A stretch of 64,000 nucleotides of DNA. It comes from Bacteroidales bacterium (GTDB taxonomy: Bacteria; Bacteroidota; Bacteroidia; Bacteroidales; TTA-H9). Below the pieces are notes generated by a model that ran no database searches, was not told where the DNA came from, and saw only the letters and a list, made by a program, of their open reading frames with translations. The stretch covers positions 1-64,000 of the forward strand of contig JAUSOY010000038.1 of assembly GCA_030656615.1 (NCBI GenBank), read 5' to 3'. A program made the position numbers and the translations under genes. This document shows, piece after piece, positions 1-64,000 of the stretch. Position 1 is the stretch's first letter. Every line of letters starts with the position of its first letter.

Positions 1-80
1 GCAAATTGCGTATCAAACAATCCTTGTTTCCCACTCGTTTTGTAAGACTGCTTTTTAATGCTTTTTGTGTGCTTTTTCAT
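1..80 (-). CDS. Probable transposase, N-terminus (partial)
   Basis: The minus strand opens with ATG at 78-80 and reads MKKHTKSIKKQSYKTSGKQG then LFDTQF before leaving the window. A lysine-rich N-terminus followed by Q-x-LFD-x-x-F resembles the start of IS5-type transposases in Bacteroidota; this is from memory of the family and only 26 residues are visible. The start codon lies three bases after a good -7 box, so the transcript would be nearly leaderless. Because the gene is interrupted by the window edge, the family is uncertain; another small basic protein cannot be excluded. Confidence 0.45.
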   Translation of the reverse strand, partial: MKKHTKSIKKQSYKTSGKQGLFDTQF

Positions 81-83
81 ACA

Positions 84-113
84 CAAATATAGCTATATAT
101 ATTTGAATTACAA
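84..113 (-). promoter_or_regulatory. Bacteroidota-type promoter of the edge transposase
   Basis: On the minus strand TTG (113-111), a 19-nt spacer and TATATTTG (91-84) match the TTG-N19-TAnnTTTG promoter. The predicted transcription start falls at or next to the ATG at 80. Confidence 0.6.
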
Positions 114-117
114 CAGT

Positions 118-324
118 TTAATTTATAGAACTCCCCTTAAAATATTCCTTATCTCCTAATTCAATTTTATCTCTTTTTAGGCGGTCAAAAGCAAGAGCAA
201 ATGAACTCTTACCAAAACCATTTGGAGCTACAAGAATATTCGGTTTATTGGGTTGCAAATCAAGTTGAAACAATCTGTTTCCAATGCCTTTTACATTTGT
301 TATTTCAACACTAATAATATTCAT
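118..324 (-). pseudogene. AAA/ABC-type ATPase, truncated after 68 codons
   Basis: The reading frame begins MNIISVEITNVKGIG and contains a clear Walker A loop APNGFGKSS at about residues 33-41, typical of SMC/RecF-like defence ATPases (AAA_23/AAA_13 type). Such proteins are normally several hundred residues long, yet this one stops after 68 codons (GSSIN then stop). It starts 14 bp after the hsdS stop on the same strand, so it was probably the last gene of the restriction operon. A transposase start and its promoter lie just beyond the break, so truncation by an insertion sequence is the simplest explanation. Walker B and the C-terminal effector part are absent, so the fragment should not function as an ATPase. 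An alternative is that the remainder lies beyond the IS, outside this window. Confidence 0.7.
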
Positions 325-338
325 TCTATATAATTCTT

Positions 339-1670
339 TTACCCTTTTTTATATTCAACATTTGGTTCGGCTGCCATACTCAATTTTTCTTCCGCTTCTA
401 TTACTGCTACCTGCCCATTCATTAACATTGGCAATAACCAATCTCGGAGTTCGATGAGTTGTTTGTTTTCTAATTGTTTGTTAATTCCAATTTTTATCCA
501 ATAGTTAATAGATACACCAAACTTCTGAATTAATTCTGAATTGAAAGGAACTTTGTATCGCATCATAACAGTTGGATTAACCCTTTTATGGCTATTTGAA
601 GTACCAGTTGCTGATTGTGAGCAATGTGAAATAAAATGTTCACCTTTAGCAACCATGAACAAATAGTTTTTAATATTTGTATTAGAAGTCCGCCAAACAA
701 CAAATTCAGTTGAACAAATTAATTCTTCTTCTTTTATTGGATAAATGACACGGCAAAACCACGGATTTAATTTTGAAACTAAAATATCAGATTCAGCAAC
801 TACAAATTTATTACTGCGAATATCTATACCTTTTTCTATTCCGTAGGTTTTTGTAGAATCGTATGTTGGAATGCTATAATGCTTAAATTCTTGTTCGGGT
901 CTAAGCATAGGATTAACCGATTCATTACTAACAGCAGTAACTTTTGCTAATGTTTTCACTTCCCACCCCTCCGGAATTTCCCTTTTCAATTCGGCATTGT
1001 ACACCATTTTACCGCCCGATGATTTGTACCCTTCGACTCCGCTCAGGGTACGAACAGGAAAATCGAACTGCACAAACCAATAATCGTACAGCGTTTTTGC
1101 CATGGCTTCCAACTCACGGTTTATGCGATTGTTGAGTTCTATTTTGACGTCAAGGTCTGATAGGACTTTGGCAATTTTTTCTTGGGTTGAAAGATTAGGT
1201 AAATATAAAGGGGTTGATTTAATGCAATCTAAAACTAATGTACACCTTTGACCACTACCACCAGCATTGTTTTCAAAATATCTTTTTGCTTGTTTGGTGT
1301 TTAGCCAATAATGCAAAAATCGTCCATTAAGTTTATCTGTGTCCGGAGTTATAAGGGCTAAGTGATAACCTAAAACAACATCTTCAAAATCTTCTGAAAT
1401 ATAGGTTGAAACACCAATATCATTTGGAGTTTCACTATCTTTTGTAATGGCAACCTGACCTTTTTTTAAAATGAATTTTTCATATTCATTTTCATTGCAA
1501 GAAGCAATCATAAAATTTTCTGACTTCTCAAAGTCGATGAAAGAATTTTTATAAACATCTGTGTAATTGCACAAACGAACAGTTCTTTCATTTTCATTCG
1601 TTAATTTATCGACATTACTTAATTTAACATCAGCAACAAACCCTAATTTATGTTGTTTCCAATTATTCAT
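339..1670 (-). CDS. hsdS: Type I restriction enzyme specificity subunit HsdS
   Basis: This is the DNA-recognition subunit of a type I restriction-modification enzyme. It directs the HsdM2-HsdS methylase and HsdR2M2S nuclease to a bipartite target. At 443 aa it shows the usual plan: first target-recognition domain (about 1-155), a helical spacer (QEKIAKVLSDLDVKIELNNR, about 162-181) ending in LYDYWFVQFDFP, second recognition domain (about 235-395), and a second helical repeat (IELRDWLLPMLMNGQV). Its start overlaps the hsdM stop by 8 bp, so the two are translationally coupled. The link between the first spacer and the second domain contains an odd stretch, RTLSGVEG, encoded by a short palindromic repeat. 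The next gene downstream is the truncated ATPase. Confidence 0.93.
   Translation of the reverse strand: MNNWKQHKLGFVADVKLSNVDKLTNENERTVRLCNYTDVYKNSFIDFEKSENFMIASCNENEYEKFILKKGQVAITKDSETPNDIGVSTYISEDFEDVVLGYHLALITPDTDKLNGRFLHYWLNTKQAKRYFENNAGGSGQRCTLVLDCIKSTPLYLPNLSTQEKIAKVLSDLDVKIELNNRINRELEAMAKTLYDYWFVQFDFPVRTLSGVEGYKSSGGKMVYNAELKREIPEGWEVKTLAKVTAVSNESVNPMLRPEQEFKHYSIPTYDSTKTYGIEKGIDIRSNKFVVAESDILVSKLNPWFCRVIYPIKEEELICSTEFVVWRTSNTNIKNYLFMVAKGEHFISHCSQSATGTSNSHKRVNPTVMMRYKVPFNSELIQKFGVSINYWIKIGINKQLENKQLIELRDWLLPMLMNGQVAVIEAEEKLSMAAEPNVEYKKG
1026..1051. repeat. REP-like palindrome inside hsdS
   Basis: Perfect 7-bp inverted arms GTACCCT (1026-1032) and AGGGTAC (1045-1051) enclose the 12-nt loop TCGACTCCGCTC. 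CCCTTCGACTCCGCTCAGGG is a short intergenic repeat I recognise from many bacterial genomes. Here it is translated in frame (minus strand) as part of RTLSGVEG in the HsdS linker. Confidence 0.75.
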
Positions 1671-3288
1671 ACCTCAATCCCTTTAAATTATTCTGAATTT
1701 CGGTTTCCAATGTTCTATTTTCTGAAAAAAGTTTGTTTAAGTTTTCTTCAAAGCCCTTCATTTTTGCTGTATATTCATCGGCTGTAATGTCCACATATTC
1801 AATTTTTACCTCAAAATATTGCCCTGCACTCAGCGAGTAGTTTTTTTGTTTTATTTCGTCGTAACTAACTACAACAGAAAAATCTTCAAGTGCTGCTTTA
1901 TTATTAAATGTGTCAATAATTTGCTGTTCTTCTTGTGCTGTTAAAACCGTTTTTTGGTTTTTGCCTTCCTTTATGGTTTCGCCTAAATTTGAAGCATCAA
2001 TCAGCACCACATTGCCTTTGTTGTTTTTATCCATAAACACGATGGAAACATTGGTGCCTGTGGTTGCAAAAATATTGCTTGGCATACTTACCACACCTGC
2101 CAACATTTTGCTTTCAACTAATTTTTCACGTATTTTTTTATCAATTCCGCTTTGTGCGGTAATAAAACCTGTAGGCACTACAACGGCTGCTTTACCTTTT
2201 TTGCTCAACGAAAAAATAATGTGTTGCAAAAACAGCGAGTAAATCGCCATTTTATCTTTGGCTTGCTTGGCTATGTTTGGTATTCCGGCAAAAAAGCGGT
2301 CTTTGTTTTCCTTGCAATCCAAATCATTGCGGTAATCCGAAAAGTCGAGTTTAAACGGTGGATTGGAAACAATAAAATCGAATTTTTCCAGCTCTCCGTT
2401 TTCGTTTTTATGGTAGGGGTGCGAAATGGTGTTACCCTGAATAATGTTTTGAATGGAATGAACCAGATTGTTTAAAATCAGATTCAAGCGCAACAAACTC
2501 GATGATTTTTGGCTGATGTCCTGCGAATAAATGGTGCACTTGTCCTCGCCAATGGCGTGGGCAATGTTCATCAAAAGTGTTCCCGAACCTGCCGAAGGGT
2601 CGTAAACGGTTACATCTTGTACCGGCTCGTTTACCAAAATGGCAGCCATAATTTTTGCCACGGCATGAGGCGTAAAATATTCGGCATACTTGCCGCCGCT
2701 GTTGGTGTTGTAGTCCTTTATCAGGTATTCGAAAATGGTAGCGTAAAAATCGAATTTCTGATTAAAAATATGCTCAAAACTTACCCCAACCAATTTATTG
2801 ATAATGGCTTTTGCAAAGGCATCACGCTTACTGCCATCACTAATATATTCCGTTAATCGGTCGAACAACACCACTTTTGCCCCGCCATCGGTTTTTACGG
2901 AGAAAATGTCGTTGTTGGTAATGGCAATGTCCATCAAGGTATCATCAAACAATTTGGCAAAATCGCTTTCGTTTTGTCTGCCAAAAAGTTCCGAAATAAA
3001 ATGCTGTGGTTTCAGTTTGGCGGTGTCGGCTCCCAATTGCAAAAGCAACATTTCGTAATCGTCTTCGGAATACGAACTTATTTCTTTTTCCCAGTTTTCG
3101 GCTTTCTTTAATTTGCTGTCGAGTTTCTTTACCTCAAACGCAAATTTGTCGTTCATAAATTTATACAGGAACACCTGTGTAATTATTTTAAACTCGTTGC
3201 CATCGTTGCCCAAACCATAGTTTGCACTAATGCTTTTAAGGCTGTCTATAAGGGTTTTAGTTTTATCTTTAAAATCTATATCTGTCAT
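1663..3288 (-). CDS. hsdM: Type I restriction-modification methyltransferase HsdM
   Basis: This is the adenine-N6 methyltransferase subunit of the type I system. Its 541 aa comprise an N-terminal HsdM helical domain (about 5-150) and a class I SAM-dependent methylase core. Visible motifs are the SAM-binding loop DPSAGSGTLL (230-239) and the catalytic NPPF (309-312) within FIVSNPPF, diagnostic for N6-adenine methylases. YFTPHAVAKIMA just before motif I is also typical. The ATG at 3288 gives the expected N-terminus MTDIDFKDKTKTLIDSLKSI. It lies downstream of the four-helix-bundle gene (35 bp gap, filled by a repeat) and overlaps hsdS by 8 bp. Confidence 0.96.
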   Translation of the reverse strand: MTDIDFKDKTKTLIDSLKSISANYGLGNDGNEFKIITQVFLYKFMNDKFAFEVKKLDSKLKKAENWEKEISSYSEDDYEMLLLQLGADTAKLKPQHFISELFGRQNESDFAKLFDDTLMDIAITNNDIFSVKTDGGAKVVLFDRLTEYISDGSKRDAFAKAIINKLVGVSFEHIFNQKFDFYATIFEYLIKDYNTNSGGKYAEYFTPHAVAKIMAAILVNEPVQDVTVYDPSAGSGTLLMNIAHAIGEDKCTIYSQDISQKSSSLLRLNLILNNLVHSIQNIIQGNTISHPYHKNENGELEKFDFIVSNPPFKLDFSDYRNDLDCKENKDRFFAGIPNIAKQAKDKMAIYSLFLQHIIFSLSKKGKAAVVVPTGFITAQSGIDKKIREKLVESKMLAGVVSMPSNIFATTGTNVSIVFMDKNNKGNVVLIDASNLGETIKEGKNQKTVLTAQEEQQIIDTFNNKAALEDFSVVVSYDEIKQKNYSLSAGQYFEVKIEYVDITADEYTAKMKGFEENLNKLFSENRTLETEIQNNLKGLRYE

Positions 3289-3300
3289 ATTTAAATTGTA

Positions 3301-3332
3301 AATTATGAATGGTGAATGGTGAATTATGAATT
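3301..3332. repeat. Left copy of AATTATGAATGRTGAATG-type repeat
   Basis: A run of AATTATGAATGGTGAATGG followed by a second partial unit lies at the 3' end of the four-helix-bundle gene and supplies its stop codon. An inverted copy lies at the gene's other end (3695-3730). The pair makes this gene look like a short cassette bounded by inverted repeats. Confidence 0.7.
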
Positions 3333-3701
3333 GCCATTCAGCTTTTTTTGTTTATTTTTTGTTGTGATAATAATTGAAGCGATTATTTTATTTAGCTCTT
3401 TAATATCTGTACTTATTGAGATAAATTGTTCTTCATTGAAATATTGTGAACGAAAAAGTAATTCAATCCAATAATCACATTCGTTTGCTTCTTTTTGGGC
3501 AATTGCCATTTTATGAATAAAATCTGCTTTGCTTTCTGCATGTTCCGCTTCTCTCACTAATGCACCAACTGCAGTTCCACTGCGTAACAGTTGTTTACTA
3601 AGCACAAATTCATTGTTTTGAATAAGGAACTTGTGAAGTTTAACAATTCGCAAAGCAAAATCAAAACTCTTATCTCTAATAACATTTGGTTTTTTCATCA
3701 T
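3324..3701 (-). CDS. Four-helix-bundle protein (S23/bAvd-like family)
   Basis: A 125-aa, all-helical protein of the four-helix-bundle family (TIGR02436; the 23S-rRNA intervening-sequence protein and Avd-like group). Visible family features are the start RDKSFDFALRIVKLHKFL, the central SKQLLRSGTAVGALVREAEHAESKADFIHKMAIAQKEANE with its conserved SxQL.RS...G.N/E-like helix, and WIELLF near the end. Some relatives (Avd) chaperone reverse transcription in diversity-generating retroelements, but no reverse transcriptase is present here and the role of the wider family is unknown. It sits between rhuM-like and hsdM on the same strand. Both ends lie inside inverted short repeats, which suggests insertion as a mobile cassette rather than a functional subunit of the restriction enzyme. 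Confidence 0.85.
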   Translation of the reverse strand: MMKKPNVIRDKSFDFALRIVKLHKFLIQNNEFVLSKQLLRSGTAVGALVREAEHAESKADFIHKMAIAQKEANECDYWIELLFRSQYFNEEQFISISTDIKELNKIIASIIITTKNKQKKLNGNS

Positions 3702-3730
3702 TCACCATTTATCATTCATCATTCATAATT
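3695..3730. repeat. Right (inverted) copy of AATTATGAATGRTGAATG-type repeat
   Basis: Read on the minus strand this is AATTATGAATGATGAATG and a further TAAATGGTGAATGATGAA, the inverse of the copy at 3301-3332. It encodes the last codons of the rhuM-like gene (RIMNDE, stop) and reaches into the start codons of the four-helix-bundle gene. Confidence 0.7.
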
Positions 3731-4737
3731 CTTTTAACTTCCTTATCAAAGTCACTTTCAAAAAGCTGGTCTTGAATGATTCTGTATTTTTCAAATTCGC
3801 TTTCGGCATGTTGTTTTGCCATTTCGGTAGCAATTGAGCCTGCATCTTTCAATACATCGCGTTCGCTGAATTCAAGGAACAAGTCTAATCTCTTAGCCCA
3901 ATCTTCCATTGTCATCGGGATGTTTCGTTTTGCACGGTCTTCGGCTAAATCGAGATAGGCATTCACAATGCGACCCAGCGATTCCAGTTCGTCCTTATTC
4001 AGGTAATTTTTTGCAATGCTTACATCTGTTTTTAAAATTTTACCTTCGGGGCTGTTTTTCCAACTTGTTAACCCCATTTTATCTTTCTTACTGTCAGCCC
4101 GTTTCACGATTAATTCGGCAGCCGTATGTCCGTGAATACCATAATGCAGTTTGTTTTGAACTTTGGCAAAAAAGTTTTTAGTAATAACTGCATCTTTATT
4201 ATAATCAAGACTTGTAGCATAAATATCGGTCACTTTCTGGTACAAGTTTCTTTCACTCAATCTTATTTCGCGAATTTCGGCAAGTAATTCTTCGAAATAA
4301 TTTTTACTTAAATACGAGCCGTTTTCAAGGCGTTTTTTATCCAAAACAAATCCTTTTATTGCAAACTCGCGAAGCACCCCGGTAGCCCATTGCCTGAACT
4401 GTGTGGCCCTGATTGAGTTCACCCTGTAACCCACAGAAATAATAGCATCGAGATTATAAAAATCAACTTCTCTGGTAACCTCACGACTACCTTCAGTTTG
4501 AACTATTCGAAATTTTCGAATAGTTCGTTTTTCTTCAATTTCGCCGCTTTTATATACTTCTTTTAAATGATAATTAATCGTATTCACCTCTACATCAAAC
4601 AATGTAGCCATTAGTTTTTGCGAAAGCCAAACGGTTTCGTCTTCGTATCTCGCTTCAATGCTTTGTTCACCCAACTGTGAAGTGAAAATCAGAAACTCTG
4701 CTGTACTATTTCGAATTAATTTATTTTTATTGTCCAT
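3712..4737 (-). CDS. rhuM: RhuM-family protein (virulence RhuM / Fic-associated)
   Basis: A 341-aa member of the RhuM family (PF13310), first named from a Salmonella pathogenicity island and commonly found inside type I restriction loci and defence islands. Recognisable stretches include EDETVWLSQKLMATLFDVEVNTINYHLKEVYKSGE (about 31-65), a Bro-N-like DNA-binding-type segment, then DFYNLDAIISVGYRVNSIRATQFRQWATGVLREFAIKGFVLDKKRL (about 92-137), and a C-terminal helical part with KNFFAKVQNKLHYGIHGHTAAELIVKRADS. The biochemical role is not established. It starts 17 bp after the hsdR stop and is clearly part of the restriction operon. Its last codons are encoded by the short repeat that borders the next gene, so the original C-terminus may have been altered. 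Confidence 0.88.
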   Translation of the reverse strand: MDNKNKLIRNSTAEFLIFTSQLGEQSIEARYEDETVWLSQKLMATLFDVEVNTINYHLKEVYKSGEIEEKRTIRKFRIVQTEGSREVTREVDFYNLDAIISVGYRVNSIRATQFRQWATGVLREFAIKGFVLDKKRLENGSYLSKNYFEELLAEIREIRLSERNLYQKVTDIYATSLDYNKDAVITKNFFAKVQNKLHYGIHGHTAAELIVKRADSKKDKMGLTSWKNSPEGKILKTDVSIAKNYLNKDELESLGRIVNAYLDLAEDRAKRNIPMTMEDWAKRLDLFLEFSERDVLKDAGSIATEMAKQHAESEFEKYRIIQDQLFESDFDKEVKRIMNDE

Positions 4738-4754
4738 AACGTATCCAATATCAA

Positions 4755-7700
4755 TTATACGGCTCTGCCATAGAATTCATTCATATATTCGTTTATCACC
4801 AGATTGTTAATATACTTTGATGATTCCGCGTTTAAATTTATATGGTTTTTGTTTTTGAATTGCTCAATAACCAAACGCATCATTTGTGAAGTGAAATAGC
4901 TTTCGTTCTCTAACAACCTTGTGTTTTGCAGAACCTGCAAATCAGCATCTTGCTTTACACTTTTTAATGCTTCAAAAATCACACTTTCCTTTTGTGACAA
5001 TGTGCCTTTTTCAACCAATCGTTTGTGGATTCGGGCATATTTCGGGTCGCTGTTGTATTTGTCTTTCAGTAAATTATTTTGGCGGTTGAGTTCCTTTATT
5101 TTCTCGTAAATCTTGGTCAATGCACCAATGTTTTGCTTCATTTCGTCCTGTGTAATCTCATCCAGATTTTTCTTATCGAAAAGGCGTTTCAACTCTTCGT
5201 ACAACGAAACAAATTCAGGGTCTTTTTTATCAAAGTTACTTGCCAGGGTTTCCCGGGTTTTCCGCAAAGTGTCTTTTAATTCGTCGGCTAAAATCAGTTC
5301 TTCTTCCGATATTTTGGTAAAGTGAAACAGCACATCTTCCAAAGCAACATTCAACAGATTAGTATTGTCGATGTTGTTTTTTAACGCTTCCTGTGTATTG
5401 AGCAGGGCTAAATGGTTTTCGGTTTCGCGGTAAAGTTGTGCCAGCTTTTTAAAGTCAATTTTGTCGAGCAAATCAAAATGACCGAATAAACGGATTAGAT
5501 TGTATAAACTCTTTGCATTGCCCAAAACCTTTTTAATGAGCAATACTTTTTCACGGTCTTGAATTTGGGTTATTTGTTGTGAGAATAGTTCGGCGTTGGT
5601 CGTGTCGAAATAAAATAAGACATCCTTGATTTCAGCAATTTCCTGTTCAATTTCTTCTTTCGATTTAAACAAGTCAGAGTAAAACTCCATTTCATCGCCC
5701 AATTCGGCTTGCAATTCATCGAAATAGGCTTTGTTGGTTGCGTCAAATTCAGCCCGAATGTCGGCAAAATCAACCACATAGCCATATTTGAAATTCTTAT
5801 AGGTGCGATTAACTCGTGTAAGTGTTTGTAAAAGGTTGTGCCTTTTTATAACTCGCCCGATGTATAATTTCTTTAATCGTTTGGCATCAAAGCCAGTTAA
5901 AAGCATGTTGTAAACAAACAGAAAATCAATTTCTCCCTCTTTGAAATCTTCAACTAAATCCTTGCGTTCTTGCGGAGAGCCAATATCGTGAAGAATTAAA
6001 GCAGCCGTTTTTACTTTATGACTGTGTTTCAATTTGGCTTTATATTTCCCTTTGGGTTCTGCGGCTTGTTGCCACTCTTCTTCTTGTTCCGGTTTCAGCG
6101 CGTATTTTTCGTTGAAAATCCGAAACATCTCTTTTGCCTGGTCGGAGCTATCGCAAACCACCATTCCACCAATGGAACTATCTGAAAAAGTCAAACGGCT
6201 TTTTTCAAAGTCGTTTACGATATAATCGAGCATTGGCTCAACAAAATTTGTATGAGCAAAAACTTTTTGTCTTTCAATGTCGCCTTTTAAAATCTTAATT
6301 TTATCCAATGCATCTTTCAGCACAAATTTATAATCGCTTTCAATTTCTTCTCTGATTAACCTAAGCGTGTAACCATCGGCTATTGAAGCATTGTAATAAT
6401 ATTTGTGAATGTAATTGCCAAATAAATCTTTCGAATAATAATCCTTTGTAATGAGTGGTGTACCTGTTAAACCGATTTTTATTGAGTTGGTATCAGATTG
6501 CGTAAGATTTGCCAAAAAGCTGCCTTGTGGGTTGTAACTGCGGTGGACTTCATCTAAAAAGTAAATCCGTTGAATATTGATGTCGTAATCTTGTTTTTGT
6601 GTTACATTGGCTTCTTCGCTGAACTTTTGAATGTTCACAACCGTAATTTCAGCCCTACCCGAATTGTTGTGTATGGCAGTTGTGGTTTTAATTGACTTTA
6701 CAAAATCCGCTTTTGAATCGACAATGTGAACAATCAAGCCACGAGCTGTAAATTCTCGTTTTGCCTGAATAAGCAAATCTAAACGGTCAACAATAAAATA
6801 GAATTTTGGAATTACTTTTTTCTTTTGGAAATAATCTGTTAGGTAGCGAACATTGTAAAATGCCAAAGCGGTTTTACCGCTTCCTTGTGTGTGCCAGATA
6901 ATTCCTTTTTTAATTCCGCTTTCTAATTTATTTTCAATGGCTTTTGTGGCAAAGATTTGAGGGTAACGCATCACATGTTTTTCAATTCCTTTTTTCTCGT
7001 CCACATAGGCAATAGCATATTTTAAAATAAACGAAAGTCTGTCTTTTGAAAACAATGATGTAAGAATACGGTTTGTTGGCGTATTTGGGTTTTTATTTGT
7101 CAAAAACTCAGGCGAACTCTTGATAACTGCCAAATTGTTATTCTTTAAAACGAAATTTTCTAAACTGTCATCTTCAACAGCTAACAGTTTTTCCAAGTCC
7201 AATTCTTCTTCTCTGAAATAGTTAAATATCGGTTTTGTGTATGAAGGCGAAGCATAAAAAGCACCCTGTAAGGGTTCAATATCTTCGTTGTCGTACTCCA
7301 TGTTATTGGAGAAAACCATCAATTGCGTAATGTTTACAAACTTTCTGAATTTCTTGTTTTGAAATCGTTTGTTTATTCTTTCTCTTTCTGCAATTATTCC
7401 GTCTCGATTGTTTGGTTTCTTTACTTCAATAAATGCCAAAGGCATTCCATTGATTAAAAGAATTATATCGGGTCTGAATTCTTCGTCTCCGTTTTTGTAA
7501 GTCAATTCGGTTACAACGTGAAAGGTGTTGTTTTCAAAATTATCAAAGTCAATCAGTTTTACTCCTGATTCACTGGTCAATTTTTCAAAATAAGCTTTGC
7601 CTAAGTCTTCATTGCTCAGCAAAAGGGAAATGTCAACCAATAATCGTTCTGCTTGGTCTTGGTCAAAGTCAGGATTGATTCTAACAATAGATTCTATGAA

Positions 7701-7826
7701 TATTTCCCTGAAAATATTTGTTTCTGTATCCCAAACCGCATTATTCAGCGAAATATATTTATAACCAAGTCTGTATAAATGCAGAATGGCAGGAATTTTC
7801 ACTCTTGAATCCTCGTTAAATTTCAT
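4755..7826 (-). CDS. hsdR: Type I restriction enzyme endonuclease/translocase HsdR
   Basis: The motor and nuclease subunit of the type I system, 1023 aa. The N-terminal PD-(D/E)xK nuclease shows RPD (118-120) and IEVKKP (EVKK at 134-137). The superfamily 2 translocase follows, with Walker A HTQGSGKTA (312-320), DEVH box (425-428) and GLTGTPL. The C-terminal half carries the second RecA-like domain (LLTGFDAKRLKKLYIGR, LLQTLTRVNRTYKNFKYGYVVDF) and a long helical region that contacts HsdM. All catalytic motifs are intact, so restriction should be functional provided hsdS works. It is the first gene of the operon; I saw no convincing TAnnTTTG promoter immediately upstream. Confidence 0.96.
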   Translation of the reverse strand: MKFNEDSRVKIPAILHLYRLGYKYISLNNAVWDTETNIFREIFIESIVRINPDFDQDQAERLLVDISLLLSNEDLGKAYFEKLTSESGVKLIDFDNFENNTFHVVTELTYKNGDEEFRPDIILLINGMPLAFIEVKKPNNRDGIIAERERINKRFQNKKFRKFVNITQLMVFSNNMEYDNEDIEPLQGAFYASPSYTKPIFNYFREEELDLEKLLAVEDDSLENFVLKNNNLAVIKSSPEFLTNKNPNTPTNRILTSLFSKDRLSFILKYAIAYVDEKKGIEKHVMRYPQIFATKAIENKLESGIKKGIIWHTQGSGKTALAFYNVRYLTDYFQKKKVIPKFYFIVDRLDLLIQAKREFTARGLIVHIVDSKADFVKSIKTTTAIHNNSGRAEITVVNIQKFSEEANVTQKQDYDINIQRIYFLDEVHRSYNPQGSFLANLTQSDTNSIKIGLTGTPLITKDYYSKDLFGNYIHKYYYNASIADGYTLRLIREEIESDYKFVLKDALDKIKILKGDIERQKVFAHTNFVEPMLDYIVNDFEKSRLTFSDSSIGGMVVCDSSDQAKEMFRIFNEKYALKPEQEEEWQQAAEPKGKYKAKLKHSHKVKTAALILHDIGSPQERKDLVEDFKEGEIDFLFVYNMLLTGFDAKRLKKLYIGRVIKRHNLLQTLTRVNRTYKNFKYGYVVDFADIRAEFDATNKAYFDELQAELGDEMEFYSDLFKSKEEIEQEIAEIKDVLFYFDTTNAELFSQQITQIQDREKVLLIKKVLGNAKSLYNLIRLFGHFDLLDKIDFKKLAQLYRETENHLALLNTQEALKNNIDNTNLLNVALEDVLFHFTKISEEELILADELKDTLRKTRETLASNFDKKDPEFVSLYEELKRLFDKKNLDEITQDEMKQNIGALTKIYEKIKELNRQNNLLKDKYNSDPKYARIHKRLVEKGTLSQKESVIFEALKSVKQDADLQVLQNTRLLENESYFTSQMMRLVIEQFKNKNHINLNAESSKYINNLVINEYMNEFYGRAV

Positions 7827-7976
7827 GTGTAATAAATTGATTTTTAATGGTCACATGGAACTCGCCAATTAAGGTTTTTTTTAAAATTTTGACTTTTCCT
7901 TATGGCTCGTTTCATATCTCATTGTCCAAAATTTATAGTCCGAAAGATACTCAATTTCCTGCGGTGCGTCAGCAAG

Positions 7977-8052
7977 AAAACTGCTCTTTTGCAAGCTGAA
8001 GCATCGGCTTGTTTATCGGAGCTTGTCCCGAAAGTTTTCGGGATGCAGTTTT
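7977..8052. repeat. Structured palindromic element
   Basis: Outer arms AAAACTGC (7977-7984) and GCAGTTTT (8045-8052) enclose an inner perfect hairpin TCCCGAAA-GT-TTTCGGGA (8026-8043) and a CAAGC...GCTTG pair. The nested layout could fold into a cruciform or branched RNA. It resembles a repeat I have seen in other Bacteroidota genomes; its copy number here cannot be tested within one window. Confidence 0.5.
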
Positions 8053-8357
8053 GTGCATTGGCTGTTCATTATTTCGTTTTCTTTTTTTCTGTCTTTAAGT
8101 AGCAAATTGTCCGCTGTGTCGTTGTCTTTTTACACTGACGGCTAACGTGTGAACAACCCCAATTGCATTTATATCCACCATAGAAAACTGTGGATAAAAT
8201 CTTCCTGAAAAACCAAAATCCGGTGTTGAAGGTGTTTTCATGTGGGGCTTACCTGACTGTGATTGAGGGTTTTTGTTCCTTTGTAACAAAAATATTATAA
8301 AACCTTAAGTATACAAAATATCTGTTCAGATATTTCGATGCGTTTCTATGAAAAACC

Positions 8358-8392
8358 AAAGGCCGCTCACCCAATGGTAAACGGCCTTTTTT
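8358..8392 (-). terminator. Terminator downstream of trxB (possibly bidirectional)
   Basis: AAGGCCG (8359-8365) pairs with CGGCCTT (8382-8388) around a 16-nt loop. On the minus strand the stem is followed by TGGTTTTTC; on the plus strand by a T-run. It lies about 175 bp beyond the trxB stop. Confidence 0.65.
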
Positions 8393-8566
8393 CTCATAAT
8401 TTTTAAAACGTTATCGTTGGCTGTTCAACGAATATTCCGGAGAGTAATTCGTGCTAGTGCCCGAATGCTTGGATAGCCAAATAACTTACTTAAGCAGTAA
8501 TATCAATCAATGCCCATTCCTATTTATTAAACAATACACAAATAATCAATAAGCTCAGCTTACTCT

Positions 8567-9514
8567 TTAGGAAGCAAGGTAGCGTTCGGCTTCAATGGCT
8601 GCCATACAACCGGTGCCGGCAGCGGTAATGGCCTGACGGTAATGATGATCCTGAACATCGCCGGCAGCAAAAACGCCTTCCACATTGGTGGCTGTTTTGC
8701 CGGGTTCAGTGATAATGTATCCATTTTCATCCAAATTTACCTGGCCTTTGAAAATTTGTGCATTAGGACTATGTCCGATTGCTACGAAAAATCCTTCCAC
8801 ATCAAGCTTGCGGATTTCACCGGTTTTAAGATTTTCGATGATGGCTCCATTAACCGCTTTCATAAATCCTTGCTTTTCGCCAACAATTTCTTTGGTAGTC
8901 GAATCCCATATTACTTCAATATTGGGAGTATCAAAAACTTTATTTTGCATGGCTTTGGAAGCACGCAATTCATCACGACGGTGAATAAGGTAAACCTTAC
9001 GCGCCAGTTTGGCGAGATATGTAGCCTCTTCGCAGGCTGTATCTCCTCCACCAACAATGGCTACATCTTTTCCGCGATAAAAATATCCATCACAGGTTGC
9101 ACAGGCCGAAACGCCGGCACCCATAAATTCCTGTTCCGATTCCAGACCAAGCCATCTGGCAGATGCTCCGGTAGCAATAATTACCGAGTCTGCCATAATG
9201 GTTTTACCATCATCGGCTAAGGCTTTAAAAGGCTTTTGAGAAAAATCGACTTCGGTGATATTACCCCAACGAACATCGGCATCGAAACGTTGTGCTTGTT
9301 TTTTCAAATCTTCCATCATTTCAGGACCTTTGATGCCTTCCGGATAACCAGGGAAATTATCCACTTCGGTGGTTATTGTAAGCTGACCACCGGGTTGCAT
9401 TCCTTCATAAACAATGGGTTTCAGATCGGCACGTCCTGCATAAATGGCGGCGGTGTACCCGGCGGGCCCTGAACCGATAATCAGACAGCGGGTTTTTTCA
9501 ATATTTTCACTCAT
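8567..9514 (-). CDS. trxB: Thioredoxin-disulfide reductase TrxB
   Basis: A flavoprotein that uses NADPH to reduce thioredoxin in the cytoplasm. Its 315 aa are the normal length. It begins with the FAD-binding GSGPAGYTAAIYAGRA (about 14-29), has the redox-active CATCDG (CxxC) in the middle of the protein, the NADPH-binding GGGDTACEEATYLA, and the C-terminal FAD motif GVFAAGDVQDHHYRQAITAAGTGCMAA. ATG at 9514 places the first strand correctly. It appears monocistronic, with a terminator well downstream and a divergent T9SS gene upstream. Confidence 0.98.
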   Translation of the reverse strand: MSENIEKTRCLIIGSGPAGYTAAIYAGRADLKPIVYEGMQPGGQLTITTEVDNFPGYPEGIKGPEMMEDLKKQAQRFDADVRWGNITEVDFSQKPFKALADDGKTIMADSVIIATGASARWLGLESEQEFMGAGVSACATCDGYFYRGKDVAIVGGGDTACEEATYLAKLARKVYLIHRRDELRASKAMQNKVFDTPNIEVIWDSTTKEIVGEKQGFMKAVNGAIIENLKTGEIRKLDVEGFFVAIGHSPNAQIFKGQVNLDENGYIITEPGKTATNVEGVFAAGDVQDHHYRQAITAAGTGCMAAIEAERYLAS

Positions 9515-9682
9515 GGTTTGAATTATATGTTTTTAAGTAAATATTTTCGATGTCTGGGCATTGTCAAAAAACATTCCAGAAAAGAAACACGGAATTATTG
9601 GCGGGTTAAAGTGACAGTTTGGCATAATAAAAAACAAAAGTCACGATAAAATGTTATATTTCAGAAGCGACGCACATTTTTG

Positions 9683-9690
9683 TATTTTTG
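9683..9690 (+). promoter_or_regulatory. Candidate -7 box for the 797-aa T9SS protein
   Basis: TATTTTTG fits TAnnTTTG 43 bp before the start codon at 9733. No good TTG/TTTG box is seen at the expected 18-20 nt upstream, so this is tentative. Confidence 0.35.
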
Positions 9691-9732
9691 CCATCCACAC
9701 TTCAAATTTAGCCATTCAACAATTTAAATGCA

Positions 9733-12126
9733 ATGAGAATTACTTCCTTTTTTTACTCATGGGTTTCCGTGACGATACTACTACTTGTGGTACCCCAAGC
9801 CTTACCGGCTCAAAACATGAAAGTTAGCCGGGCACAATATTTCAGAAAAAGCCAACCGCTATCAGAAATGGAGGCCATATTACCCGGAAAAAAAGACCGC
9901 ACATGGAAAGATAGCCTGGTTAAGAATTTTACCCGTGAAGATTTTTTTAAAACTTCATTTGAGCCTTCACCAGCCATGATAGACCCTGTAAGACAGGCAT
10001 TTCCAGGAAGTCTTGTGAATACAGGACCATTACAAACCATTGAAGGAGTTGGTAATGTTAATTCTGTTTATCCTCCGGATACGGATGGTGATGTTGGTCC
10101 CAATCATTATTTCCAGATGATAAACCTGTCTTTTGCTATTTGGGACAAAGAAGGAAATAAATTATATGGACCTGTAAATAATTCCACACTTTGGAGTGGT
10201 TTTGCAGGCCCATGGGTTGGAACCAACGATGGAGACCCCATCATTTTATACGATCATGCCGCCGACCGTTGGTTTGCCAGTCAGTTTGCCGTAAATACAT
10301 CCAATGGAACATACTGGGAACTTATCGCCATTTCTGTTACTGGCGATCCTTTAGGTTCATGGTATCAGTATGCTTTCCAGTTTCCCGCTTTTAATGATTA
10401 TCCAAAAGTAGGTATATGGCCCGATGCTTATTACGCGTCTTTTAATATGTTTGGCAGTTATAACCGTGTTGCCGCTGCTGCCTGGGATCGTAATGCTATG
10501 ATTGCCGGCAATCCCAATGCACAAATGGTTCTGTTTGACTTACCACAAAATGCAGGCCCCTGGAGTATGCTTCCCGCCGATTGGGACGGCCCTACCCCAC
10601 CCACCGGCACACCAAATTATTTTGCGTATGTAAAGGACGGAGGCTCATCCGGAAACGACTATATGCATTTCTGGGAATTCAAGGTTAACTGGACCAATGT
10701 TGCCCTTTCTACCTTCGCACAGGCTTTTTCGCTTCAGGTAGAGCCTTTTGATTCGTATTTTTGCAGTGCACCTCGTCATGCCTGTATTCCACAGCCCAAC
10801 TCCACTCAGGGCCTAGAGACTTTGTCAGACCGTCTTATGTTCCGATTAAATTATCGCAATTTTGGAACACACCAGAGTATGGTCACCTGTCATTCGGTGG
10901 ATGCAGATGGTAACGCCCATGCCGGAGTAAGATGGTACGAATTCCGCAAAACCGGAACATCGCCCTGGAGTATTTATCAACAGGGCACATATGCGCCTGA
11001 TATCACAAACCGCTGGATGCCCAGTGTCGCCATCAATTCAAAAGGTGTTATTGCCATCGGTTATTCGGTTTCTAGCGAAACCGTTTTCCCGTCCATCCGC
11101 TATGCCGGACGCACTGCCAATGCACCTCTTGGAACTATGAATCTTCAGGAAGTGGAAGCTGTAACAGGAACTAATTCTCAGGGGAATTATGCACGTTGGG
11201 GCGATTATGCCAAGATGTCAGTAGATCCGACTGATGATAGTACATTCTGGTTTACCACTGAATACAATAAAGGTGGATGGAAAACGAAAATTATTGAATT
11301 TGACTTCTCCGCTGTAGCCGGACCCGATGCGTTTGCCGGACCCGATACAAATATGTGTAACCTTATTCCGTATCTGGTGGGAGGTGCATCGGCATCCAAT
11401 TCACGTTTATTGCAATGGACATCTACCGGTGACGGTTATTTTAGCCGTCCCAACGACATCAACCCCATTTATTTTTATGGAAGTAATGACAAAACCAATG
11501 GCCAGGTAAAACTGATCCTTACTGCGCAAGGATATATTGTGGGTGATTCGGATAGTGATACCATGCTCCTTACCTTAAGTCCTTCCCCCATCGTACATGC
11601 AGGCCCTGATACATTAATATGTAAGGACGGGATTGCCGAATTACACGGTAGCGCAACTAATTACACAAGCAGTATCTGGACAACAAAAGGCGATGGAACG
11701 TTCTCGCTTCCTGATTCATTGGTCACCAATTACTTTCCAGGAAGCAGCGATATTCTGAAAGGATATGCACGGCTCACCCTGACAGCCGAAGCAATTGAAC
11801 CTTGTCCTCAACCCATGGCTGACGAAATGAGGGTCAATATTGACCAATGTACCGCAATAGAGGATCAGGTACTTATTCCTGAACTGAAAATATACCCCAA
11901 CCCATCGGACGGAGTATTCTATTTATCGGTCAAAGAAACCGGTGGCACTCCATTCCGCATAAGTGTAAGTGACGCTAACGGACAGGTGATTTTCACGAAA
12001 TATTATACCAATCCTGCTGCCAGCATCACCAACAGTTTAAATCTTAGCTACCTACCCAAAGGAACGTATTTTATTAAAATCGAATCGCGTAATACTGAAC
12101 GCAGCCAGAAGATTATTCTAAACTAA
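9733..12126 (+). CDS. Secreted T9SS-sorted protein of unknown function (797 aa)
   Basis: The first ~27 residues are a signal peptide (hydrophobic VTILLLVVPQALPAQ). The body (about 110-535) includes VYPPDTDGDVGPNHYFQMIN, a segment I associate with large exported Bacteroidota proteins that look like beta-propellers; I see no catalytic motif. Two ~75-aa modules follow (about 538-610 and 625-700), each starting AGPDT and containing a cysteine soon after and GDG-x-FS, so they are tandem relatives. The last ~75 residues form a type A T9SS sorting domain (LKIYPNPSDGVFYLSV ... LPKGTYFIKI ... KIILN), which targets the protein to the cell surface or medium. It is divergent from trxB and followed by a long-loop hairpin. 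The function is not recognisable; cell-surface adhesion or hydrolysis are only guesses. Confidence 0.85.
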   Translation: MRITSFFYSWVSVTILLLVVPQALPAQNMKVSRAQYFRKSQPLSEMEAILPGKKDRTWKDSLVKNFTREDFFKTSFEPSPAMIDPVRQAFPGSLVNTGPLQTIEGVGNVNSVYPPDTDGDVGPNHYFQMINLSFAIWDKEGNKLYGPVNNSTLWSGFAGPWVGTNDGDPIILYDHAADRWFASQFAVNTSNGTYWELIAISVTGDPLGSWYQYAFQFPAFNDYPKVGIWPDAYYASFNMFGSYNRVAAAAWDRNAMIAGNPNAQMVLFDLPQNAGPWSMLPADWDGPTPPTGTPNYFAYVKDGGSSGNDYMHFWEFKVNWTNVALSTFAQAFSLQVEPFDSYFCSAPRHACIPQPNSTQGLETLSDRLMFRLNYRNFGTHQSMVTCHSVDADGNAHAGVRWYEFRKTGTSPWSIYQQGTYAPDITNRWMPSVAINSKGVIAIGYSVSSETVFPSIRYAGRTANAPLGTMNLQEVEAVTGTNSQGNYARWGDYAKMSVDPTDDSTFWFTTEYNKGGWKTKIIEFDFSAVAGPDAFAGPDTNMCNLIPYLVGGASASNSRLLQWTSTGDGYFSRPNDINPIYFYGSNDKTNGQVKLILTAQGYIVGDSDSDTMLLTLSPSPIVHAGPDTLICKDGIAELHGSATNYTSSIWTTKGDGTFSLPDSLVTNYFPGSSDILKGYARLTLTAEAIEPCPQPMADEMRVNIDQCTAIEDQVLIPELKIYPNPSDGVFYLSVKETGGTPFRISVSDANGQVIFTKYYTNPAASITNSLNLSYLPKGTYFIKIESRNTERSQKIILN

Positions 12127-12139
12127 ATACTAACAGATA

Positions 12140-12187
12140 GCCGCCGTTTCTGACATTATTGATTTTCAATGATTCAGAGCCGGCGGC
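12140..12187 (+). terminator. Possible terminator, long-loop hairpin
   Basis: GCCGCCG (12140-12146) and CGGCGGC (12181-12187) can pair around a 34-nt loop, with a T-rich ATTTATATTT following. It lies 13 bp beyond the T9SS gene stop. The long loop makes it weaker than the others listed. Confidence 0.45.
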
Positions 12188-12228
12188 ATTTATATTTAAA
12201 AATCCCAAGGCATAATCCATAAAATTAT

Positions 12229-12258
12229 TTTGGTCGTAAACAGAAAATCGTATATTTG
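12229..12258 (+). promoter_or_regulatory. Promoter of tRNA-Pro
   Basis: TTTG (12229-12232), an 18-nt spacer and TATATTTG (12251-12258) give a near-ideal Bacteroidota promoter 38 bp before the tRNA 5' end. Confidence 0.8.
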
Positions 12259-12296
12259 CAGCCGCTTTCTGATAGCCAAAGAAAGTTTAACAGGTT

Positions 12297-12373
12297 CGGG
12301 GTGTGGCGCAGTTGGCTAGCGTACTTGCATGGGGTGCAAGGGGTCGTGAGTTCGAGTCTCACCACTCCGACCA
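12297..12373 (+). tRNA. tRNA-Pro (anticodon GGG)
   Basis: A complete cloverleaf: acceptor arm CGGGGTG/CACTCCG (one G-T pair), D arm with AGTTGGCTAGC, anticodon stem CTTGC/GCAAG with loop ATGGGGT giving anticodon GGG, T arm with GTTCGAGTC, discriminator A and an encoded CCA. It decodes CCC and CCU proline codons. It has its own promoter and a strong terminator, so it is a single-gene transcript. Confidence 0.96.
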
Positions 12374-12380
12374 AACCGAA

Positions 12381-12410
12381 AAAAGAGAAGCTTTTGCTTC
12401 TCTTTTTTTT
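12381..12410 (+). terminator. Rho-independent terminator of tRNA-Pro
   Basis: AAAGAGAAGC and GCTTCTCTTT form a 10-bp stem around TTTT, followed by more T residues. It starts 9 bp after the tRNA CCA. Confidence 0.9.
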
Positions 12411-12451
12411 ACCCTTATCTGAAGATATCCAACGATATAAATTTCCTTTTT

Positions 12452-13111
12452 TTATTTCCGGGGAAGATAACCCCAGTATTCCAGATCACTGATATGATTA
12501 ATTTCCTTTGTTCCTCCATCGTGCAATAAAATCATCCGTGTAGAAACATCCATAATATTATGGTAATCATGATCGGTGATGATGAAGCCTTTATTTTTTG
12601 ATTGCTCGCGAATCAAATTCTTGATATCCTCCTTATATACTGGAGCCACACCATTAAAGGGCTCGTCGATTAAAATAAATTCTGCATCCGAAAAAATGAT
12701 GAGATAAATCTCAAGCAGACGTTTCTCACCGCCTGATAATTGTTTACTCATTTTACCGACTAAAGCCTGAATACACGGTACACTTCGGATTATTTCAGCG
12801 TTTTCTTTATCGCAAAATAAAGAAATTATATTTCTGACACTTAGATGATTTGGCAAAAAGCCATTTTGGGGCAGGAAATTGATTAGTTTGCGGGCATCAT
12901 ATAATCCAAGTAATCGCTTAGAAGCAATTTTGATGAATTTATTATCGGCCCTAAGGGAACCAAAAATGATTTTTAATAAGGTAGTTTTGCCCGAACCATT
13001 CCTTCCCAAAAGACCAATGATTTCACCTTTATTACACTGGATAAATACATCGGTCAGAACCTGTTTATTCCAGAAATTTTTTAACACACTGTCAACGTGT
13101 AAACTACTCAT
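12452..13111 (-). CDS. ABC transporter ATP-binding protein
   Basis: A 219-aa ABC-type ATPase with Walker A GLLGRNGSGKTT (about 33-44), signature QLSGGEKRLLEIYLI, Walker B EFILIDEPFNGVAP and the switch histidine in GFIITDHDYHN. This layout resembles LptB-type and other short-linker exporter ATPases. The substrate cannot be told. It overlaps by 8 bp the upstream gene for a 97-aa membrane protein, and no conventional 5-6 helix permease is nearby, so that tiny protein is the only visible partner. The pair may be an unusual two-gene transporter or a non-transport ABC system. Confidence 0.88.
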   Translation of the reverse strand: MSSLHVDSVLKNFWNKQVLTDVFIQCNKGEIIGLLGRNGSGKTTLLKIIFGSLRADNKFIKIASKRLLGLYDARKLINFLPQNGFLPNHLSVRNIISLFCDKENAEIIRSVPCIQALVGKMSKQLSGGEKRLLEIYLIIFSDAEFILIDEPFNGVAPVYKEDIKNLIREQSKNKGFIITDHDYHNIMDVSTRMILLHDGGTKEINHISDLEYWGYLPRK

Positions 13112-13397
13112 AGAGAATCATTAATAAACCTATTAGAACACTTATTATGATTGTAGAAACCCAGAGTGCAATTTTACTCAGTCCCATATTATGATAAAAA
13201 ACATATTCATTTGGCCGATTGATTTCGTATGTATAGAAATGAAAGAGTAAAGCGAAAAATATATACATTGAACCCACGCTTCCAATCGAGAAATGGTCTG
13301 TAATGCTCCATCGGAGCGTTTCCAAGGCCACTGAAATGGCCAGTGTCGGAATAATCAGTTTTATATAAAATACGAAAATGCCGGTAAGTATTCTCAT
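13104..13397 (-). CDS. Small integral membrane protein, partner of the ABC ATPase
   Basis: A 97-aa protein with about three hydrophobic segments: residues 4-24 (GIFVFYIKLIIPTLAISVA), 38-55 (IGSVGSMYIFFALLFHFY) and 74-95 (IALWVSTIIISVLIGLLMIL). Between the second and third lies a loop NRPNEYVFYHNMGLSK, which could be the coupling helix that touches the ATPase. The stop overlaps the ABC ATPase start by 8 bp, so the two proteins are very probably made together. I do not recognise a named family; a half-size permease acting as an oligomer is an inference. Confidence 0.75.
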   Translation of the reverse strand: MRILTGIFVFYIKLIIPTLAISVALETLRWSITDHFSIGSVGSMYIFFALLFHFYTYEINRPNEYVFYHNMGLSKIALWVSTIIISVLIGLLMILYE

Positions 13398-13506
13398 TAA
13401 ACGCTTATGACTAATTGCATACTATATAATAAACTCCGGATCTTAGGAGAAATTGTGCCAGCATTAATTTCTGATTTATAAACAACAATATGGTTCGAGA
13501 AATTAC

Positions 13507-14754
13507 TTATTTGCCTTCTTCCTTCAGAATAAGCCTTAATGAACTGTTTTTAGTAAAATAATTTACTGCCCAATTGATAAAAATAATGAGTTTATTGCGT
13601 ACACTTAAAATAAGCATCAGATGAAGAAACATCCAGATATACCACGCAAAATATCCTTTAAACTTCATAAAAGGCAAATCCACAATGGCTTTATTGGTTC
13701 CGACGGTTGCCATTGAACCCAAATCCCTGTATTCATAGTCCGTTAACTTTTTATTGAATTGCAGCGCCATAATATTCTTTGCGAGATTTTTTCCCTGATG
13801 AATGGCCACATTAGCTACTTGCGGATGTCCCGACGGATAATCGGGTGTTTCCATATAGGCAATGTCGCCAATAGCGAAAATCGATTCATGCCCTTTAAGC
13901 CTGTTTATTCTATCAACTTTATAACGATTACTACAAGTAATCAAGTCCTCCGAAATTCCAGTGAGTACATTGCCTGTAACACCTGCCGCCCAAATAACAT
14001 TCTTACTTTTAATTACTTCACCACTATTTAGTTTCACCACCTTTCCGTCATAAGACTGTACAATAACACCCGTTTTTAAAATGACACCCAGGCCCTCCAG
14101 ATATCTCATAGACGCCTGTTGAGCCATTGCACTCATACTGTTTAATGTATGAGAACTTCCTTCGAGGAGGATAATTTGAAGACGCGAGAAATCTATTCTG
14201 GGATAATCTTTCGGAAGAACATCTCGTTTAATTTCGGCAAAAGCACCCGATAATTCGACTCCGGTAGGCCCTCCCCCAACGATGACGATATTAAACAAAC
14301 TTTCCTTTTCTTGTTCTTCAACATATAGTATTTTTTCAAAAGTCTCAATAATGGCGTTACGGATTTGAATGGCCTGATGGGTGGTTTTCAAACTATACGC
14401 ATTTTTTCTAAGTTCTTCATTATCATAAAAATTCGTTTTGCATCCGGTGGCAATTACAAGATAGTCAAACACAAAATCACCAATACTCGTATGCAAGGAT
14501 TTTGACAATGGATCTACTGAAATTACCTCAGCAAGACGAATCCTGACATCTTTTCGTTTCTGAAAAATTTTGCGAAAAGGAAAGGAAATACTCGAGGGTT
14601 CTATTTGAGACGTTGCTACCTGATAAAATAAGGGTTGAAACTGATGATGATTCAATTGATCGATTAGCAGAATATCAAACACATCGTTTTTCAAATTATG
14701 AATTAACTGTAATCCTGCAAAACCTCCACCAACTACTACAATCTTTTTTTTCAT
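13507..14754 (-). CDS. ndh: Type II NADH:quinone oxidoreductase (NDH-2)
   Basis: A membrane-bound single-subunit flavoprotein that passes electrons from NADH to quinone without pumping protons. The ORF track starts at GTG 14790, but the ATG at 14754 gives MKKKIVVVGGGFAGLQ, the normal N-terminal FAD motif, so I use that (415 aa). Other motifs are HHQFQPLFYQVATSQIEPSSIS, the NADH-binding IVGGGPTGVELSGAFAEI, and IFAIGDIAYM near the second FAD site. The C-terminus has the hydrophobic GYFAWYIWMFLHLMLIL and a basic tail for membrane attachment. It stands alone between the ABC pair and the DCC-family gene. Confidence 0.93.
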   Translation of the reverse strand: MKKKIVVVGGGFAGLQLIHNLKNDVFDILLIDQLNHHQFQPLFYQVATSQIEPSSISFPFRKIFQKRKDVRIRLAEVISVDPLSKSLHTSIGDFVFDYLVIATGCKTNFYDNEELRKNAYSLKTTHQAIQIRNAIIETFEKILYVEEQEKESLFNIVIVGGGPTGVELSGAFAEIKRDVLPKDYPRIDFSRLQIILLEGSSHTLNSMSAMAQQASMRYLEGLGVILKTGVIVQSYDGKVVKLNSGEVIKSKNVIWAAGVTGNVLTGISEDLITCSNRYKVDRINRLKGHESIFAIGDIAYMETPDYPSGHPQVANVAIHQGKNLAKNIMALQFNKKLTDYEYRDLGSMATVGTNKAIVDLPFMKFKGYFAWYIWMFLHLMLILSVRNKLIIFINWAVNYFTKNSSLRLILKEEGK

Positions 14755-14947
14755 TCCGAATTTTGTATTTGGGGCTAAACAAATTACCACTCATATAGTT
14801 TCATCCATGATGTCAAAAATTTCACATAAACGATCCGAAATTGAAATAACAGAAACTGAAATCCGTAGAAATTAACCCTCTAATTTCTGTTACAAGAATT
14901 CAAATGGCTTTTAAAAGTTCAGCATAAAATCTTTCCCGATAATTCAA

Positions 14948-15352
14948 CTAATCTAAAAATCTATCCATAATTTCTGCAGAAGGTATCATGCAACTTTCTT
15001 TTCTTCCAAACCATCGATACCTTTTTTTTGCAATAAATCCATAGATTCCGTTGCGCAAGGGTTCAGGGATTAGGATAAAAACATAGAATACTTTCCATGG
15101 CCAACCGATTGACTTAAAAACCTCTAAACTCGCAGTGGCTTTCAAAAATACCAAGTCGTTTTTAATTAAGACAAAGGAGTCTAAATCATCCTCCGGCAAA
15201 TCAAAGCGTTTTAATAATTCCTGTCCCTGCATTCCCTGGTGTGAAGCAAAACGGAATATTGCATCCGAATCTCTTTTAATAACAAATTTTACGATGCCAC
15301 AACAGAGATTACAAACGCCATCAAAAAGAATTATGTTATCGTTTTCCTTCAA
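14948..15352 (-). CDS. DCC-family protein (DUF393, thiol-disulfide-like)
   Basis: A 134-aa protein of the DUF393/YuxK family. The signature DGVCNLC (about 11-17) gives the DxxCxxC pattern for which the family is named, followed by VKFVIKRDSDAIFRFASHQG. The family is predicted to have a thioredoxin-like fold and thiol-disulfide exchange activity; a substrate is unknown. The C-terminal half has the typical hydrophobic VFYVFILIPEPLRNGIYGFIAKKRYRWFGR. The only in-frame start between the upstream stop and the DCC motif is TTG at 15352, so it appears to use a TTG start. Confidence 0.85.
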   Translation of the reverse strand: MKENDNIILFDGVCNLCCGIVKFVIKRDSDAIFRFASHQGMQGQELLKRFDLPEDDLDSFVLIKNDLVFLKATASLEVFKSIGWPWKVFYVFILIPEPLRNGIYGFIAKKRYRWFGRKESCMIPSAEIMDRFLD

Positions 15353-15594
15353 TACCAGATTGTTTAGATAAAAGACAGCATACTATAAAAACAACTTTAA
15401 TTATAAAAGGTTTTTATTCTATGACGTCTCTTTCTCATGCATTACTTTACGAATTAACAATAAAAATGGCAATCCTTAAGCCATTTTTGAAATTGAATTG
15501 TTAATTATTTTATGAAGTATGACGTTGTATATGCTAGTACAAATACTGTATATATCGACATGGTACACGTATATTATTAACAAAAACCTGAACT

Positions 15595-18500
15595 ATGAAA
15601 ACATTCTTTTACTTTCTTCGTGGTTCCTCCACGCTGATGTTGGGTATTTTAATGTGTTCCTTATCATTGAATGCTCAGGTTAGTCAACCGGAAGACAATC
15701 CAAATCTAGATCGGATACCCTTCGCTGCCCGAACTTTACCAACAGCACCTACCGATGGGCTGTTACCTTTGGGACCTGTAACTGTCGACGATTTTGACAA
15801 TTTCAATCTGGGGACTGATTTTGCCGAGGGGCATATATCATCAAATCCGCTCAATCCTACCGAAATATTTGTAACCTTCAACGCTTCCGGAAGTGCCGGC
15901 GGCAATGGACATTATACATTAAACGGATATGATTGGCTAACAACCAATCCATCATGGGGTGGAACCATGTATGGTGATGTTCTTTCTGCTTATAGCGGAA
16001 GTGGATATCTATATTATGAAAATATGTATGGTTCTGGTTCCATCCAAGGAGCTAAGGTGGCTCGATCTGACAACGGTGGAGTAAGCTGGAATTCTCCTGT
16101 AATTGCCATTGCAGGGAACGATAAAAACTGGATGGCCGCTGACCAAACAAACGGTCCGTATGCAAATTCGGTATACACAACAATGACCAATGGAAGCGCC
16201 GGAAATTTTGCCCGGAGTACTAATAACGGTCAAACATGGCAATCGACCTTTGCGCCTTCTACTCAAGGACTTCCTGGGATGATGGTATGTGTAGGCCCTG
16301 ATGGCAGCACACCCGGCGGTTCGGTATATGTAGTCACTAATGGTGGCAGCACCTTTGCATCTACCTATACGTTCTATCGCTCTCTTGACGGTGGCACAAC
16401 CTTTCAACTGATGTCATCGCAGCAATGGGCCGGCTATGTAGGATCAAATGTTAGTAACAGACACTCGGTAGAAAATATGCGTACTCGTCCATATCCTTTT
16501 ATCTCTGCCGATAACAGCAATGGTCCCCACAGTGGAAGACTTTATGGAGTTTATACAACCAATGACCCTCCTGGTAATGGAAACAAACCTGACATTTGGA
16601 TCAGGTATTCTGATAATGGAGGACAGGCGTGGTCGGCTGCAAAAAGAGTTAATGATGATGCAAACTCAGCCAATAATCACAACTTTATGCCAGCCGTGTG
16701 GACCGATGTTGAAACTGGACGGGTTTATCTGCAATGGATGGATACCCGCGATTGTCCAACCTCCGATAGTGCACTAATTTATGCCACGTATAGTGATGAT
16801 GGTGGCGAAAGTTTTGTACCTAATCAGGCAGTTTCAAATAAAAAAATGAAAATAAACTGTTCTACCTGTGGTGGCGGTGGAACGCCTAGATATCAGGGAG
16901 ACTATAATGCTGTAACTTCCAATAAAAAAGTTGCTACTTTAACCTGGACCGATTTCCGAAATGGCAGTTTCGGAAGTTATACTTCTTATTTTCCCGATTT
17001 TGCTTTGCGCTTGTCATACATCACAAATGATACCCTAGTGGATAGTCTCGGCATGTCAATGGAAATACCGGCAGTTAAATTATATTCCGATACCGCTGTT
17101 TTTTCAGCAGACGTTCAGCCGACACCTCCTCAGGGAAGTTTCTCATTTCATTTCCCCGAAGGCAACGAACTGACATCCTTTCCTGGTTCACTACCAATGT
17201 ATGTTCTACGCAGCCCGGATGTTCCTGCAGGAACATATCTGTTAACCCTTACAGCTCAAAGCCCTAATGGCACTCCTGTACATAAACGCAGCCAATTCTT
17301 CAAAGTGGTAAATGTAGCACCAACAGCAGGATTTGCCGCAAGTCAAACGGGAATATGCACAGATGCAGCCATCGATTTCTATGATCAGTCATCGGGCACT
17401 CCTACCAGTTGGAACTGGACATTCTCCGGTGCCACGCCCGCTTCTTCCACAGAACAGAATCCCACAGGTATCGTATACAGTCAAACAGGCCTATACACAG
17501 TAATCCTTTCTGTATCTAATGCGTACGGCTCAAACACAATCACAAAAACGCAGTATATTACGGTATCCAATCAACCTGGTTCGCCAACTGTAACGGCATC
17601 TTCTGCCTGTGAAGGAATGTCCTTTTCTCCGCTGGGTGCTACAGGTACCGATTTGACCTGGTATTCTGATATAAATCTGAGTAATCAGGTGGCTACTGGT
17701 GCTTCATACACACCACAAGTTAGTGCTGCAGGTACTTATACATATTATGTAACACAAGGATCTTCCGGTTGCGAAAGTGATGCAACTCCAGTTGATTTGG
17801 TGATATATCCGAAACCTGTTGCCAGCTTTAGCAGCATTGATGCAACATGCTCTTCCTATCCAGCCTTCCAGCTTACACAAGGATCGCCAGCCGGTGGTGT
17901 TTATTCAGGTCCCGGAGTATCAAACAATATGTTTTCACCAGCTACAGCGGGAGTTGGCACCTGGGATTTGATGTATATCTATACCAGCATCAACGATTGT
18001 TCAGATACTGCCTATCAAAGTATAGAGGTCATGCTATCGCCGGATGCCAGTTTACAAGCCTTTACACCAGTATGCCTTAGCGAAGCACCCTTCACTTTAA
18101 CGGGTGGTACACCAGCGGGTGGTACATTTAGTGGTACAGGCGTTCAAAATGGAATATTTAATCCAAGCATTGCTGGTGCCGGTAGCCACACGCTAACCTA
18201 TACCGTGGCCGGAACAGGTTCATGTGATGGTGTTGCCCAACAGAGCGTTACCGTTTATCCCTTACCTGCCGTTGATTTAGGTGCCGATACCATGCTTTGC
18301 GCCAATCTGACACTGATGCTGGATGCTCAAACGCCAAATGTTCAGTCGTATCTCTGGTATCCCGGTGGCGAAACAACTTCATCCATCACCATCGATTCTA
18401 CGGGTATTGGAATAGGCACCAAAGAATTCAGAGTAACAGCCACAAGCACTCAAAGCTGTGTAAAAACCAGTACCATTAATGTTAGCTTCAAGGATTGTAC

Positions 18501-18777
18501 TTCCATCAATGAACTCTCGAAGCTGGTATATGTCACGGTTTATCCCAATCCTTCTGACGGTACTTTCTATATTGATATAAAAGCGGCTAAACAGCTTGAC
18601 ATTGAACTCTCGGTGCTTAATACACTGGGTGTGGTAATCCATCGTGAAAAGGGTTTACGAATTAAAGACCAACTTCGCACATCAATACAGCTAAATGGGC
18701 AACCTGAAGGCATGTATATGCTAATGCTGAGGTCTGGTAATCTGACTTCATATTACAAACTAATCGTTCGTAAGTAA
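15595..18777 (+). CDS. Secreted T9SS protein with sialidase-like propeller and PKD domain
   Basis: A 1060-aa exported protein. Residues 1-27 are a signal peptide (LMLGILMCSLSLNAQ). The next ~450 residues carry Asp-box (BNR) repeats, SxDxGxxW-like: RSDNGGVSWNSP, RSTNNGQTWQST, RSLDGGTTFQ, YSDNGGQAWSAA and YSDDGGESFVP. These mark a sialidase-type beta-propeller; whether it cleaves glycans is unknown and I see no catalytic RIP motif. A PKD domain follows (about 580-655, FYDQSSGTPTSWNWTFSGA). Two related ~75-aa modules with PAGGVYSGPGV and PAGGTFSGTGV come next. The final ~80 residues are a type A T9SS sorting domain (VTVYPNPSDGTFYIDI ... QPEGMYMLML). A strong terminator lies 52 bp downstream. Likely role: surface or released protein acting on polymers or cells. 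Confidence 0.87.
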   Translation: MKTFFYFLRGSSTLMLGILMCSLSLNAQVSQPEDNPNLDRIPFAARTLPTAPTDGLLPLGPVTVDDFDNFNLGTDFAEGHISSNPLNPTEIFVTFNASGSAGGNGHYTLNGYDWLTTNPSWGGTMYGDVLSAYSGSGYLYYENMYGSGSIQGAKVARSDNGGVSWNSPVIAIAGNDKNWMAADQTNGPYANSVYTTMTNGSAGNFARSTNNGQTWQSTFAPSTQGLPGMMVCVGPDGSTPGGSVYVVTNGGSTFASTYTFYRSLDGGTTFQLMSSQQWAGYVGSNVSNRHSVENMRTRPYPFISADNSNGPHSGRLYGVYTTNDPPGNGNKPDIWIRYSDNGGQAWSAAKRVNDDANSANNHNFMPAVWTDVETGRVYLQWMDTRDCPTSDSALIYATYSDDGGESFVPNQAVSNKKMKINCSTCGGGGTPRYQGDYNAVTSNKKVATLTWTDFRNGSFGSYTSYFPDFALRLSYITNDTLVDSLGMSMEIPAVKLYSDTAVFSADVQPTPPQGSFSFHFPEGNELTSFPGSLPMYVLRSPDVPAGTYLLTLTAQSPNGTPVHKRSQFFKVVNVAPTAGFAASQTGICTDAAIDFYDQSSGTPTSWNWTFSGATPASSTEQNPTGIVYSQTGLYTVILSVSNAYGSNTITKTQYITVSNQPGSPTVTASSACEGMSFSPLGATGTDLTWYSDINLSNQVATGASYTPQVSAAGTYTYYVTQGSSGCESDATPVDLVIYPKPVASFSSIDATCSSYPAFQLTQGSPAGGVYSGPGVSNNMFSPATAGVGTWDLMYIYTSINDCSDTAYQSIEVMLSPDASLQAFTPVCLSEAPFTLTGGTPAGGTFSGTGVQNGIFNPSIAGAGSHTLTYTVAGTGSCDGVAQQSVTVYPLPAVDLGADTMLCANLTLMLDAQTPNVQSYLWYPGGETTSSITIDSTGIGIGTKEFRVTATSTQSCVKTSTINVSFKDCTSINELSKLVYVTVYPNPSDGTFYIDIKAAKQLDIELSVLNTLGVVIHREKGLRIKDQLRTSIQLNGQPEGMYMLMLRSGNLTSYYKLIVRK

Positions 18778-18829
18778 TGCAACGATAGTAAATACAGGCC
18801 AGTTTACCTGAAAGTACGTATGACTAACG

Positions 18830-18871
18830 AAGGCCGCGGATAACAGTAAGTTGTTTATCCGCGGCCTTTTT
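18830..18871 (+). terminator. Strong terminator of the 1060-aa T9SS gene
   Basis: AAGGCCGCGGATAA (18830-18843) pairs perfectly with TTATCCGCGGCCTT (18855-18868), giving a 14-bp stem with an 11-nt loop and a T-run. The AAGGCC end mirrors the stem of the trxB terminator. Confidence 0.9.
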
Positions 18872-18952
18872 ATTGATCTATAAATCAAATTTCTGCGTAA
18901 TGGAATCCTGGACAGCAAATATATACTGCGCGAATTATACCCATACCATTAT

Positions 18953-18979
18953 AAAAAAAGCCGCCGGATGGGCAGCTTT
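18953..18979 (-). terminator. Terminator of the DPP-IV gene
   Basis: On the minus strand AAAGCTGCC and GGCGGCTTT form a stem with one mismatch around CATCC, followed by a run of T. It lies 24 bp beyond the DPP-IV stop. Confidence 0.75.
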
Positions 18980-19002
18980 AATTTAAGAATAATATAAAAA
19001 AT

Positions 19003-21183
19003 CTACTTTGATAGCAGATTTTCCAGTAAAAAATTGGTCATCATGGTATAGAGATGAAAGGTCGTATTAGGCCCCGTGTATATTCCGTGATTTGAATTGG
19101 GATAATACATCGTCTGGAATGGTTTATTCTCTTTTACAAGAGCACTCACCATTTCGACAGTATTCTGAAAATGAACATTATCGTCGGCAGTACCATGTAC
19201 CAGTAAGTATTTTCCTGTTAATTTTTCAACATGATTTATCGGTGAATTATCGTCGTAACCCTTAGGATTTTCTTGTGGTGTACGCATATAACGTTCGGTA
19301 TAGATATTATCATAATATCTCCAGTTTGTAACGGGTGCCACGGCTATTCCCACCGAATAATAGTCAGCACCTTTCGTCATGCAAAGAGACGACATATAAC
19401 CTCCGTAACTCCAGCCGAAAATTCCAATCTTTTTTGGGTCGGCAATTCCCTGAGTAATGAGATACTTTGCCAGTTCTATCTGATCCTCGGTTTCATATTT
19501 TCCCAGCTGCTGATAAGTCATTTTGCGGAATTCCTCACCCCTGAAGCCTGTTCCCCTGTTATCAACAGAAACTACCACAATGCCTTTCTGTGCAAGCATC
19601 TGATACCATAACTGTCCGCCAGCCCACGAATTTGTAACCGTTTGTGAACCAGGTCCTCCATACAAATAAACCAATACAGGATATTTTTTATTTGGATCAA
19701 ATGCCGGAGGCTTAATCATCCATCCATTCAATTCGACGCCTTCGGAAGTACGGAAATTGAAAAAATCGCGTTTAAGCAAACCATATTCTTTCATTTTCGG
19801 AATGAAAGCCGCATTATCCTCAATAACACGAATCACTTTACCATTAGCATCGCAAACACTATAAACAGAAGGCGTATTTGAATCGCTCCATGTTTTAATA
19901 AAATACTGAAAAGTACTGCTAAATGCTGCACTATTCGTACCCTCCTGACCCGCAATAATCTTCATACGAGCTTTCAGATCCACAAAGCAAATCTCACGAT
20001 TTAACGGGCTGGAAAACGCTGCATTGAAATAAATCCGCTTTGATACCGGATCGAATCCAAGAATCTTATCTACCTCCCAGGAGCCTTTGGTAAGCTGAGT
20101 AGCAGCACTAACATCGAGTTTATTCAGGTAAATATGGTTATACCCATTTTTCTGCGAAGTTAACAGGAAGGACTTGCCATCAGGCATAAAGTAAAGATCA
20201 TCGGTAATTTCGATATAATATTTATTGGTTTCGGTATAAACAACATCACTTTTGCCATTTGTTGCCTCTGCAATCAGAATTTCGAGTTTATTCTGATGAC
20301 GGTTCAACCGCTGCATAGACAGAAGAGAGGAATTACGTGTCCATTTTATACGTGGAATGTAAATATCCGTTTCGGCACCAATATCCATTTTAACGGTACG
20401 GGCATCTGCTAAATGGTATACATGAACCGTGACCAAAGAATTATCTTCACCAGCCTTAGGGTATTTAAACTTGTAATTTTCGGGATATAATTCACCATAA
20501 GTCGTCATCCAGAATTCTTTCACCTTGCTTTCATCGAAGCGGTAAAAAGCAATCGATTTGCCATCAGGCGCCCATTCGAAGCCCTTGGTAAAACTAAATT
20601 CTTCCTCATAAACCCAGTCGGTGGTACCATAAATTATATTACGATCGAGGCCATCACGGGTAATTTGAATTTCGGCACCACTAGACAGGTCTTTAATAAA
20701 CAGATTATTATCCCTAACAAAAGCCACTTTGGAAGCATCCGGTGAAAACTCGGCCAATTGCTGCTTGCCATTGTCGGAAAGTGCGGTTAATGATTTAGTT
20801 TTAAAATCATAAACATAATACGCCGACTTGGATGAATGCCTATAAATGGCTTCAGTACCAGAAGCTATCAGCATTTTTGACTCGTTTTCACTAAAACTGA
20901 TATCACCAAGACTAAGTGTGTCGCCTTTTTGAGTTAGCAGTTCATTTCCTGCGATGAGGTAGCCTGCGGCATTACCGGTAAGGTACGAATAGCGAAACAT
21001 CGTATCGCGCAGAATGCGGTAGTAATGTTGACCATCAGCTGCCGTATTAAGGCCATAGACCCCTTTGGCCCGCAATGCCCTGCTTTTGAATACCACATCA
21101 AGACTCAGGGATTTGGAACTCTCCTGGGCGAGCATCACCACAGAGAATAGTATCCCAAAAAACACAAAGTAAATACGTTTCAT
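19003..21183 (-). CDS. S9B peptidase, dipeptidyl peptidase IV / prolyl tripeptidyl peptidase
   Basis: A 726-aa exported serine peptidase that removes N-terminal X-Pro di- or tripeptides, probably in the periplasm. A signal peptide spans residues 1-19 (YFVFFGILFSVVMLAQ). The eight-bladed propeller (about 60-470) includes NIIYGTTDWVYEEEFSF with the Glu pair that binds the substrate N-terminus (EEEF). The C-terminal alpha/beta hydrolase carries the nucleophile in GWSYGGYMSSL, the acid in HGTADDNVHFQ and the histidine in NSNHGIY. All three catalytic residues are present. Its length matches DPP-IV and prolyl tripeptidyl peptidase equally; I cannot separate them by eye. It has a good promoter 80-115 bp upstream. 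Confidence 0.93.
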   Translation of the reverse strand: MKRIYFVFFGILFSVVMLAQESSKSLSLDVVFKSRALRAKGVYGLNTAADGQHYYRILRDTMFRYSYLTGNAAGYLIAGNELLTQKGDTLSLGDISFSENESKMLIASGTEAIYRHSSKSAYYVYDFKTKSLTALSDNGKQQLAEFSPDASKVAFVRDNNLFIKDLSSGAEIQITRDGLDRNIIYGTTDWVYEEEFSFTKGFEWAPDGKSIAFYRFDESKVKEFWMTTYGELYPENYKFKYPKAGEDNSLVTVHVYHLADARTVKMDIGAETDIYIPRIKWTRNSSLLSMQRLNRHQNKLEILIAEATNGKSDVVYTETNKYYIEITDDLYFMPDGKSFLLTSQKNGYNHIYLNKLDVSAATQLTKGSWEVDKILGFDPVSKRIYFNAAFSSPLNREICFVDLKARMKIIAGQEGTNSAAFSSTFQYFIKTWSDSNTPSVYSVCDANGKVIRVIEDNAAFIPKMKEYGLLKRDFFNFRTSEGVELNGWMIKPPAFDPNKKYPVLVYLYGGPGSQTVTNSWAGGQLWYQMLAQKGIVVVSVDNRGTGFRGEEFRKMTYQQLGKYETEDQIELAKYLITQGIADPKKIGIFGWSYGGYMSSLCMTKGADYYSVGIAVAPVTNWRYYDNIYTERYMRTPQENPKGYDDNSPINHVEKLTGKYLLVHGTADDNVHFQNTVEMVSALVKENKPFQTMYYPNSNHGIYTGPNTTFHLYTMMTNFLLENLLSK

Positions 21184-21259
21184 CCGAAAAAGTGTTTAGG
21201 TTAAATAATGATGGAACATGTTGATAATTCCGAAACGCATTCCATCTTGTTTTTGGTTT

Positions 21260-21277
21260 TATCTTTGGTCAAAGATA
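21260..21277. promoter_or_regulatory. Back-to-back -7 boxes (divergent promoter)
   Basis: TATCTTTG (21260-21267, plus strand) and CAAAGATA (21270-21277, TATCTTTG on minus) are separated by only GT, giving an almost perfect 18-bp palindrome between DPP-IV and the sirtuin gene. The plus-strand box lacks a clear TTG at the right distance. Confidence 0.5.
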
Positions 21278-21299
21278 CCGTGTTTTAAGAAAAGGCAAA
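21270..21299 (-). promoter_or_regulatory. Promoter of the DPP-IV gene
   Basis: Minus strand TTTG (21299-21296), an 18-nt spacer, then TATCTTTG (21277-21270). The predicted start site is about 80 nt before the ATG. Confidence 0.7.
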
Positions 21300-21336
21300 G
21301 TTTACGAAGGCATTTTTAACAATTGAACAGACACCA

Positions 21337-22083
21337 ATGGAAAAAAATATTAGCGAAGCCGTCAAGATAATTCATTCATCAAAACAAATAGTGGCATTTA
21401 CTGGTGCCGGCATTTCTGCAGAGAGTGGTATTCCTCCTTTCCGCGGAGAAAACGGAATATGGAACCAATACGATTCCCGAAGTCTCGAAATCGACTATTT
21501 TTTAAGTCACTCGGAAGCATCATGGAAAATTATACGTGAAATCTTTTACTCGCACTTTCAACGTGCAAAACCCAATCCATCGCATATTTTTTTGGCAAAA
21601 CTAGAAAGCCAGTACAATTTACACAGCATCATCACACAAAACATTGATAATCTTCATCATATGGCAGGGAGTACGGTGATTTACGAATTTCATGGCAATT
21701 CTTCACGCCTCTTGTGTACAAAATGCCAGGAAACCATAAGCATTTTGGAGGTTTCACTAAAAACACTGCCCCCAAAATGTGCATGCGGAGGTTTATTAAA
21801 ACCCGACTTTATTTTTTTTGGCGAACCCATTCCACATTATGCTTACAGTAAAAGTATGGAAGCTGCTTCCACCTGCGATCTTATGATAATAATCGGGACA
21901 GCCGGTGAGGTGATGCCAGCCAATCAAATCCCATTGGTAGCCTCAGCAAATAAGGCGAAAATTATTGAAATAAATTTGGAGAAATCGCTCTATACCCCAA
22001 GAATCACCGACATTTTTCTTCAAGGAAAAGCTTCAGAAATTTCTATCGCTTTGAGTCAGAAACTCAATCTTCAATCTTCATAG
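21337..22083 (+). CDS. cobB: NAD-dependent protein deacylase, Sir2 family
   Basis: A 248-aa sirtuin that uses NAD+ to remove acyl groups from lysines. The motifs are in order: [15 protein letters not shown] (NAD binding, about 23-37), [13 protein letters not shown] with the catalytic His region (HH), a zinc site made of CTKCQ and CACGG (four cysteines, normal spacing), then [10 protein letters not shown] and [15 protein letters not shown]. It lacks the usual YR pair in the place that favours succinyl or malonyl groups as far as I can judge; substrate preference is not certain. Its last 13 bp overlap the 3' end of the convergent rubredoxin gene. Confidence 0.93.
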
Positions 22084-22232
22084 AATTTATCTTTTGAAGC
22101 CCCGCACTCCGGACATTCCCAGTCTTCGGGCAAATCATCAAACGTAGTACCGGCCACGATTTCTTGTGATTCGTCCCCTTCTGCAGGATCGTAAACATAA
22201 TTGCATAACATGCAGGCATACTTTTTTGGCAT
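22071..22232 (-). CDS. Rubredoxin
   Basis: A 53-aa gene missed by the ORF track. It reads [20 protein letters not shown] ... [21 protein letters not shown]. The two CxxC knuckles (CMLC at 7-10, CPEC at 40-43) bind one iron; YDPAEGD and [11 protein letters not shown] are hallmark rubredoxin motifs and the length is exactly that of the family. It is a cytoplasmic one-electron carrier, often donating to rubrerythrin, a gene for which lies at 43.3 kb. The 3' end overlaps the sirtuin gene tail by 13 bp on the opposite strand. Confidence 0.97.
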
Positions 22233-22400
22233 CACATATAGATTAACTAGCGAATTTAGTGAAAAGTGATTAGCAATTTCTAAACGGAATGCATGAATAT
22301 ATTTGTAGTGGTTTTCTACGGATCCTTTGAGGCAATTTTACCATTGATAAATCATTTACCTGCCATCATGCATTAATTTTAATAAAGCAAAAGTGTTTTG

Positions 22401-22408
22401 TAAATTTG
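22401..22408 (+). promoter_or_regulatory. Candidate -7 box of apbE
   Basis: TAAATTTG fits TAnnTTTG 20 bp before the apbE ATG. The upstream box is weak (TTTTAA-like), so confidence is moderate. Confidence 0.45.
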
Positions 22409-22427
22409 CATCAAATCCCACAAAAAA

Positions 22428-23450
22428 ATGATTCACAGAAAAATTCTTATCGTTGTACTTGTAATAATGACCATGACTTCATGCAGTTTTGGTCCAAAAA
22501 AGATGCTAATAGAAGGTGAAGCCCAGGGCACTTATTTCAGTATTACATATTACGACAAGCAAGACAGGGACTTTACTCAGGAAATTGATTCCATTTTAAG
22601 AGCATTTGACATGTCAGTCTCTCTATGGGAGGATCAAAGTTTAATATCGAGAATCAATAGAAACGAAGATATAGAAGTAGATAGTATTATTCTTGAACTT
22701 CTGAAAATATCGGATAATGTTACCAGAAACAGCAAAGGTGCTTTTGATGTAACCGTCGGTAAACTGGTCGAAACCTGGGGATTTCATCGCAAAAAAGGGC
22801 TAATGCCTGATTCTGCAAAGGTTAAAGAACTGCTGTCACATATCGGTTTTGATAAAATAAAAATCGAGAATAAGCATATAATAAAATTAGATTCAGCGAT
22901 TCACATTGATTTTAATGCCATAGCTCAGGGATACTCCACAGATATCATTGCGAAATTTCTTGCATCACAGGGCATCGAATCATACCTCGTGGATGTAGGA
23001 GGAGAAATTGCCGGAAAAGGAACAAAGCCCGATGGAAGTTTTTGGATGGTTGGTATTGAGAAACCCGCCGAAAACGCTTCCGATGGCCGTGATATTCAGC
23101 TTATTATTCCACTTAAAGAGAAGTCTATCGCCACCTCAGGAAGTTACCGTAAGTATCGCGAACAAGATGGACATCGATATTCTCATACGATTGATCCATC
23201 CACCGGATATCCTGTCACCCATAATTTATTAAGTGTAAGTGTCATTGCAGACGATGCGGCCACTGCAGATGCTTATGCCACTGCTTTCATGGTCATGGGA
23301 ATTCAAAAAGCTACACGCATGCTCGATTCATACAAAAAACTGGAGGCATACTTTATTTATTCCGGTTCTGAGGGATCAACAAAAACCTTTGCTACTCCGG
23401 GCATGGAAAGACTCATCGCTGAGGGAAAAGCACTTCAGAAGAAAAAGTAG
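22428..23450 (+). CDS. apbE: FAD:protein FMN transferase ApbE
   Basis: A 340-aa envelope enzyme that attaches FMN from FAD to Thr residues of target flavoproteins such as NqrB/C or RnfG/D. The N-terminus is a lipoprotein signal with the lipobox near residues 16-19 (MTSC). Family motifs are GEAQGTYFSITYY, GAFDVTVGKLVETWGFH, DFNAIAQGYSTDIIA, VDVGGEIAGKGTKPDGSFW, TSGSYRKY ... YSHTIDPSTGYPV and DDAATADAYATAFMVMG, the last containing the metal-binding Asp and Thr. Length is normal. No Nqr or Rnf genes are visible in the window. A small cysteine-rich membrane protein gene converges on it, as is common near apbE in this phylum. Confidence 0.95.
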   Translation: MIHRKILIVVLVIMTMTSCSFGPKKMLIEGEAQGTYFSITYYDKQDRDFTQEIDSILRAFDMSVSLWEDQSLISRINRNEDIEVDSIILELLKISDNVTRNSKGAFDVTVGKLVETWGFHRKKGLMPDSAKVKELLSHIGFDKIKIENKHIIKLDSAIHIDFNAIAQGYSTDIIAKFLASQGIESYLVDVGGEIAGKGTKPDGSFWMVGIEKPAENASDGRDIQLIIPLKEKSIATSGSYRKYREQDGHRYSHTIDPSTGYPVTHNLLSVSVIADDAATADAYATAFMVMGIQKATRMLDSYKKLEAYFIYSGSEGSTKTFATPGMERLIAEGKALQKKK

Positions 23451-23466
23451 GGTATTATTTGATTTT

Positions 23467-23670
23467 TTAAGGGTGATGTTTGCTGTAATATTCACAGTTT
23501 GAATCATCACCTCCACCACTGCAAACACAATCGCTGCGTTGGCCGTCTTCGGTATCTATCGAAGCACAGGATTTTGAAAATTGTCCATCTTTCTGGACGA
23601 ACATTTTAATTCCGATAAAAATTAGAGCCACAGACAATAAAGCTATAGACAATATCATGAGTTTAATCAT
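23467..23670 (-). CDS. Small Cys-rich membrane-anchored protein
   Basis: A 67-aa protein with one N-terminal membrane segment (MILSIALLSVALIFIGIKMFV) and a hydrophilic tail containing five cysteines: SCASIDTEDGQRSDCVCSGG and SNCEYY. The tail would lie in the periplasm if the segment is a signal anchor. Similar small proteins sit beside apbE in other Bacteroidota; the function is not known, though the cysteines suggest metal or redox chemistry. It starts 22 bp after the stop of the RNA methyltransferase gene on the same strand and so may be co-transcribed. Confidence 0.75.
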   Translation of the reverse strand: MIKLMILSIALLSVALIFIGIKMFVQKDGQFSKSCASIDTEDGQRSDCVCSGGGDDSNCEYYSKHHP

Positions 23671-23692
23671 GGTTTTTTCTTTTTAAAACAAA

Positions 23693-24475
23693 TTAAATCG
23701 CAGAATGTTGCCGACGAAATTCAGCAATCACAAGAGCAGCAGCTATAGAAGCGTTGAGCGATTCTGCCATTTTGCCTTCGCTATGAATTAATGGACCCGG
23801 AATAGAAATGCGATGGGTAATGTACATTTGCAATTCAGAAGCAATTCCACGGCCTTCGTTGCCAATAATAATATGACCATTAGGTATTAAGGCAGAAGAA
23901 TAGATCGGCTCACCATCCATAAAAGTACCATAGACAGGTGCCTCATCCAAAATAGCATTAAAATAATGCCGGAGTTCCGCTTCCACCACATTAACACGGG
24001 CAATACTTCCCATGGAAGCCTGAACTACTTTAGAATTATATAAGTCGACGGAGCCCTGTGAGCAGACAATTTGTCGTATCCCGAACCAATCGGCTGAGCG
24101 CAGCATCGTTCCCAGATTTCCAGGATCGCGTATATCGTCGAGTACAAGTACCAAATCCGTTTTATGATGACCCGTTAGATCCTGAGTCGGAAGCATTCGA
24201 AAAACGCCCAATACCTGAGAGGGGTTTGTTAAAAATGAAATCCTTTCCATCTCCCCGATTTGAACTGGACTTACATCAAAATCAAGTTGGTCGGAATAAT
24301 CGGGATACATATCGAGCCACTCATAGGTACAAAAAATCCTTTCCGGAATCATTCCCGAATTGGCCAAATCGCTGACCAATTTTGGCCCTTCTGCCACGAA
24401 ATGTCCATTCACTTCGCGGCTTTTGCGATGCTTAAGTGATTTTATATAAAGTATTTCGTTTCTTGAGATCATCAT
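23693..24475 (-). CDS. TrmH/SpoU-family rRNA/tRNA 2'-O-methyltransferase
   Basis: A SPOUT-class methyltransferase that 2'-O-methylates ribose in rRNA or tRNA using SAM. The N-terminal SpoU substrate-binding domain reads KHRKSREVNGHFVAEGPKLV. The knotted catalytic domain shows motif 1 LVLDDIRDPGNLGTMLRSADWFG, motif 2 HIIIGNEGRGI and motif 3 SLNASIAAALVI. The ORF track starts at TTG 24481; I prefer ATG 24475 (or 24472) because the TTG falls within the T-run of the rplI terminator. This leaves hardly any leader after that terminator, which is odd. RlmB-like or TrmH-like function cannot be separated by eye. Confidence 0.9.
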   Translation of the reverse strand: MMISRNEILYIKSLKHRKSREVNGHFVAEGPKLVSDLANSGMIPERIFCTYEWLDMYPDYSDQLDFDVSPVQIGEMERISFLTNPSQVLGVFRMLPTQDLTGHHKTDLVLVLDDIRDPGNLGTMLRSADWFGIRQIVCSQGSVDLYNSKVVQASMGSIARVNVVEAELRHYFNAILDEAPVYGTFMDGEPIYSSALIPNGHIIIGNEGRGIASELQMYITHRISIPGPLIHSEGKMAESLNASIAAALVIAEFRRQHSAI

Positions 24476-24479
24476 TAAC

Positions 24480-24509
24480 AAAAAAAATCCCGCTCAATAT
24501 GAGCGGGAT
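24480..24509 (-). terminator. Terminator of the rpsF-rpsR-rplI operon
   Basis: ATCCCGCTCA and TGAGCGGGAT form a perfect 10-bp stem with a 3-nt loop, followed on the minus strand by eight T residues. The T-run ends only a few bases before the next gene's ATG. Confidence 0.92.
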
Positions 24510-24530
24510 AAAGGTATTAAGTTTTTTTGC

Positions 24531-24980
24531 TTATTCGGCAACAACTTCAACATTAACGATTGCTTTAACTTCTTTATGAATATTAATGCGAACGGTAAAG
24601 CTACCAAGTTCCTTGATGCTTTCGCCATCAATGATAATGCGTTTGCGATCAACATCCACATCAAACTGCTCCTTGATTGCTTCAGCAATCAGGATGCTGT
24701 TAACACTACCATAAATTTTTCCGGTAGCCGATGCTTTCGTTGTAATTTTTACCGTGATGCCATCAAGTTTACCACCAAATGTCTGAGCTTCATTACGAAG
24801 TTTTTCAAGTTTGAAAGCTTTTTGCTTCAAATTTTCTTTCAGAATTTTGCGGTTAGTTTCAGTTGCCTGAATTGCCAAACCCTGAGGAATCAGATAGTTC
24901 TGTGCGTAACCGTTTTTAACGTTTACGATATCATTGGTATATCCCAAGTTGGATACATCCTGTTTTAAGATTACTTCCAT
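24531..24980 (-). CDS. rplI: 50S ribosomal protein bL9
   Basis: Large-subunit protein bL9, 149 aa, full length. The N-terminal rRNA-binding domain shows the hallmark MEVILKQDVSNLGYTNDIVNVKNGYAQNYLIPQGLA; the long connecting helix (KENLKQKAFKLEKLRNEAQTFGGKL) and C-terminal domain (GSVNSILIAEAIKEQFDVDVDRKRIIIDGESIKELGSF) follow. It is the last gene of the bS6-bS18-bL9 operon and is followed by the operon terminator. Confidence 0.99.
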   Translation of the reverse strand: MEVILKQDVSNLGYTNDIVNVKNGYAQNYLIPQGLAIQATETNRKILKENLKQKAFKLEKLRNEAQTFGGKLDGITVKITTKASATGKIYGSVNSILIAEAIKEQFDVDVDRKRIIIDGESIKELGSFTVRINIHKEVKAIVNVEVVAE

Positions 24981-24993
24981 GATCTATTCCTCC

Positions 24994-25263
24994 TTATTTT
25001 AACAGGTCAGTAACAAATGGCATCAGAGAAAGATGACGGGCTCTTTTAATAGCCTGAGATACTTTGCGCTGGTACTTGGTTGAAGTTCCGGTAAGACGGC
25101 GGGGTAAAATTTTACCCTGATCGTTTACAAATTTCAACAGGAAGTTTTCGTCTTTATAATCGATATATTTAATACCGCTTTTGCGAAAACGACAGTATTT
25201 TTTCTTCTTGGTCTCAACCGCTATCGGGGTGAGATACTTAATATCAGTATTGGCGTTTGCCAT
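24994..25263 (-). CDS. rpsR: 30S ribosomal protein bS18
   Basis: Small-subunit protein bS18, 89 aa. The core [63 protein letters not shown] is unmistakable, including the ARxLxLLPF-like end. It lies between rpsF (29 bp upstream) and rplI (13 bp downstream), the standard order. bS18 binds bS6 on 16S rRNA. Confidence 0.99.
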
Positions 25264-25292
25264 GATTTTATATCCTTTCTCGTTAGCGTTAA

Positions 25293-25640
25293 TTAATTAG
25301 TGGCGGCACTTTTTTGTGCTGCACGTTTCTTTTCGTTATATGCTATAGCATGTTTGTCAAGCGAAACGGTCAGAAACCGGATGATACGCTCATCACGCTT
25401 GAATGCGATTTCCAGATCTTTAATAAGGGTTCCTTCTGCCTTAAATTCAATAAGGTGGTAGAAACCTGAAGTTTTTTTCTGGATGGGATAGGCCAGCTTG
25501 CGCAGACCCCAGTTGTCCTGGTGCACAACTTCGGCACCTTTCTCCACGATAAAATTGTGGAATTTGCTTACCGTTTCCCTCATCTGTTCATCAGATAAGA
25601 CGGGAGTCATAATGAAAACGGCTTCGTACTGTTTTGTCAT
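25293..25640 (-). CDS. rpsF: 30S ribosomal protein bS6
   Basis: Small-subunit protein bS6, 115 aa, first gene of the operon. [50 protein letters not shown] and the basic [19 protein letters not shown] are family hallmarks. In many bacteria a bS6:bS18 complex binds the rpsF leader to control the operon; the leader here is about 50 nt and I did not see a clear match to that RNA motif. Confidence 0.99.
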
Positions 25641-25694
25641 TGTGTTGACTTTTAAACAATTGGGTTTATACTTGTTGAACTAAAAAATAGTGTG

Positions 25695-25724
25695 CAAAGG
25701 TAACATTCTTTTCCTTAATTACAA
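25695..25724 (-). promoter_or_regulatory. Promoter of the rpsF operon
   Basis: Minus strand TTG (25724-25722), 19-nt spacer, TACCTTTG (25702-25695). It matches the Bacteroidota consensus exactly and lies 55 bp before the rpsF ATG. Confidence 0.85.
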
Positions 25725-25749
25725 GGCTTATTACTGAAAAGCCTGAATG

Positions 25750-26901
25750 CTAACGCCCGAAACTGTTCAGGATTTGCTGAAGGATAAAACCAGCAGCATT
25801 GCCATCGCCGAACACCAATGGCCATTGCTCTGGCGGATGATTATAAAAATGCACAAATGCCTCTACAATTCGGGATGTGTCAGCATCACAAACCCTGCCG
25901 GCATTATGTTCTACTATCTCTTTCCATTCCGTTTCGGAGCGCATGATGATGCAGGGCTTTTCAAAAAAGTACGCCTCTTTTTGTACGCCACCCGAATCGG
26001 TCATCACCATCAATGAATGCTTTTCGAGTTGAATCATGTCAAGAAAAGAGGCCGGAGGGAGAATATGAATCTTTTCCGTTTCCTGAAGTTTTTTATACAA
26101 TACACTACCCAGTCTCTCTTCAATTATTCCAGCTGTACGTGGATGTAATGGAAGAATAATATCCAAAGCATTTTCACTGACAATCTGAAAAAAGGCGTTA
26201 AAAATTGCCTGAAGCCGTTCTGCTATATCGGTATTATTATCCCGATGAATGGTTGCCAAAATATACTTTCCCGATTGAAGGTTATAATCTGAAAGAATTT
26301 TACTCTTCTGAGCTGCCACCGATGCAAAATACAGGCTATTATCGTACATCACATCACCGCAATGAAGTACTGCCGGATTGTCGATCGAATAAGGCAACTT
26401 ATTTTGACTACTGAAGCCTTCGGCATACAGATTTTTCAATCCGGTAAGTGTTGGTGTAAAAAGCAGAGTACTGCAATGATCACAGACAATGCGATTGATT
26501 TCTTCAGGCATACTTTTATTAAACGAACGAAGTCCGGCCTCGATGTGCACAACGGGAATATGAATTTTTGAGGCGGCTACAGCTCCTGCCAAGGTTGAAT
26601 TTGTATCACCATATAGGATAACTGCATGGGGTCTTGTTTTTAACATCACCTTTTCAAGTTCTGCTATCATAAAAGCCGTTTGTTCACCATGTGATGATGA
26701 TCCGGCACCCAGATTAAAATCCGGCTCAGGAATTCCGAGTTCGTCAAAAAACACCTGCGACATATTTGCATCGTAATGTTGCCCGGTATGTACGATAATT
26801 TCCTTTATTTTTTCCTGAAAATGTTGCCGTATAGCACGACTCAATGCCGCAGCCTTAATAATCTGTGGCCGTGCCCCAATAACCGTTAAAATAGTAATCA
26901 C
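25750..26901 (-). CDS. wecB: UDP-N-acetylglucosamine 2-epimerase (non-hydrolysing)
   Basis: A 383-aa cytoplasmic enzyme that interconverts UDP-GlcNAc and UDP-ManNAc, supplying ManNAc for surface polysaccharides. Motifs are GARPQIIKAAALSRAI at the N-terminus, HTGQHYDANMSQVFFDELGIPEPD, GDTNSTLAGAVAA, HIEAGLRS, EEINRIVCDHCS, ATIHRDNNTD and TDSGGVQKEAYFFEKPCIIMRSETEW. The catalytic His and Glu/Asp positions of the family are present. The start is GTG at 26901, 20 bp after the stop of the upstream T9SS gene. No other polysaccharide genes are adjacent. Confidence 0.95.
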   Translation of the reverse strand: MITILTVIGARPQIIKAAALSRAIRQHFQEKIKEIIVHTGQHYDANMSQVFFDELGIPEPDFNLGAGSSSHGEQTAFMIAELEKVMLKTRPHAVILYGDTNSTLAGAVAASKIHIPVVHIEAGLRSFNKSMPEEINRIVCDHCSTLLFTPTLTGLKNLYAEGFSSQNKLPYSIDNPAVLHCGDVMYDNSLYFASVAAQKSKILSDYNLQSGKYILATIHRDNNTDIAERLQAIFNAFFQIVSENALDIILPLHPRTAGIIEERLGSVLYKKLQETEKIHILPPASFLDMIQLEKHSLMVMTDSGGVQKEAYFFEKPCIIMRSETEWKEIVEHNAGRVCDADTSRIVEAFVHFYNHPPEQWPLVFGDGNAAGFILQQILNSFGR

Positions 26902-26921
26902 CTATAATTTTGCTTTTAATG

Positions 26922-27851
26922 TCAATTTTTAATAATTCGTATCATTTCTGTGGATTGTCCGTTATAAATTAAAACAGCATACATTCCGGGTTTTAAAAAA
27001 CCAAGATGAAGCGGATACGATTCAGTCGAAGTCCATTGAATTCCCTTTTGAAAAACCACATCCCCTTTCAGGCTAATTATTTTAAGATCATATGCTGAAG
27101 AACGATTCACACGGAATTCGATGCGAAGAATATCCTTAAATGGATTTGGAAAAACACTATAATCCGATAATGAATGCTCTTCAATGGCGGTGGTATAATC
27201 ACAGGATATGAGTGGATTATGATTAAAAAGTGGTGTTATATCATCGGAATAGCATCTGAAAGCACCACCCTCATTGCCATCGGTCAGGCTATAGTACCAA
27301 TCAGCCGGAAACATATAGGTTCCTGTATGACCAAATTTAGTATATACAGTATCTGAATAATAAACGGTGCCGGCAGAATTACCGACAAATTGGTACTGAA
27401 CATTTATCCAACGGTACAATTGACCATCTATATTTCGATTCCCTCTCCCAAGAGCTTCCGCCGTAATTGTTATGTTCGACTGCGATTGGGGTGATAGACT
27501 TACATTCCATATATCACCTGGCTTTGCTCCGAAATAATATAAGGTATCAAAATCATTTTCGAGATTATCCCAAGTGAATACGACATCATCCTGAAAATAA
27601 GTATAGGCATTACCAATGACTTGAACCGTTGTACCTCCGGAGCTGCCATCCGTATAATGAAGCTTCTTTTGAAGGAGCTGACAAGTTTGTCCACCAATAG
27701 TGGTGTCATTCTTATATTTGATGGTAACATAACCTGCTCCGCCAACATTTGCGTATCCATAATACCACAATGCACCTTGATCGCACCAGTTTTGAGACAA
27801 ACACATGGCTGGCAAACACATACCAATACAAAAAATTAGAATTTTATTCAT
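26922..27851 (-). CDS. Small secreted T9SS-sorted protein (309 aa)
   Basis: Signal peptide MNKILIFCIGMCLPAMCLSQ, a compact ~190-aa body rich in Tyr/Gly (ALWYYGYANVGGAGYVTIKYKNDTTIGGQTCQLLQKK), and a C-terminal type A T9SS sorting domain (YSVFPNPFKDILRIEF ... FLKPGMYAVLIYNGQ). The body carries a few cysteines that could form disulfides. I do not recognise a catalytic domain. Proteins of this layout are common in Bacteroidota with no known function. It lies upstream of wecB on the same strand, 20 bp apart, which may be chance. Confidence 0.8.
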   Translation of the reverse strand: MNKILIFCIGMCLPAMCLSQNWCDQGALWYYGYANVGGAGYVTIKYKNDTTIGGQTCQLLQKKLHYTDGSSGGTTVQVIGNAYTYFQDDVVFTWDNLENDFDTLYYFGAKPGDIWNVSLSPQSQSNITITAEALGRGNRNIDGQLYRWINVQYQFVGNSAGTVYYSDTVYTKFGHTGTYMFPADWYYSLTDGNEGGAFRCYSDDITPLFNHNPLISCDYTTAIEEHSLSDYSVFPNPFKDILRIEFRVNRSSAYDLKIISLKGDVVFQKGIQWTSTESYPLHLGFLKPGMYAVLIYNGQSTEMIRIIKN

Positions 27852-27988
27852 GTGACAAAAATTTTATGTAATCAATCTTTCACCGGACAGAGTACGAAGA
27901 TAAAAATAAGATGATTAATAACGAACCGGAATTTTAAAAGTTAAGAGTGCAATTTATACTTACTGCTTATCTTCGCAGAAAAAAAACC

Positions 27989-29398
27989 GTGATTGTTAAT
28001 AAACTCTCCAAATTATTCGAGCGGCTTTATGCGCATCAGCCCGATTTTATTCAGGAATTACCCCGATCAGGATCTGACCGTGTTTATTATCGAATAGGAT
28101 ATCAGGGCGATAGTTTTATTGGATCTTATAATCCACATCCTGCCGAAAACAGGGCATTCGAAGTCTTTGCACGTTTTTTTAAAAAAGCAGGACTTAATGT
28201 GCCTTCTGTTTTGATGCATGATTCAGAGCAAAATTGTATGATTTTGCAGGATTTAGGTGACCGTAGCCTCTTTTCCCTTTTACAATCATCGGGCTTATCG
28301 GAACATGTCAAAAATATTTACAGGCAGGTTGTGGCCGATTTATTTGATTTTCAAGTGGCCGGAAGCAAAGGGCTTGATTATAAAGTTTGTTACCCGCGTG
28401 ATGCATTTGACCGTCGTTCGATGATGTGGGATTTAAACTATTTCAAGTATTATTTCCTGCGCTTATCAGGAACCCCTTTCGATGAACAACTGCTTGAAAA
28501 TGATTTTGAAATTTTGGTAGAATTTCTTTTGAAAAACAATGCAGATTACTTTCTGTATCGCGATTTTCAGTCGCGTAATATCATGATACATAATGATATG
28601 CCATGGTATATTGATTTTCAGGGTGGCCGGAAAGGGCCATTACAATACGATTTGGCATCCTTACTCTTTGATGCCAAGGCCGCACTCCCCACTGCTTTCC
28701 GGGAGGAATTACTGAATCATTATATTGAGAAGGCTTCCTCAACTCCATCATTTGACAAAGCGAAATTCCTTAAGAGTTTTTATGGTTTTGTACTGATACG
28801 CATTCTACAAGCCTTAGGCACTTATGGATTCAGAGGATATTATGAGCAGAAGACCCATTTTCTTCAGAGCATTCCTTTCGCGATGAAAAACCTTCAGTGG
28901 CTGGAAGAAAACACAGAAATACCCATTCATATTCCTGCTCTTCGTGAAGTATTGCACACGATTGCAAACAATCCCGAACTTGCCTCGTTTGGATTTGTCC
29001 CCGAAAAACTCACATGTACCATTTACAGCTTTTCTTACAAAAAAGGCATTCCATATGACAGGACCGGAAATGGCGGAGGTTACGTATTTGATTGCCGGGC
29101 ACTCCCAAATCCGGGCCGGTTGGATGCATATAAAACTTTAACCGGAAAAGATTCGGAGGTGATTGAATATCTTGAAAAAGAACATGCAGTTCATTCGTTC
29201 ATTGAGCACACCACAGCCCTTGTAGAGCAAAGCATTGAAGAATACAAGCGGAGAGGATTTTCTCATTTGCAGATTTCGTATGGATGTACCGGTGGACAGC
29301 ATCGTTCGGTATATTCAGCAGAGCAATTATTTACCCGGCTCCAGGATCATGAAGATGTGGATTTCAGAATTATTCACCGCGAGCAACCTCAACTTTGA
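27989..29398 (+). CDS. Sugar kinase (APH/AmgK-like) fused to RapZ C-terminal domain
   Basis: The N-terminal ~310 residues are an aminoglycoside-phosphotransferase-type kinase close to AmgK (N-acetylmuramate/GlcNAc anomeric kinase): early SGSDRVYYRI, the Brenner-like loop RDFQSRN (205-211) and the metal motif IDFQGG (222-227). The last ~140 residues match the C-terminal domain of RapZ (SYKKGIPYDRTGNGGGYVFDCRALPNPGR and GCTGGQHRSVY, 446-454), which in enterobacteria binds glucosamine-6-phosphate and the GlmZ RNA. Numbering follows the 483-aa track ORF (ATG 27947). Family members usually begin near NKLSKLF, so GTG 27989 is a more likely start; ATG 27947 is the alternative. It probably phosphorylates a wall-derived amino sugar and may sense one. 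Confidence 0.85.
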   Translation: MIVNKLSKLFERLYAHQPDFIQELPRSGSDRVYYRIGYQGDSFIGSYNPHPAENRAFEVFARFFKKAGLNVPSVLMHDSEQNCMILQDLGDRSLFSLLQSSGLSEHVKNIYRQVVADLFDFQVAGSKGLDYKVCYPRDAFDRRSMMWDLNYFKYYFLRLSGTPFDEQLLENDFEILVEFLLKNNADYFLYRDFQSRNIMIHNDMPWYIDFQGGRKGPLQYDLASLLFDAKAALPTAFREELLNHYIEKASSTPSFDKAKFLKSFYGFVLIRILQALGTYGFRGYYEQKTHFLQSIPFAMKNLQWLEENTEIPIHIPALREVLHTIANNPELASFGFVPEKLTCTIYSFSYKKGIPYDRTGNGGGYVFDCRALPNPGRLDAYKTLTGKDSEVIEYLEKEHAVHSFIEHTTALVEQSIEEYKRRGFSHLQISYGCTGGQHRSVYSAEQLFTRLQDHEDVDFRIIHREQPQL

Positions 29399-29428
29399 GC
29401 AAAAACAGCGAAAGTTTGTTTATTGAAT

Positions 29429-29581
29429 ATGGGTAAAAAACGCTGTGAATCGGAACATCTGAAAAATGACAAGGTCGGTAAATTTGCTTGTAAAAAATGC
29501 AGATTGTTGGCCGATGAGAAGAAAAAACTATGCAAGCCAGAAAGTGTTGATTTAGTGAATATTAAATTAAATAATTCATAG
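29429..29581 (+). CDS. Small zinc-ribbon-like protein (50 aa)
   Basis: Too short for the ORF track. It reads MGKKRCESEHLKNDKVGKFA followed by CKKCRLLADEKKKLCKPESV and a short tail. The cysteines and histidine (C6, H10, C21, C24, C35) suggest a single metal-binding knuckle, and the protein is strongly basic. It starts 30 bp after the kinase-RapZ gene on the same strand. I recall similar short Cys/His proteins in Bacteroidota but no function. Codon use and the absence of any other ORF support it being real. Confidence 0.65.
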   Translation: MGKKRCESEHLKNDKVGKFACKKCRLLADEKKKLCKPESVDLVNIKLNNS

Positions 29582-29660
29582 TTATTCCCGAATGATTCCG
29601 ACACTTCATAACGAGGCCATATAAACCGGCCTGGGATTTCTTGTAAACAAAAATCAATCT

Positions 29661-30815
29661 TCAGAATCTGTAACTCAAAGCCAGAGAAGAAAATTGGTTA
29701 CCGAGTCTCTTTACCAAAATATCATCCAATTCATAGGGTGCAAAATGATAAGTGATTTGAATTCCAATACTGTTACGATCGAAAACTTTCTTACGAATGC
29801 CAATACCCATCGAAACATCTATCGTATTCATCCCATAATAATTATCGTTACTATCTGTATTATTCGATTGTGATTTTTTACGGTTGGTATCAATTGCACC
29901 CAGCCCAACACCTCCGCTTATATCCAGAAACAATGATTTATTCAACACAAACTCCTTGGTAATCCACACACCTAAAGTCACACACATTGTTCCGTTGACC
30001 GACTGTATGGAGTCTTCAATATATAAATCGAATTTTTTGTCATTTATTAATATGTTCAAACTAACGCCTAAATCAATTCGTAAGGACTTGGTAACCGGTG
30101 CCCCAAAAGAAAATCCAAAGTGAGGACTAGGGCTGAAAGTTGTAGAAAGCTTCCCCAAAGGAATCCAAACCCCACTAAGCACATTCATCGTGAGACCGTC
30201 ATTCCAAAAAGAATACTGATTTTCGCTCATTCGTGATGACAAATAGCAGTCTTTGTGCTCCTTTCTATTCCGTTCATTATTAAAACGATCGATACTATCA
30301 GAAAAAAGAAGGCATAACAAATACTCAGATGAATTTAATTTTTGATTACTGATCAATTCAAGGGCAATTTCTTTAGTCCATTGGTCAAACATACCTCTTA
30401 AAGGAATATAATCAAGATATCCTTTCCAGGTTTCGTAATACTGACTATATTGATCTGCACATGACCATTTTACTCTTTGTTGGTATTTTGATAAATATTG
30501 ATCAATATAATTAATATGGCTGGAATCAAAAGAATTTGATTGGTGGATTGACATCAAAACCTCAATTCTCAAAATTGGTTCGGCTTCCCCACAATATTTT
30601 TTCCAGATGGAAAGAATATTTTTGATGCTGTCATCCTGATCAATTGTTCTTTTCACCAGATCTTCCTGACAATTATATGAGACAATCTCACAATTCGTAA
30701 TTGGCCTGAATAATTTATTTACCAATAAGGAATCAGACTGGGAGAATATCTGACTGATGCCCCAGAAGGATGCAACAATAAGCACGACTAATTTTTTTAG
30801 TTCTATTGTACTCAT
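29661..30815 (-). CDS. Exported outer-membrane beta-barrel-like protein, unknown
   Basis: A 384-aa protein with a signal peptide (about 1-25, LVVLIVASFWGISQIFSQ). Residues 30-210 are mostly helical and hydrophilic with several cysteines (NCEIVSYNCQED, WSCADQYSQYYETWKGYLDYIPL). From about 215 it becomes a run of amphipathic beta strands (WIPLGKLSTTFSPSPHFGFSFGA, LRIDLGVSLNILIN, SLFLDISGGVGLGA, IDVSMGIGIRKKVF, SIGIQITYHFAPYEL) ending in SSLALSYRF, the terminal-Phe signal of outer-membrane barrels. No known family is recognisable. It has no same-strand neighbour nearby, so nothing in the context reveals a role. Confidence 0.7.
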   Translation of the reverse strand: MSTIELKKLVVLIVASFWGISQIFSQSDSLLVNKLFRPITNCEIVSYNCQEDLVKRTIDQDDSIKNILSIWKKYCGEAEPILRIEVLMSIHQSNSFDSSHINYIDQYLSKYQQRVKWSCADQYSQYYETWKGYLDYIPLRGMFDQWTKEIALELISNQKLNSSEYLLCLLFSDSIDRFNNERNRKEHKDCYLSSRMSENQYSFWNDGLTMNVLSGVWIPLGKLSTTFSPSPHFGFSFGAPVTKSLRIDLGVSLNILINDKKFDLYIEDSIQSVNGTMCVTLGVWITKEFVLNKSLFLDISGGVGLGAIDTNRKKSQSNNTDSNDNYYGMNTIDVSMGIGIRKKVFDRNSIGIQITYHFAPYELDDILVKRLGNQFSSLALSYRF

Positions 30816-31065
30816 TTTAAATTGTTTAGGTTTTTATAATCTTTCAACCAATGGTATATTCAAATGGATTACTTACAAAACTGCTCTTATGCATACTCCC
30901 TCTGAATGTCTTTTTATAGCATTTACATACTATATGATTGCAAGGACTAAATTATACAAATTACATATACAAAAAAAGTGAAATGAATTTTCAAACAGGT
31001 ATTATCCAGGAACTTTATTTTTGTATAAAGCATCATATGACACACCTAAAAAAAGGCATAAGAAT

Positions 31066-31100
31066 GCGCGTGGCGGGGTTTTTCAAACCCCGCCACGCGC
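31066..31100. repeat. Perfect 16-bp GC-rich hairpin (REP-like)
   Basis: GCGCGTGGCGGGGTTT (31066-31081) and its exact complement (31085-31100) flank a TTC loop. The stem is much more GC-rich than the surroundings and is not followed by a T-run on either strand, which argues against a simple terminator. It lies 12 bp past the aquaporin pseudogene stop. Confidence 0.8.
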
Positions 31101-31112
31101 TACAGTCACAAA

Positions 31113-31813
31113 CTATTTACCAAATTTCTTTTCTGTTTCGGGCGACATCAACTTATAAACAATTCCAGCTAAAATAGCACCGATTATCGGGGCAAGCCAA
31201 AACAACCATAACTGGCCTAGCGCCCAATCGCCAACAAATAAGCCTGACTGGTGCTTCGGGCTGGATTTACAGAAGTATTAGTAACCGGAATACTAATCAA
31301 ATGAATGAGTGTTAAACCCAAACCAGTAGCCAATCGTGCAAAAGCTTTAGGTGCTTTTGAATGAGTAGCTCCCAAGATAATAATCAAAAACATAAAAGTC
31401 ATGACAATTTCTGATACTAAAGCTGCGAACATGCTATATCAACCAAGAGAGTGTTCAGCATATCCATTTGCGGCAAAACCACCCTATTCTAAACCTGCCT
31501 TTCGGCTAGCAATTATGTGAAGAATGCCAGCTCGGGCAATACCTCCCAAAACTTGTGCAGCAATATATGGCAGTAACTCTTTTTTGGCAAAACGGCCACC
31601 AACCTATAATCCGATGAACACGGCAGGATTCAGATGACAACCTGATATATGCCCGATAGCATATGCCATCGTCAAAACCGTTAAACCGAAAGCAATCGCG
31701 ACGCCTACGAATACAATACCTAATTCGGGATAGGCAGCAGCCAAAACAGCACTTCTACATCCACCTAAGACTAACCATAGGGTTCCGATAAATTCAGCAA
31801 GTAATTTATTTAT
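31113..31813 (-). pseudogene. aqpZ: Aquaporin Z, decayed
   Basis: Translating the minus strand across frames recovers almost all of a ~230-aa AqpZ water channel: [37 protein letters not shown] (first NPA), [57 protein letters not shown] (second NPA) and a C-terminus [21 protein letters not shown] ending KKFGK. The gene is broken by at least five changes: the start is ATA (31811-31813) instead of ATG after an AGGAG-like sequence; in-frame stops at 31604-31606, 31484-31486 and 31439-31441; and a frameshift near 31238-31250. The 71-aa ORF in the track is the longest intact piece. It should make no functional channel. Confidence 0.93.
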
Positions 31814-32075
31814 GATTCTCCTAACAGTTATGTGTTTTTACTACGGCTCTGGAAGCAGTACACGCGATAGGAATTTATTAATTAAGTAAGTAAGTATTGA
31901 TTCGATGGCCAAATTTATCACGCACAATTGACAAAAACATCATATGCAACCCATGCTTGACATTCTTATTCCACGAAATAGTTCATTTACAGGCATATGT
32001 GCAGGCTGAATTTCCACTAATAGCTCATCAAAATGGCCAACCAAATAGTGCTTTCAGTAATTTGGATAAAACGTT

Positions 32076-32083
32076 TACCTTTG
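32076..32083 (+). promoter_or_regulatory. Candidate -7 box of the gtrA gene
   Basis: TACCTTTG fits TAnnTTTG 20 bp before the ATG at 32103. The upstream element is not clear. Confidence 0.4.
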
Positions 32084-32102
32084 CGCCTGCAAACCGTAAA
32101 TT

Positions 32103-32504
32103 ATGTTTGAATTCCTCACCGAAGAAGTTATCAAAAAGTTTTTTAAGTTTATGGCCGTCGGTTTTTCAGGCCTTTTTATCGATTACGGTTTTACCTATAT
32201 TTTTAAAGAAAAAACCCGGGTAGGAAAGTTTACCGCCAATGCTATTGGTTTCTGTATGGCAGCCACTTCCAATTATTTTTTAAACCGGATATGGACTTTC
32301 CGAAGTCATAATCCTGAAATGCTGATAGAATTCAGTCAGTTTTTTGGGATTTCCCTCATCGGACTTGGAATTAACACGCTCATTCTATGGATGATAGTTA
32401 ATAATAGCCGAATGAATTTTTATGTGGCAAAACTATTTGCTATCGGATTTGTAACCCTTTGGAACTTCGCTGCAAATTCATACTTCACCTTCCACGTTGG
32501 TTAA
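32103..32504 (+). CDS. GtrA family membrane protein
   Basis: A 133-aa inner-membrane protein with four predicted helices: about 16-36 (MAVGFSGLFIDYGFTYIF), 42-60 (TANAIGFCMAATSNYFLN), 78-98 (FFGISLIGLGINTLILWMI) and 108-128 (AKLFAIGFVTLWNFAANSYFTF). The pattern NRIWTFRSH after helix two and WNFAANSYFTF at the end are hallmarks of GtrA, proteins thought to help flip undecaprenyl-phosphate-linked sugars in surface glycan modification. No glycosyltransferase is adjacent, so its partner is unknown. Confidence 0.88.
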   Translation: MFEFLTEEVIKKFFKFMAVGFSGLFIDYGFTYIFKEKTRVGKFTANAIGFCMAATSNYFLNRIWTFRSHNPEMLIEFSQFFGISLIGLGINTLILWMIVNNSRMNFYVAKLFAIGFVTLWNFAANSYFTFHVG

Positions 32505-32616
32505 GACTGAAAAATGAATTTTACAGAACTCAATTAACCAGATTTAATGGCAAAGTGCTTACAAAGTGCACAGAGTATGAAAGTGGGGATACCTTTTCAA
32601 TCGACTATAGTCAATC

Positions 32617-32913
32617 CTAAATAGGGTCTGCTGTGAAACATGTTAACTATTGATAATAAATAATATAACAGGCAATTTGCATTAATGAAGTGCAAGCATT
32701 TTAAAAGGAATACTGAGAAAAGCTTGCACCTGAATTTATAGTTAGCTCAAAAAAATATCCCAGAGGGATAAAATATTTATAGAAAATGGATAGCACGAAT
32801 GAATATTCAACCCCAGCCGGGGTTGTACAAATTCTCATCATCACTTTCTATAAATATATGACCTCGCTGAGGTCGTTTGTACCTTCTCTGAGTTTTTCAG
32901 CAGACCCTAAATA
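32617..32913. mobile_element. MITE-like element with 12-bp inverted ends
   Basis: A ~300-bp gene-free element is bounded by TAGGGTCTGCTG (32623-32634) and its exact complement CAGCAGACCCTA (32898-32909). CCTAAATA occurs at both outer edges (32617-32624 and 32906-32913), overlapping the inverted ends, and could be a target duplication. Inside are nested palindromes: GTGCAAGC/GCTTGCAC (32690-32729), ATATTTATAGAAA and its complement (32773-32785, 32845-32857), CAACCCC/GGGGTTG (32808-32825) and GACCTC-GCT-GAGGTC (32860-32874). It carries no transposase, as expected for a MITE. Confidence 0.6.
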
Positions 32914-32920
32914 ATCGATT

Positions 32921-33772
32921 CTAATAGGTTTTTGTCATATCTGAAGGAACCACCAATAAGAAATCAGCTTTTTTATACTCCGATTCATCAGGTTTCTGAA
33001 GTGTATCCATAGTAATGCTTGCAATGGTCATCACCTTTAACTGGGGTGCGTAATGATTCAAATACCAAACAATTCCTTCAAAATTCTCACTGTGATATGT
33101 TCCGTTAAAATGGATACTCTTTCCTCCTTCTTTATGATTTTTTACGATATTCCACGCCATCGTAGCATCTTTTAATGCCTGAGCTTTTGCAATATGTGCA
33201 GGCCCATGACCTCCGATGGCTGAACTGATGGATTTATATCCCGGAAGTGAATCAACGTACGGAATAGGCAAGGGTGGCAAGAGTTGTTTAGCCTCACCCG
33301 ATAAACCTTCGAGGACTTCTAAACCTCCACTACTAACCATTGCAGCATATCGTCGTGGTACATTGCTGGCAACCATTCTGATTTTATTATCCAGCGCAAA
33401 TTTCAGTAAGGGTTTGTAATCCGTTTTATAATTGGGCCATAAACGTGCCTGTGATTCAAAATCCTTTTCACGAATTTGCTCCGCCATTAACTCATCGAGC
33501 ATGAGTTGCAAGTCGGTTTCAAACATTTCTGCCGCCATCACCAAAGGATATTCTTTTGACAGTTCCTTACTTACCTGTAACTCCATCCAGTGGCAAATCG
33601 GATTATCGTGCATTTCACCAAAAAGAATTATATCCGCTTTGGCTAATTGTACAATCATTTTCGAAAAACGAACCTTACTGCCGTTCAAATTATACAATTG
33701 ATATGCTGGTTTATCCTGACGAAAGGATACCAAAGCAATGGAAGCGAGTACAAATACGAATATTTTTTTCAT
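32921..33772 (-). CDS. ChaN family lipoprotein-like protein
   Basis: A 283-aa exported protein of the ChaN/haem-binding uptake family (EreA-ChaN-like fold). Family motifs are LFGEMHDNPICHWMELQVSKEL near residue 50, VMAAEMFETDLQLMLDELMA, and the C-terminal GKSIHFNGTYHSENFEGIVWYL. The signal peptide is MKKIFVFVLASIALVSF; no lipobox Cys is visible, so it is probably periplasmic rather than lipidated. Campylobacter ChaN binds two haems and helps iron uptake; other members may be hydrolases. No iron-uptake gene is adjacent here, so the role stays open. The MITE-like element ends 8 bp from its stop. Confidence 0.85.
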   Translation of the reverse strand: MKKIFVFVLASIALVSFRQDKPAYQLYNLNGSKVRFSKMIVQLAKADIILFGEMHDNPICHWMELQVSKELSKEYPLVMAAEMFETDLQLMLDELMAEQIREKDFESQARLWPNYKTDYKPLLKFALDNKIRMVASNVPRRYAAMVSSGGLEVLEGLSGEAKQLLPPLPIPYVDSLPGYKSISSAIGGHGPAHIAKAQALKDATMAWNIVKNHKEGGKSIHFNGTYHSENFEGIVWYLNHYAPQLKVMTIASITMDTLQKPDESEYKKADFLLVVPSDMTKTY

Positions 33773-33887
33773 CCTAAAACTATTACAGTAAAATTATTAT
33801 TAGACCCATTTTTAAATCAATCAAGATATATGGAAAAGTAGTTTTTTGTAAAATTCAGCTATTATTAAAAGGTTTCAATAGACTGAT

Positions 33888-33923
33888 AAAAAACAGCCCG
33901 GAAATTCAACAATTGCCGGGCTG
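33888..33923 (-). terminator. Terminator of the MATE-C69-GH92 run
   Basis: CAGCCCGG and CCGGGCTG form an 8-bp stem, followed on the minus strand by TTTTTTATC. It lies directly beyond the GH92 stop. Confidence 0.85.
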
Positions 33924-33929
33924 CAAAGT

Positions 33930-36929
33930 TTAATGTATGCTTATTTCATCGGCAAAAATCCAGGATTTACCTCCGGCTCCTAAGTGCCAGGGAGGGCATA
34001 TTCCTTGGTTTTTAGCAAGAATACGAATATAGCGTGCCTTAATTTCAAGATCCTTTAGTTCAAAATTGTGTAATACAACCTCTTCTGTTTTCGGGTCGAC
34101 CGGATTAAGCAATTTCTGTAAAGAATGATATGTCTTATTATCATCGGAAAAGGAGAATTCGACCCATTCTGGCATAAATATCCATGCGCCTTGCTGCTGA
34201 AAAAATCCACATGATAAGGAATGTATGGAGCTGATTTCACCCAGATCAACAACAGCATCTAAATCGACACCTTCGTAACCTTGCCAGTGACCGGTTTTAA
34301 AATCTTCACCACCTTTTACAAAATTTATCAGTGCCAAATCGCCACCGGCAGAATACTGAGATGCATATTGATTTTTGACTTTTACGCTCCAATTCTTTGG
34401 AATCTGAAAAAATACTGCCTCAATCGCCTGACTTTGTTTACCGCTTTTATCAAATGCAATGGCTTTTATGGTCAAACTGCTATCGGTTGAAATTGGCTTC
34501 GAATACAAAGGAGCGTTCAAATCGGGCGTGCTTCCATCAATTGAATAGTGTATTGCAGCCTGTTTATCCCAATGACCGAGTTCAATGCTTGTTTTATCCT
34601 GAAACGTTCTTTCACCTGCTTTAACAAAAGGAACTGATAGCACAACGCCTTCCATAATTCTCGAAAAAGGTCGGTCGTTTTCATCCTTGCCAAACGATTT
34701 ATTGGGTTTTAAATCCATTTCAAAATTCAACTCTCCACCGGCCATTATTACGAAATGACTAATCCATGAACGCTTATAATCTTCACCATTCAGCTTTAAG
34801 GATTTCGTATAAGGATGATCCGGTGTATTATTGTTTGCCGATATCACGAATTTATTATTATTCTCTAGATTCATAGTCACTTTATCAAACAAAGGACTTC
34901 CCAGTACATACATATCGGAGCCGGGACAAACAGGATAAATACCCATAGCACTCATTACATACCATGCTGACATTTGCCCGCAGTCTTCATTTCCACTCAA
35001 TCCATCGGTACAGGTAATGTACATTTCATCCATGATACGACGCGACATTTGCTGTGTTTTCCACGCTTCGCCGGCAAAAGAATAAAGGTAAGCCATATGA
35101 TGACTGGGTTCATTACCATGAGCATACTGACCAATAAGTCCTGTAATATCAGCCTGCTCACGTCCTGTTGTAGTACTCTCTGTCGAAAAAAGTTCATCCA
35201 GTTTTTTAACAAATGCTTTATCTCCCCCGTGCATTTCAATAAAGGTGTTTACATCATGAGGAACATAAAAATTATACTGCCAGGCATTCGCTTCGGTATA
35301 ATTAAAATTAACTTCCCGGGGATCGAAAGGGCTGAACCATGTTTCGTTGGCTTTTGCCCGGAAAAAACCACTTGAAGGATCGAAAAGATTTTTATAATTC
35401 TGAGCCCGTTTAATGTATTCAGTATAGACAGCAGGATTACTTGCCAGGCGCGCCATCTCTGCAATACACCAGTCGTCATACGCATATTCCAGGGTTTTAG
35501 ATACTGATTCGCCCTCCTTATCGGAAGGAATATAACCTTTTTCGCGATAATGCTTCAACCCAAGATTGTCCTGCATCGCAGAATGTTGCATAGCTTCCAG
35601 GGCCAGATTTGCATCCCATGAATTAATCCCTTTGATGTAAGCATCTGCAATAACAGGAATACTGTGATAACCAATCATACATCCGGTTTCATTAGCACCA
35701 AGCTCCCAAACCGGCAACTTCCCACCCTGCTGATATTGAGCAAGAAACGTGTTGATAAAATCGTTTGTCCGCTTATGATCAATGAGTGTAAATAAAGGAT
35801 GACTGGCGCGGTATGTATCCCAGAGCGAAAAGACGGTATAATTGGTAAATTTATCTGACTGATGAACCTCTAAATCGCGTCCACGGTATTTACCATCAAC
35901 ATCCATATACACATTAGGTGCAAGCATACAATGGTATAGCGATGTATAAAATATGACCCTTTGCGATTTTGTTCCACCTTCCACAATGATTTTTGATAAT
36001 TCCTTCTCCCATGCCTGGTCCGCTTTTTTCACGATGGTATCGAATTCCCAACCCGGATTCTCTGTATCAAGATTTTTTCGGGCTCCTTCTATGCTAACAG
36101 CGGAAATGCCCACTTTCATCAATATTTCACGCCCATTTTCAGGATCAAAGCGAAACCATGCCTTCAGATTTTTTCCATCCGATTTTTTAATATCTTCCGA
36201 AGGAACGTCATCAGTGGCAATTCCATAACTTTTTACCGGCTGTGAAAAACGAGCCACAAAATAAACGTGTTGATCAGATGCCCATGCACGTGAACGCCTA
36301 TAACCTGCCACTTCGGTATCACTGATAATTTCGATGGAAGACGCAATAACATCATCGCGATGGGTAAGGTCAAGAATAATGTTTGGCTGTTGATTGCCAA
36401 GAAATTGGTATTTATGAAATCCTGTTCTCGTTGTAGCTGTAAGATCAACATTCACAGGACCTTCCGTCAGTTGTACGACATAATGACCCGGACGGGCTTT
36501 CTCCGTTTGCTTATCAAAAGCGGATGAATAACCTTTATCTGCACCGGATTTCGAACCATTATCAAGCATAATATCGCCCACAGTGGGCATAAATAAGATA
36601 TCACCATAATCAGAACAACCAGTTCCACTAAGATGTGTATGACTGAATCCATAAATGATGCTGTCAGACCCATGATAAGCACTGCAACCATCCCATCCAT
36701 CGAGACGGGTATCAGGACTCAGTTGTACCATTCCAAAAGGCAGAACCGCGCCAGGATACGTATGACCGTGGCCACCTGTTCCAATAAAAGGATCAACGTA
36801 ATCGGTTAAAGTATTAAACGCTCTTTTACTTTGTTTTTCTGCACATGGGTCGGTATAAACCACATTTCTGACACATGAGACCAGTAAAATTGATGAAAAT
36901 AAAACAAAAATAATTCTGGATGATTTCAT
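33930..36929 (-). CDS. GH92 alpha-mannosidase lipoprotein
   Basis: A ~999-aa exo-alpha-mannosidase of glycoside hydrolase family 92, a calcium-dependent inverting enzyme acting on N-glycan or yeast mannan-type mannose. The track ORF starts at 37001; ATG 36929 gives a proper lipoprotein signal (MKSSRIIFVLFSSILLVSC), so I use it. GH92 motifs are VDPFIGTGGHGHTYPGAVLPFGMVQLSPDTR, YGFSHTHLSGTGC, SLWDTYRASHPL, GNEPSHHMAYLYSFAG and GNEDCGQMSAWYVMSAMGIYPVCPGS. A chitobiase-type C-terminal fold (SIDGSTPDLNAPLYSKPI) and a discoidin-like carbohydrate-binding region (about 860-999) follow. It starts 40 bp after the C69 dipeptidase stop on the same strand. Confidence 0.94.
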   Translation of the reverse strand: MKSSRIIFVLFSSILLVSCVRNVVYTDPCAEKQSKRAFNTLTDYVDPFIGTGGHGHTYPGAVLPFGMVQLSPDTRLDGWDGCSAYHGSDSIIYGFSHTHLSGTGCSDYGDILFMPTVGDIMLDNGSKSGADKGYSSAFDKQTEKARPGHYVVQLTEGPVNVDLTATTRTGFHKYQFLGNQQPNIILDLTHRDDVIASSIEIISDTEVAGYRRSRAWASDQHVYFVARFSQPVKSYGIATDDVPSEDIKKSDGKNLKAWFRFDPENGREILMKVGISAVSIEGARKNLDTENPGWEFDTIVKKADQAWEKELSKIIVEGGTKSQRVIFYTSLYHCMLAPNVYMDVDGKYRGRDLEVHQSDKFTNYTVFSLWDTYRASHPLFTLIDHKRTNDFINTFLAQYQQGGKLPVWELGANETGCMIGYHSIPVIADAYIKGINSWDANLALEAMQHSAMQDNLGLKHYREKGYIPSDKEGESVSKTLEYAYDDWCIAEMARLASNPAVYTEYIKRAQNYKNLFDPSSGFFRAKANETWFSPFDPREVNFNYTEANAWQYNFYVPHDVNTFIEMHGGDKAFVKKLDELFSTESTTTGREQADITGLIGQYAHGNEPSHHMAYLYSFAGEAWKTQQMSRRIMDEMYITCTDGLSGNEDCGQMSAWYVMSAMGIYPVCPGSDMYVLGSPLFDKVTMNLENNNKFVISANNNTPDHPYTKSLKLNGEDYKRSWISHFVIMAGGELNFEMDLKPNKSFGKDENDRPFSRIMEGVVLSVPFVKAGERTFQDKTSIELGHWDKQAAIHYSIDGSTPDLNAPLYSKPISTDSSLTIKAIAFDKSGKQSQAIEAVFFQIPKNWSVKVKNQYASQYSAGGDLALINFVKGGEDFKTGHWQGYEGVDLDAVVDLGEISSIHSLSCGFFQQQGAWIFMPEWVEFSFSDDNKTYHSLQKLLNPVDPKTEEVVLHNFELKDLEIKARYIRILAKNQGICPPWHLGAGGKSWIFADEISIH

Positions 36930-36969
36930 AGCATTGTTTTGGTTAAAAGGGATATCGAAAAACAAAAAT

Positions 36970-38478
36970 CTATTGATTGCCATCTTCAAAAATTCCTGCA
37001 TTCAAACGAACTCCGGAAGAAGATTGCTGGTGTGTATAACGGGTAAGCATAATTGCGGCACGCTGAGGATCTTTTTTCCATACGGCCATTGCTTTTTCTT
37101 CAAAGGCTTTTTGCTGTTCAAACAAGGATTTCTGAAATGCCTCCACTTTCGCCCTCACGCTTACAATATGCCTGTCGTATTGCTTATCCATTTGTTCACA
37201 GAATGAGGCATAATCGCAATAAATATAATTTCCGCCATCAGCGCAAGGCTTTTCGGGAGCTTCAAAATGATTGTTCAAGGCTTCTTCAAAAGAACGCGAA
37301 GCATAACCTTCAGGGATATAAGTAATTCCAATATACCAGGGTGTAAACGCATTGATACACGGGCGACGGGGTGCCAGCCACATTACATTTCCAATAGGAG
37401 CTGGCATAAAACTACGCAACTGAGCCACGAATCCGTACTGATTATGGGAAGCGCAAACACCATGAGGTTTAAGTTCATGTGGATTGCGGAGTTTATAATT
37501 TTCAGTATCATCAAGATCGGTGCCTTCGTAATGATTAGAAAGGACTTTCATTAAATCGGCCGGACTCAATTTCTTTTTTGGAACAAACGACCATGCAAAA
37601 TTATTCCCCATTTCAACTTTTTCTTTGGCTAAAAGGTTAACAGCTGCCCATTTTCGACCGATATTTTCTAAATGCTGCAAATTGGAAGGGTCTCCATAAA
37701 CTTCACGAAAGTTGAACTTTCCATTGATATCCGGATGATACCAGCCTCTGTTTTTTGCATAAGTGATTAGATCGGCAGAGCCAAGATAATTCATGGTGTC
37801 TTTCAGATTCACCTCCTTGATGGTATAATAGTTCGGAATTACAGCCACTTCGTTATCACCAAGGCGACGAGCCACCCAATGTTTACCATTCACTACAGAC
37901 ATCATCCAGGCTTCCTTTGGATCAGCCACAATATATGTACGGCCCGAACCTGTATAACCTCTGCTTTCAATAAGCCTAGCACCGATATGAATGGCTTCCC
38001 GGGCCGATTTTCCTAGAGTAGCCATCGAATTTCGTAATTCCCACGAAATACCACCTTCCGATAATTCCGGTTTATCTTCTCTCGAACCACAGGCGTTAGA
38101 ACAAACAACAACGCCAAATTCATTCATATACGAATCGGAAAAATGCATTCCGGGCATTTCGAGCCACAAATACTTAATTAAATTTCCCTTAACCATTCTA
38201 TCCAGATTTTCCGGCTTTTCTGGCGCTACAACGGCAAAAGGATGTTCCAAGGCTACAGCCACATCTGCCTGCTCACTATTACGCTTATCTCCTTCTTTCG
38301 AATTTGCAATGTACCAGTTAACAATCATGTCGCCGAAATCGTCCTCATTATGAGCAACCAAAACAGATCCATCGACTGTAGCTCCTTTACCTGCTATAAT
38401 CGAAAAACAGTTTTGTGCCTGTGAAACTCCTTGAAAGAATAAAAATACCGTTAAGAGAGATAGTAATAATTGTTTCAT
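36970..38478 (-). CDS. C69 family dipeptidase (Ntn hydrolase)
   Basis: A 502-aa exported dipeptidase of peptidase family C69 (PepD-like). The track starts at 38529, but ATG 38478 gives a clean signal peptide (MKQLLLSLLTVFLFFQGVSQAQ). The next residues, NCFSIIAGKGATVDGSVLVAHNEDDFGD, match the family's N-terminal nucleophile region with Cys as the likely catalytic residue after maturation. FVRED-like SRSYTGSGRTYIVADPKEAWMMSV follows. Family members cleave dipeptides with broad specificity. It lies between the MATE gene (79 bp upstream) and GH92 (40 bp downstream), suggesting one transcript that degrades glycoprotein-type material, although a MATE exporter is an odd companion. Confidence 0.92.
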   Translation of the reverse strand: MKQLLLSLLTVFLFFQGVSQAQNCFSIIAGKGATVDGSVLVAHNEDDFGDMIVNWYIANSKEGDKRNSEQADVAVALEHPFAVVAPEKPENLDRMVKGNLIKYLWLEMPGMHFSDSYMNEFGVVVCSNACGSREDKPELSEGGISWELRNSMATLGKSAREAIHIGARLIESRGYTGSGRTYIVADPKEAWMMSVVNGKHWVARRLGDNEVAVIPNYYTIKEVNLKDTMNYLGSADLITYAKNRGWYHPDINGKFNFREVYGDPSNLQHLENIGRKWAAVNLLAKEKVEMGNNFAWSFVPKKKLSPADLMKVLSNHYEGTDLDDTENYKLRNPHELKPHGVCASHNQYGFVAQLRSFMPAPIGNVMWLAPRRPCINAFTPWYIGITYIPEGYASRSFEEALNNHFEAPEKPCADGGNYIYCDYASFCEQMDKQYDRHIVSVRAKVEAFQKSLFEQQKAFEEKAMAVWKKDPQRAAIMLTRYTHQQSSSGVRLNAGIFEDGNQ

Positions 38479-38557
38479 GACAGATACGCTTGATAAGTGA
38501 ATATTAATGAATTCAGAAGCTTTCAGCAAATATAGAAAATGGGGCGGATTTTAACTC

Positions 38558-39859
38558 CTATTTTTCGATACGAAATATATGTGCAGGACTAAAAATTGCC
38601 AGACTTATTCCTCTTGATGCCAAAAATAGCATGAAAGCGAGCCATAATCCATGATTTCCAAGAGGGCCAGTGAATAGATAATAAGCAGGCAAATAAACCA
38701 GCAATACTGCAATAATCATCGAGTTACGCATAGCTTCCGAAGCGGTGGCACCAATATAAATGCCATCGAAGAGAAAAGCAGAAAAAGATACGATGGGAAT
38801 TAATGCCAACCAGAAAAGGTACGGTGCTGATGCATCTAAGATATGCTTTTGTGAAGTCAGTAGTGACAATAATGCGTGACCTGCAAAGGCATAAACCGCG
38901 GTAAACAGGAGTGCAATTCCAAAACCGTGAAGTAAAAGAAGTTTTACGATCTTTTTTAAAGCTGCAGAATTCCCTGCCCCTTTATATTTCCCGGTAAGTG
39001 CCTCTGCTGCATATGCAAAACCATCAATAAGGTATGAGAAGAAAAAGAAGAACTGAAATAATAAAGAATTTATGGCTAAAATTGTATCACCATATATTGC
39101 AGATTTTGCAGTAAAAAAGGAAAGAGCAAAAACAAGAAGTATCGTTCGAATAAAAATATCAACATTCAGTCTGAAAAACACTTTCATAGAATCCAGATTC
39201 ACCGACTGCTTCAGATTAAAGTATTTGCCCAGTCGGCCATAATGCCTTCGGAATAACCAAATACATAATAAGAGACCAGAATAATGAGCCAGAACAGTTC
39301 CCAATGCCACACCATCACTTTTCATATCAAATCCCAACACAAAAAGTAAATTAAAACCAATATTCAGAACATTTTCTGCTATGGCAATTGCCATAGGAAT
39401 ACGCGTATTCTGCATCCCGATAAACCAGCCATTGAATGAGTATATAGCCAGAGTAGCCGGCGCTGACCAAATCCGTATGTAGAAATAACGGGCAGCCAGA
39501 TTTTCTGTTAATTCGCTTCCCGATAATATGGAAAAACTAAGGGTGGCTATAATCCATTGGAAAACAAGCAATACAAGAGCCAATAAAAACCCGGTAATGA
39601 GTGATCGTTGCAGTAAAAGTGCCGATTCCTGAAGCTTCCTGCCACCATATGCCTGAGCGGTTAATCCCGAAGTCCCCATTCGCAGGAACGCAAATCCGAC
39701 ATATATAAAATTAAAAATAACAGTTCCAAGGGCAACGGCACCAATATAAACTTCTGATCCCAGATGTCCCATCATAGCCATATCTACCATTCCAATTAAT
39801 GGCACAGTAAGATTGGATACAATATTTGGTATTGCAAGTTTTAATATTTGCCGGTTCAT
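38558..39859 (-). CDS. MATE family efflux transporter (DinF-like)
   Basis: A 433-aa inner-membrane antiporter with about 12 helices in two homologous halves. The N-terminus LAIPNIVSNLTVPLIGMVDMAMMGHLGSEVYIGAVALGTVIFNFIYVGF and SGLTAQAYGG are strong MATE/DinF signatures, and the second half begins near IRTILLVFALSFFTAKSAIYGD. MATE proteins use H+ or Na+ gradients to export drugs, flavins or metabolites; the substrate here is unknown. A TATTTTTG box lies only 6 bp before the ATG on the minus strand, which would make a leaderless message if used. Confidence 0.92.
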   Translation of the reverse strand: MNRQILKLAIPNIVSNLTVPLIGMVDMAMMGHLGSEVYIGAVALGTVIFNFIYVGFAFLRMGTSGLTAQAYGGRKLQESALLLQRSLITGFLLALVLLVFQWIIATLSFSILSGSELTENLAARYFYIRIWSAPATLAIYSFNGWFIGMQNTRIPMAIAIAENVLNIGFNLLFVLGFDMKSDGVALGTVLAHYSGLLLCIWLFRRHYGRLGKYFNLKQSVNLDSMKVFFRLNVDIFIRTILLVFALSFFTAKSAIYGDTILAINSLLFQFFFFFSYLIDGFAYAAEALTGKYKGAGNSAALKKIVKLLLLHGFGIALLFTAVYAFAGHALLSLLTSQKHILDASAPYLFWLALIPIVSFSAFLFDGIYIGATASEAMRNSMIIAVLLVYLPAYYLFTGPLGNHGLWLAFMLFLASRGISLAIFSPAHIFRIEK

Positions 39860-39979
39860 TACAGCAAAAATAATCCCTTTCGTTTTAGCACAGCGGTAAA
39901 TAAATCATTTAGTCTCTTGAACAACACATGAAAACCATTGTTTTCTACTTATAATTCAACCACTTAATTCACATAAACG

Positions 39980-40666
39980 ATGAAAAAACCGATAAAAACA
40001 TTGCTGATTATTACCTTCGGGCTTATCATAGCCTCTTGTGGTGGACCAGGCGGGGATAAAGCAACAGCCGGTGATGCAGCTACCGCTGCCGATTCTGCCA
40101 ACGCCACAATGTATGTTGTAAATACTAATAATTCTCATCTGGAATGGGAAGGTTATAAACCTACCGGGACACATCATGGCCATATTAGTATCGCAAGCGG
40201 TATTCTAGGTATCTTAAATGGAAATATTATCTCGGGCAGTTTTATTATTGATATGAAAAGCATTGTCAATGAAGACCTTACTGATGAAGCTTACAACCAA
40301 AAACTAATTGGACACCTAATGTCTACCGACTTTTTTGCCGTTGATTCTTTTCCCGAAGCCTTCTTTAATATTACATCTGTTATTCCACTCACTTCCCCGG
40401 AAACATCCTCTAATGGCGATACATTGACTCATCTGATTAGTGGTAACCTAAAAATAAAGGGCATCGAAAAAAACATTCAGTTTAAATCCGGCATTCTGAT
40501 TAAAGATAATCAGGTTTTGGTGTTGGTTCCTCAATTCACCATTGACCGCGCTGAATGGAAAATAAAATATGCTTCCCGGAAATTCTTCGATAATCTGAAA
40601 GACAAATTTGTCAATGACGAAATTGGGATAAAAATCAACCTAATAGCCACTCATAAAATGTATTAA
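39980..40666 (+). CDS. YceI family lipoprotein
   Basis: A 228-aa lipid-binding protein of the YceI family (lipocalin-like barrel that binds isoprenoid chains). The N-terminus is a lipoprotein signal with lipobox IASC at about 17-20, followed by a Gly/Ala-rich linker (GGPGGDKATAGDAATAADSANA). The YceI domain runs from about 42: NNSHLEWEGYKPTGTHHGHISIASG, GSFIIDMKSI, LIGHLMSTDFFAVDSFPEAFFNITSV, LISGNLKIKGIEKNIQF and FTIDRAEWKIKY. The function in this phylum is uncharacterised; the fold suggests carrying a quinone or polyprenoid. It ends in a strong terminator. Confidence 0.93.
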   Translation: MKKPIKTLLIITFGLIIASCGGPGGDKATAGDAATAADSANATMYVVNTNNSHLEWEGYKPTGTHHGHISIASGILGILNGNIISGSFIIDMKSIVNEDLTDEAYNQKLIGHLMSTDFFAVDSFPEAFFNITSVIPLTSPETSSNGDTLTHLISGNLKIKGIEKNIQFKSGILIKDNQVLVLVPQFTIDRAEWKIKYASRKFFDNLKDKFVNDEIGIKINLIATHKMY

Positions 40667-40686
40667 GGACCAATCAAGCAATCTAA

Positions 40687-40724
40687 AAATAGGGTTATTG
40701 CGAGCAATACCCCTATTTTTTTTT
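40687..40724 (+). terminator. Terminator of the yceI gene
   Basis: ATAGGGTTATTGC and GCAATACCCCTAT pair (one bulge) around GA, followed by about nine T residues. It starts about 20 bp after the yceI stop. Confidence 0.9.
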
Positions 40725-40747
40725 CAGAGTGTTTCTGTAAAAAACGA

Positions 40748-40755
40748 TAACTTTG
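40748..40755 (+). promoter_or_regulatory. Candidate -7 box of the 338-aa lipoprotein gene
   Basis: TAACTTTG fits TAnnTTTG 18 bp before ATG 40773. It lies inside the longer track ORF and so supports the downstream start. Confidence 0.5.
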
Positions 40756-40772
40756 GTTCAAAACAAATCAAT

Positions 40773-41789
40773 ATGCTACGCATCTTATCTATTCTTAGCT
40801 GTTTTGTCTTATTATCCGTAATTTATTCCTGTTCAAACAAAACAGAAATTGTTGATCCACAACCTGTTTCTGTATTTCGTGTAGATAAGACCCTTATACT
40901 AGATTTAGAAAAAAGAGCCTATTATAATAACGGAAACCGTTTCCATCAATTTGAATTTGTTTCGGATACAAATCAAAGAGTTTACGAAGTAAAACTCATA
41001 AAGTCTGTGTTTTACAGGGCTTTTCTGCAGGGCAGTCCGATGGAGGCAATTTCATTTTACCTGGCTGATAAAGAAGGGAAAGAACTGGTGAAAGGAGTTC
41101 AGGGAAATATAGGAAATACAACCTCCTTTTTCACATATACAGCAGATGTAAACATGACAGCGTATATTGTTGTGAAAAACAATGGAGGGACTGATAATCA
41201 TAATAAACCATTTTATCTGATATTTGAAGAAGCCGGAACTCAGATCATTGAATGGGCCAACAAATCATGGTTAGCCGATGGAGACTGGGAGGTTTTATCG
41301 GAAAATTTGATTACTCACAAAAATCATACATCCGGCATTTATCGGTGGTTGCGTTTGCTTGATGATATACCCATCGATTACAGTGCCTCGGTACATATAC
41401 AGCAAGAAGGCGGTTTTCAAACGAGTTTATGTGGAATGTCCGTAAAATCGACTTCCAATATTTTTCAAATGCTCAATGTACCAGAAACAGGTAGAATGTT
41501 TGTGATAAATGGACCCCAATGGTGGGAGCTGTGGTATATCAATATGGGCAACGGAGGTGGAATTGGCCGTGATTTTGGGGATACGCCATCACCCCTGTTA
41601 ACGGGTATTGAAAAGTGGAACTCTGTTCGCATGGATTCACGACCTGACTCCGTTTATATGTACATAAATAATCTAAAAACCCATAGCGTTCTGAACACCA
41701 CTTACTCAAACAATTTATATATAATGATTAATGATTCGGACACTTGCCGCTTATATTTTAAAGATTTTTATCTGGGTGATAAAAAGTGA
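40773..41789 (+). CDS. Lipoprotein of unknown function (338 aa)
   Basis: ATG 40773 gives MLRILSILSCFVLLSVIYSCSN, a lipoprotein signal with lipobox IYSC. The track start at 40698 lies in the yceI terminator and precedes the likely promoter, so it is rejected. The mature protein is beta-rich. One part, residues ~25-170, resembles a carbohydrate-binding-like sandwich (VYEVKLIKSVFYRAFLQGSPMEAISFYLADKEGKEL). A second part (~175-335) is laminin-G/concanavalin-like (WLADGDWEVLSENLITHKN, GIEKWNSVRMDSRPDSVYMYINN). I do not recognise a family or catalytic site. It is probably a surface or periplasmic binding protein. Confidence 0.7.
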   Translation: MLRILSILSCFVLLSVIYSCSNKTEIVDPQPVSVFRVDKTLILDLEKRAYYNNGNRFHQFEFVSDTNQRVYEVKLIKSVFYRAFLQGSPMEAISFYLADKEGKELVKGVQGNIGNTTSFFTYTADVNMTAYIVVKNNGGTDNHNKPFYLIFEEAGTQIIEWANKSWLADGDWEVLSENLITHKNHTSGIYRWLRLLDDIPIDYSASVHIQQEGGFQTSLCGMSVKSTSNIFQMLNVPETGRMFVINGPQWWELWYINMGNGGGIGRDFGDTPSPLLTGIEKWNSVRMDSRPDSVYMYINNLKTHSVLNTTYSNNLYIMINDSDTCRLYFKDFYLGDKK

Positions 41790-41902
41790 GCTTCCTTCGT
41801 CAAAATCATAATCAATAAGAATGAATGCGTATTTCATTCGATTGTATTTAAAAACAACCAATAAAACTCATAACTCAGATTACGAATAAATATCAAAAAA
41901 TA

Positions 41903-41934
41903 TTTGCGTTTTGAACGTACGTTCATTACTTTTG
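41903..41934 (+). promoter_or_regulatory. Promoter of the DUF134/NifX operon
   Basis: TTTG (41903-41906), 20-nt spacer, TACTTTTG (41927-41934). The start codon at 41946 is only 11 bp downstream, so the leader is very short. The spacer is filled by a 14-bp palindrome. Confidence 0.7.
41912..41925. promoter_or_regulatory. 14-bp palindromic operator between the promoter boxes
   Basis: TGAACGTACGTTCA is a perfect palindrome placed between the -33 and -7 boxes. A dimeric repressor bound there would block RNA polymerase. The sequence resembles operators of TetR-family regulators; no such regulator is encoded nearby. Confidence 0.65.
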
Positions 41935-41945
41935 TAAAAAATGCC

Positions 41946-42209
41946 ATGAAATACTCATTGCTATTTAAGTTTGGTTTTGTTCTTCCTGCTATAATTTTTG
42001 CAGACTACCTCATTATGGTTTTATTTGGTTGTACATCTTGTCTCTTTGGGCTGGATGAGAAATTTTATTGCGGCTCATATTGTTTGGTCGGAAAAATTTT
42101 ACTCATTTTGTCTGTTGGGGTTTTCATCTGGATAATTACCCCTGAGATTCGATCATTTCTTAATCCATCAAAGAATGCCCCGGCCGAAAAAGAGCAGAAA
42201 AGTAACTGA
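41946..42209 (+). CDS. Small Cys-containing membrane protein
   Basis: ATG 41946 (not the track's 41904, which lies in the promoter) gives 87 aa. Two membrane segments are visible: LFKFGFVLPAIIFADYLIMVLFG and VGKILLILSVGVFIWIITPEI. They flank a short loop with four cysteines, CTSCLFGLDEKFYCGSYC, arranged CxxC...CxxxC. The C-terminal tail (NPSKNAPAEKEQKSN) is hydrophilic. I do not know the family. It is the first gene of an operon with DUF134, DUF5320-like and NifX-like proteins, so a metal-linked role is plausible. Its 3' end overlaps the DUF134 start by 35 bp. Confidence 0.75.
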   Translation: MKYSLLFKFGFVLPAIIFADYLIMVLFGCTSCLFGLDEKFYCGSYCLVGKILLILSVGVFIWIITPEIRSFLNPSKNAPAEKEQKSN

Positions 42210-42576
42210 ACCTCCACGAATGAAAGGCTTTAAGCCTTTTGGAATACCGGCTTGCGAATTAAAAATGCTGGAAATCAGTATTGAAGAATACGAGAGTCTG
42301 AAGTTGGTAAACTATGATGGTTTATCACAGGAAGAATCTGCTATAAAAATGGATGTTTCACGGCCGACCTTCACGCGTATTTATAATAAAGCGCTGAAGA
42401 TTATTGCAAAAGGATTTGTTGAAGGAAAAGGAATTGAAATTGTTGGAGGCGACTATCACTTTGATGACGACTGGTTCCGGTGTAAACGATGTTTCAAACT
42501 GATACAGGGCAAAGACAATCATATTCCTTGTAGAAATTGTCCGGCTTTCGGCGATCAGGAATTAACACTGATCTAA
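42175..42576 (+). CDS. DUF134 family DNA-binding-like protein
   Basis: A 133-aa member of DUF134 (UPF0251). MPRPKKSRKVTEPPRMKGFKPFGIP is the signature N-terminus, followed by a sigma-70 region-4-like helix-turn-helix (ISIEEYESLKLVNYDGLSQEESAIKMDVSRPTFTRIYNKALKIIA). Its C-terminal part adds a zinc-ribbon-like element (CKRC ... CRNCPAFG). The family is thought to act as a transcription regulator for metal or Fe-S cofactor genes, but this is unproven. Its start is internal to the preceding ORF (35-bp overlap), indicating translational coupling. Confidence 0.9.
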   Translation: MPRPKKSRKVTEPPRMKGFKPFGIPACELKMLEISIEEYESLKLVNYDGLSQEESAIKMDVSRPTFTRIYNKALKIIAKGFVEGKGIEIVGGDYHFDDDWFRCKRCFKLIQGKDNHIPCRNCPAFGDQELTLI

Positions 42577-42597
42577 ACTACTAAAATTCAGATAATC

Positions 42598-42747
42598 ATG
42601 TCACAATTAAATAATAAAGGACCTGAGAACCTGGGATCCGGGACAGGTCGGAAACTTGGCTTATGTCAACATTCAATCCATGAATCCGTTAATAATTATC
42701 AGTGCGGGACTGGTATGGGATTAAGAAGGAAATCTGACAACCACTAA
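42598..42747 (+). CDS. DUF5320-like small Gly-rich protein (49 aa)
   Basis: Missed by the ORF track. It reads MSQLNNKGPENLGSGTGRKL then GLCQHSIHESVNNYQCGTGM and ends RRKSDNH. The GPxxLGSGTGRxxGxC pattern matches DUF5320 proteins (typically GPxGxGPxTGRxxGxC), which are companions of NifX-like and Mrp/NBP35 genes. The frame continues past the TAA with GPGNGKRLRYYSPL, which looks like another family-type Gly-rich segment. It lies 21 bp after DUF134 and 55 bp before the NifX-like gene. Function unknown. Confidence 0.65.
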   Translation: MSQLNNKGPENLGSGTGRKLGLCQHSIHESVNNYQCGTGMGLRRKSDNH

Positions 42748-42802
42748 GGTCCTGGCAATGGAAAACGATTACGTTATTATTCACCTTTAAATATCACTTT
42801 TA

Positions 42803-43183
42803 ATGAAGAAAATTGCCGTTCCCATTCAAGCAAACCATAATATCAATGAGCATTTTGGGAGCTCTGATCAGTTTATAATCTATACGATCAATACAGAAAA
42901 TAAAATCTCCGGTTCTGAAATATTCAATTCAACCAACGGATGCGGCTGCAAATCAGACTTAGCAAGTCAGCTTTCGGCCAAGGGCGTTAGCATTATGTTA
43001 GCCTCCGGGATGGGAGCCGGAGCAGTTAATGTTTTAACGCAGTCGGGTATTTCAGTAGTCAGAGGATGTTCTGGTAACGCAGAATTACTTGTAAAGCAAT
43101 ATCTGAATAATGAATTAGCCGATTCCGGATCATCCTGCCATCATGACCATCATCATGACGGTCAACATCAGTGCAATCACTAA
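42803..43183 (+). CDS. NifX/NifB-type dinitrogenase cofactor-family protein
   Basis: A 126-aa protein of the Nif-FeMo-cofactor family (PF02579). KIAVPIQANHNINEHFGSSDQFIIYTI at the start and GCGCKSDLASQLSAKGVSIMLASGMGAGAVNVLTQSGISVVRGCSGNAELLV are family motifs. No nitrogenase genes are present; such proteins commonly occur in non-diazotrophs, often beside DUF134 and DUF5320. The C-terminus is a Cys/His-rich tail (CHHDHHHDGQHQCNH), a likely metal-binding or delivery site. It is the last gene of the four-gene operon and is followed by a strong terminator. Confidence 0.92.
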   Translation: MKKIAVPIQANHNINEHFGSSDQFIIYTINTENKISGSEIFNSTNGCGCKSDLASQLSAKGVSIMLASGMGAGAVNVLTQSGISVVRGCSGNAELLVKQYLNNELADSGSSCHHDHHHDGQHQCNH

Positions 43184-43196
43184 TAAACGAATCTAT

Positions 43197-43236
43197 AAAA
43201 AACAGGCGAAGGGAAATTTCTCTTCGCCTGTTTTTT
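43197..43236 (+). terminator. Terminator of the NifX-like operon
   Basis: AACAGGCGAAG and CTTCGCCTGTT form an 11-bp stem with a loop of about 10 nt and a run of six or more T; A residues on the other side could allow use by the convergent rubrerythrin operon as well. Confidence 0.9.
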
Positions 43237-43324
43237 AAAACTAAGCTTTCATTCAAATTCCGGGGAATTAATAAAAAAACCCGTAAACGAGAATTTCCCA
43301 AAGACGTCGTGAATTGGTTTATTA

Positions 43325-43903
43325 TCAATAATTTTCTGCCATTTCCTCAAAATAGGATTGCGGATGATCACAAGCCGGGCATTTTTGTGGAGCATTCTGA
43401 CTTTCATGAACAAATCCACACTTGCGGCAAACCCATTTCACTTTTTTCTCTTTTCTGAACACCTCATTTTTCTCCATATTCTGAAGTAGTTTACGATACC
43501 GACGCTCATGTTCGGCTTCCACTTTAGCAATGGCTTTAAACTTTACAGCAACAGCACTAAATCCTTCTTCACCAGCTATACGCGCGAATTCGGGATATAA
43601 GGCCGACCATTCTTCATACTCTCCATTAGCAGCCGCCTTCAAATTTTCAGCGGTAGTAGCCAGTATTCCTGCCGGATATATAGCCGTAATTTCAACATCA
43701 CCACCTTCTAAAAATTTAAAAAATTGCTTGGCGTGCGTTTCTTCCTGAAGGGCTGTTTCTTCAAAAATAGCGGCAATTTGTTCAAATCCATCCTTGCGGG
43801 CAATTTTAGCAAAAAAGGTATATCTGTTTTTTGCCTGCGATTCACCGGCAAAGGCTTTCAAAAGATTTTTTTCGGTTTGTGTTCCCTTTATCGACTTTTC
43901 CAT
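43325..43903 (-). CDS. rbr: Rubrerythrin
   Basis: A 192-aa cytoplasmic peroxide reductase, full length. The N-terminal four-helix ferritin-like domain carries the di-iron ligands in AFAGESQAKNRY, EETALQEETHAKQF and AKVEAEHERRY. The C-terminal rubredoxin-like domain has CRKC and CPAC (VCRKCGFVHESQNAPQKCPACDHP). Electrons could come from the rubredoxin at 22.1 kb. It starts 17 bp after the stop of butyrate kinase 1 on the same strand, so it may be co-transcribed with fermentation genes, in keeping with an oxygen-sensitive metabolism. Confidence 0.97.
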   Translation of the reverse strand: MEKSIKGTQTEKNLLKAFAGESQAKNRYTFFAKIARKDGFEQIAAIFEETALQEETHAKQFFKFLEGGDVEITAIYPAGILATTAENLKAAANGEYEEWSALYPEFARIAGEEGFSAVAVKFKAIAKVEAEHERRYRKLLQNMEKNEVFRKEKKVKWVCRKCGFVHESQNAPQKCPACDHPQSYFEEMAENY

Positions 43904-43920
43904 AATTTTAGAATTAAAAT

Positions 43921-45000
43921 TTAAGGTTGATATTCAATGATTTTTGCAGTTCCTTTTAAAACATTTAATCCATTAGCTGCCAAGGCACGCATTTCATCCT
44001 CACCCGGATACACCTTTACAGGACCCAGCTTCCCGATTCTTTCGGCTATCATTTTGGTAAATACATGGCTATATGCCAGACCACCTGTAAGAATAATGGC
44101 ATCAACTTCTCCTTTTAAAACAGTAAACATGGCACCAATTTCTTTCGAAATCTGATAGGCCATTGCCGTATAAATTAAGGTGGCTTTCGGCTCGTTGTTC
44201 AGGAATCCCTCTTCTACAGCACGAGCATCACTGGTGTTGAGATATGCCACCATTCCGCCTTTACCGGTTAACATTTTTAGGATTTCCTGTTCCGTATACT
44301 TTTCACTAAAACAAAGACGAACAAGATCTCCTGCAGGAATAGTTCCACTGCGTTCCGGTGTAAAAGGCCCATCTCCGTCAAGACCATTGTTGGTATCAAC
44401 AACTCGTCCTTTGCGATGCGCACCTACGGTTATACCTCCACCCATATGGGCAATAATCAAATTTAATTCTTCGTAAGTAGTGCTGATTGATGATGCGTAT
44501 TGCCTGGCAACCGCTTTATGATTGAGAGGATGGTACAATGATTTACGTTCGAAAAGTGGATGTCCTGAAATCCGGGCCAACGCATCAAATTCATCAGCAG
44601 CTACCGGGTCAGCAATATATGCTTTTGCACTTCCAAATGAATCGGCAAAAGCCGCTGCAAGCAATCCACCCAAATTACTGGCGTGTTCACCAACCGGGCT
44701 ATCCCTTAGATCAGCTTTCAAGGCTTCATTAACAAGCAATACACCTGATTCAACCGGCCTGATTAAACCGCCTCTGCCCATCACAATAGCAATATCCTCT
44801 GCATTGATTCCAGAATCCTTCATTTTATCCGAAATGCTTTTATAGCGATAATCGAATTGAGAATATATTGAAGGGAAAGCATTTATTTCCTCAGGCGAAT
44901 GGGATATTGAGGCCATCCAAACCTGTTTATCCTGCTCAAATACAGCAATTTTAGTAGAAGTAGATCCGGGATTTATTACAAATATCAGCGACTTTGCCAT
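43921..45000 (-). CDS. buk: Butyrate kinase (intact copy)
   Basis: A 359-aa ASKHA-fold kinase that makes ATP from butyryl (or isobutyryl) phosphate and ADP. The phosphate-1 loop is canonical (FVINPGSTSTKIAVF, about 8-22), and phosphate-2 is also intact (IIAHMGGGITVGAHR). GPFTPERSGTIPAGDLVRLCFS carries the conserved Arg, and the adenosine motif is AIILTGGLAYS. Its length is that of the family. A second copy lies directly upstream with a hairpin between. No phosphate butyryltransferase gene is in the window. Confidence 0.95.
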   Translation of the reverse strand: MAKSLIFVINPGSTSTKIAVFEQDKQVWMASISHSPEEINAFPSIYSQFDYRYKSISDKMKDSGINAEDIAIVMGRGGLIRPVESGVLLVNEALKADLRDSPVGEHASNLGGLLAAAFADSFGSAKAYIADPVAADEFDALARISGHPLFERKSLYHPLNHKAVARQYASSISTTYEELNLIIAHMGGGITVGAHRKGRVVDTNNGLDGDGPFTPERSGTIPAGDLVRLCFSEKYTEQEILKMLTGKGGMVAYLNTSDARAVEEGFLNNEPKATLIYTAMAYQISKEIGAMFTVLKGEVDAIILTGGLAYSHVFTKMIAERIGKLGPVKVYPGEDEMRALAANGLNVLKGTAKIIEYQP

Positions 45001-45025
45001 ATATAAATTTTGTTGTATAAAAATA

Positions 45026-45033
45026 CAAAATTA
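45026..45033 (-). promoter_or_regulatory. Candidate -7 box of the intact butyrate kinase gene
   Basis: CAAAATTA on plus reads TAATTTTG on minus and fits TAnnTTTG 26 bp before the ATG at 45000. The upstream box is poor. Together with the hairpin just beyond, it suggests this gene can be expressed separately from icmF. Confidence 0.4.
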
Positions 45034-45061
45034 CTAGCAATATCAAAGCAATAAAATAGAA

Positions 45062-45087
45062 AGCACCGGGCAATAGTACCCGGTGCT
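45062..45087 (-). terminator. Hairpin between the two butyrate kinase genes
   Basis: AGCACCGGG and CCCGGTGCT form a 9-bp perfect stem with an 8-nt loop, followed on minus by TTCTATTTT. It could be a terminator or partial attenuator between the paralogues. Confidence 0.6.
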
Positions 45088-45104
45088 AATAAAAATTTCT
45101 GTTA

Positions 45105-46199
45105 TTAGATGTATTCCAAAACTTCTTTGCTGCCTCTTAAAACAGCGAGCACATTCATTGCCAGTGATTCCATTTCATCACCGCCGGGATATACAATAAC
45201 AGGAGCTAGTTTATTAACTCTTTCAATAATATAATTAACAAACCGGGCACTGTTGGCTATGCCTCCCGTAAGAATAATCGCATCAACTTCACCCATAAGA
45301 ACAGGGTACATAGAAGCTATTTCCTTAGCAACATTGTAAGCCATGGCTTCAAAAACCAGCCGGGCTTTCTCATCTCTGTCTTCATATGCTCGCTTTTCAA
45401 TCAATGCGACATCTTCTGTACCCAGCCATGCCTTTAATCCACCTTCACCCATAACCATTTTAACAACCTCGTCTTTGGTGTATTTTCCGCTAAAACACAA
45501 CCTTAATAAATCGCCAGCCGGAATTGTTCCAGAACGTTTCGGCGAGAATGGTCCATAGCCATCAAAACCCTGATTCACATCAATTACCCGACCCTTACTA
45601 TGTGCACCCACCGTAATGCCAACACCCATATGTGCTACAATGAGGTTGAGTTCGGCATAATCTCTCAAAACACTTTTTGCGTATCGTCTGGCCATGGCTT
45701 TCTGATTCAACGCATGAAATACAGATTTTCTTGGAAACTCAGGATGCCCTCCAATACGGGCAACATCGGCCAATTCATCTACAACAATAGGATCGGCAAT
45801 ATACGCTTTTGCATTAGGAAGACTCTGAGCCAGATCATCTGCCAGTAAAGCACCCAAATTAACGGTATCTTCTCCGGAGGGGTTATGAAGCAAATCGTAC
45901 TTCATTTTCTCATTCACGAGATAAACACCGGATTGTAAGGGTTTCACCAGACCACCCCGACCAACAACCGCTGTTATTTTATCCAGATCAATATCAGCAT
46001 TCGCCATCTCGCGCAATATCGCTTCCTTGCGTATATCGAACTGATCATTGATATGGCTTAGCCCTTGGAAAGCCTCCAGATTATGATCAATCTTACGGAG
46101 ATATACCAGCTTATTATCATCATAAACGGCCATTTTCGTAAACAGGCTCCGTGGATTCACCACGAGGATGCGTTCTGTAAATCTTGTTTCGTAATCCAT
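45105..46199 (-). CDS. Butyrate kinase paralogue with altered phosphate loops
   Basis: A 364-aa protein plainly homologous to butyrate kinase along its whole length (VVGRGGLVKPLQSGVYLVN, KAYIADPIVVDELADVARIGGHPEFPRKSVFHALNQKAMAR, GPFSPKRSGTIPAGDLLRLCFS, AIILTGGIANS). However, the phosphate-1 loop is NPRSLFTK instead of NPGSTSTK, and phosphate-2 is HMGVGITVGAH instead of HMGGGITVGAH. Loss of the small Gly/Ser/Thr residues should hinder phosphate binding, so it may be a regulatory or structural partner of the intact copy, or act on another substrate. It starts 30 bp after icmF on the same strand. Confidence 0.9.
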   Translation of the reverse strand: MDYETRFTERILVVNPRSLFTKMAVYDDNKLVYLRKIDHNLEAFQGLSHINDQFDIRKEAILREMANADIDLDKITAVVGRGGLVKPLQSGVYLVNEKMKYDLLHNPSGEDTVNLGALLADDLAQSLPNAKAYIADPIVVDELADVARIGGHPEFPRKSVFHALNQKAMARRYAKSVLRDYAELNLIVAHMGVGITVGAHSKGRVIDVNQGFDGYGPFSPKRSGTIPAGDLLRLCFSGKYTKDEVVKMVMGEGGLKAWLGTEDVALIEKRAYEDRDEKARLVFEAMAYNVAKEIASMYPVLMGEVDAIILTGGIANSARFVNYIIERVNKLAPVIVYPGGDEMESLAMNVLAVLRGSKEVLEYI

Positions 46200-46229
46200 A
46201 AATAATAAATTGCGGTTGATATTGTTCAG

Positions 46230-49200
46230 TTATAAATTTCTTCTGTATTTTCCTCCACTGTGGAATAAAGCATCCGTTATGCTTCCCAATGAAGCAAATT
46301 TACAAACTTCCATCAGGCATTCAAAGGTATTTCCACTCATAAGGGCAACATCATTTAAGCGCTTTAGTTCAACGGTTGCCTCCGTTTCCCATGCTTTTTG
46401 ATAACGCTGCAGGTTAGCTATCTGATTTTCCTTTTCCTCATTCGTGGCCCGGATAACTTCACCCGGTAAAACGGTTGGTGAGCCCGCAGAAGACAAAAAG
46501 GTATTGACACCAATAATTGGATATTCACCCGTATGCTTTAATGTTTCGTAATACAATGACTCTTCCTGAATTTTTCCTCGCTGATAATTAGTTTCCATAG
46601 CACCCAAAACACCGCCCCTGCTGGTAATTCTATCAAATTCACTTAATACCGCTTCTTCAACCAACCTGGTCAATTCTTCGATGATAAATGAGCCCTGCAA
46701 TGGGTTTTGGTTTTTTGCCAAACCTAATTCCCGATTGATAATCAACTGAATAGCGATGGCTCTTCGAACCGACTCTTCGGTAGGAGTCGTAATCGCTTCA
46801 TCATAAGCATTGGTATGCAGCGAATTACAATTATCATAAATAGCATATAATGCCTGCAATGTGGTTCTGATATCATTAAAATCAATTTCCTGTGCATGCA
46901 ACGAACGACCTGAGGTTTGAATGTGATACTTGAGTTTTTGAGAACGTTCGTTTGCAGAATACCGGATTTTCATAGCCTTTGACCATATCAAACGAGCTAC
47001 TCTTCCCATAACAGAAAATTCCGGATCGATTCCATTCGAGAAGAAAAATGAAAAATTGGGCGCAAAATCATCAATATTCATCCCTCGGGACAGGTAATAT
47101 TCAACAAAAGTAAATCCATTAGCCAGAGTAAACGCCAGTTGTGATATAGGATTTGCTCCCGCTTCGGCAATATGATAACCGGAAATTGATACCGAATAAA
47201 AATTATTTATCTGTTGATTATTGAAATACTCTTGCATATCGCCCATCATTTTCAAAGAAAAATCGGTAGAAAATATGCACGTATTCTGAGCCTGATCCTC
47301 TTTAAGAATATCGGCCTGCACCGTACCACGAACACGGCATAATGTATCCGCCTTAATTTTTTGATATACGTCAGCTGGCAATACCTGGTCACCAGTAACA
47401 CCCAGAAGCATCAAACCCAGTCCATTATTTCCATTGGGAAGTTCTCCCTGGTAATGAGGGACTTTTTGTCCGTGATCTTTATATATTTTCTGAATTTTGT
47501 ACTGAACGTCTGCTTCGAGTCCATTCTGAATAATATATTTCTCACATTGCTGATCGATGGCCGCATTCATAAAAAAGGCAGTCATGGCAGGTGCTGGTCC
47601 GTTGATGGTCATAGAAACCGATGTCTTTGGATCGGCTAAATCAAATCCTGAATATAACTTTTTAATGTCGTCAAGGGTACAAATTGAAACACCTGAATTA
47701 CCAACTTTGCCATAGATATCAGGGCGCTGATGAGGATCGCGGCCATAGAGTGTTACTGAGTCAAAGGCCGTGGACAGCCGTATGGCTGGCATACCTTCTG
47801 ACAAATAGTGAAAACGTTTATTGGTGCGCTCCGGGCCACCTTCTCCGGCAAACATTCGCGTAGGGTCTTCTTCTTCCCGTTTAAAAGGGAAAACACCAGC
47901 AGCAAATGGAAACTCACCAGGGAAATTTTCGAGAAGATTCCATTTCAGAATATCAGCCCAGCCATTATACGTGGGGACTGCCACTTTCGGTATCTGAAGA
48001 TGTGCCAGCGATTCAGTATGTGTGTCCACTTCAATAGCCTTATTACGCACATGATAAACAAATACTTTATCGCGGTAACTTTGGACTCGATCGGGCCAGT
48101 TTTTTAACAAACCGAGATATTCCTGACCCAGTTTATGTTCCAATTCTTCCTTTAATGACTTAATGGTGATATCATCAGAACCTGTTTTTTTGAGAATCAA
48201 TTCCGCTGTTTCCATAACAGATTGAAGCTGCTGAGCCAGTAAAGCATTTTTTAAGGCATCCGCATTGTATTTGCGAACTGTTTCAGATATTTCTGATAAG
48301 TATCTAACCCTTTGTGGAGGGATAATTTGCAGTTGCTTTCCAGTATCCATCTTTAAAAACTCCACCGAATCGAAAATATCCGGAAAGGATTCTGAAACTC
48401 TATTCATCACGGCCTTAAAAAGCATATTAACCCCATTATCGTTAAACTGCGAAGCAATGGTTGGGAAAACAGGCATATCCGTTGTATCCTTATCAAAAGC
48501 AGTGCGATTGCGCTGCATTTGCTTACGCACATCACGTAGCGCATCTTCGGCTCCGCGTTTGTCTGATTTATTTAATGCCACAAAATCAGCAAAATCGAGC
48601 ATATCAATTTTCTCAAGCTGAGAAGGCGCTCCGTATTCAGGCGTCATTACATAGAGCGAATGATTACAAAAATCAACGATTCCTGTGTCACTCTGTCCAA
48701 TTCCACTGGATTCGAGAATAATAAGATCGAAACCGGCATTTTTAACGATGCATAGTGCTTCACGGATGTGCTTCGATAATGAAACATTGGCCTGCCGGGT
48801 TGCCAACGAGCGCATATAAACCCGCGAATCGTAAACGGAATTCATGCGGATTCGATCTCCAAGTAAAGCTCCACCGGACTTCCTGCGGGAAGGATCGACT
48901 GAAAGAATCGCAATTTTTTTGGATGGGTAAAAATCGAGAAAACGCCGAATCAATTCATCAATCAGCGAAGACTTACCGGCTCCACCGGTTCCTGTAATAC
49001 CTAAAACTGGCGTTGTTATACTTTCACAATGATCCAGACAATATTGCAATGATTCTTTGACTTCTAAAGGAAAATTCTCGGCCGCTGAAATAAAACGGGC
49101 CAACTCATTTATCTCTCCTCTTTTAAGCCGGTCCAAATCCGGTTTAACATCCTTACCAGCCGGAAAATCACTGCGTGTAAGTACATCATCAATCATTCCC

Positions 49201-49586
49201 TGCAAACCTAAATGTCTTCCATCATCGGGTGAATAAATTCGTTCGATCCCATAGGATTGTAGTTCGGCAATCTCATCAGGCAGAATAACCCCACCGCCGC
49301 CACCAAAAATCCGTATATGTCCGCACCCGGCCTCATGCAATAAATCATGCATATACTTAAAAAACTCCATGTGCCCGCCCTGATACGAAGTAACCGCAAT
49401 GGCCTGAACATCTTCCTGAATGGCACAATCAACAATTTCTCCAACCGAACGATCGTGACCGAGGTGAATCACTTCTGCACCGGTAGCTTGTAGAATCCGG
49501 CGCATAATATTGATGGAAGCATCATGTCCGTCGAATAGAGAAGCAGCTGTAACAATCCGGATATGATTTTCGGGTTTATAAGACAT
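46230..49586 (-). CDS. icmF: Fused isobutyryl-CoA mutase IcmF
   Basis: A 1118-aa fusion of all parts of an adenosylcobalamin acyl-CoA mutase: B12-binding domain (about 1-145, with [21 protein letters not shown] and the cobalt-ligating His), MeaB-like GTPase chaperone (about 190-410, Walker [25 protein letters not shown]), a linker, and the substrate-binding TIM barrel (about 560-1100; [48 protein letters not shown]). It interconverts isobutyryl-CoA and n-butyryl-CoA (some members also accept isovaleryl/pivalyl-CoA). Length fits. It is the first gene of the run leading to the butyrate kinases and rubrerythrin. Confidence 0.95.
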
Positions 49587-49707
49587 CGTTTAAGTTTTAA
49601 TTCGTAATCAATGCATAAATATATCAATTATTAAATATCAAAATCATGATTTATGTTCAAAAATTTATCATTCTATTAAAATACTTTTATCATTGCATAA
49701 AAAAACA

Positions 49708-50259
49708 ATGTCAGAACATCTGCTCTCCTTTTTCCGTTATTGTCCAGTTTGCGGTCAGCAAAAGATTCGTTTTGATGAAAAGAAATCCATAAGGTGTGGT
49801 CAGTGCGGATTGATTTATTATTCAAATCCGGCGGGAGCTGTTGCTGCTCTTATTTTTGATGATAAAGGACGATTGCTCTTTACGAGGCGTGCACACGATC
49901 CAGCCAAGGGTTCACTCGATTTGCCAGGCGGTTTCATCGACCCAATGGAAAATGCCGAAGAAGCATTAATCCGGGAAATTCGAGAAGAACTCGGTATTGA
50001 ACTCAGTAAAATTAAATATGCAGGAAGTATAGACAACCGCTATCAATACGCGGGAGTCACCTATCATACCATCGATCTTATTTTCCTTTGCAAAGTAGAA
50101 AATTTCGATCACATGAAAGCCGGAGACGATATTACTTCTTTTGAATTCAGGAATATAAACGAAACCAGCCCCGATGAGGTAGGGCTGGAATCATTAAGAA
50201 AAGTATTTATAAAATTAAAATCCGGAGCTTATTCAGGAATGCTATCCGATTTTATTTGA
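49708..50259 (+). CDS. Nudix hydrolase with N-terminal zinc ribbon
   Basis: The track begins at TTG 49693; ATG 49708 is the better start (183 aa). The N-terminus has a zinc ribbon (YCPVCGQQKIRF ... RCGQCGLIYYSNP), as in NudC-like and ADP-ribose-type Nudix enzymes. The Nudix box GGFIDPMENAEEALIREIREELGI fits Gx5Ex7REUxEExGU perfectly, so it should hydrolyse a nucleoside diphosphate derivative with Mg2+. The substrate cannot be read from sequence. Its last 31 bp overlap the 3' end of the convergent PspC gene. Confidence 0.93.
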   Translation: MSEHLLSFFRYCPVCGQQKIRFDEKKSIRCGQCGLIYYSNPAGAVAALIFDDKGRLLFTRRAHDPAKGSLDLPGGFIDPMENAEEALIREIREELGIELSKIKYAGSIDNRYQYAGVTYHTIDLIFLCKVENFDHMKAGDDITSFEFRNINETSPDEVGLESLRKVFIKLKSGAYSGMLSDFI

Positions 50260-51773
50260 GATAGACCCTGCCGTGAAATGGTAAACCAGCCTTCTTCCCG
50301 ATTAAAATCTCCGGTAAAGTTTCGCCACGAAATTTTACCAACAGCCTCATCATTAAGAAATATGCGGGTTGACTCGGGTATATAAACAATAATATCGAGT
50401 TCCTGTCGGTGATACGTATCGCTCAAAGGCACTGAAAAATACCGATCAAGTTTCAGTTCATATTCTGAATATTGCCAATTATAGAGTATTGTTTTTGATA
50501 GAATCCTGGCTTCTTCTTCTGAAATACCACGGGCCGATGTAAGAAACTCAACATAAAGGCTATCACCGTCCGAAGGTCGGATGGAAATACTTGGTATTGA
50601 ATGAAAAAACCGACCTTCGGGTAAACGGGTAACATCGGGACTTAAAGAACGTCCGGGGAAATTAATATACTCAGCATTAAGTCTGCGCTGCATTTGTATG
50701 CTCACACTATCCGGGCTTTTAACAACAAGGGTTTGTATGTGATGTTCAGCACCATTGTGTGAAAATGCCTCTTGAAATTTAAAAACCAGCATAGCGGTCG
50801 AAAATGCTCCGGCAACCAAGAGAACTGTAAGAACCAAAGGAATTTGCCGGGTATTGTGCTTCCACCCAATTAATAATTTAAGACCTGCATAGGTCATCAG
50901 TCCAAACAAAGATATTATGGTAAGTCCGGCCGTAAAATACAATTCCCATCGTAAAGCACTATTTGGGATGGTCATCATGATTAAGTCTACAAAAGATGCA
51001 TCAAACAACATATAACTACCCATCTGAAAATCATCCTGAATAAGCATCAGTACCGTTAATCCAACTGACCAACCAATGACCAGCAACAGCAATATTATCC
51101 CCACCAGCCTTCCAAGCAATTTCAGTACAAAAAGTAATATACGTCCCAGTACACTAAAAAATGATGATATAAGATTCGTGAAAGCAGCAGGATTATTATT
51201 TTGAAACCGTTTTTTTTCCTGACGAAAACGTTTCATCAGATTTTCAACATTAACTTCCTGACCATGCATTTCTAGCCGGTCTGACATACTTTGAGCCTCA
51301 GGTATAACAAACCAAAGAACCAAATAGAATAATACCCCACTAAAATAGAAAAAGGATATCAGAACAAATGCCAGGCGCACCCATACAGGATCAATGCGCG
51401 CCCAGGCCGCAATTCCCGAAGCCACGCCAGCAATCATCCTTCGATCAGGATCTCTGTACATTCGTTTTTCAGTTTTTGCTGTTGCACGATAATCCTGTGA
51501 CTTTTGGCCCGCGTCGTCCCAATCCTGAGGTTGCCCCATTTCATTGATCACCTGATTAACCTGAACCAATGATATTGTTAACTGAGCTTCATTTTGATAC
51601 TGAGCAAAAAGATCAGAAATCCGCGACTCAATGTCTTCCAATATCTCCTCTGCACCCGTCTCATTACTAAAATGCATCCTCAATCCATCAAGATATGCCG
51701 TTAATATTTGATAAGCATCTTCATCGATATTGAAATTACGTCCTCCGATATTAACCGAAAAATTTGTTTTCAT
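50229..51773 (-). CDS. PspC domain membrane protein
   Basis: A 514-aa envelope-stress-type protein. The N-terminal ~95 residues are a soluble region with NIDEDAYQILTAYLDGLRMHF and EEILEDIESRISDLF, as found in the Bacteroidota PspC group. The PspC domain follows at about 110-170 (YRDPDRRMIAGVASGIAAWARIDPVWVRLAFVLISFF YFSGVLFYLVLWFVIPE). Further membrane helices occur at about 200-345 (LLFVLKLLGRLVGIILLLLVIGWSVGLTVLML and others). The C-terminal ~160 residues are a beta-rich region that would face the periplasm or cytoplasm. It starts 11 bp after the padR stop, a pair often seen together, so PadR likely controls it. Confidence 0.9.
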   Translation of the reverse strand: MKTNFSVNIGGRNFNIDEDAYQILTAYLDGLRMHFSNETGAEEILEDIESRISDLFAQYQNEAQLTISLVQVNQVINEMGQPQDWDDAGQKSQDYRATAKTEKRMYRDPDRRMIAGVASGIAAWARIDPVWVRLAFVLISFFYFSGVLFYLVLWFVIPEAQSMSDRLEMHGQEVNVENLMKRFRQEKKRFQNNNPAAFTNLISSFFSVLGRILLFVLKLLGRLVGIILLLLVIGWSVGLTVLMLIQDDFQMGSYMLFDASFVDLIMMTIPNSALRWELYFTAGLTIISLFGLMTYAGLKLLIGWKHNTRQIPLVLTVLLVAGAFSTAMLVFKFQEAFSHNGAEHHIQTLVVKSPDSVSIQMQRRLNAEYINFPGRSLSPDVTRLPEGRFFHSIPSISIRPSDGDSLYVEFLTSARGISEEEARILSKTILYNWQYSEYELKLDRYFSVPLSDTYHRQELDIIVYIPESTRIFLNDEAVGKISWRNFTGDFNREEGWFTISRQGLSQIKSDSIPE

Positions 51774-51784
51774 GGATTTGTTTT

Positions 51785-52114
51785 TTAATTGTTAATCAAA
51801 TTATTAACAGATTCGACCAAAGATTTCCAACCTTCGGCCAACTCATCTAAAAATCGCCGGCCATCAACCGTTATTGAATAATACTTCCGTGGTGGCCCTG
51901 AATTGGATTCCTCCCAGCGATAACTGAGAAACCCTTCGTTTTTCATGCGGGTAAGAATGGGATATAAAGTTCCTTCCACCACAAGCAAATGGGCATCCTT
52001 GAGTCGCTGCAATATATCGGAAGCATACGCTTCCTTTTCCGATATCGCCGCCAGAATGCACAACTCGAGAACCCCCTTCCGCATTTGCGCTACATTGTTT
52101 TCGACTTTTGCCAT
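51785..52114 (-). CDS. PadR family transcriptional regulator
   Basis: A 109-aa winged-helix regulator. MRKGVLELCILAAISEKEAYASDILQRLKDAHLLVVEGTLYPILTRMKNEGFLSYRWEESNSGPPRKYYSITVDGRRFL is the typical PadR core, including GTLYPxLxRM in the recognition helix and GPPRKYY in the wing. It lacks the long C-terminal helix domain of subfamily 1, so it is a short (subfamily 2) form. It is first in a two-gene operon with pspC and probably represses itself through the inverted repeat at 52179-52199. Confidence 0.95.
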   Translation of the reverse strand: MAKVENNVAQMRKGVLELCILAAISEKEAYASDILQRLKDAHLLVVEGTLYPILTRMKNEGFLSYRWEESNSGPPRKYYSITVDGRRFLDELAEGWKSLVESVNNLINN

Positions 52115-52158
52115 GATCTGATATTTATTTCATGATTCATTTTTACAAAATGATGCTG

Positions 52159-52189
52159 CAAATATAAAACTATTTTTAGTACTATGCAA
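52159..52189 (-). promoter_or_regulatory. Promoter of padR-pspC
   Basis: Minus strand TTGC (52189-52186), a 19-nt spacer and TATATTTG (52166-52159), 45 bp before the ATG. The upstream box lies inside the inverted repeat described next. Confidence 0.65.
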
Positions 52190-52199
52190 TACAAAGTAC
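52179..52199. promoter_or_regulatory. Inverted repeat, likely PadR operator
   Basis: GTACTATG (52179-52186) and CAAAGTAC (52192-52199) form arms with 7 of 8 bases symmetrical around CAATA. The repeat overlaps the upstream promoter box of padR, the expected place for autorepression. PadR operators in other bacteria also contain AGTAC-type arms. Confidence 0.6.
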
Positions 52200-52319
52200 C
52201 AAATATTTTTAAGTTCTCTCAAAAAAAACATAGTGCAGGGGTAATCACTTTTTGATTTCCGTGGAGTAATTCGTAATATTGTGTAACAGAATTACTGACA
52301 ATTTCCTAAAAACTGGCTT

Positions 52320-53618
52320 ATGATTAAGCAAATCGTTTTCTTATTGGTACTGCTACTTACGTTGGCGGTATTTTCATATTCGGCATGGCGCATTTTTCGC
52401 CTTATGAGGCTGCTTAAGCCTTTTCCGATTAAAGAATTTGGCAAGCGCTTCCGCGAAATGATGGTTGTTGCCATGTTTCAGAGCCGCATTTTCAGAAGAC
52501 CCATAGTAGGTCTTATGCATGCCCTGGTTTTCTGGGGATTTTTGGTTATCCTTTTTGGCAGCATTGAAATGATTATTGATGGATTATTCGGAACTGAAAG
52601 GATACTTTCTGCCCTTGGACCAGTGTATACAGTGTTAATTTTTACCGGTGATGTATTTGCTCTTATTGTCCTGATAGCCATCAAAGCATTTCTTGGACGA
52701 AGAATTTTTATGCACATTCCCCGGTTTTATGGCGTCGAAATGAAGCCCATTTCCAAACTGGATGCTAATCTGGCTCTTACGCTGATACTATTATTAATGG
52801 TGAGTTTGCTGGGCATGAATATTTTCTACGATTTAATGAGCCAGAGAACAGCAGCCAGCTGTTTTCCGGTAAGTCATTTTATAGCTGGATTCATTCCTGT
52901 ATTGGAAACTGGTACGATTCATTTCTGGCATGAATTATTCTGGTGGACGCATATCGTATTGATTTTCATTTTTGCCAACTACCTCCCCTACTCCAAGCAT
53001 TTTCATGTATTTATGTCGGTTCCCAATGTATTCTTAAGCAGGCTTGAGCCTTTGGGATATTTATCACACATGCCTAATATTGAAAAAGAAGTTCGGATGA
53101 TGATGAATCCTGAAACAGCTTTCGCAGCTGCTCCAGAGGGCGAGGCAGCACCCGAACGATTCGGTGTTAAAGACATAGAAGATGTCAGCTGGAAAACATA
53201 TTTCGATTCACTGGCCTGCACCGAATGCGGACGCTGTACTTCCGTTTGCCCTGCAAATATGACGGGTAAGAAATTATCACCCCGAAAAATAATTATGGAC
53301 GTACGGGCCAGAATGAAAGAAAAGTCGAATGGATTGCTTAAACATGGGAAAACTTATGATGATCAACGTGCACTTCTTCGCGAATTCATATCCGAAGAAG
53401 AACTTTGGGCCTGTACCACTTGTAATGCTTGTGCCAGGGAATGTCCTGTAAGCATCAATCATCCATCAATTATTGTTGATATGCGTCGTTTTCTTGTTAT
53501 GGAAGAAGCTGCTGCACCAGCCGCACTTAATTCCATGTTTTCCTACATCGAAAACAATGGTGCTCCCTGGCAATATCCGGCCGAAGACCGAGAAATATGG
53601 ATGAATAACATGAACTAG
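52320..53618 (+). CDS. Membrane-bound Fe-S oxidoreductase subunit (HdrE/NarI-like plus 2[4Fe-4S])
   Basis: A 432-aa inner-membrane protein. About six helices (roughly 5-25, 65-90, 105-130, 155-180, 200-235) form a NarI/cytochrome-b-like domain with several His that could hold haem (VGLMHALVFWG, HFIAGF, FWHELFWWTHIV). The C-terminal part binds two [4Fe-4S] clusters: CTECGRCTSVCPAN and CTTCNACARECPVSIN. It starts the two-gene unit with the CCG-domain protein 40 bp downstream. In this phylum such pairs often pass electrons between an electron-transfer flavoprotein and quinone; that is inference here as no etf genes are in view. Confidence 0.88.
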   Translation: MIKQIVFLLVLLLTLAVFSYSAWRIFRLMRLLKPFPIKEFGKRFREMMVVAMFQSRIFRRPIVGLMHALVFWGFLVILFGSIEMIIDGLFGTERILSALGPVYTVLIFTGDVFALIVLIAIKAFLGRRIFMHIPRFYGVEMKPISKLDANLALTLILLLMVSLLGMNIFYDLMSQRTAASCFPVSHFIAGFIPVLETGTIHFWHELFWWTHIVLIFIFANYLPYSKHFHVFMSVPNVFLSRLEPLGYLSHMPNIEKEVRMMMNPETAFAAAPEGEAAPERFGVKDIEDVSWKTYFDSLACTECGRCTSVCPANMTGKKLSPRKIIMDVRARMKEKSNGLLKHGKTYDDQRALLREFISEEELWACTTCNACARECPVSINHPSIIVDMRRFLVMEEAAAPAALNSMFSYIENNGAPWQYPAEDREIWMNNMN

Positions 53619-53658
53619 CCTTCGCAGACAATCCCAATCAATTCAAAAAAAAACAACC

Positions 53659-54444
53659 ATGGAATACACAATACCACTGATGGCCGATTTACTTCAGCAA
53701 AATAAAAAACCGGAGTATTTATTCTGGGTAGGCTGTGCGGGAGCTTTCGACCAGCGTTACCGCAAAGTAACTCAAGCTTTTGCCAAAATTCTGATTCATC
53801 TGGGAACCGATTTTGGCTGTTTGGGAGCCGAAGAAACCTGTACGGGTGATCCGGCCCGAAGGGCCGGCAATGAAATGCTATATCAGATGCAAGCTTTGCA
53901 GGTTATTGAGACTTTAAAAGCTTATGATGTAAAAAAAATTATCGCAATTTGTCCACACTGCTTTAATATATTTAAAAACGAATACCCGGACCTGGGTGGA
54001 AATTATGAAGTAATTCATTATACTCAGTTTCTCAGAGATGCTTTGGATAATGGCAAACTTAAAATTTCTTCCGATGTTTTCTCCGGCAAAAACGTCACCT
54101 TCCACGATCCGTGTTATCTGGGAAGAGCGAATGACGAATACGAGGCTCCGCGTACAATCCTTCAAAAAGCATGCACGCAAATAACAGAATTACCACGCAA
54201 TAAAAGTTTTGCGTTATGTTGTGGTGCAGGGGGCGCGCAAATGTTTAAAGAAACAGAAGCCGGCGATTCCGAAGTATTTGCCGAAAGAACCCGTGAAGTC
54301 GTGGAAAGCAAAGCCGATATTGTAGCCACATCATGCCCATTTTGTATGACCATGTTTACAGATGGCATTAAATTTATCGACAAACAAGACGAAATAAAAA
54401 ATCTGGACATTGCCGAAATTGTTGCTCAGGCGCTTAAACTTTAA
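53659..54444 (+). CDS. CCG-domain Fe-S protein (HdrD/HdrB-like)
   Basis: A 261-aa cytoplasmic protein with two cysteine-rich CCG domains. The first is LFWVGCAGAFDQRYRKVTQ ... CLGAEETCTGDPARRAG ... CPHCFNIFKNEYPDLG; the second is FHDPCYLGRANDEYEAPR ... LCCGAGGAQMF ... TSCPFCMTMFTDG. Such CX31-38CCX33-34CXXC domains bind a noncubane Fe-S cluster in heterodisulfide reductases and similar electron-transfer enzymes. It likely forms the catalytic or electron-transfer partner of the membrane Fe-S subunit directly upstream on the same strand. Confidence 0.92.
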   Translation: MEYTIPLMADLLQQNKKPEYLFWVGCAGAFDQRYRKVTQAFAKILIHLGTDFGCLGAEETCTGDPARRAGNEMLYQMQALQVIETLKAYDVKKIIAICPHCFNIFKNEYPDLGGNYEVIHYTQFLRDALDNGKLKISSDVFSGKNVTFHDPCYLGRANDEYEAPRTILQKACTQITELPRNKSFALCCGAGGAQMFKETEAGDSEVFAERTREVVESKADIVATSCPFCMTMFTDGIKFIDKQDEIKNLDIAEIVAQALKL

Positions 54445-54732
54445 TCATTTACCAGCGGTCGAACAAAATTTTTAGCGATTAGCTTTCCCGATCAAACGCA
54501 TTAATGGATTATTAATCAGAATATAGTTCGTCAGAATTTCTTATGAACCAAAAAAGGTAAATAGGGCAAGGCTATTACTGGGCGTAATTCAGCCCATTCT
54601 TTACTTACAATCAAATTATGAAACCACTTTTTTTTGACCAATAAATTAAACCTTTGGTATTAAATACACTCCAATTCTGTAAACCTAAAAGGGTATCGTC
54701 AAAGACCAAATAATCAATCAGAAAAATATTCG

Positions 54733-57558
54733 ATGAAGAAATTTTATCTTGCGGTTTCAATATGCATGTTATACAGTTTTGGAGCATCAGCACAAAGTGT
54801 GAGTGTTACAGGATTACTGTTGAATGAAGACAATGGAAAAGCAATAAACGGAGCCAATGTTCTTTTTGCCAACAATAGGGATACTACTTCCGGAAAAGGA
54901 GGTGTTAGTAATGAAGCAGGTGTTTTCGTGGTTGATAATCTCAGAGCCGGAAGGTACATGCTTCGAATAAGCCACATTTCCTATAAAACATACCAAATGC
55001 CGGTTATGCTGAAAGAAGGCAAAAACGATTTGGGAACTATTGTTTTTAAGCCAACAGCAAAAATGCTTAAAGACGTTGAAATTCAAGCCAATGCTGTCAA
55101 AGTTGAAATCAGCGGGGATACGACTCAATACAGAGCTGACGGATTTAAAATTAATCCGGATGCCAGCACACAGGATTTAATTACAAAAATGCCCGGCATT
55201 ACCGTAGAAAATGGGACAGTAAAAGCCCAGGGTGAAGAAGTAAAACGTGTTTTGGTGGATGGTAAACAATTTTTTGGCGATGATCCGAATATGGCCCTTA
55301 AAAATTTACCTGCAGAAATCGTTGATAAAATCCAGGTATTTGATCAACTAAGTGATCAATCACAATTCACTGGTTTTGATGATGGAAACTCCGTTAAAAC
55401 CATGAATATCGTAACCCGATCAGGAAACCGTAACGGTCAATTTGGGAAATTTTACGGTGGGTATGGTACTGATGATCGTTTTTCAGGCGGATTAAGCCTT
55501 AACCTTTTTAATGGAGCCCGAAAGATTACCATCTTAGGCTTGTCTAACAATATTAACCAGCAAAACTTTGCGGTTCAGGATCTCATGGGAGCTATGGGAG
55601 GTGGCGGACATGGGAGGCGGGGTGGCGGTTTAAATAATTTCATGGTTGGTCAACAAAACGGAATAACTAAAACACATGCTTTTGGATTCAATTATGCGGA
55701 TGAGTGGAATAACAAAATGAAAATCAATGGAAGCTATTTCGTTAATTATTCGGATAATAAAAACATCTCTGAACTTGTCCGTGATTATGTATCAGGCAGA
55801 AATTTGGGTCAGAAATATTACGAAAACTCAGACAGCAAAACCGAAAACCTGAATCATAGGTTCAATTTCCGTTTCGACTATGATATCGATTCTTCCAATT
55901 CATTACTTATTCGTCCTTCATTTACATATCAGGACAATAATAAGTCCAATATGCTGGATGGTAGATATTTGAAAACTGATAGCACATTAATGAATCAGAC
56001 CATAAGTAAGGATGGCAGTAATCAGGAAGCCATAAGTTTCTCAAATAATATCCTATGGCGTCATAAATTAGGAAAAAAGGGAAGAACATTTTCAATAAAC
56101 ATTGGCACCGACTACAATAATCGCAATGGCTCCACTAATTTGTTATCGCAGAATATTTATCACATACCTTTTGACTCAATATATTTAATCGACCAGAATG
56201 CGGATATATACAATGAGGGATATACCTTATCAGCAAACATTTCATATACTGAACCTTTGGGGAAAAATGGTCAACTCGAATTCAACTACAATCCATCATA
56301 CAACTATAACGATGCCAATAAGGAAACCTTCGAAAGGGATACGGTAAGCAATCTATACAATATCGCCGTAAATAGTCTTTCAAATGTATATGTTACCAGG
56401 TATACTTTTCATCGCTCGGGAATAAGTTATCGTTACCGCTTAGAGGAACTCAATTTCCACTTTGGCTTTCAATATCAATATGCCGAGTTAAATGGGGATC
56501 AAACCTTACCATACACGAGTGAGGTCAATAAAACGTTTAAAAACATACTGCCCAATGCGATGCTGAATTATCGATTCAGTAAAACAAACAACCTGAGAGT
56601 GTATTACCGGAGTTCAACCCGTCAGCCATCGGTATCACAACTTCAAGATGTTGTTGACAATTCAAACAACCTATTGGTATCTACAGGTAACCCCGATTTA
56701 AAACAAGAATATTCACAAATGCTAATGGCACGTTATTCGGCTGTTAATCCAAAAAATTCGAATAACTTCTTTATTATGTTTAATGTGCAGAATTCGATGG
56801 ATTATATTGGCACATCAACCATAACCATTGATACCATCACACAATTACCCAATGGCTATACCATGCTTCCCGGAACTCAGTTGAGTATGCCTGTTAACCT
56901 TAACGGGTACTGGAGTTTACGCTCATTTGTAACTTACGGTGTACCTGTCAAATGGATTAAATCGAGCATTAATATAAACAGCGGAGTTAATTGGAGCCGT
57001 TCACCGGGTCTGGTGAATATGGTGACAAACTATTCAAATACCACCAGTTTAACAGCAGGGCTAGTAATAGCGAGCAACATTAGTCCAAAAGTTGATTTTA
57101 CTTTATCCACTTTTGGAAATTACAATATTGTTAAAAACAGTCTAAATGCTAACTTAGATAATAACTACCACACACAGGTATCAAGCATTCGGTTTAACTG
57201 GATTTTTGGTAAGAATTTCGTATTTAATACCGATATGAATCACATGCTTTACACAGGACTTGATGACGCATATAATCAGAGTTTGTGGTTATGGAATGCT
57301 TCTTTTGGAAAGAAAATCTTCGCCAATCAAAGAGGAGAAATCAAACTGGGCGTTTCTGATATTCTTGGACAGAACCAAAGCATTAGTCGAAATGTCACCA
57401 GTACATACTTAGAAGATGTAAAAACCAATTCTTTACAACGTTATATCATGTTGACATTCACATATAATCTTAGAAATTTTCAATCAAAAAACCCTCCTGA
57501 CGCTGATCGTCCTCCGTTTATGATGATGCAAGGCATGCGCCCACCACACGAACATTGA
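54733..57558 (+). CDS. Outer-membrane beta-barrel receptor (TonB-type, carboxypeptidase-regulatory domain)
   Basis: A 941-aa outer-membrane protein. Signal peptide (MKKFYLAVSICMLYSFGASAQ), then a carboxypeptidase-regulatory-like domain (about 22-115, VTGLLLNEDNGKAINGANVLFAN), a plug-like region (about 120-230, with ITKMPGITVENGTVKAQGEEVKRVLVDGKQFFGDDPNMALKNLPAEIVDKIQVFD) and a long barrel of the OMP_b-brl_3 type ending NLRNFQ plus a Pro-rich tail. The plug text is highly conserved in this group. A TonB box is not evident. Substrate unknown; no SusD-like partner is adjacent, so it is not a classical polysaccharide-utilisation locus. Confidence 0.92.
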   Translation: MKKFYLAVSICMLYSFGASAQSVSVTGLLLNEDNGKAINGANVLFANNRDTTSGKGGVSNEAGVFVVDNLRAGRYMLRISHISYKTYQMPVMLKEGKNDLGTIVFKPTAKMLKDVEIQANAVKVEISGDTTQYRADGFKINPDASTQDLITKMPGITVENGTVKAQGEEVKRVLVDGKQFFGDDPNMALKNLPAEIVDKIQVFDQLSDQSQFTGFDDGNSVKTMNIVTRSGNRNGQFGKFYGGYGTDDRFSGGLSLNLFNGARKITILGLSNNINQQNFAVQDLMGAMGGGGHGRRGGGLNNFMVGQQNGITKTHAFGFNYADEWNNKMKINGSYFVNYSDNKNISELVRDYVSGRNLGQKYYENSDSKTENLNHRFNFRFDYDIDSSNSLLIRPSFTYQDNNKSNMLDGRYLKTDSTLMNQTISKDGSNQEAISFSNNILWRHKLGKKGRTFSINIGTDYNNRNGSTNLLSQNIYHIPFDSIYLIDQNADIYNEGYTLSANISYTEPLGKNGQLEFNYNPSYNYNDANKETFERDTVSNLYNIAVNSLSNVYVTRYTFHRSGISYRYRLEELNFHFGFQYQYAELNGDQTLPYTSEVNKTFKNILPNAMLNYRFSKTNNLRVYYRSSTRQPSVSQLQDVVDNSNNLLVSTGNPDLKQEYSQMLMARYSAVNPKNSNNFFIMFNVQNSMDYIGTSTITIDTITQLPNGYTMLPGTQLSMPVNLNGYWSLRSFVTYGVPVKWIKSSININSGVNWSRSPGLVNMVTNYSNTTSLTAGLVIASNISPKVDFTLSTFGNYNIVKNSLNANLDNNYHTQVSSIRFNWIFGKNFVFNTDMNHMLYTGLDDAYNQSLWLWNASFGKKIFANQRGEIKLGVSDILGQNQSISRNVTSTYLEDVKTNSLQRYIMLTFTYNLRNFQSKNPPDADRPPFMMMQGMRPPHEH

Positions 57559-58180
57559 TCCCGAAATCTGTCCTCATGAATAGCACAAAATCTTAGATTT
57601 AAATTCAATAATACTAAGGTCAAAATCCTTGCTGTATCCTTCATGTAATATTTCATATGTTGAATAAAATACAATTTGAAGGAGTATTCGAAAAAACGGG
57701 GGAAATGCTTTTAAGCTTTTTAGATTCGACTTGCAAACCGCTGTTAGAAATCATTAACTCAGCATCATATGAAAATGTTTACTTAGTATTACATTGATAA
57801 AAGAAGGGGGGAAACCCAATTCATTCAAAAATTGGGTAGAAAACCAAGTCCATTGAAAGAGTATCAACTATTGTGAACATCATTCTACAAAAACACATTC
57901 CTTGTATTCCCCTCTATATTAACAGATTAAATCATAACTTATAAGATTTTTATTAAAAAACTTAAGAATTTTGTAAAAAAGGAGTAAAACCGTATTAATT
58001 TTGCGTAGATTTAGAGGGAGTTTATTCATATTTTAGACTTGTCCTTTTTTGATTTTTCAAGCAAAAATTAAAAATTGACCTGTTGTGTGATTAGTAAGCT
58101 CTTGGCATGAAATACGTTAACATTATACTATCACTTTTATACGGTTTAATGTTTTAAATGCTCTAAAACGAAGTGAAATT
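57559..58180. other. 622-bp gene-free region
   Basis: I see no gene, tRNA or clear repeat. It is very AT-rich. A plausible promoter for the downstream gene lies at 57970-58003. There is no clear terminator after the receptor gene. Confidence 0.55.
57970..58003 (+). promoter_or_regulatory. Promoter upstream of the Memo-AMMECR1 gene
   Basis: TTTG (57970-57973), a 22-nt spacer and TAATTTTG (57996-58003). The spacer is slightly long, and the leader to the ATG would be about 170 nt. Confidence 0.5.
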
Positions 58181-59593
58181 ATGACTACTCATGACCGTCC
58201 GCCCGCAGTTTCAGGAAAGTTCTATCCTGCCAGCCCAACTGAACTTCAAGCCCAGGTCAGAAATTATTTAGATAATAATCCAAGTCATCCTGAAGAAAAC
58301 TTGGCAGCACTTATCGTACCTCATGCGGGATACATTTATTCAGGTGAGGTAGCTGCATACGCTTATAATCAAATTCCCCGAAATAAAAAATATTCCAATA
58401 TTTTTATCATTGGCCCCAGTCACAGAAGTAGTTTTGAAGGCGCATCCGTTTATAATCAGGGCGATTACATGACCCCAATGGGTAAAGTAAAAGTTAATAC
58501 CATTATCTCAAACGAACTTATTAACACGTCATCCTTCTTCTCGTATAAGCCCGAAGCTGATTTATATGAACACAATCTTGAAGTTCAACTGCCTTTTCTT
58601 CAGGAAATTTTAGGAAGTGATATCCGCATCGTTCCAATACTGGTGGGCTCGGAAAACAGGATAGTTCAGAAAGAAATTGCCCGAAAACTTCAACAATGGT
58701 TCAATTCCGATAATTTATTCATCATTTCTACTGATTTTTCACATTACCCGGGATACTATGACGCTAAAAGAGCAGATAGTATCACGGCCGAAGCTATTGT
58801 TCAGAATAATCCGGATATTTTATATGAGGCATTGCTCAAAAACAAAGAGGAAAACATTAAAGGCCTATCAACCAGTTTGTGCGGGGCAAATGCCATCAGC
58901 ATACTGCTGAATATTACCCACGAACAATCTCATTATAAGTATATACCATTACATTACCGAAATTCAGGCGATTCGCCCTTTGGTGAAAAAGAGCGAGTGG
59001 TGGGTTACTATTCGATGAAAATAGTAAGGGATATAGATTCCAAAGAATGCATCTTAACAACGCATCAAAAAAAACAACTTCTTCATCTTGCCCGTAAAAC
59101 GCTTGAGTATTATTTAAAAACTAATATTCGTCCTAAATATTCCGATTTTGTTGATAATGAAATTCGAAATGAGCGGTGTGGTGTATTTGTTACTCTGTAT
59201 AAACATGATGAATTACGTGGTTGTATCGGACGATTCAATCCAGACATGCCTCTTCCTGAACTAATTATGGAAATGGCCATATCTTCTGCCTTGTATGACA
59301 GACGATTTACTCCGGTTGAAATAGAAGAACTGGACGACATTCGCATCGAGATTTCTGTCCTTACACCCATGAAAAAGATTAACTCGGAAGATGAGATTAT
59401 TTTAGGCAAACATGGGATTTACATCAGCAAAGGGCACTACAATGGCACATTTCTGCCAAAAGTAGCCGTACAAACCGGTTGGAGTCTGACTGATTTTCTG
59501 GGGCATTGCAGCCGCGATAAAGCGGGTCTCGGATGGACTGGATGGAAAGATGCCGATATATATACCTTCGAAAGCATCGATTTTATAGAGTAG
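58181..59593 (+). CDS. AmmeMemoRadiSam proteins B and A, fused (Memo-AMMECR1)
   Basis: A 470-aa fusion. Residues 1-280 are a MEMO1-type domain (VSGKFYPASPTELQAQVRNYL, LIVPHAGYIYSGEVAAYAY, IGPSHRSSF, HNLEVQLPFLQ, ISTDFSHYPGY, LCGANAISILL); the His/Cys residues that bind metal in human MEMO1 appear present. Residues ~290-470 are an AMMECR1 domain with its invariant core (DELRGCIGRFNPDMPLPELIMEMAISSALYDRRFTP). These two, together with a radical SAM protein, make the AmmeMemoRadiSam system of unknown function. The radical SAM member is not in this window. Its stop abuts that of the convergent addB-like gene. Confidence 0.95.
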   Translation: MTTHDRPPAVSGKFYPASPTELQAQVRNYLDNNPSHPEENLAALIVPHAGYIYSGEVAAYAYNQIPRNKKYSNIFIIGPSHRSSFEGASVYNQGDYMTPMGKVKVNTIISNELINTSSFFSYKPEADLYEHNLEVQLPFLQEILGSDIRIVPILVGSENRIVQKEIARKLQQWFNSDNLFIISTDFSHYPGYYDAKRADSITAEAIVQNNPDILYEALLKNKEENIKGLSTSLCGANAISILLNITHEQSHYKYIPLHYRNSGDSPFGEKERVVGYYSMKIVRDIDSKECILTTHQKKQLLHLARKTLEYYLKTNIRPKYSDFVDNEIRNERCGVFVTLYKHDELRGCIGRFNPDMPLPELIMEMAISSALYDRRFTPVEIEELDDIRIEISVLTPMKKINSEDEIILGKHGIYISKGHYNGTFLPKVAVQTGWSLTDFLGHCSRDKAGLGWTGWKDADIYTFESIDFIE

Positions 59594-62446
59594 TTATCTG
59601 CCGCAAATATTTTTAAAACTACAAACTTCGCATGGTTTGATGTCTTCCGTTAGGGTGAATGATTGATTTGGATCAAATATCTCTTCAAGCAATTCCTTTA
59701 GTAGTTCTTCGAAATCCAGAAGTTGAGATCCGGAAATACGATCGTTGCCTTGGATTTTTAAGGGAATATATCCAAGAGATATTTTCTTCATTGAAATAAT
59801 GCCAGAACTGATATTGTCCCCGTAAGAATGATTACTCAACCACAAATACATCAATAACTGAAAAGCTTTTGGTTTTGATTTTTCGGTAATAAGACCTGCT
59901 AAAGCGTCAATACCAACATCATACAGTTCTACTTTACCAGTTTTAAAATCCACGATACGATTATGACCATCAAACTCCTCAATACTATCCGCTTTACCAT
60001 GAAGATTAACCAGGATTGGTTCTCCTTCGATTTCGATTTGAATTGCCCGCTTCATTTCCAATTCAGAAGCCAATACACGGATATTGTGGCCCTCTTGAAC
60101 CTGAGTGCTCATATAATCAAAGTATGACTTCAACATAAGTGTGGCTGCTTCCAGAAACAGTAGATTCATCCCTGTATCCGTTGCGATTTCGGGATATACT
60201 TCACCAAACGCCAGGTTCATCAATTCCCTGCACTGTTCTTTATTCTTATCCAAAACCTCTGTCGTGAGGAATTCCCCCAAAGAGTTAGAATAAAGATTTT
60301 CCACCGCTTTGTGAACGGCTTGTCCCAAAATTCGGTAGTCGGCCATTCCCTCTGTATCTTCATCTTCCCTGATTCCAATAACATACTGGAGAAAAAATTG
60401 CAACCTACAAACAACATACGAATTAAGAGCTGTTGGAGATAATCCTTTTTTAGCCTTTTTATGAAGCAATTCCATGACGTCTGGTCCTTTTTCAACAAGG
60501 AATGGTTCTACCGTCCTATTCTCAGGATGATTTACCACTTTATGCATCTTTAACTGTGTTTTTGGATTTTTGGGAACAAACTCAGTTTTTAGTTGCTGCA
60601 AAAAACGGGATGCCTCTCCCCCACCTGAGGAACCGGCGCTATTGACATAAAAAATATGCACCTCCGTTGCCCGCTGTAGCAAATGGAAAAAGTGATAGGC
60701 AAAAACGGCATTCTTTTCACGAAATGTCGGAAGGGCAAAGTCATCCTCAATGCGGATATCAAAAGGAATCATTGATGATGAATGCGAAGCTGCCGGTAAT
60801 ATATCGTCGTTGGCTGATAGTAAAAAAACCCGTTCAAAATCAAGGGTACGGGTCTCCAACATTCCCATAACCTGCAAACCACCCAGTGGTTCACCGTAAA
60901 ATGCAACCTGCGTGCTCCGGATGAGTTGTTTGAGTAATCGTTTAATCTGAAACCAGGAAACAAATTCCAAATCGGTAGCAGCCCCCAGCATTTCATTTAT
61001 GGCTTTTCGAAAAACCCGAAAATATTCTGCCTCAATATTCCAATCGCTCTCCAATTGAATCAAGCACTGATGCAATTCACCAAAAACCCTGTCGATACCT
61101 TCCAACCATTCAATTAATGAACTTTCGCTTCCAATGAATGAATTTCTGATAAGCAGCTCAACTTCACCACCCAAACCGTTAAAAACACGATTTAACAAAG
61201 CATCCACAGGCCAATAAACTCTTCCACTTTCCAATATTTTTTTTAATTGGAGACTAATATCTTTCTCAATATCAGGAAGTAAAGTTCGAATAAACAACGA
61301 AAGATAAGGATGCCTCATCATACCGACAAAAGCACGGGCCGAAATCATTTTTCCTGATGTATCTCCAACAGGCGGTTCATTCAGGTCAAAGACTCCGCTC
61401 AGCAGTGAGGCTATCGGAGTATGCGCCAATGACAATCCCATCGTAACATTGAACTTTCCAACCTCAGGTGGTAAACTATTTAGAACAGGAAATAATAGCA
61501 GTTCATCTGGCACAACTACTACGGTTCTTGATAACCACTCCTTCTTTTCATCTTCGGTTTGCAGTTTACTAAGACCACTTTGGATAAGTTCTCCTAACAA
61601 ACGAGCCATGGCAAGTTTACGTGGTAGTGCATATACATCAATACTTCTCTCTGATTCTGCCAGTGAATTATCTATCCAACGGAAGTTTTCTGGACCCTCA
61701 CTTCTATAGTAATTACGCAAAAACTTGCCCGCTTCCTGCGAATGGTCATCCATATAATAGCTATCCGCATCATATAACATTACAAGTTTGTCGGCTTTTT
61801 CAAGCTTCTGACGGATTAATTCTTCAGCGGGATTCATGGCATTAAACCCTGCCATAATAACCTTTTTCCATGGCAAATTCTCGTAAAAACTCACAGGATT
61901 TTCAGCAAGTGTACGATAAGCAAGTCCTTGATATACAGCTCCAGACTCGAGTAACTTATCACTGAATGCCGTATAGTAATCGCCAAACACTTCATACATT
62001 TTCAAATAATTTGTCTGGAAAGGGCTTAGTGCATCAGAAGATGGATTCCATAATGAAATGGCCTTGGCAGCCGATAGGTATTGAAATAGCGCGGAACTAT
62101 CGGCGAGATGCAGGTCTACATCATTAAAATCATTTAGGAGTACTTCTCCCCAACCCATAAACTCATCAAAAGAAGGAGGATTTTCGTCAATTTTTATAAT
62201 AACCTTATAAAGTTGAACTAATTGATGCATAGCATCAACCCTTACCAAACCAGTAATTTCATATACAAACTCTTCGATCGAAAAGGCCTTAGGCATGAAT
62301 GAATCGCCATTGATTTGTTTTTTCAATGCTTCTCCAAGAAAAAGATGAGCTCTGCGCCCGGGTAAAACCACGCAGATTTCATGAAAATCATTACCATAAT
62401 TTTCACAAAGGAACTTTGCTACCTTATTTAGAAATGCCTGAGCCAT
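59594..62446 (-). CDS. AddB-like PD-(D/E)xK exonuclease with Fe-S staple
   Basis: A 950-aa DNA-repair nuclease resembling AddB of AddAB, which processes double-strand ends for recombination. The N-terminal part is an inactivated helicase-like region (CVVLPGRRAHLFLGEALKKQ in place of Walker A). The C-terminal nuclease (about 680-950) shows LSPTALNSYVVCRLQFFLQYV, HNRIVDFKTGKVE with the catalytic Asp and Lys, and CEVCSFKNIC. The first Cys (YVVC) plus the CxxC and final Cys form the four-cysteine Fe-S staple of AddB. The partner AddA is not in the window. It is the third gene of the nadE-murU-addB run. Confidence 0.9.
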   Translation of the reverse strand: MAQAFLNKVAKFLCENYGNDFHEICVVLPGRRAHLFLGEALKKQINGDSFMPKAFSIEEFVYEITGLVRVDAMHQLVQLYKVIIKIDENPPSFDEFMGWGEVLLNDFNDVDLHLADSSALFQYLSAAKAISLWNPSSDALSPFQTNYLKMYEVFGDYYTAFSDKLLESGAVYQGLAYRTLAENPVSFYENLPWKKVIMAGFNAMNPAEELIRQKLEKADKLVMLYDADSYYMDDHSQEAGKFLRNYYRSEGPENFRWIDNSLAESERSIDVYALPRKLAMARLLGELIQSGLSKLQTEDEKKEWLSRTVVVVPDELLLFPVLNSLPPEVGKFNVTMGLSLAHTPIASLLSGVFDLNEPPVGDTSGKMISARAFVGMMRHPYLSLFIRTLLPDIEKDISLQLKKILESGRVYWPVDALLNRVFNGLGGEVELLIRNSFIGSESSLIEWLEGIDRVFGELHQCLIQLESDWNIEAEYFRVFRKAINEMLGAATDLEFVSWFQIKRLLKQLIRSTQVAFYGEPLGGLQVMGMLETRTLDFERVFLLSANDDILPAASHSSSMIPFDIRIEDDFALPTFREKNAVFAYHFFHLLQRATEVHIFYVNSAGSSGGGEASRFLQQLKTEFVPKNPKTQLKMHKVVNHPENRTVEPFLVEKGPDVMELLHKKAKKGLSPTALNSYVVCRLQFFLQYVIGIREDEDTEGMADYRILGQAVHKAVENLYSNSLGEFLTTEVLDKNKEQCRELMNLAFGEVYPEIATDTGMNLLFLEAATLMLKSYFDYMSTQVQEGHNIRVLASELEMKRAIQIEIEGEPILVNLHGKADSIEEFDGHNRIVDFKTGKVELYDVGIDALAGLITEKSKPKAFQLLMYLWLSNHSYGDNISSGIISMKKISLGYIPLKIQGNDRISGSQLLDFEELLKELLEEIFDPNQSFTLTEDIKPCEVCSFKNICGR

Positions 62447-62494
62447 GATTATTTTTTAGCGAATATAACCAAAAGCCCTTTTAAAATGCTAAAA

Positions 62495-63214
62495 TCAGTG
62501 ATGACGATTTCTAATAAAATCATCCGCTTGATTAAGCGTTTCAGGTTTGCCTACATCAAACCAATGCGCTCCGGTATGATCCCAAGCGATAATTTTTTCA
62601 TTATCGCAATAATGCAAATAATATTGAATGATAGAAAATGCTCCAGAAGGATATTGCTTATTAAAAATCAAGGGTGAAATTGCATGAATACCACTAAAAG
62701 CTCTATGGTATTGTCCTGGTTTTACATCAGGATAAGATGAAGAAGAATCCTTTACTATCCGGCCGCACAAACGATTTTCTTCATTAAAAACAAGCAATCG
62801 TGACGTTTGCCGATTACTTACGGCCAATGTTGCCATCGCTGACTCTTTCTGATGAAATTCGAAAAAAGCCTTTAAATCAATATCCGTGATAATGTCGACA
62901 TTATAAAGCAAAAAATCGCTTGTTAAAAATCCACGGGCATGAACAATGGCGCCACCAGTATCCAATAACTGATCGCTTTCGTCTGAAATCTGTATAGAAA
63001 AATTCTCTGTGGGAAATTGATTTAGATAGCTGATTACCTGGCTGGCAAAATGGTGAACATTCACAATAATTTCATCAAAACCGTGCTGGACAAGGTTTTC
63101 AATAGCATGTGCCAGTAATGGCTTTCCACCGACTTCCAGCAGGGCTTTTGGAAAACGATCCGTAAGTGGCTTTAAACGTGTGCCCAATCCGGCAGCAAGA
63201 ATCATGGCTTTCAT
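62495..63214 (-). CDS. murU: Sugar-phosphate nucleotidyltransferase (MurU-like)
   Basis: A 239-aa nucleotidyltransferase of the NTP_transferase family. MILAAGLGTRLKPLTDRFPKALLEVGGKPLL is the nucleotide-binding signature, followed by LDTGGAIVHARGFL and LYNVDIITDIDLKAFFEFH. Its size and the WFDVGKPETLNQADDFI end match MurU, which makes UDP-MurNAc from MurNAc-1-phosphate in the AmgK-MurU recycling route; mannose-1-phosphate guanylyltransferase-like activity is the alternative. An AmgK-like kinase lies at 28 kb. Its ATG overlaps the nadE stop by one base (TGATG), so the two are coupled. Confidence 0.85.
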   Translation of the reverse strand: MKAMILAAGLGTRLKPLTDRFPKALLEVGGKPLLAHAIENLVQHGFDEIIVNVHHFASQVISYLNQFPTENFSIQISDESDQLLDTGGAIVHARGFLTSDFLLYNVDIITDIDLKAFFEFHQKESAMATLAVSNRQTSRLLVFNEENRLCGRIVKDSSSSYPDVKPGQYHRAFSGIHAISPLIFNKQYPSGAFSIIQYYLHYCDNEKIIAWDHTGAHWFDVGKPETLNQADDFIRNRHH

Positions 63215-64000
63215 CAGGAAAGATATTTTGCCACAATTGGCATACGTCTTCCCATTCCGAACGCTTTGGAAGACACTCTCAGGATAGGTGGTGTCTGATA
63301 ACGTTTGTATTCGCTGGTATTAACGAGTTTCAGAATCCTGTCGACCATTGTCTTCTCGAAACCCATTTCTGCCAATTCACGTGGTCCTTTACGATTCTCG
63401 ATGTATTGAAATAAGACTTTATCAAGAATTTCGTAGTCGGGCAAAGAGTCGGAGTCTTTTTGATCAGGTCGTAATTCGGCTGAGGGAGGTTTGGTTATAA
63501 TATTATCCGGAATAATTTCCATATTTCGGTTAATAAACCTTGCTAATTCATACACTTCAACTTTGTACAAATCGCCGATAACAGACAGTCCTCCGCACAT
63601 ATCACCATACAGTGTACCATATCCAACGGCAGCTTCGCTCTTGTTTGAGGTATTTAATAAGATATGGCCAAATTTATTAGACAATCCCATCAGAATCACC
63701 GCCCGAATACGAGCCTGAATATTCTCTTCGGCGATACTAAACGGGAGATTTTCAAAATGAGGTTTAAGCAAAGAGTCAAAGGAATGATATGCTTCTTCAA
63801 TAGGGATAACTTTTGCAGGGCAGCCTATAATTTCTGCTAGTTTTAATGCATCATTCACTGAATGATCGCTCGAAAACTGTGAAGGCATTAAAACGCCCAA
63901 AACATTCTCCGGGCCAATAGCTTCCGCGGCCAATACCATAACAATGGCTGAATCAATTCCGCCGGAAAGCCCAAGGATAGCCTTTCCGAAACCCAATTTT
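63214..64000 (-). CDS. nadE: NAD+ synthetase, C-terminal part (partial)
   Basis: The amidating ATP-pyrophosphatase part of NadE: GFGKAILGLSGGIDSAIVMVLA (P-loop SGGIDS), DHSVNDALKLAEIIGCPAKVIPI, ARIRAVILMGLSNKFGHILLNTSNKSEAAVGYGTLYGDMCGG and KPPSAELRPDQKDSDSLPDYEILD. The track start at 63996 is an internal TTG (the frame reads KLGFGK on to the edge), so the gene continues beyond 64000 on the right. It is probably the glutamine-dependent type with an N-terminal nitrilase domain outside the window. Its stop overlaps the murU-like start by one base. Confidence 0.95.
   Translation of the reverse strand, partial: KLGFGKAILGLSGGIDSAIVMVLAAEAIGPENVLGVLMPSQFSSDHSVNDALKLAEIIGCPAKVIPIEEAYHSFDSLLKPHFENLPFSIAEENIQARIRAVILMGLSNKFGHILLNTSNKSEAAVGYGTLYGDMCGGLSVIGDLYKVEVYELARFINRNMEIIPDNIITKPPSAELRPDQKDSDSLPDYEILDKVLFQYIENRKGPRELAEMGFEKTMVDRILKLVNTSEYKRYQTPPILRVSSKAFGMGRRMPIVAKYLS

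Follow-up and report, generated by a model that had tools for sequence, protein, structure and literature searches.

The window (the whole stretch of DNA analysed, 64,000 nucleotides of a Bacteroidales contig) carries two adjacent genes for homologues of butyrate kinase (Buk), one with altered phosphate loops, which raises the question of whether the altered copy is still a kinase and, if not, which role it may have. We compared its residues, phylogeny, predicted structure and gene neighbourhood with those of intact (canonical) Buk genes.

Locus structure and altered sites in bukX

On the minus strand, icmF is followed by the altered gene (hereafter, bukX), the intact buk and a rubrerythrin gene (Table 1). 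The tandem described in the initial annotation, with altered loops in the upstream copy, was recovered as two open reading frames at the same positions, and bukX retains its conserved regions (RSGTIPAG and LTGGIA are both present). The icmF product scores 1725 bits against the NCBIfam equivalog NF045497 (cut-off 1500) and contains MM_CoA_mutase, MeaB, and B12-binding domains. Several genomes of the window's family have a rubrerythrin gene next after bukX or after buk. The same genome contains a third buk, which is canonical and located on another contig (C88), and two acetate kinase genes on contig C14. In the C88 locus (5726-8681), two adjacent ptb-like genes of 301 and 312 aa precede the canonical buk; both score under the ptb equivalog cut-offs, and the second is perhaps a diverged paralogue too.

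Table 1 Features of the icmF-bukX-buk region (window coordinates; clade, the 51 altered Buk sequences; canonical, 93 intact Buk sequences)
Feature	Position	Strand	Remarks
icmF, fused isobutyryl-CoA mutase / G-protein chaperone	46230-49586	-	1118 aa; adjoins bukX upstream
bukX, altered Buk paralogue	45105-46199	-	364 aa open reading frame
bukX phosphate-1 loop NPRSLFTK (canonical NPGSTSTK)	46134-46157, residues 15-22	-	G17 in 0/51 clade members and 100% of 93 canonical sequences
bukX GEDTVN (canonical GEHASN)	45858-45875, residues 109-114	-	in the clade, H111 to D in 26/51; S113 in 0/51
bukX phosphate-2 loop HMGVG (canonical H[ML]GGG)	45618-45632, residues 190-194	-	clade retains G193 in 32%
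Terminator-like hairpin between bukX and buk	45062-45087	-	11-pair stem with a 4-base loop, then a T-rich tail
Possible Bacteroidota -7 box TAATTTTG before buk	45026-45033	-	candidate only; motif not above chance
buk, canonical butyrate kinase	43921-45000	-	359 aa; NPGSTSTK and HMGGG intact; acyl-site motif YHPLNHK (usual FHALNQK)
Rubrerythrin gene, end of run	43325-43903	-	NCBIfam NF045767

Beyond the two loops, we found changes at canonical-invariant sites that the initial annotation had not listed (H111D and S113V, which turn GEHASN into GEDTVN, and E221K). In total, bukX departs from 10/64 canonical-invariant sites vs 1/64 for the downstream buk. The window gene is a mild member of its group, retaining Asn15, Ser18, Lys22, Asp141, and Glu342. 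It also has the catalytic/acyl residues R81, D141, H162, and R222, the equivalents of AckA R91, D148, H180, and R241.

The family assignment of bukX is clear. It scores 453.5 bits against the butyrate kinase model TIGR02707 (cut-off 289.1), and even a far clade member (L204) reaches 422 bits. The AlphaFold model of bukX (mean pLDDT 85) has butyrate kinases as its best PDB matches (9a71, a BUK model, and Thermotoga maritima Buk2; TM-score 0.83-0.87), and its structural alignment with T. maritima Buk2 shows 45% identity; the support given by this prediction is for the fold only. In fold, length, identity, and R81/D141/H162/R222, bukX thus resembles butyrate kinase (TIGR02707 / PF00871; T. maritima Buk2, PDB 1SAZ, 1X9J), from which it differs in its destroyed phosphate-1 and phosphate-2 loops, its changed GEHASN, and its placement behind icmF instead of ptb. 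Neither the NPGSTSTK nor the HxGGG loop of a butyrate kinase is present in bukX, and linkage of bukX to ptb was not found, its neighbour being icmF and the ptb-linked copy being the canonical buk on C88.

A clade with an altered nucleotide site

A tree built from 158 Buk sequences unites the altered ones (at least 51) in one clade (SH-aLRT 97) that covers 24 families of the order. The clade is nested among canonical Buk sequences of the order and contains no canonical copy. With the loop columns removed, the identical clade was recovered (SH-aLRT 96), which rules out an artefact of these columns. Sequences outside the clade that the motif filter had set aside were minor canonical variants (DPGSTSTK, NPGSTSTN) and one gene, L265_c4 (genome G034), which is a separately degenerate Buk (KTVSKTTK) near IcmF.

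Relatives from the window's family (G001-G004, G008) carry NPRTCFTK and, at the second loop, H[ML]GVG or a sequence close to it. A DNA pattern that combines the NPR loop and the GxDxVN change matched 15/393 genomes of the order (10 genera, 7 families). The NPR loop is too narrow as a defining signature, given that the IcmF survey described below revealed loops of the YP, KP, and NPK types within that clade. Phosphate-1 loop forms include VNPRSLFTK, VNPKDQETQ, VYPAIESTY, IYPETVSTQ, VYPEERSTF, LKPEFYVTK, and IHPLTHSTK. The clade has two halves: His111 is replaced by Asp in the NPR/NPK half, and the YP half retains His111 and has lost Asn15. Outside the order, Buk was found in 1/40 genomes of the class (G562), which has an IcmF-bukX pair (NPRTTFTK, HIGIG) and a separate ptb-buk.

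Retention was scored in the 51 clade members at sites invariant in the 93 canonical sequences. It was low or partial at Asn15 (47%), Gly17 (0%), Ser18 (8%), Thr19 (0%), Ser20 (24%), Lys22 (50%), Gly193 (32%), Gly313 (35%), and Glu342 (26%), and high at acyl/catalytic and other residues (Arg81 92%, Asp141 100%, Glu142 100%, His162 100%, Arg222 96%, and Pro227 100%). Loss affected 9/14 nucleotide/metal sites vs 9/50 other invariant sites (Fisher p = 0.0016), with site classes that are our own choice, based on the residue roles given in PMC3475010 and on Methanosarcina thermophila AckA. The proposal that loss is selective at phosphate-contacting sites is therefore borne out across the clade. Position 17 is occupied by R, K, E, A, Q, or L, and Asn15 is replaced by Tyr in 21/51 members. 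A search for newly conserved clade sites that could mark an interface yielded just L65 and D213, both weak, the start Met aside.

For eight pairs with measurable dS, dN/dS in the bukX clade ranged from 0.016 to 0.13 (IcmF: about 0.04; a canonical Buk pair: 0.014), and no clade member has internal stops. Because the clade is conserved and dN/dS is low, the altered loops are old and the genes are under purifying selection. This excludes decay confined to this genome, one of the outcomes that would have undone the initial interpretation. The bukX clade shows the pattern expected of pseudokinases, with nucleotide-site residues selectively lost, across species and under purifying selection. Like pseudoenzymes generally, bukX combines a conserved fold and a selectively lost nucleotide site with retention of an active paralogue; unlike protein pseudokinases, it belongs to a different fold family. 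Judging from these residues, the clade has probably lost kinase activity. Automatic annotation names every member 'butyrate kinase', and counts of butyrate producers that are based on buk will be inflated thereby.

Genomic association with IcmF and canonical Buk

To survey IcmF loci, the genes were identified in 123/386 genomes of the order, flanking regions were fetched, and the next downstream gene was read. Among 121 loci, 14 stop at a contig end and 107 have a visible next gene. A Buk homologue lies directly 3′ of IcmF on the same strand in 37/107 loci, and its phosphate-1 loop is destroyed in 37/37 (canonical in none); the gaps between the two genes are mostly 16-122 bases. IcmF is present in 45 of the 51 genomes with bukX, a proportion biased upward because many genomes were found through IcmF, and in 9/15 genomes of the unbiased NPR-pattern set vs 32% across all genomes of the order. 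bukX is missing from many IcmF loci, and six bukX genomes that are 94-100% complete (G045, G323, G056, G348, G362, G378) have methylmalonyl-CoA-mutase-like matches only, ruling out IcmF as an obligate partner. There is no homology between IcmF and bukX.

Genes for acyl-CoA dehydrogenase, enoyl-CoA hydratase, 3-hydroxyacyl-CoA dehydrogenase, and thioesterase occur near bukX in several lineages, a neighbourhood that fits butyrate/isobutyrate metabolism. At several IcmF loci (L204, at 7217-7819, L214, L222, L230, L236, L245, and L249), the gene after bukX encodes about 200 aa and matches no NCBIfam model. Two loci (L039 and L197; G220) contain a very divergent, loop-intact Buk near IcmF-bukX, which falls on a long branch with Ignavibacteriota sequences.

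The suggestion that bukX pairs with an adjacent intact copy did not generalise. An intact tandem Buk follows bukX in four families only (f1: G000, the window's genome, and G004; f31: G038, G320; f49: G165, G056; f69: G076), and most genomes of the window's own family are without one, so that obligate pairing with such a neighbour is ruled out as a general rule; the recurrent neighbour is IcmF, directly upstream. The intact tandem copies tend to cluster in trees, weakly. In the window's family, those of the window and of locus L152 (5593-6702) carry YHPLNHK and not FHALNQK at the acyl site, a hint that the intact copy may prefer other acids. A second Buk is present in 49/51 bukX genomes (those fetched have canonical loops; the two genomes without one have 85% and 65% completeness), and canonical Buk was found in 15/15 genomes of the unbiased NPR-pattern set. 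Since nearly every bukX genome thus has a canonical Buk elsewhere, hetero-oligomers with some canonical Buk are still conceivable.

In the initial annotation, a hairpin and a possible second promoter were noted between bukX and buk, which may tune the ratio of the two genes. The hairpin is there (z = -5.8 vs shuffles), a good terminator-like structure that could keep transcription of buk below that of bukX. A comparable hairpin occurs in one other tandem (L232) and not in L152 or L198. The promoter is weak: a single TAnnTTTG box, whose motif is not enriched in the window above chance. The arrangement is not general among the tandems, which do not share the hairpin consistently, and a ratio tuned by hairpin and promoter was set aside.

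Possible roles of bukX

We lean, at slightly better than even, towards a reading of these alignments and gene neighbourhoods in which bukX is a ligand-binding pseudokinase that serves as a regulatory or partner subunit of the IcmF-Ptb/Buk branch. An ancient butyrate kinase duplicate would have lost the site that binds the phosphates of MgATP and kept its fold and acyl/phosphoryl pocket. Normal ATP-dependent turnover would be absent because almost every member has a bulky or charged residue in place of Gly17, and half of the clade has lost metal/phosphate ligands; ligand binding would persist because the acyl/catalytic residues, which may instead be structural, are kept; and a regulatory or partner role is suggested because canonical Buk is also kept. 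The pocket might bind a short-chain acyl phosphate, a carboxylate, or phosphate, and bukX would act in the branch that leads from IcmF (isobutyryl-CoA to butyryl-CoA) to Ptb/Buk (butyryl phosphate to butyrate and ATP), where it could form hetero-oligomers with canonical Buk or dock on IcmF. The likely partner is canonical Buk, a homologue with which it co-occurs, or IcmF, its gene neighbour, or both. A regulatory pseudokinase, if bukX is one, would imply that anaerobes of this order control butyrate/isobutyrate exchange in a way not known so far. More tentatively, bukX may be the founding case of a pseudokinase branch of the acetokinase family, a sensor of acyl phosphate or short-chain acids that would control IcmF or link it with butyrate kinase, as a regulatory layer undescribed for either enzyme; we regard this broader scheme as doubtful.

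The reactivating factors of B12-dependent diol and glycerol dehydratases are ASKHA-fold ATPases tied to a B12-dependent enzyme. bukX shares with them the ASKHA fold and a link to such an enzyme; unlike these ATPases, which belong to another ASKHA branch, it is a recent Buk paralogue with ATP-site residues lost. IcmF is described in PMC10481361 as working with a G-protein chaperone domain that is fused to it. Our literature search found no Buk-like partner of IcmF, and in the open-licence literature we found neither a gene pair of IcmF and Buk nor any pseudoenzyme among butyrate/acetate kinases described, which is weak evidence that both are new. As far as that literature shows, a regulatory pseudokinase would be the first in the acetokinase family.

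An enzyme with changed chemistry is a less probable explanation and the main rival: bukX may use another phosphoryl donor, or act as an acyl-phosphate hydrolase or transferase, without the usual MgATP pose. Throughout 51 diverged sequences, His162, Asp141, and Glu142 are invariant and Arg81 and Arg222 nearly so, which a pure scaffold would not need. The altered loop itself is constrained among sequences of the NPR branch, most of which have Arg at 17 and an aromatic residue at 20. A precedent exists in the Entamoeba acetate kinase, which uses pyrophosphate and not ATP as phosphoryl donor; its structure, PDB entry 4h0o, is among the matches of the bukX model. A changed substrate, the other option raised in the initial annotation, is also conceivable. 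However, no single new loop motif unites the clade, and the variety at positions 15 and 17 resembles release from constraint more than a single new mode of binding. In addition, Arg222 is missing in one family (f112) and Arg81 in another (f75).

That bukX is an active butyrate or isobutyrate kinase that tolerates its loop changes seems improbable. Its identity to T. maritima Buk2, its score above the NCBIfam butyrate kinase cut-off, and the IcmF context, which suits such an enzyme, are in keeping with activity, and the window copy retains Asn15, Ser18, Lys22, Glu342, and all catalytic residues, Asp141 among them, so that weak kinase activity is conceivable there. Against this, Gly17 is present in 93/93 canonical sequences and in none of the clade, IcmF-linked orthologues at the same place also lack Asn15 and Lys22, and the genomes retain canonical Buk besides. 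A relaxed or decaying duplicate without function would suit loops that differ between families and a patchy distribution, and is very hard to reconcile with the low dN/dS, the intact reading frames, a single clade in 24 families, and retention beside IcmF.

The clade also offers a clean series of natural replacements, of Gly by Arg, Lys, Glu, or Ala and of Asn by Tyr, with which the requirements of the ASKHA phosphate loop can be tested. Separately, in a Bacillota genome (L067, 5984-7114), a Buk that degenerated independently (VYPEAACTK, YLSTE) immediately precedes an intact one, possibly a second origin of the same arrangement.
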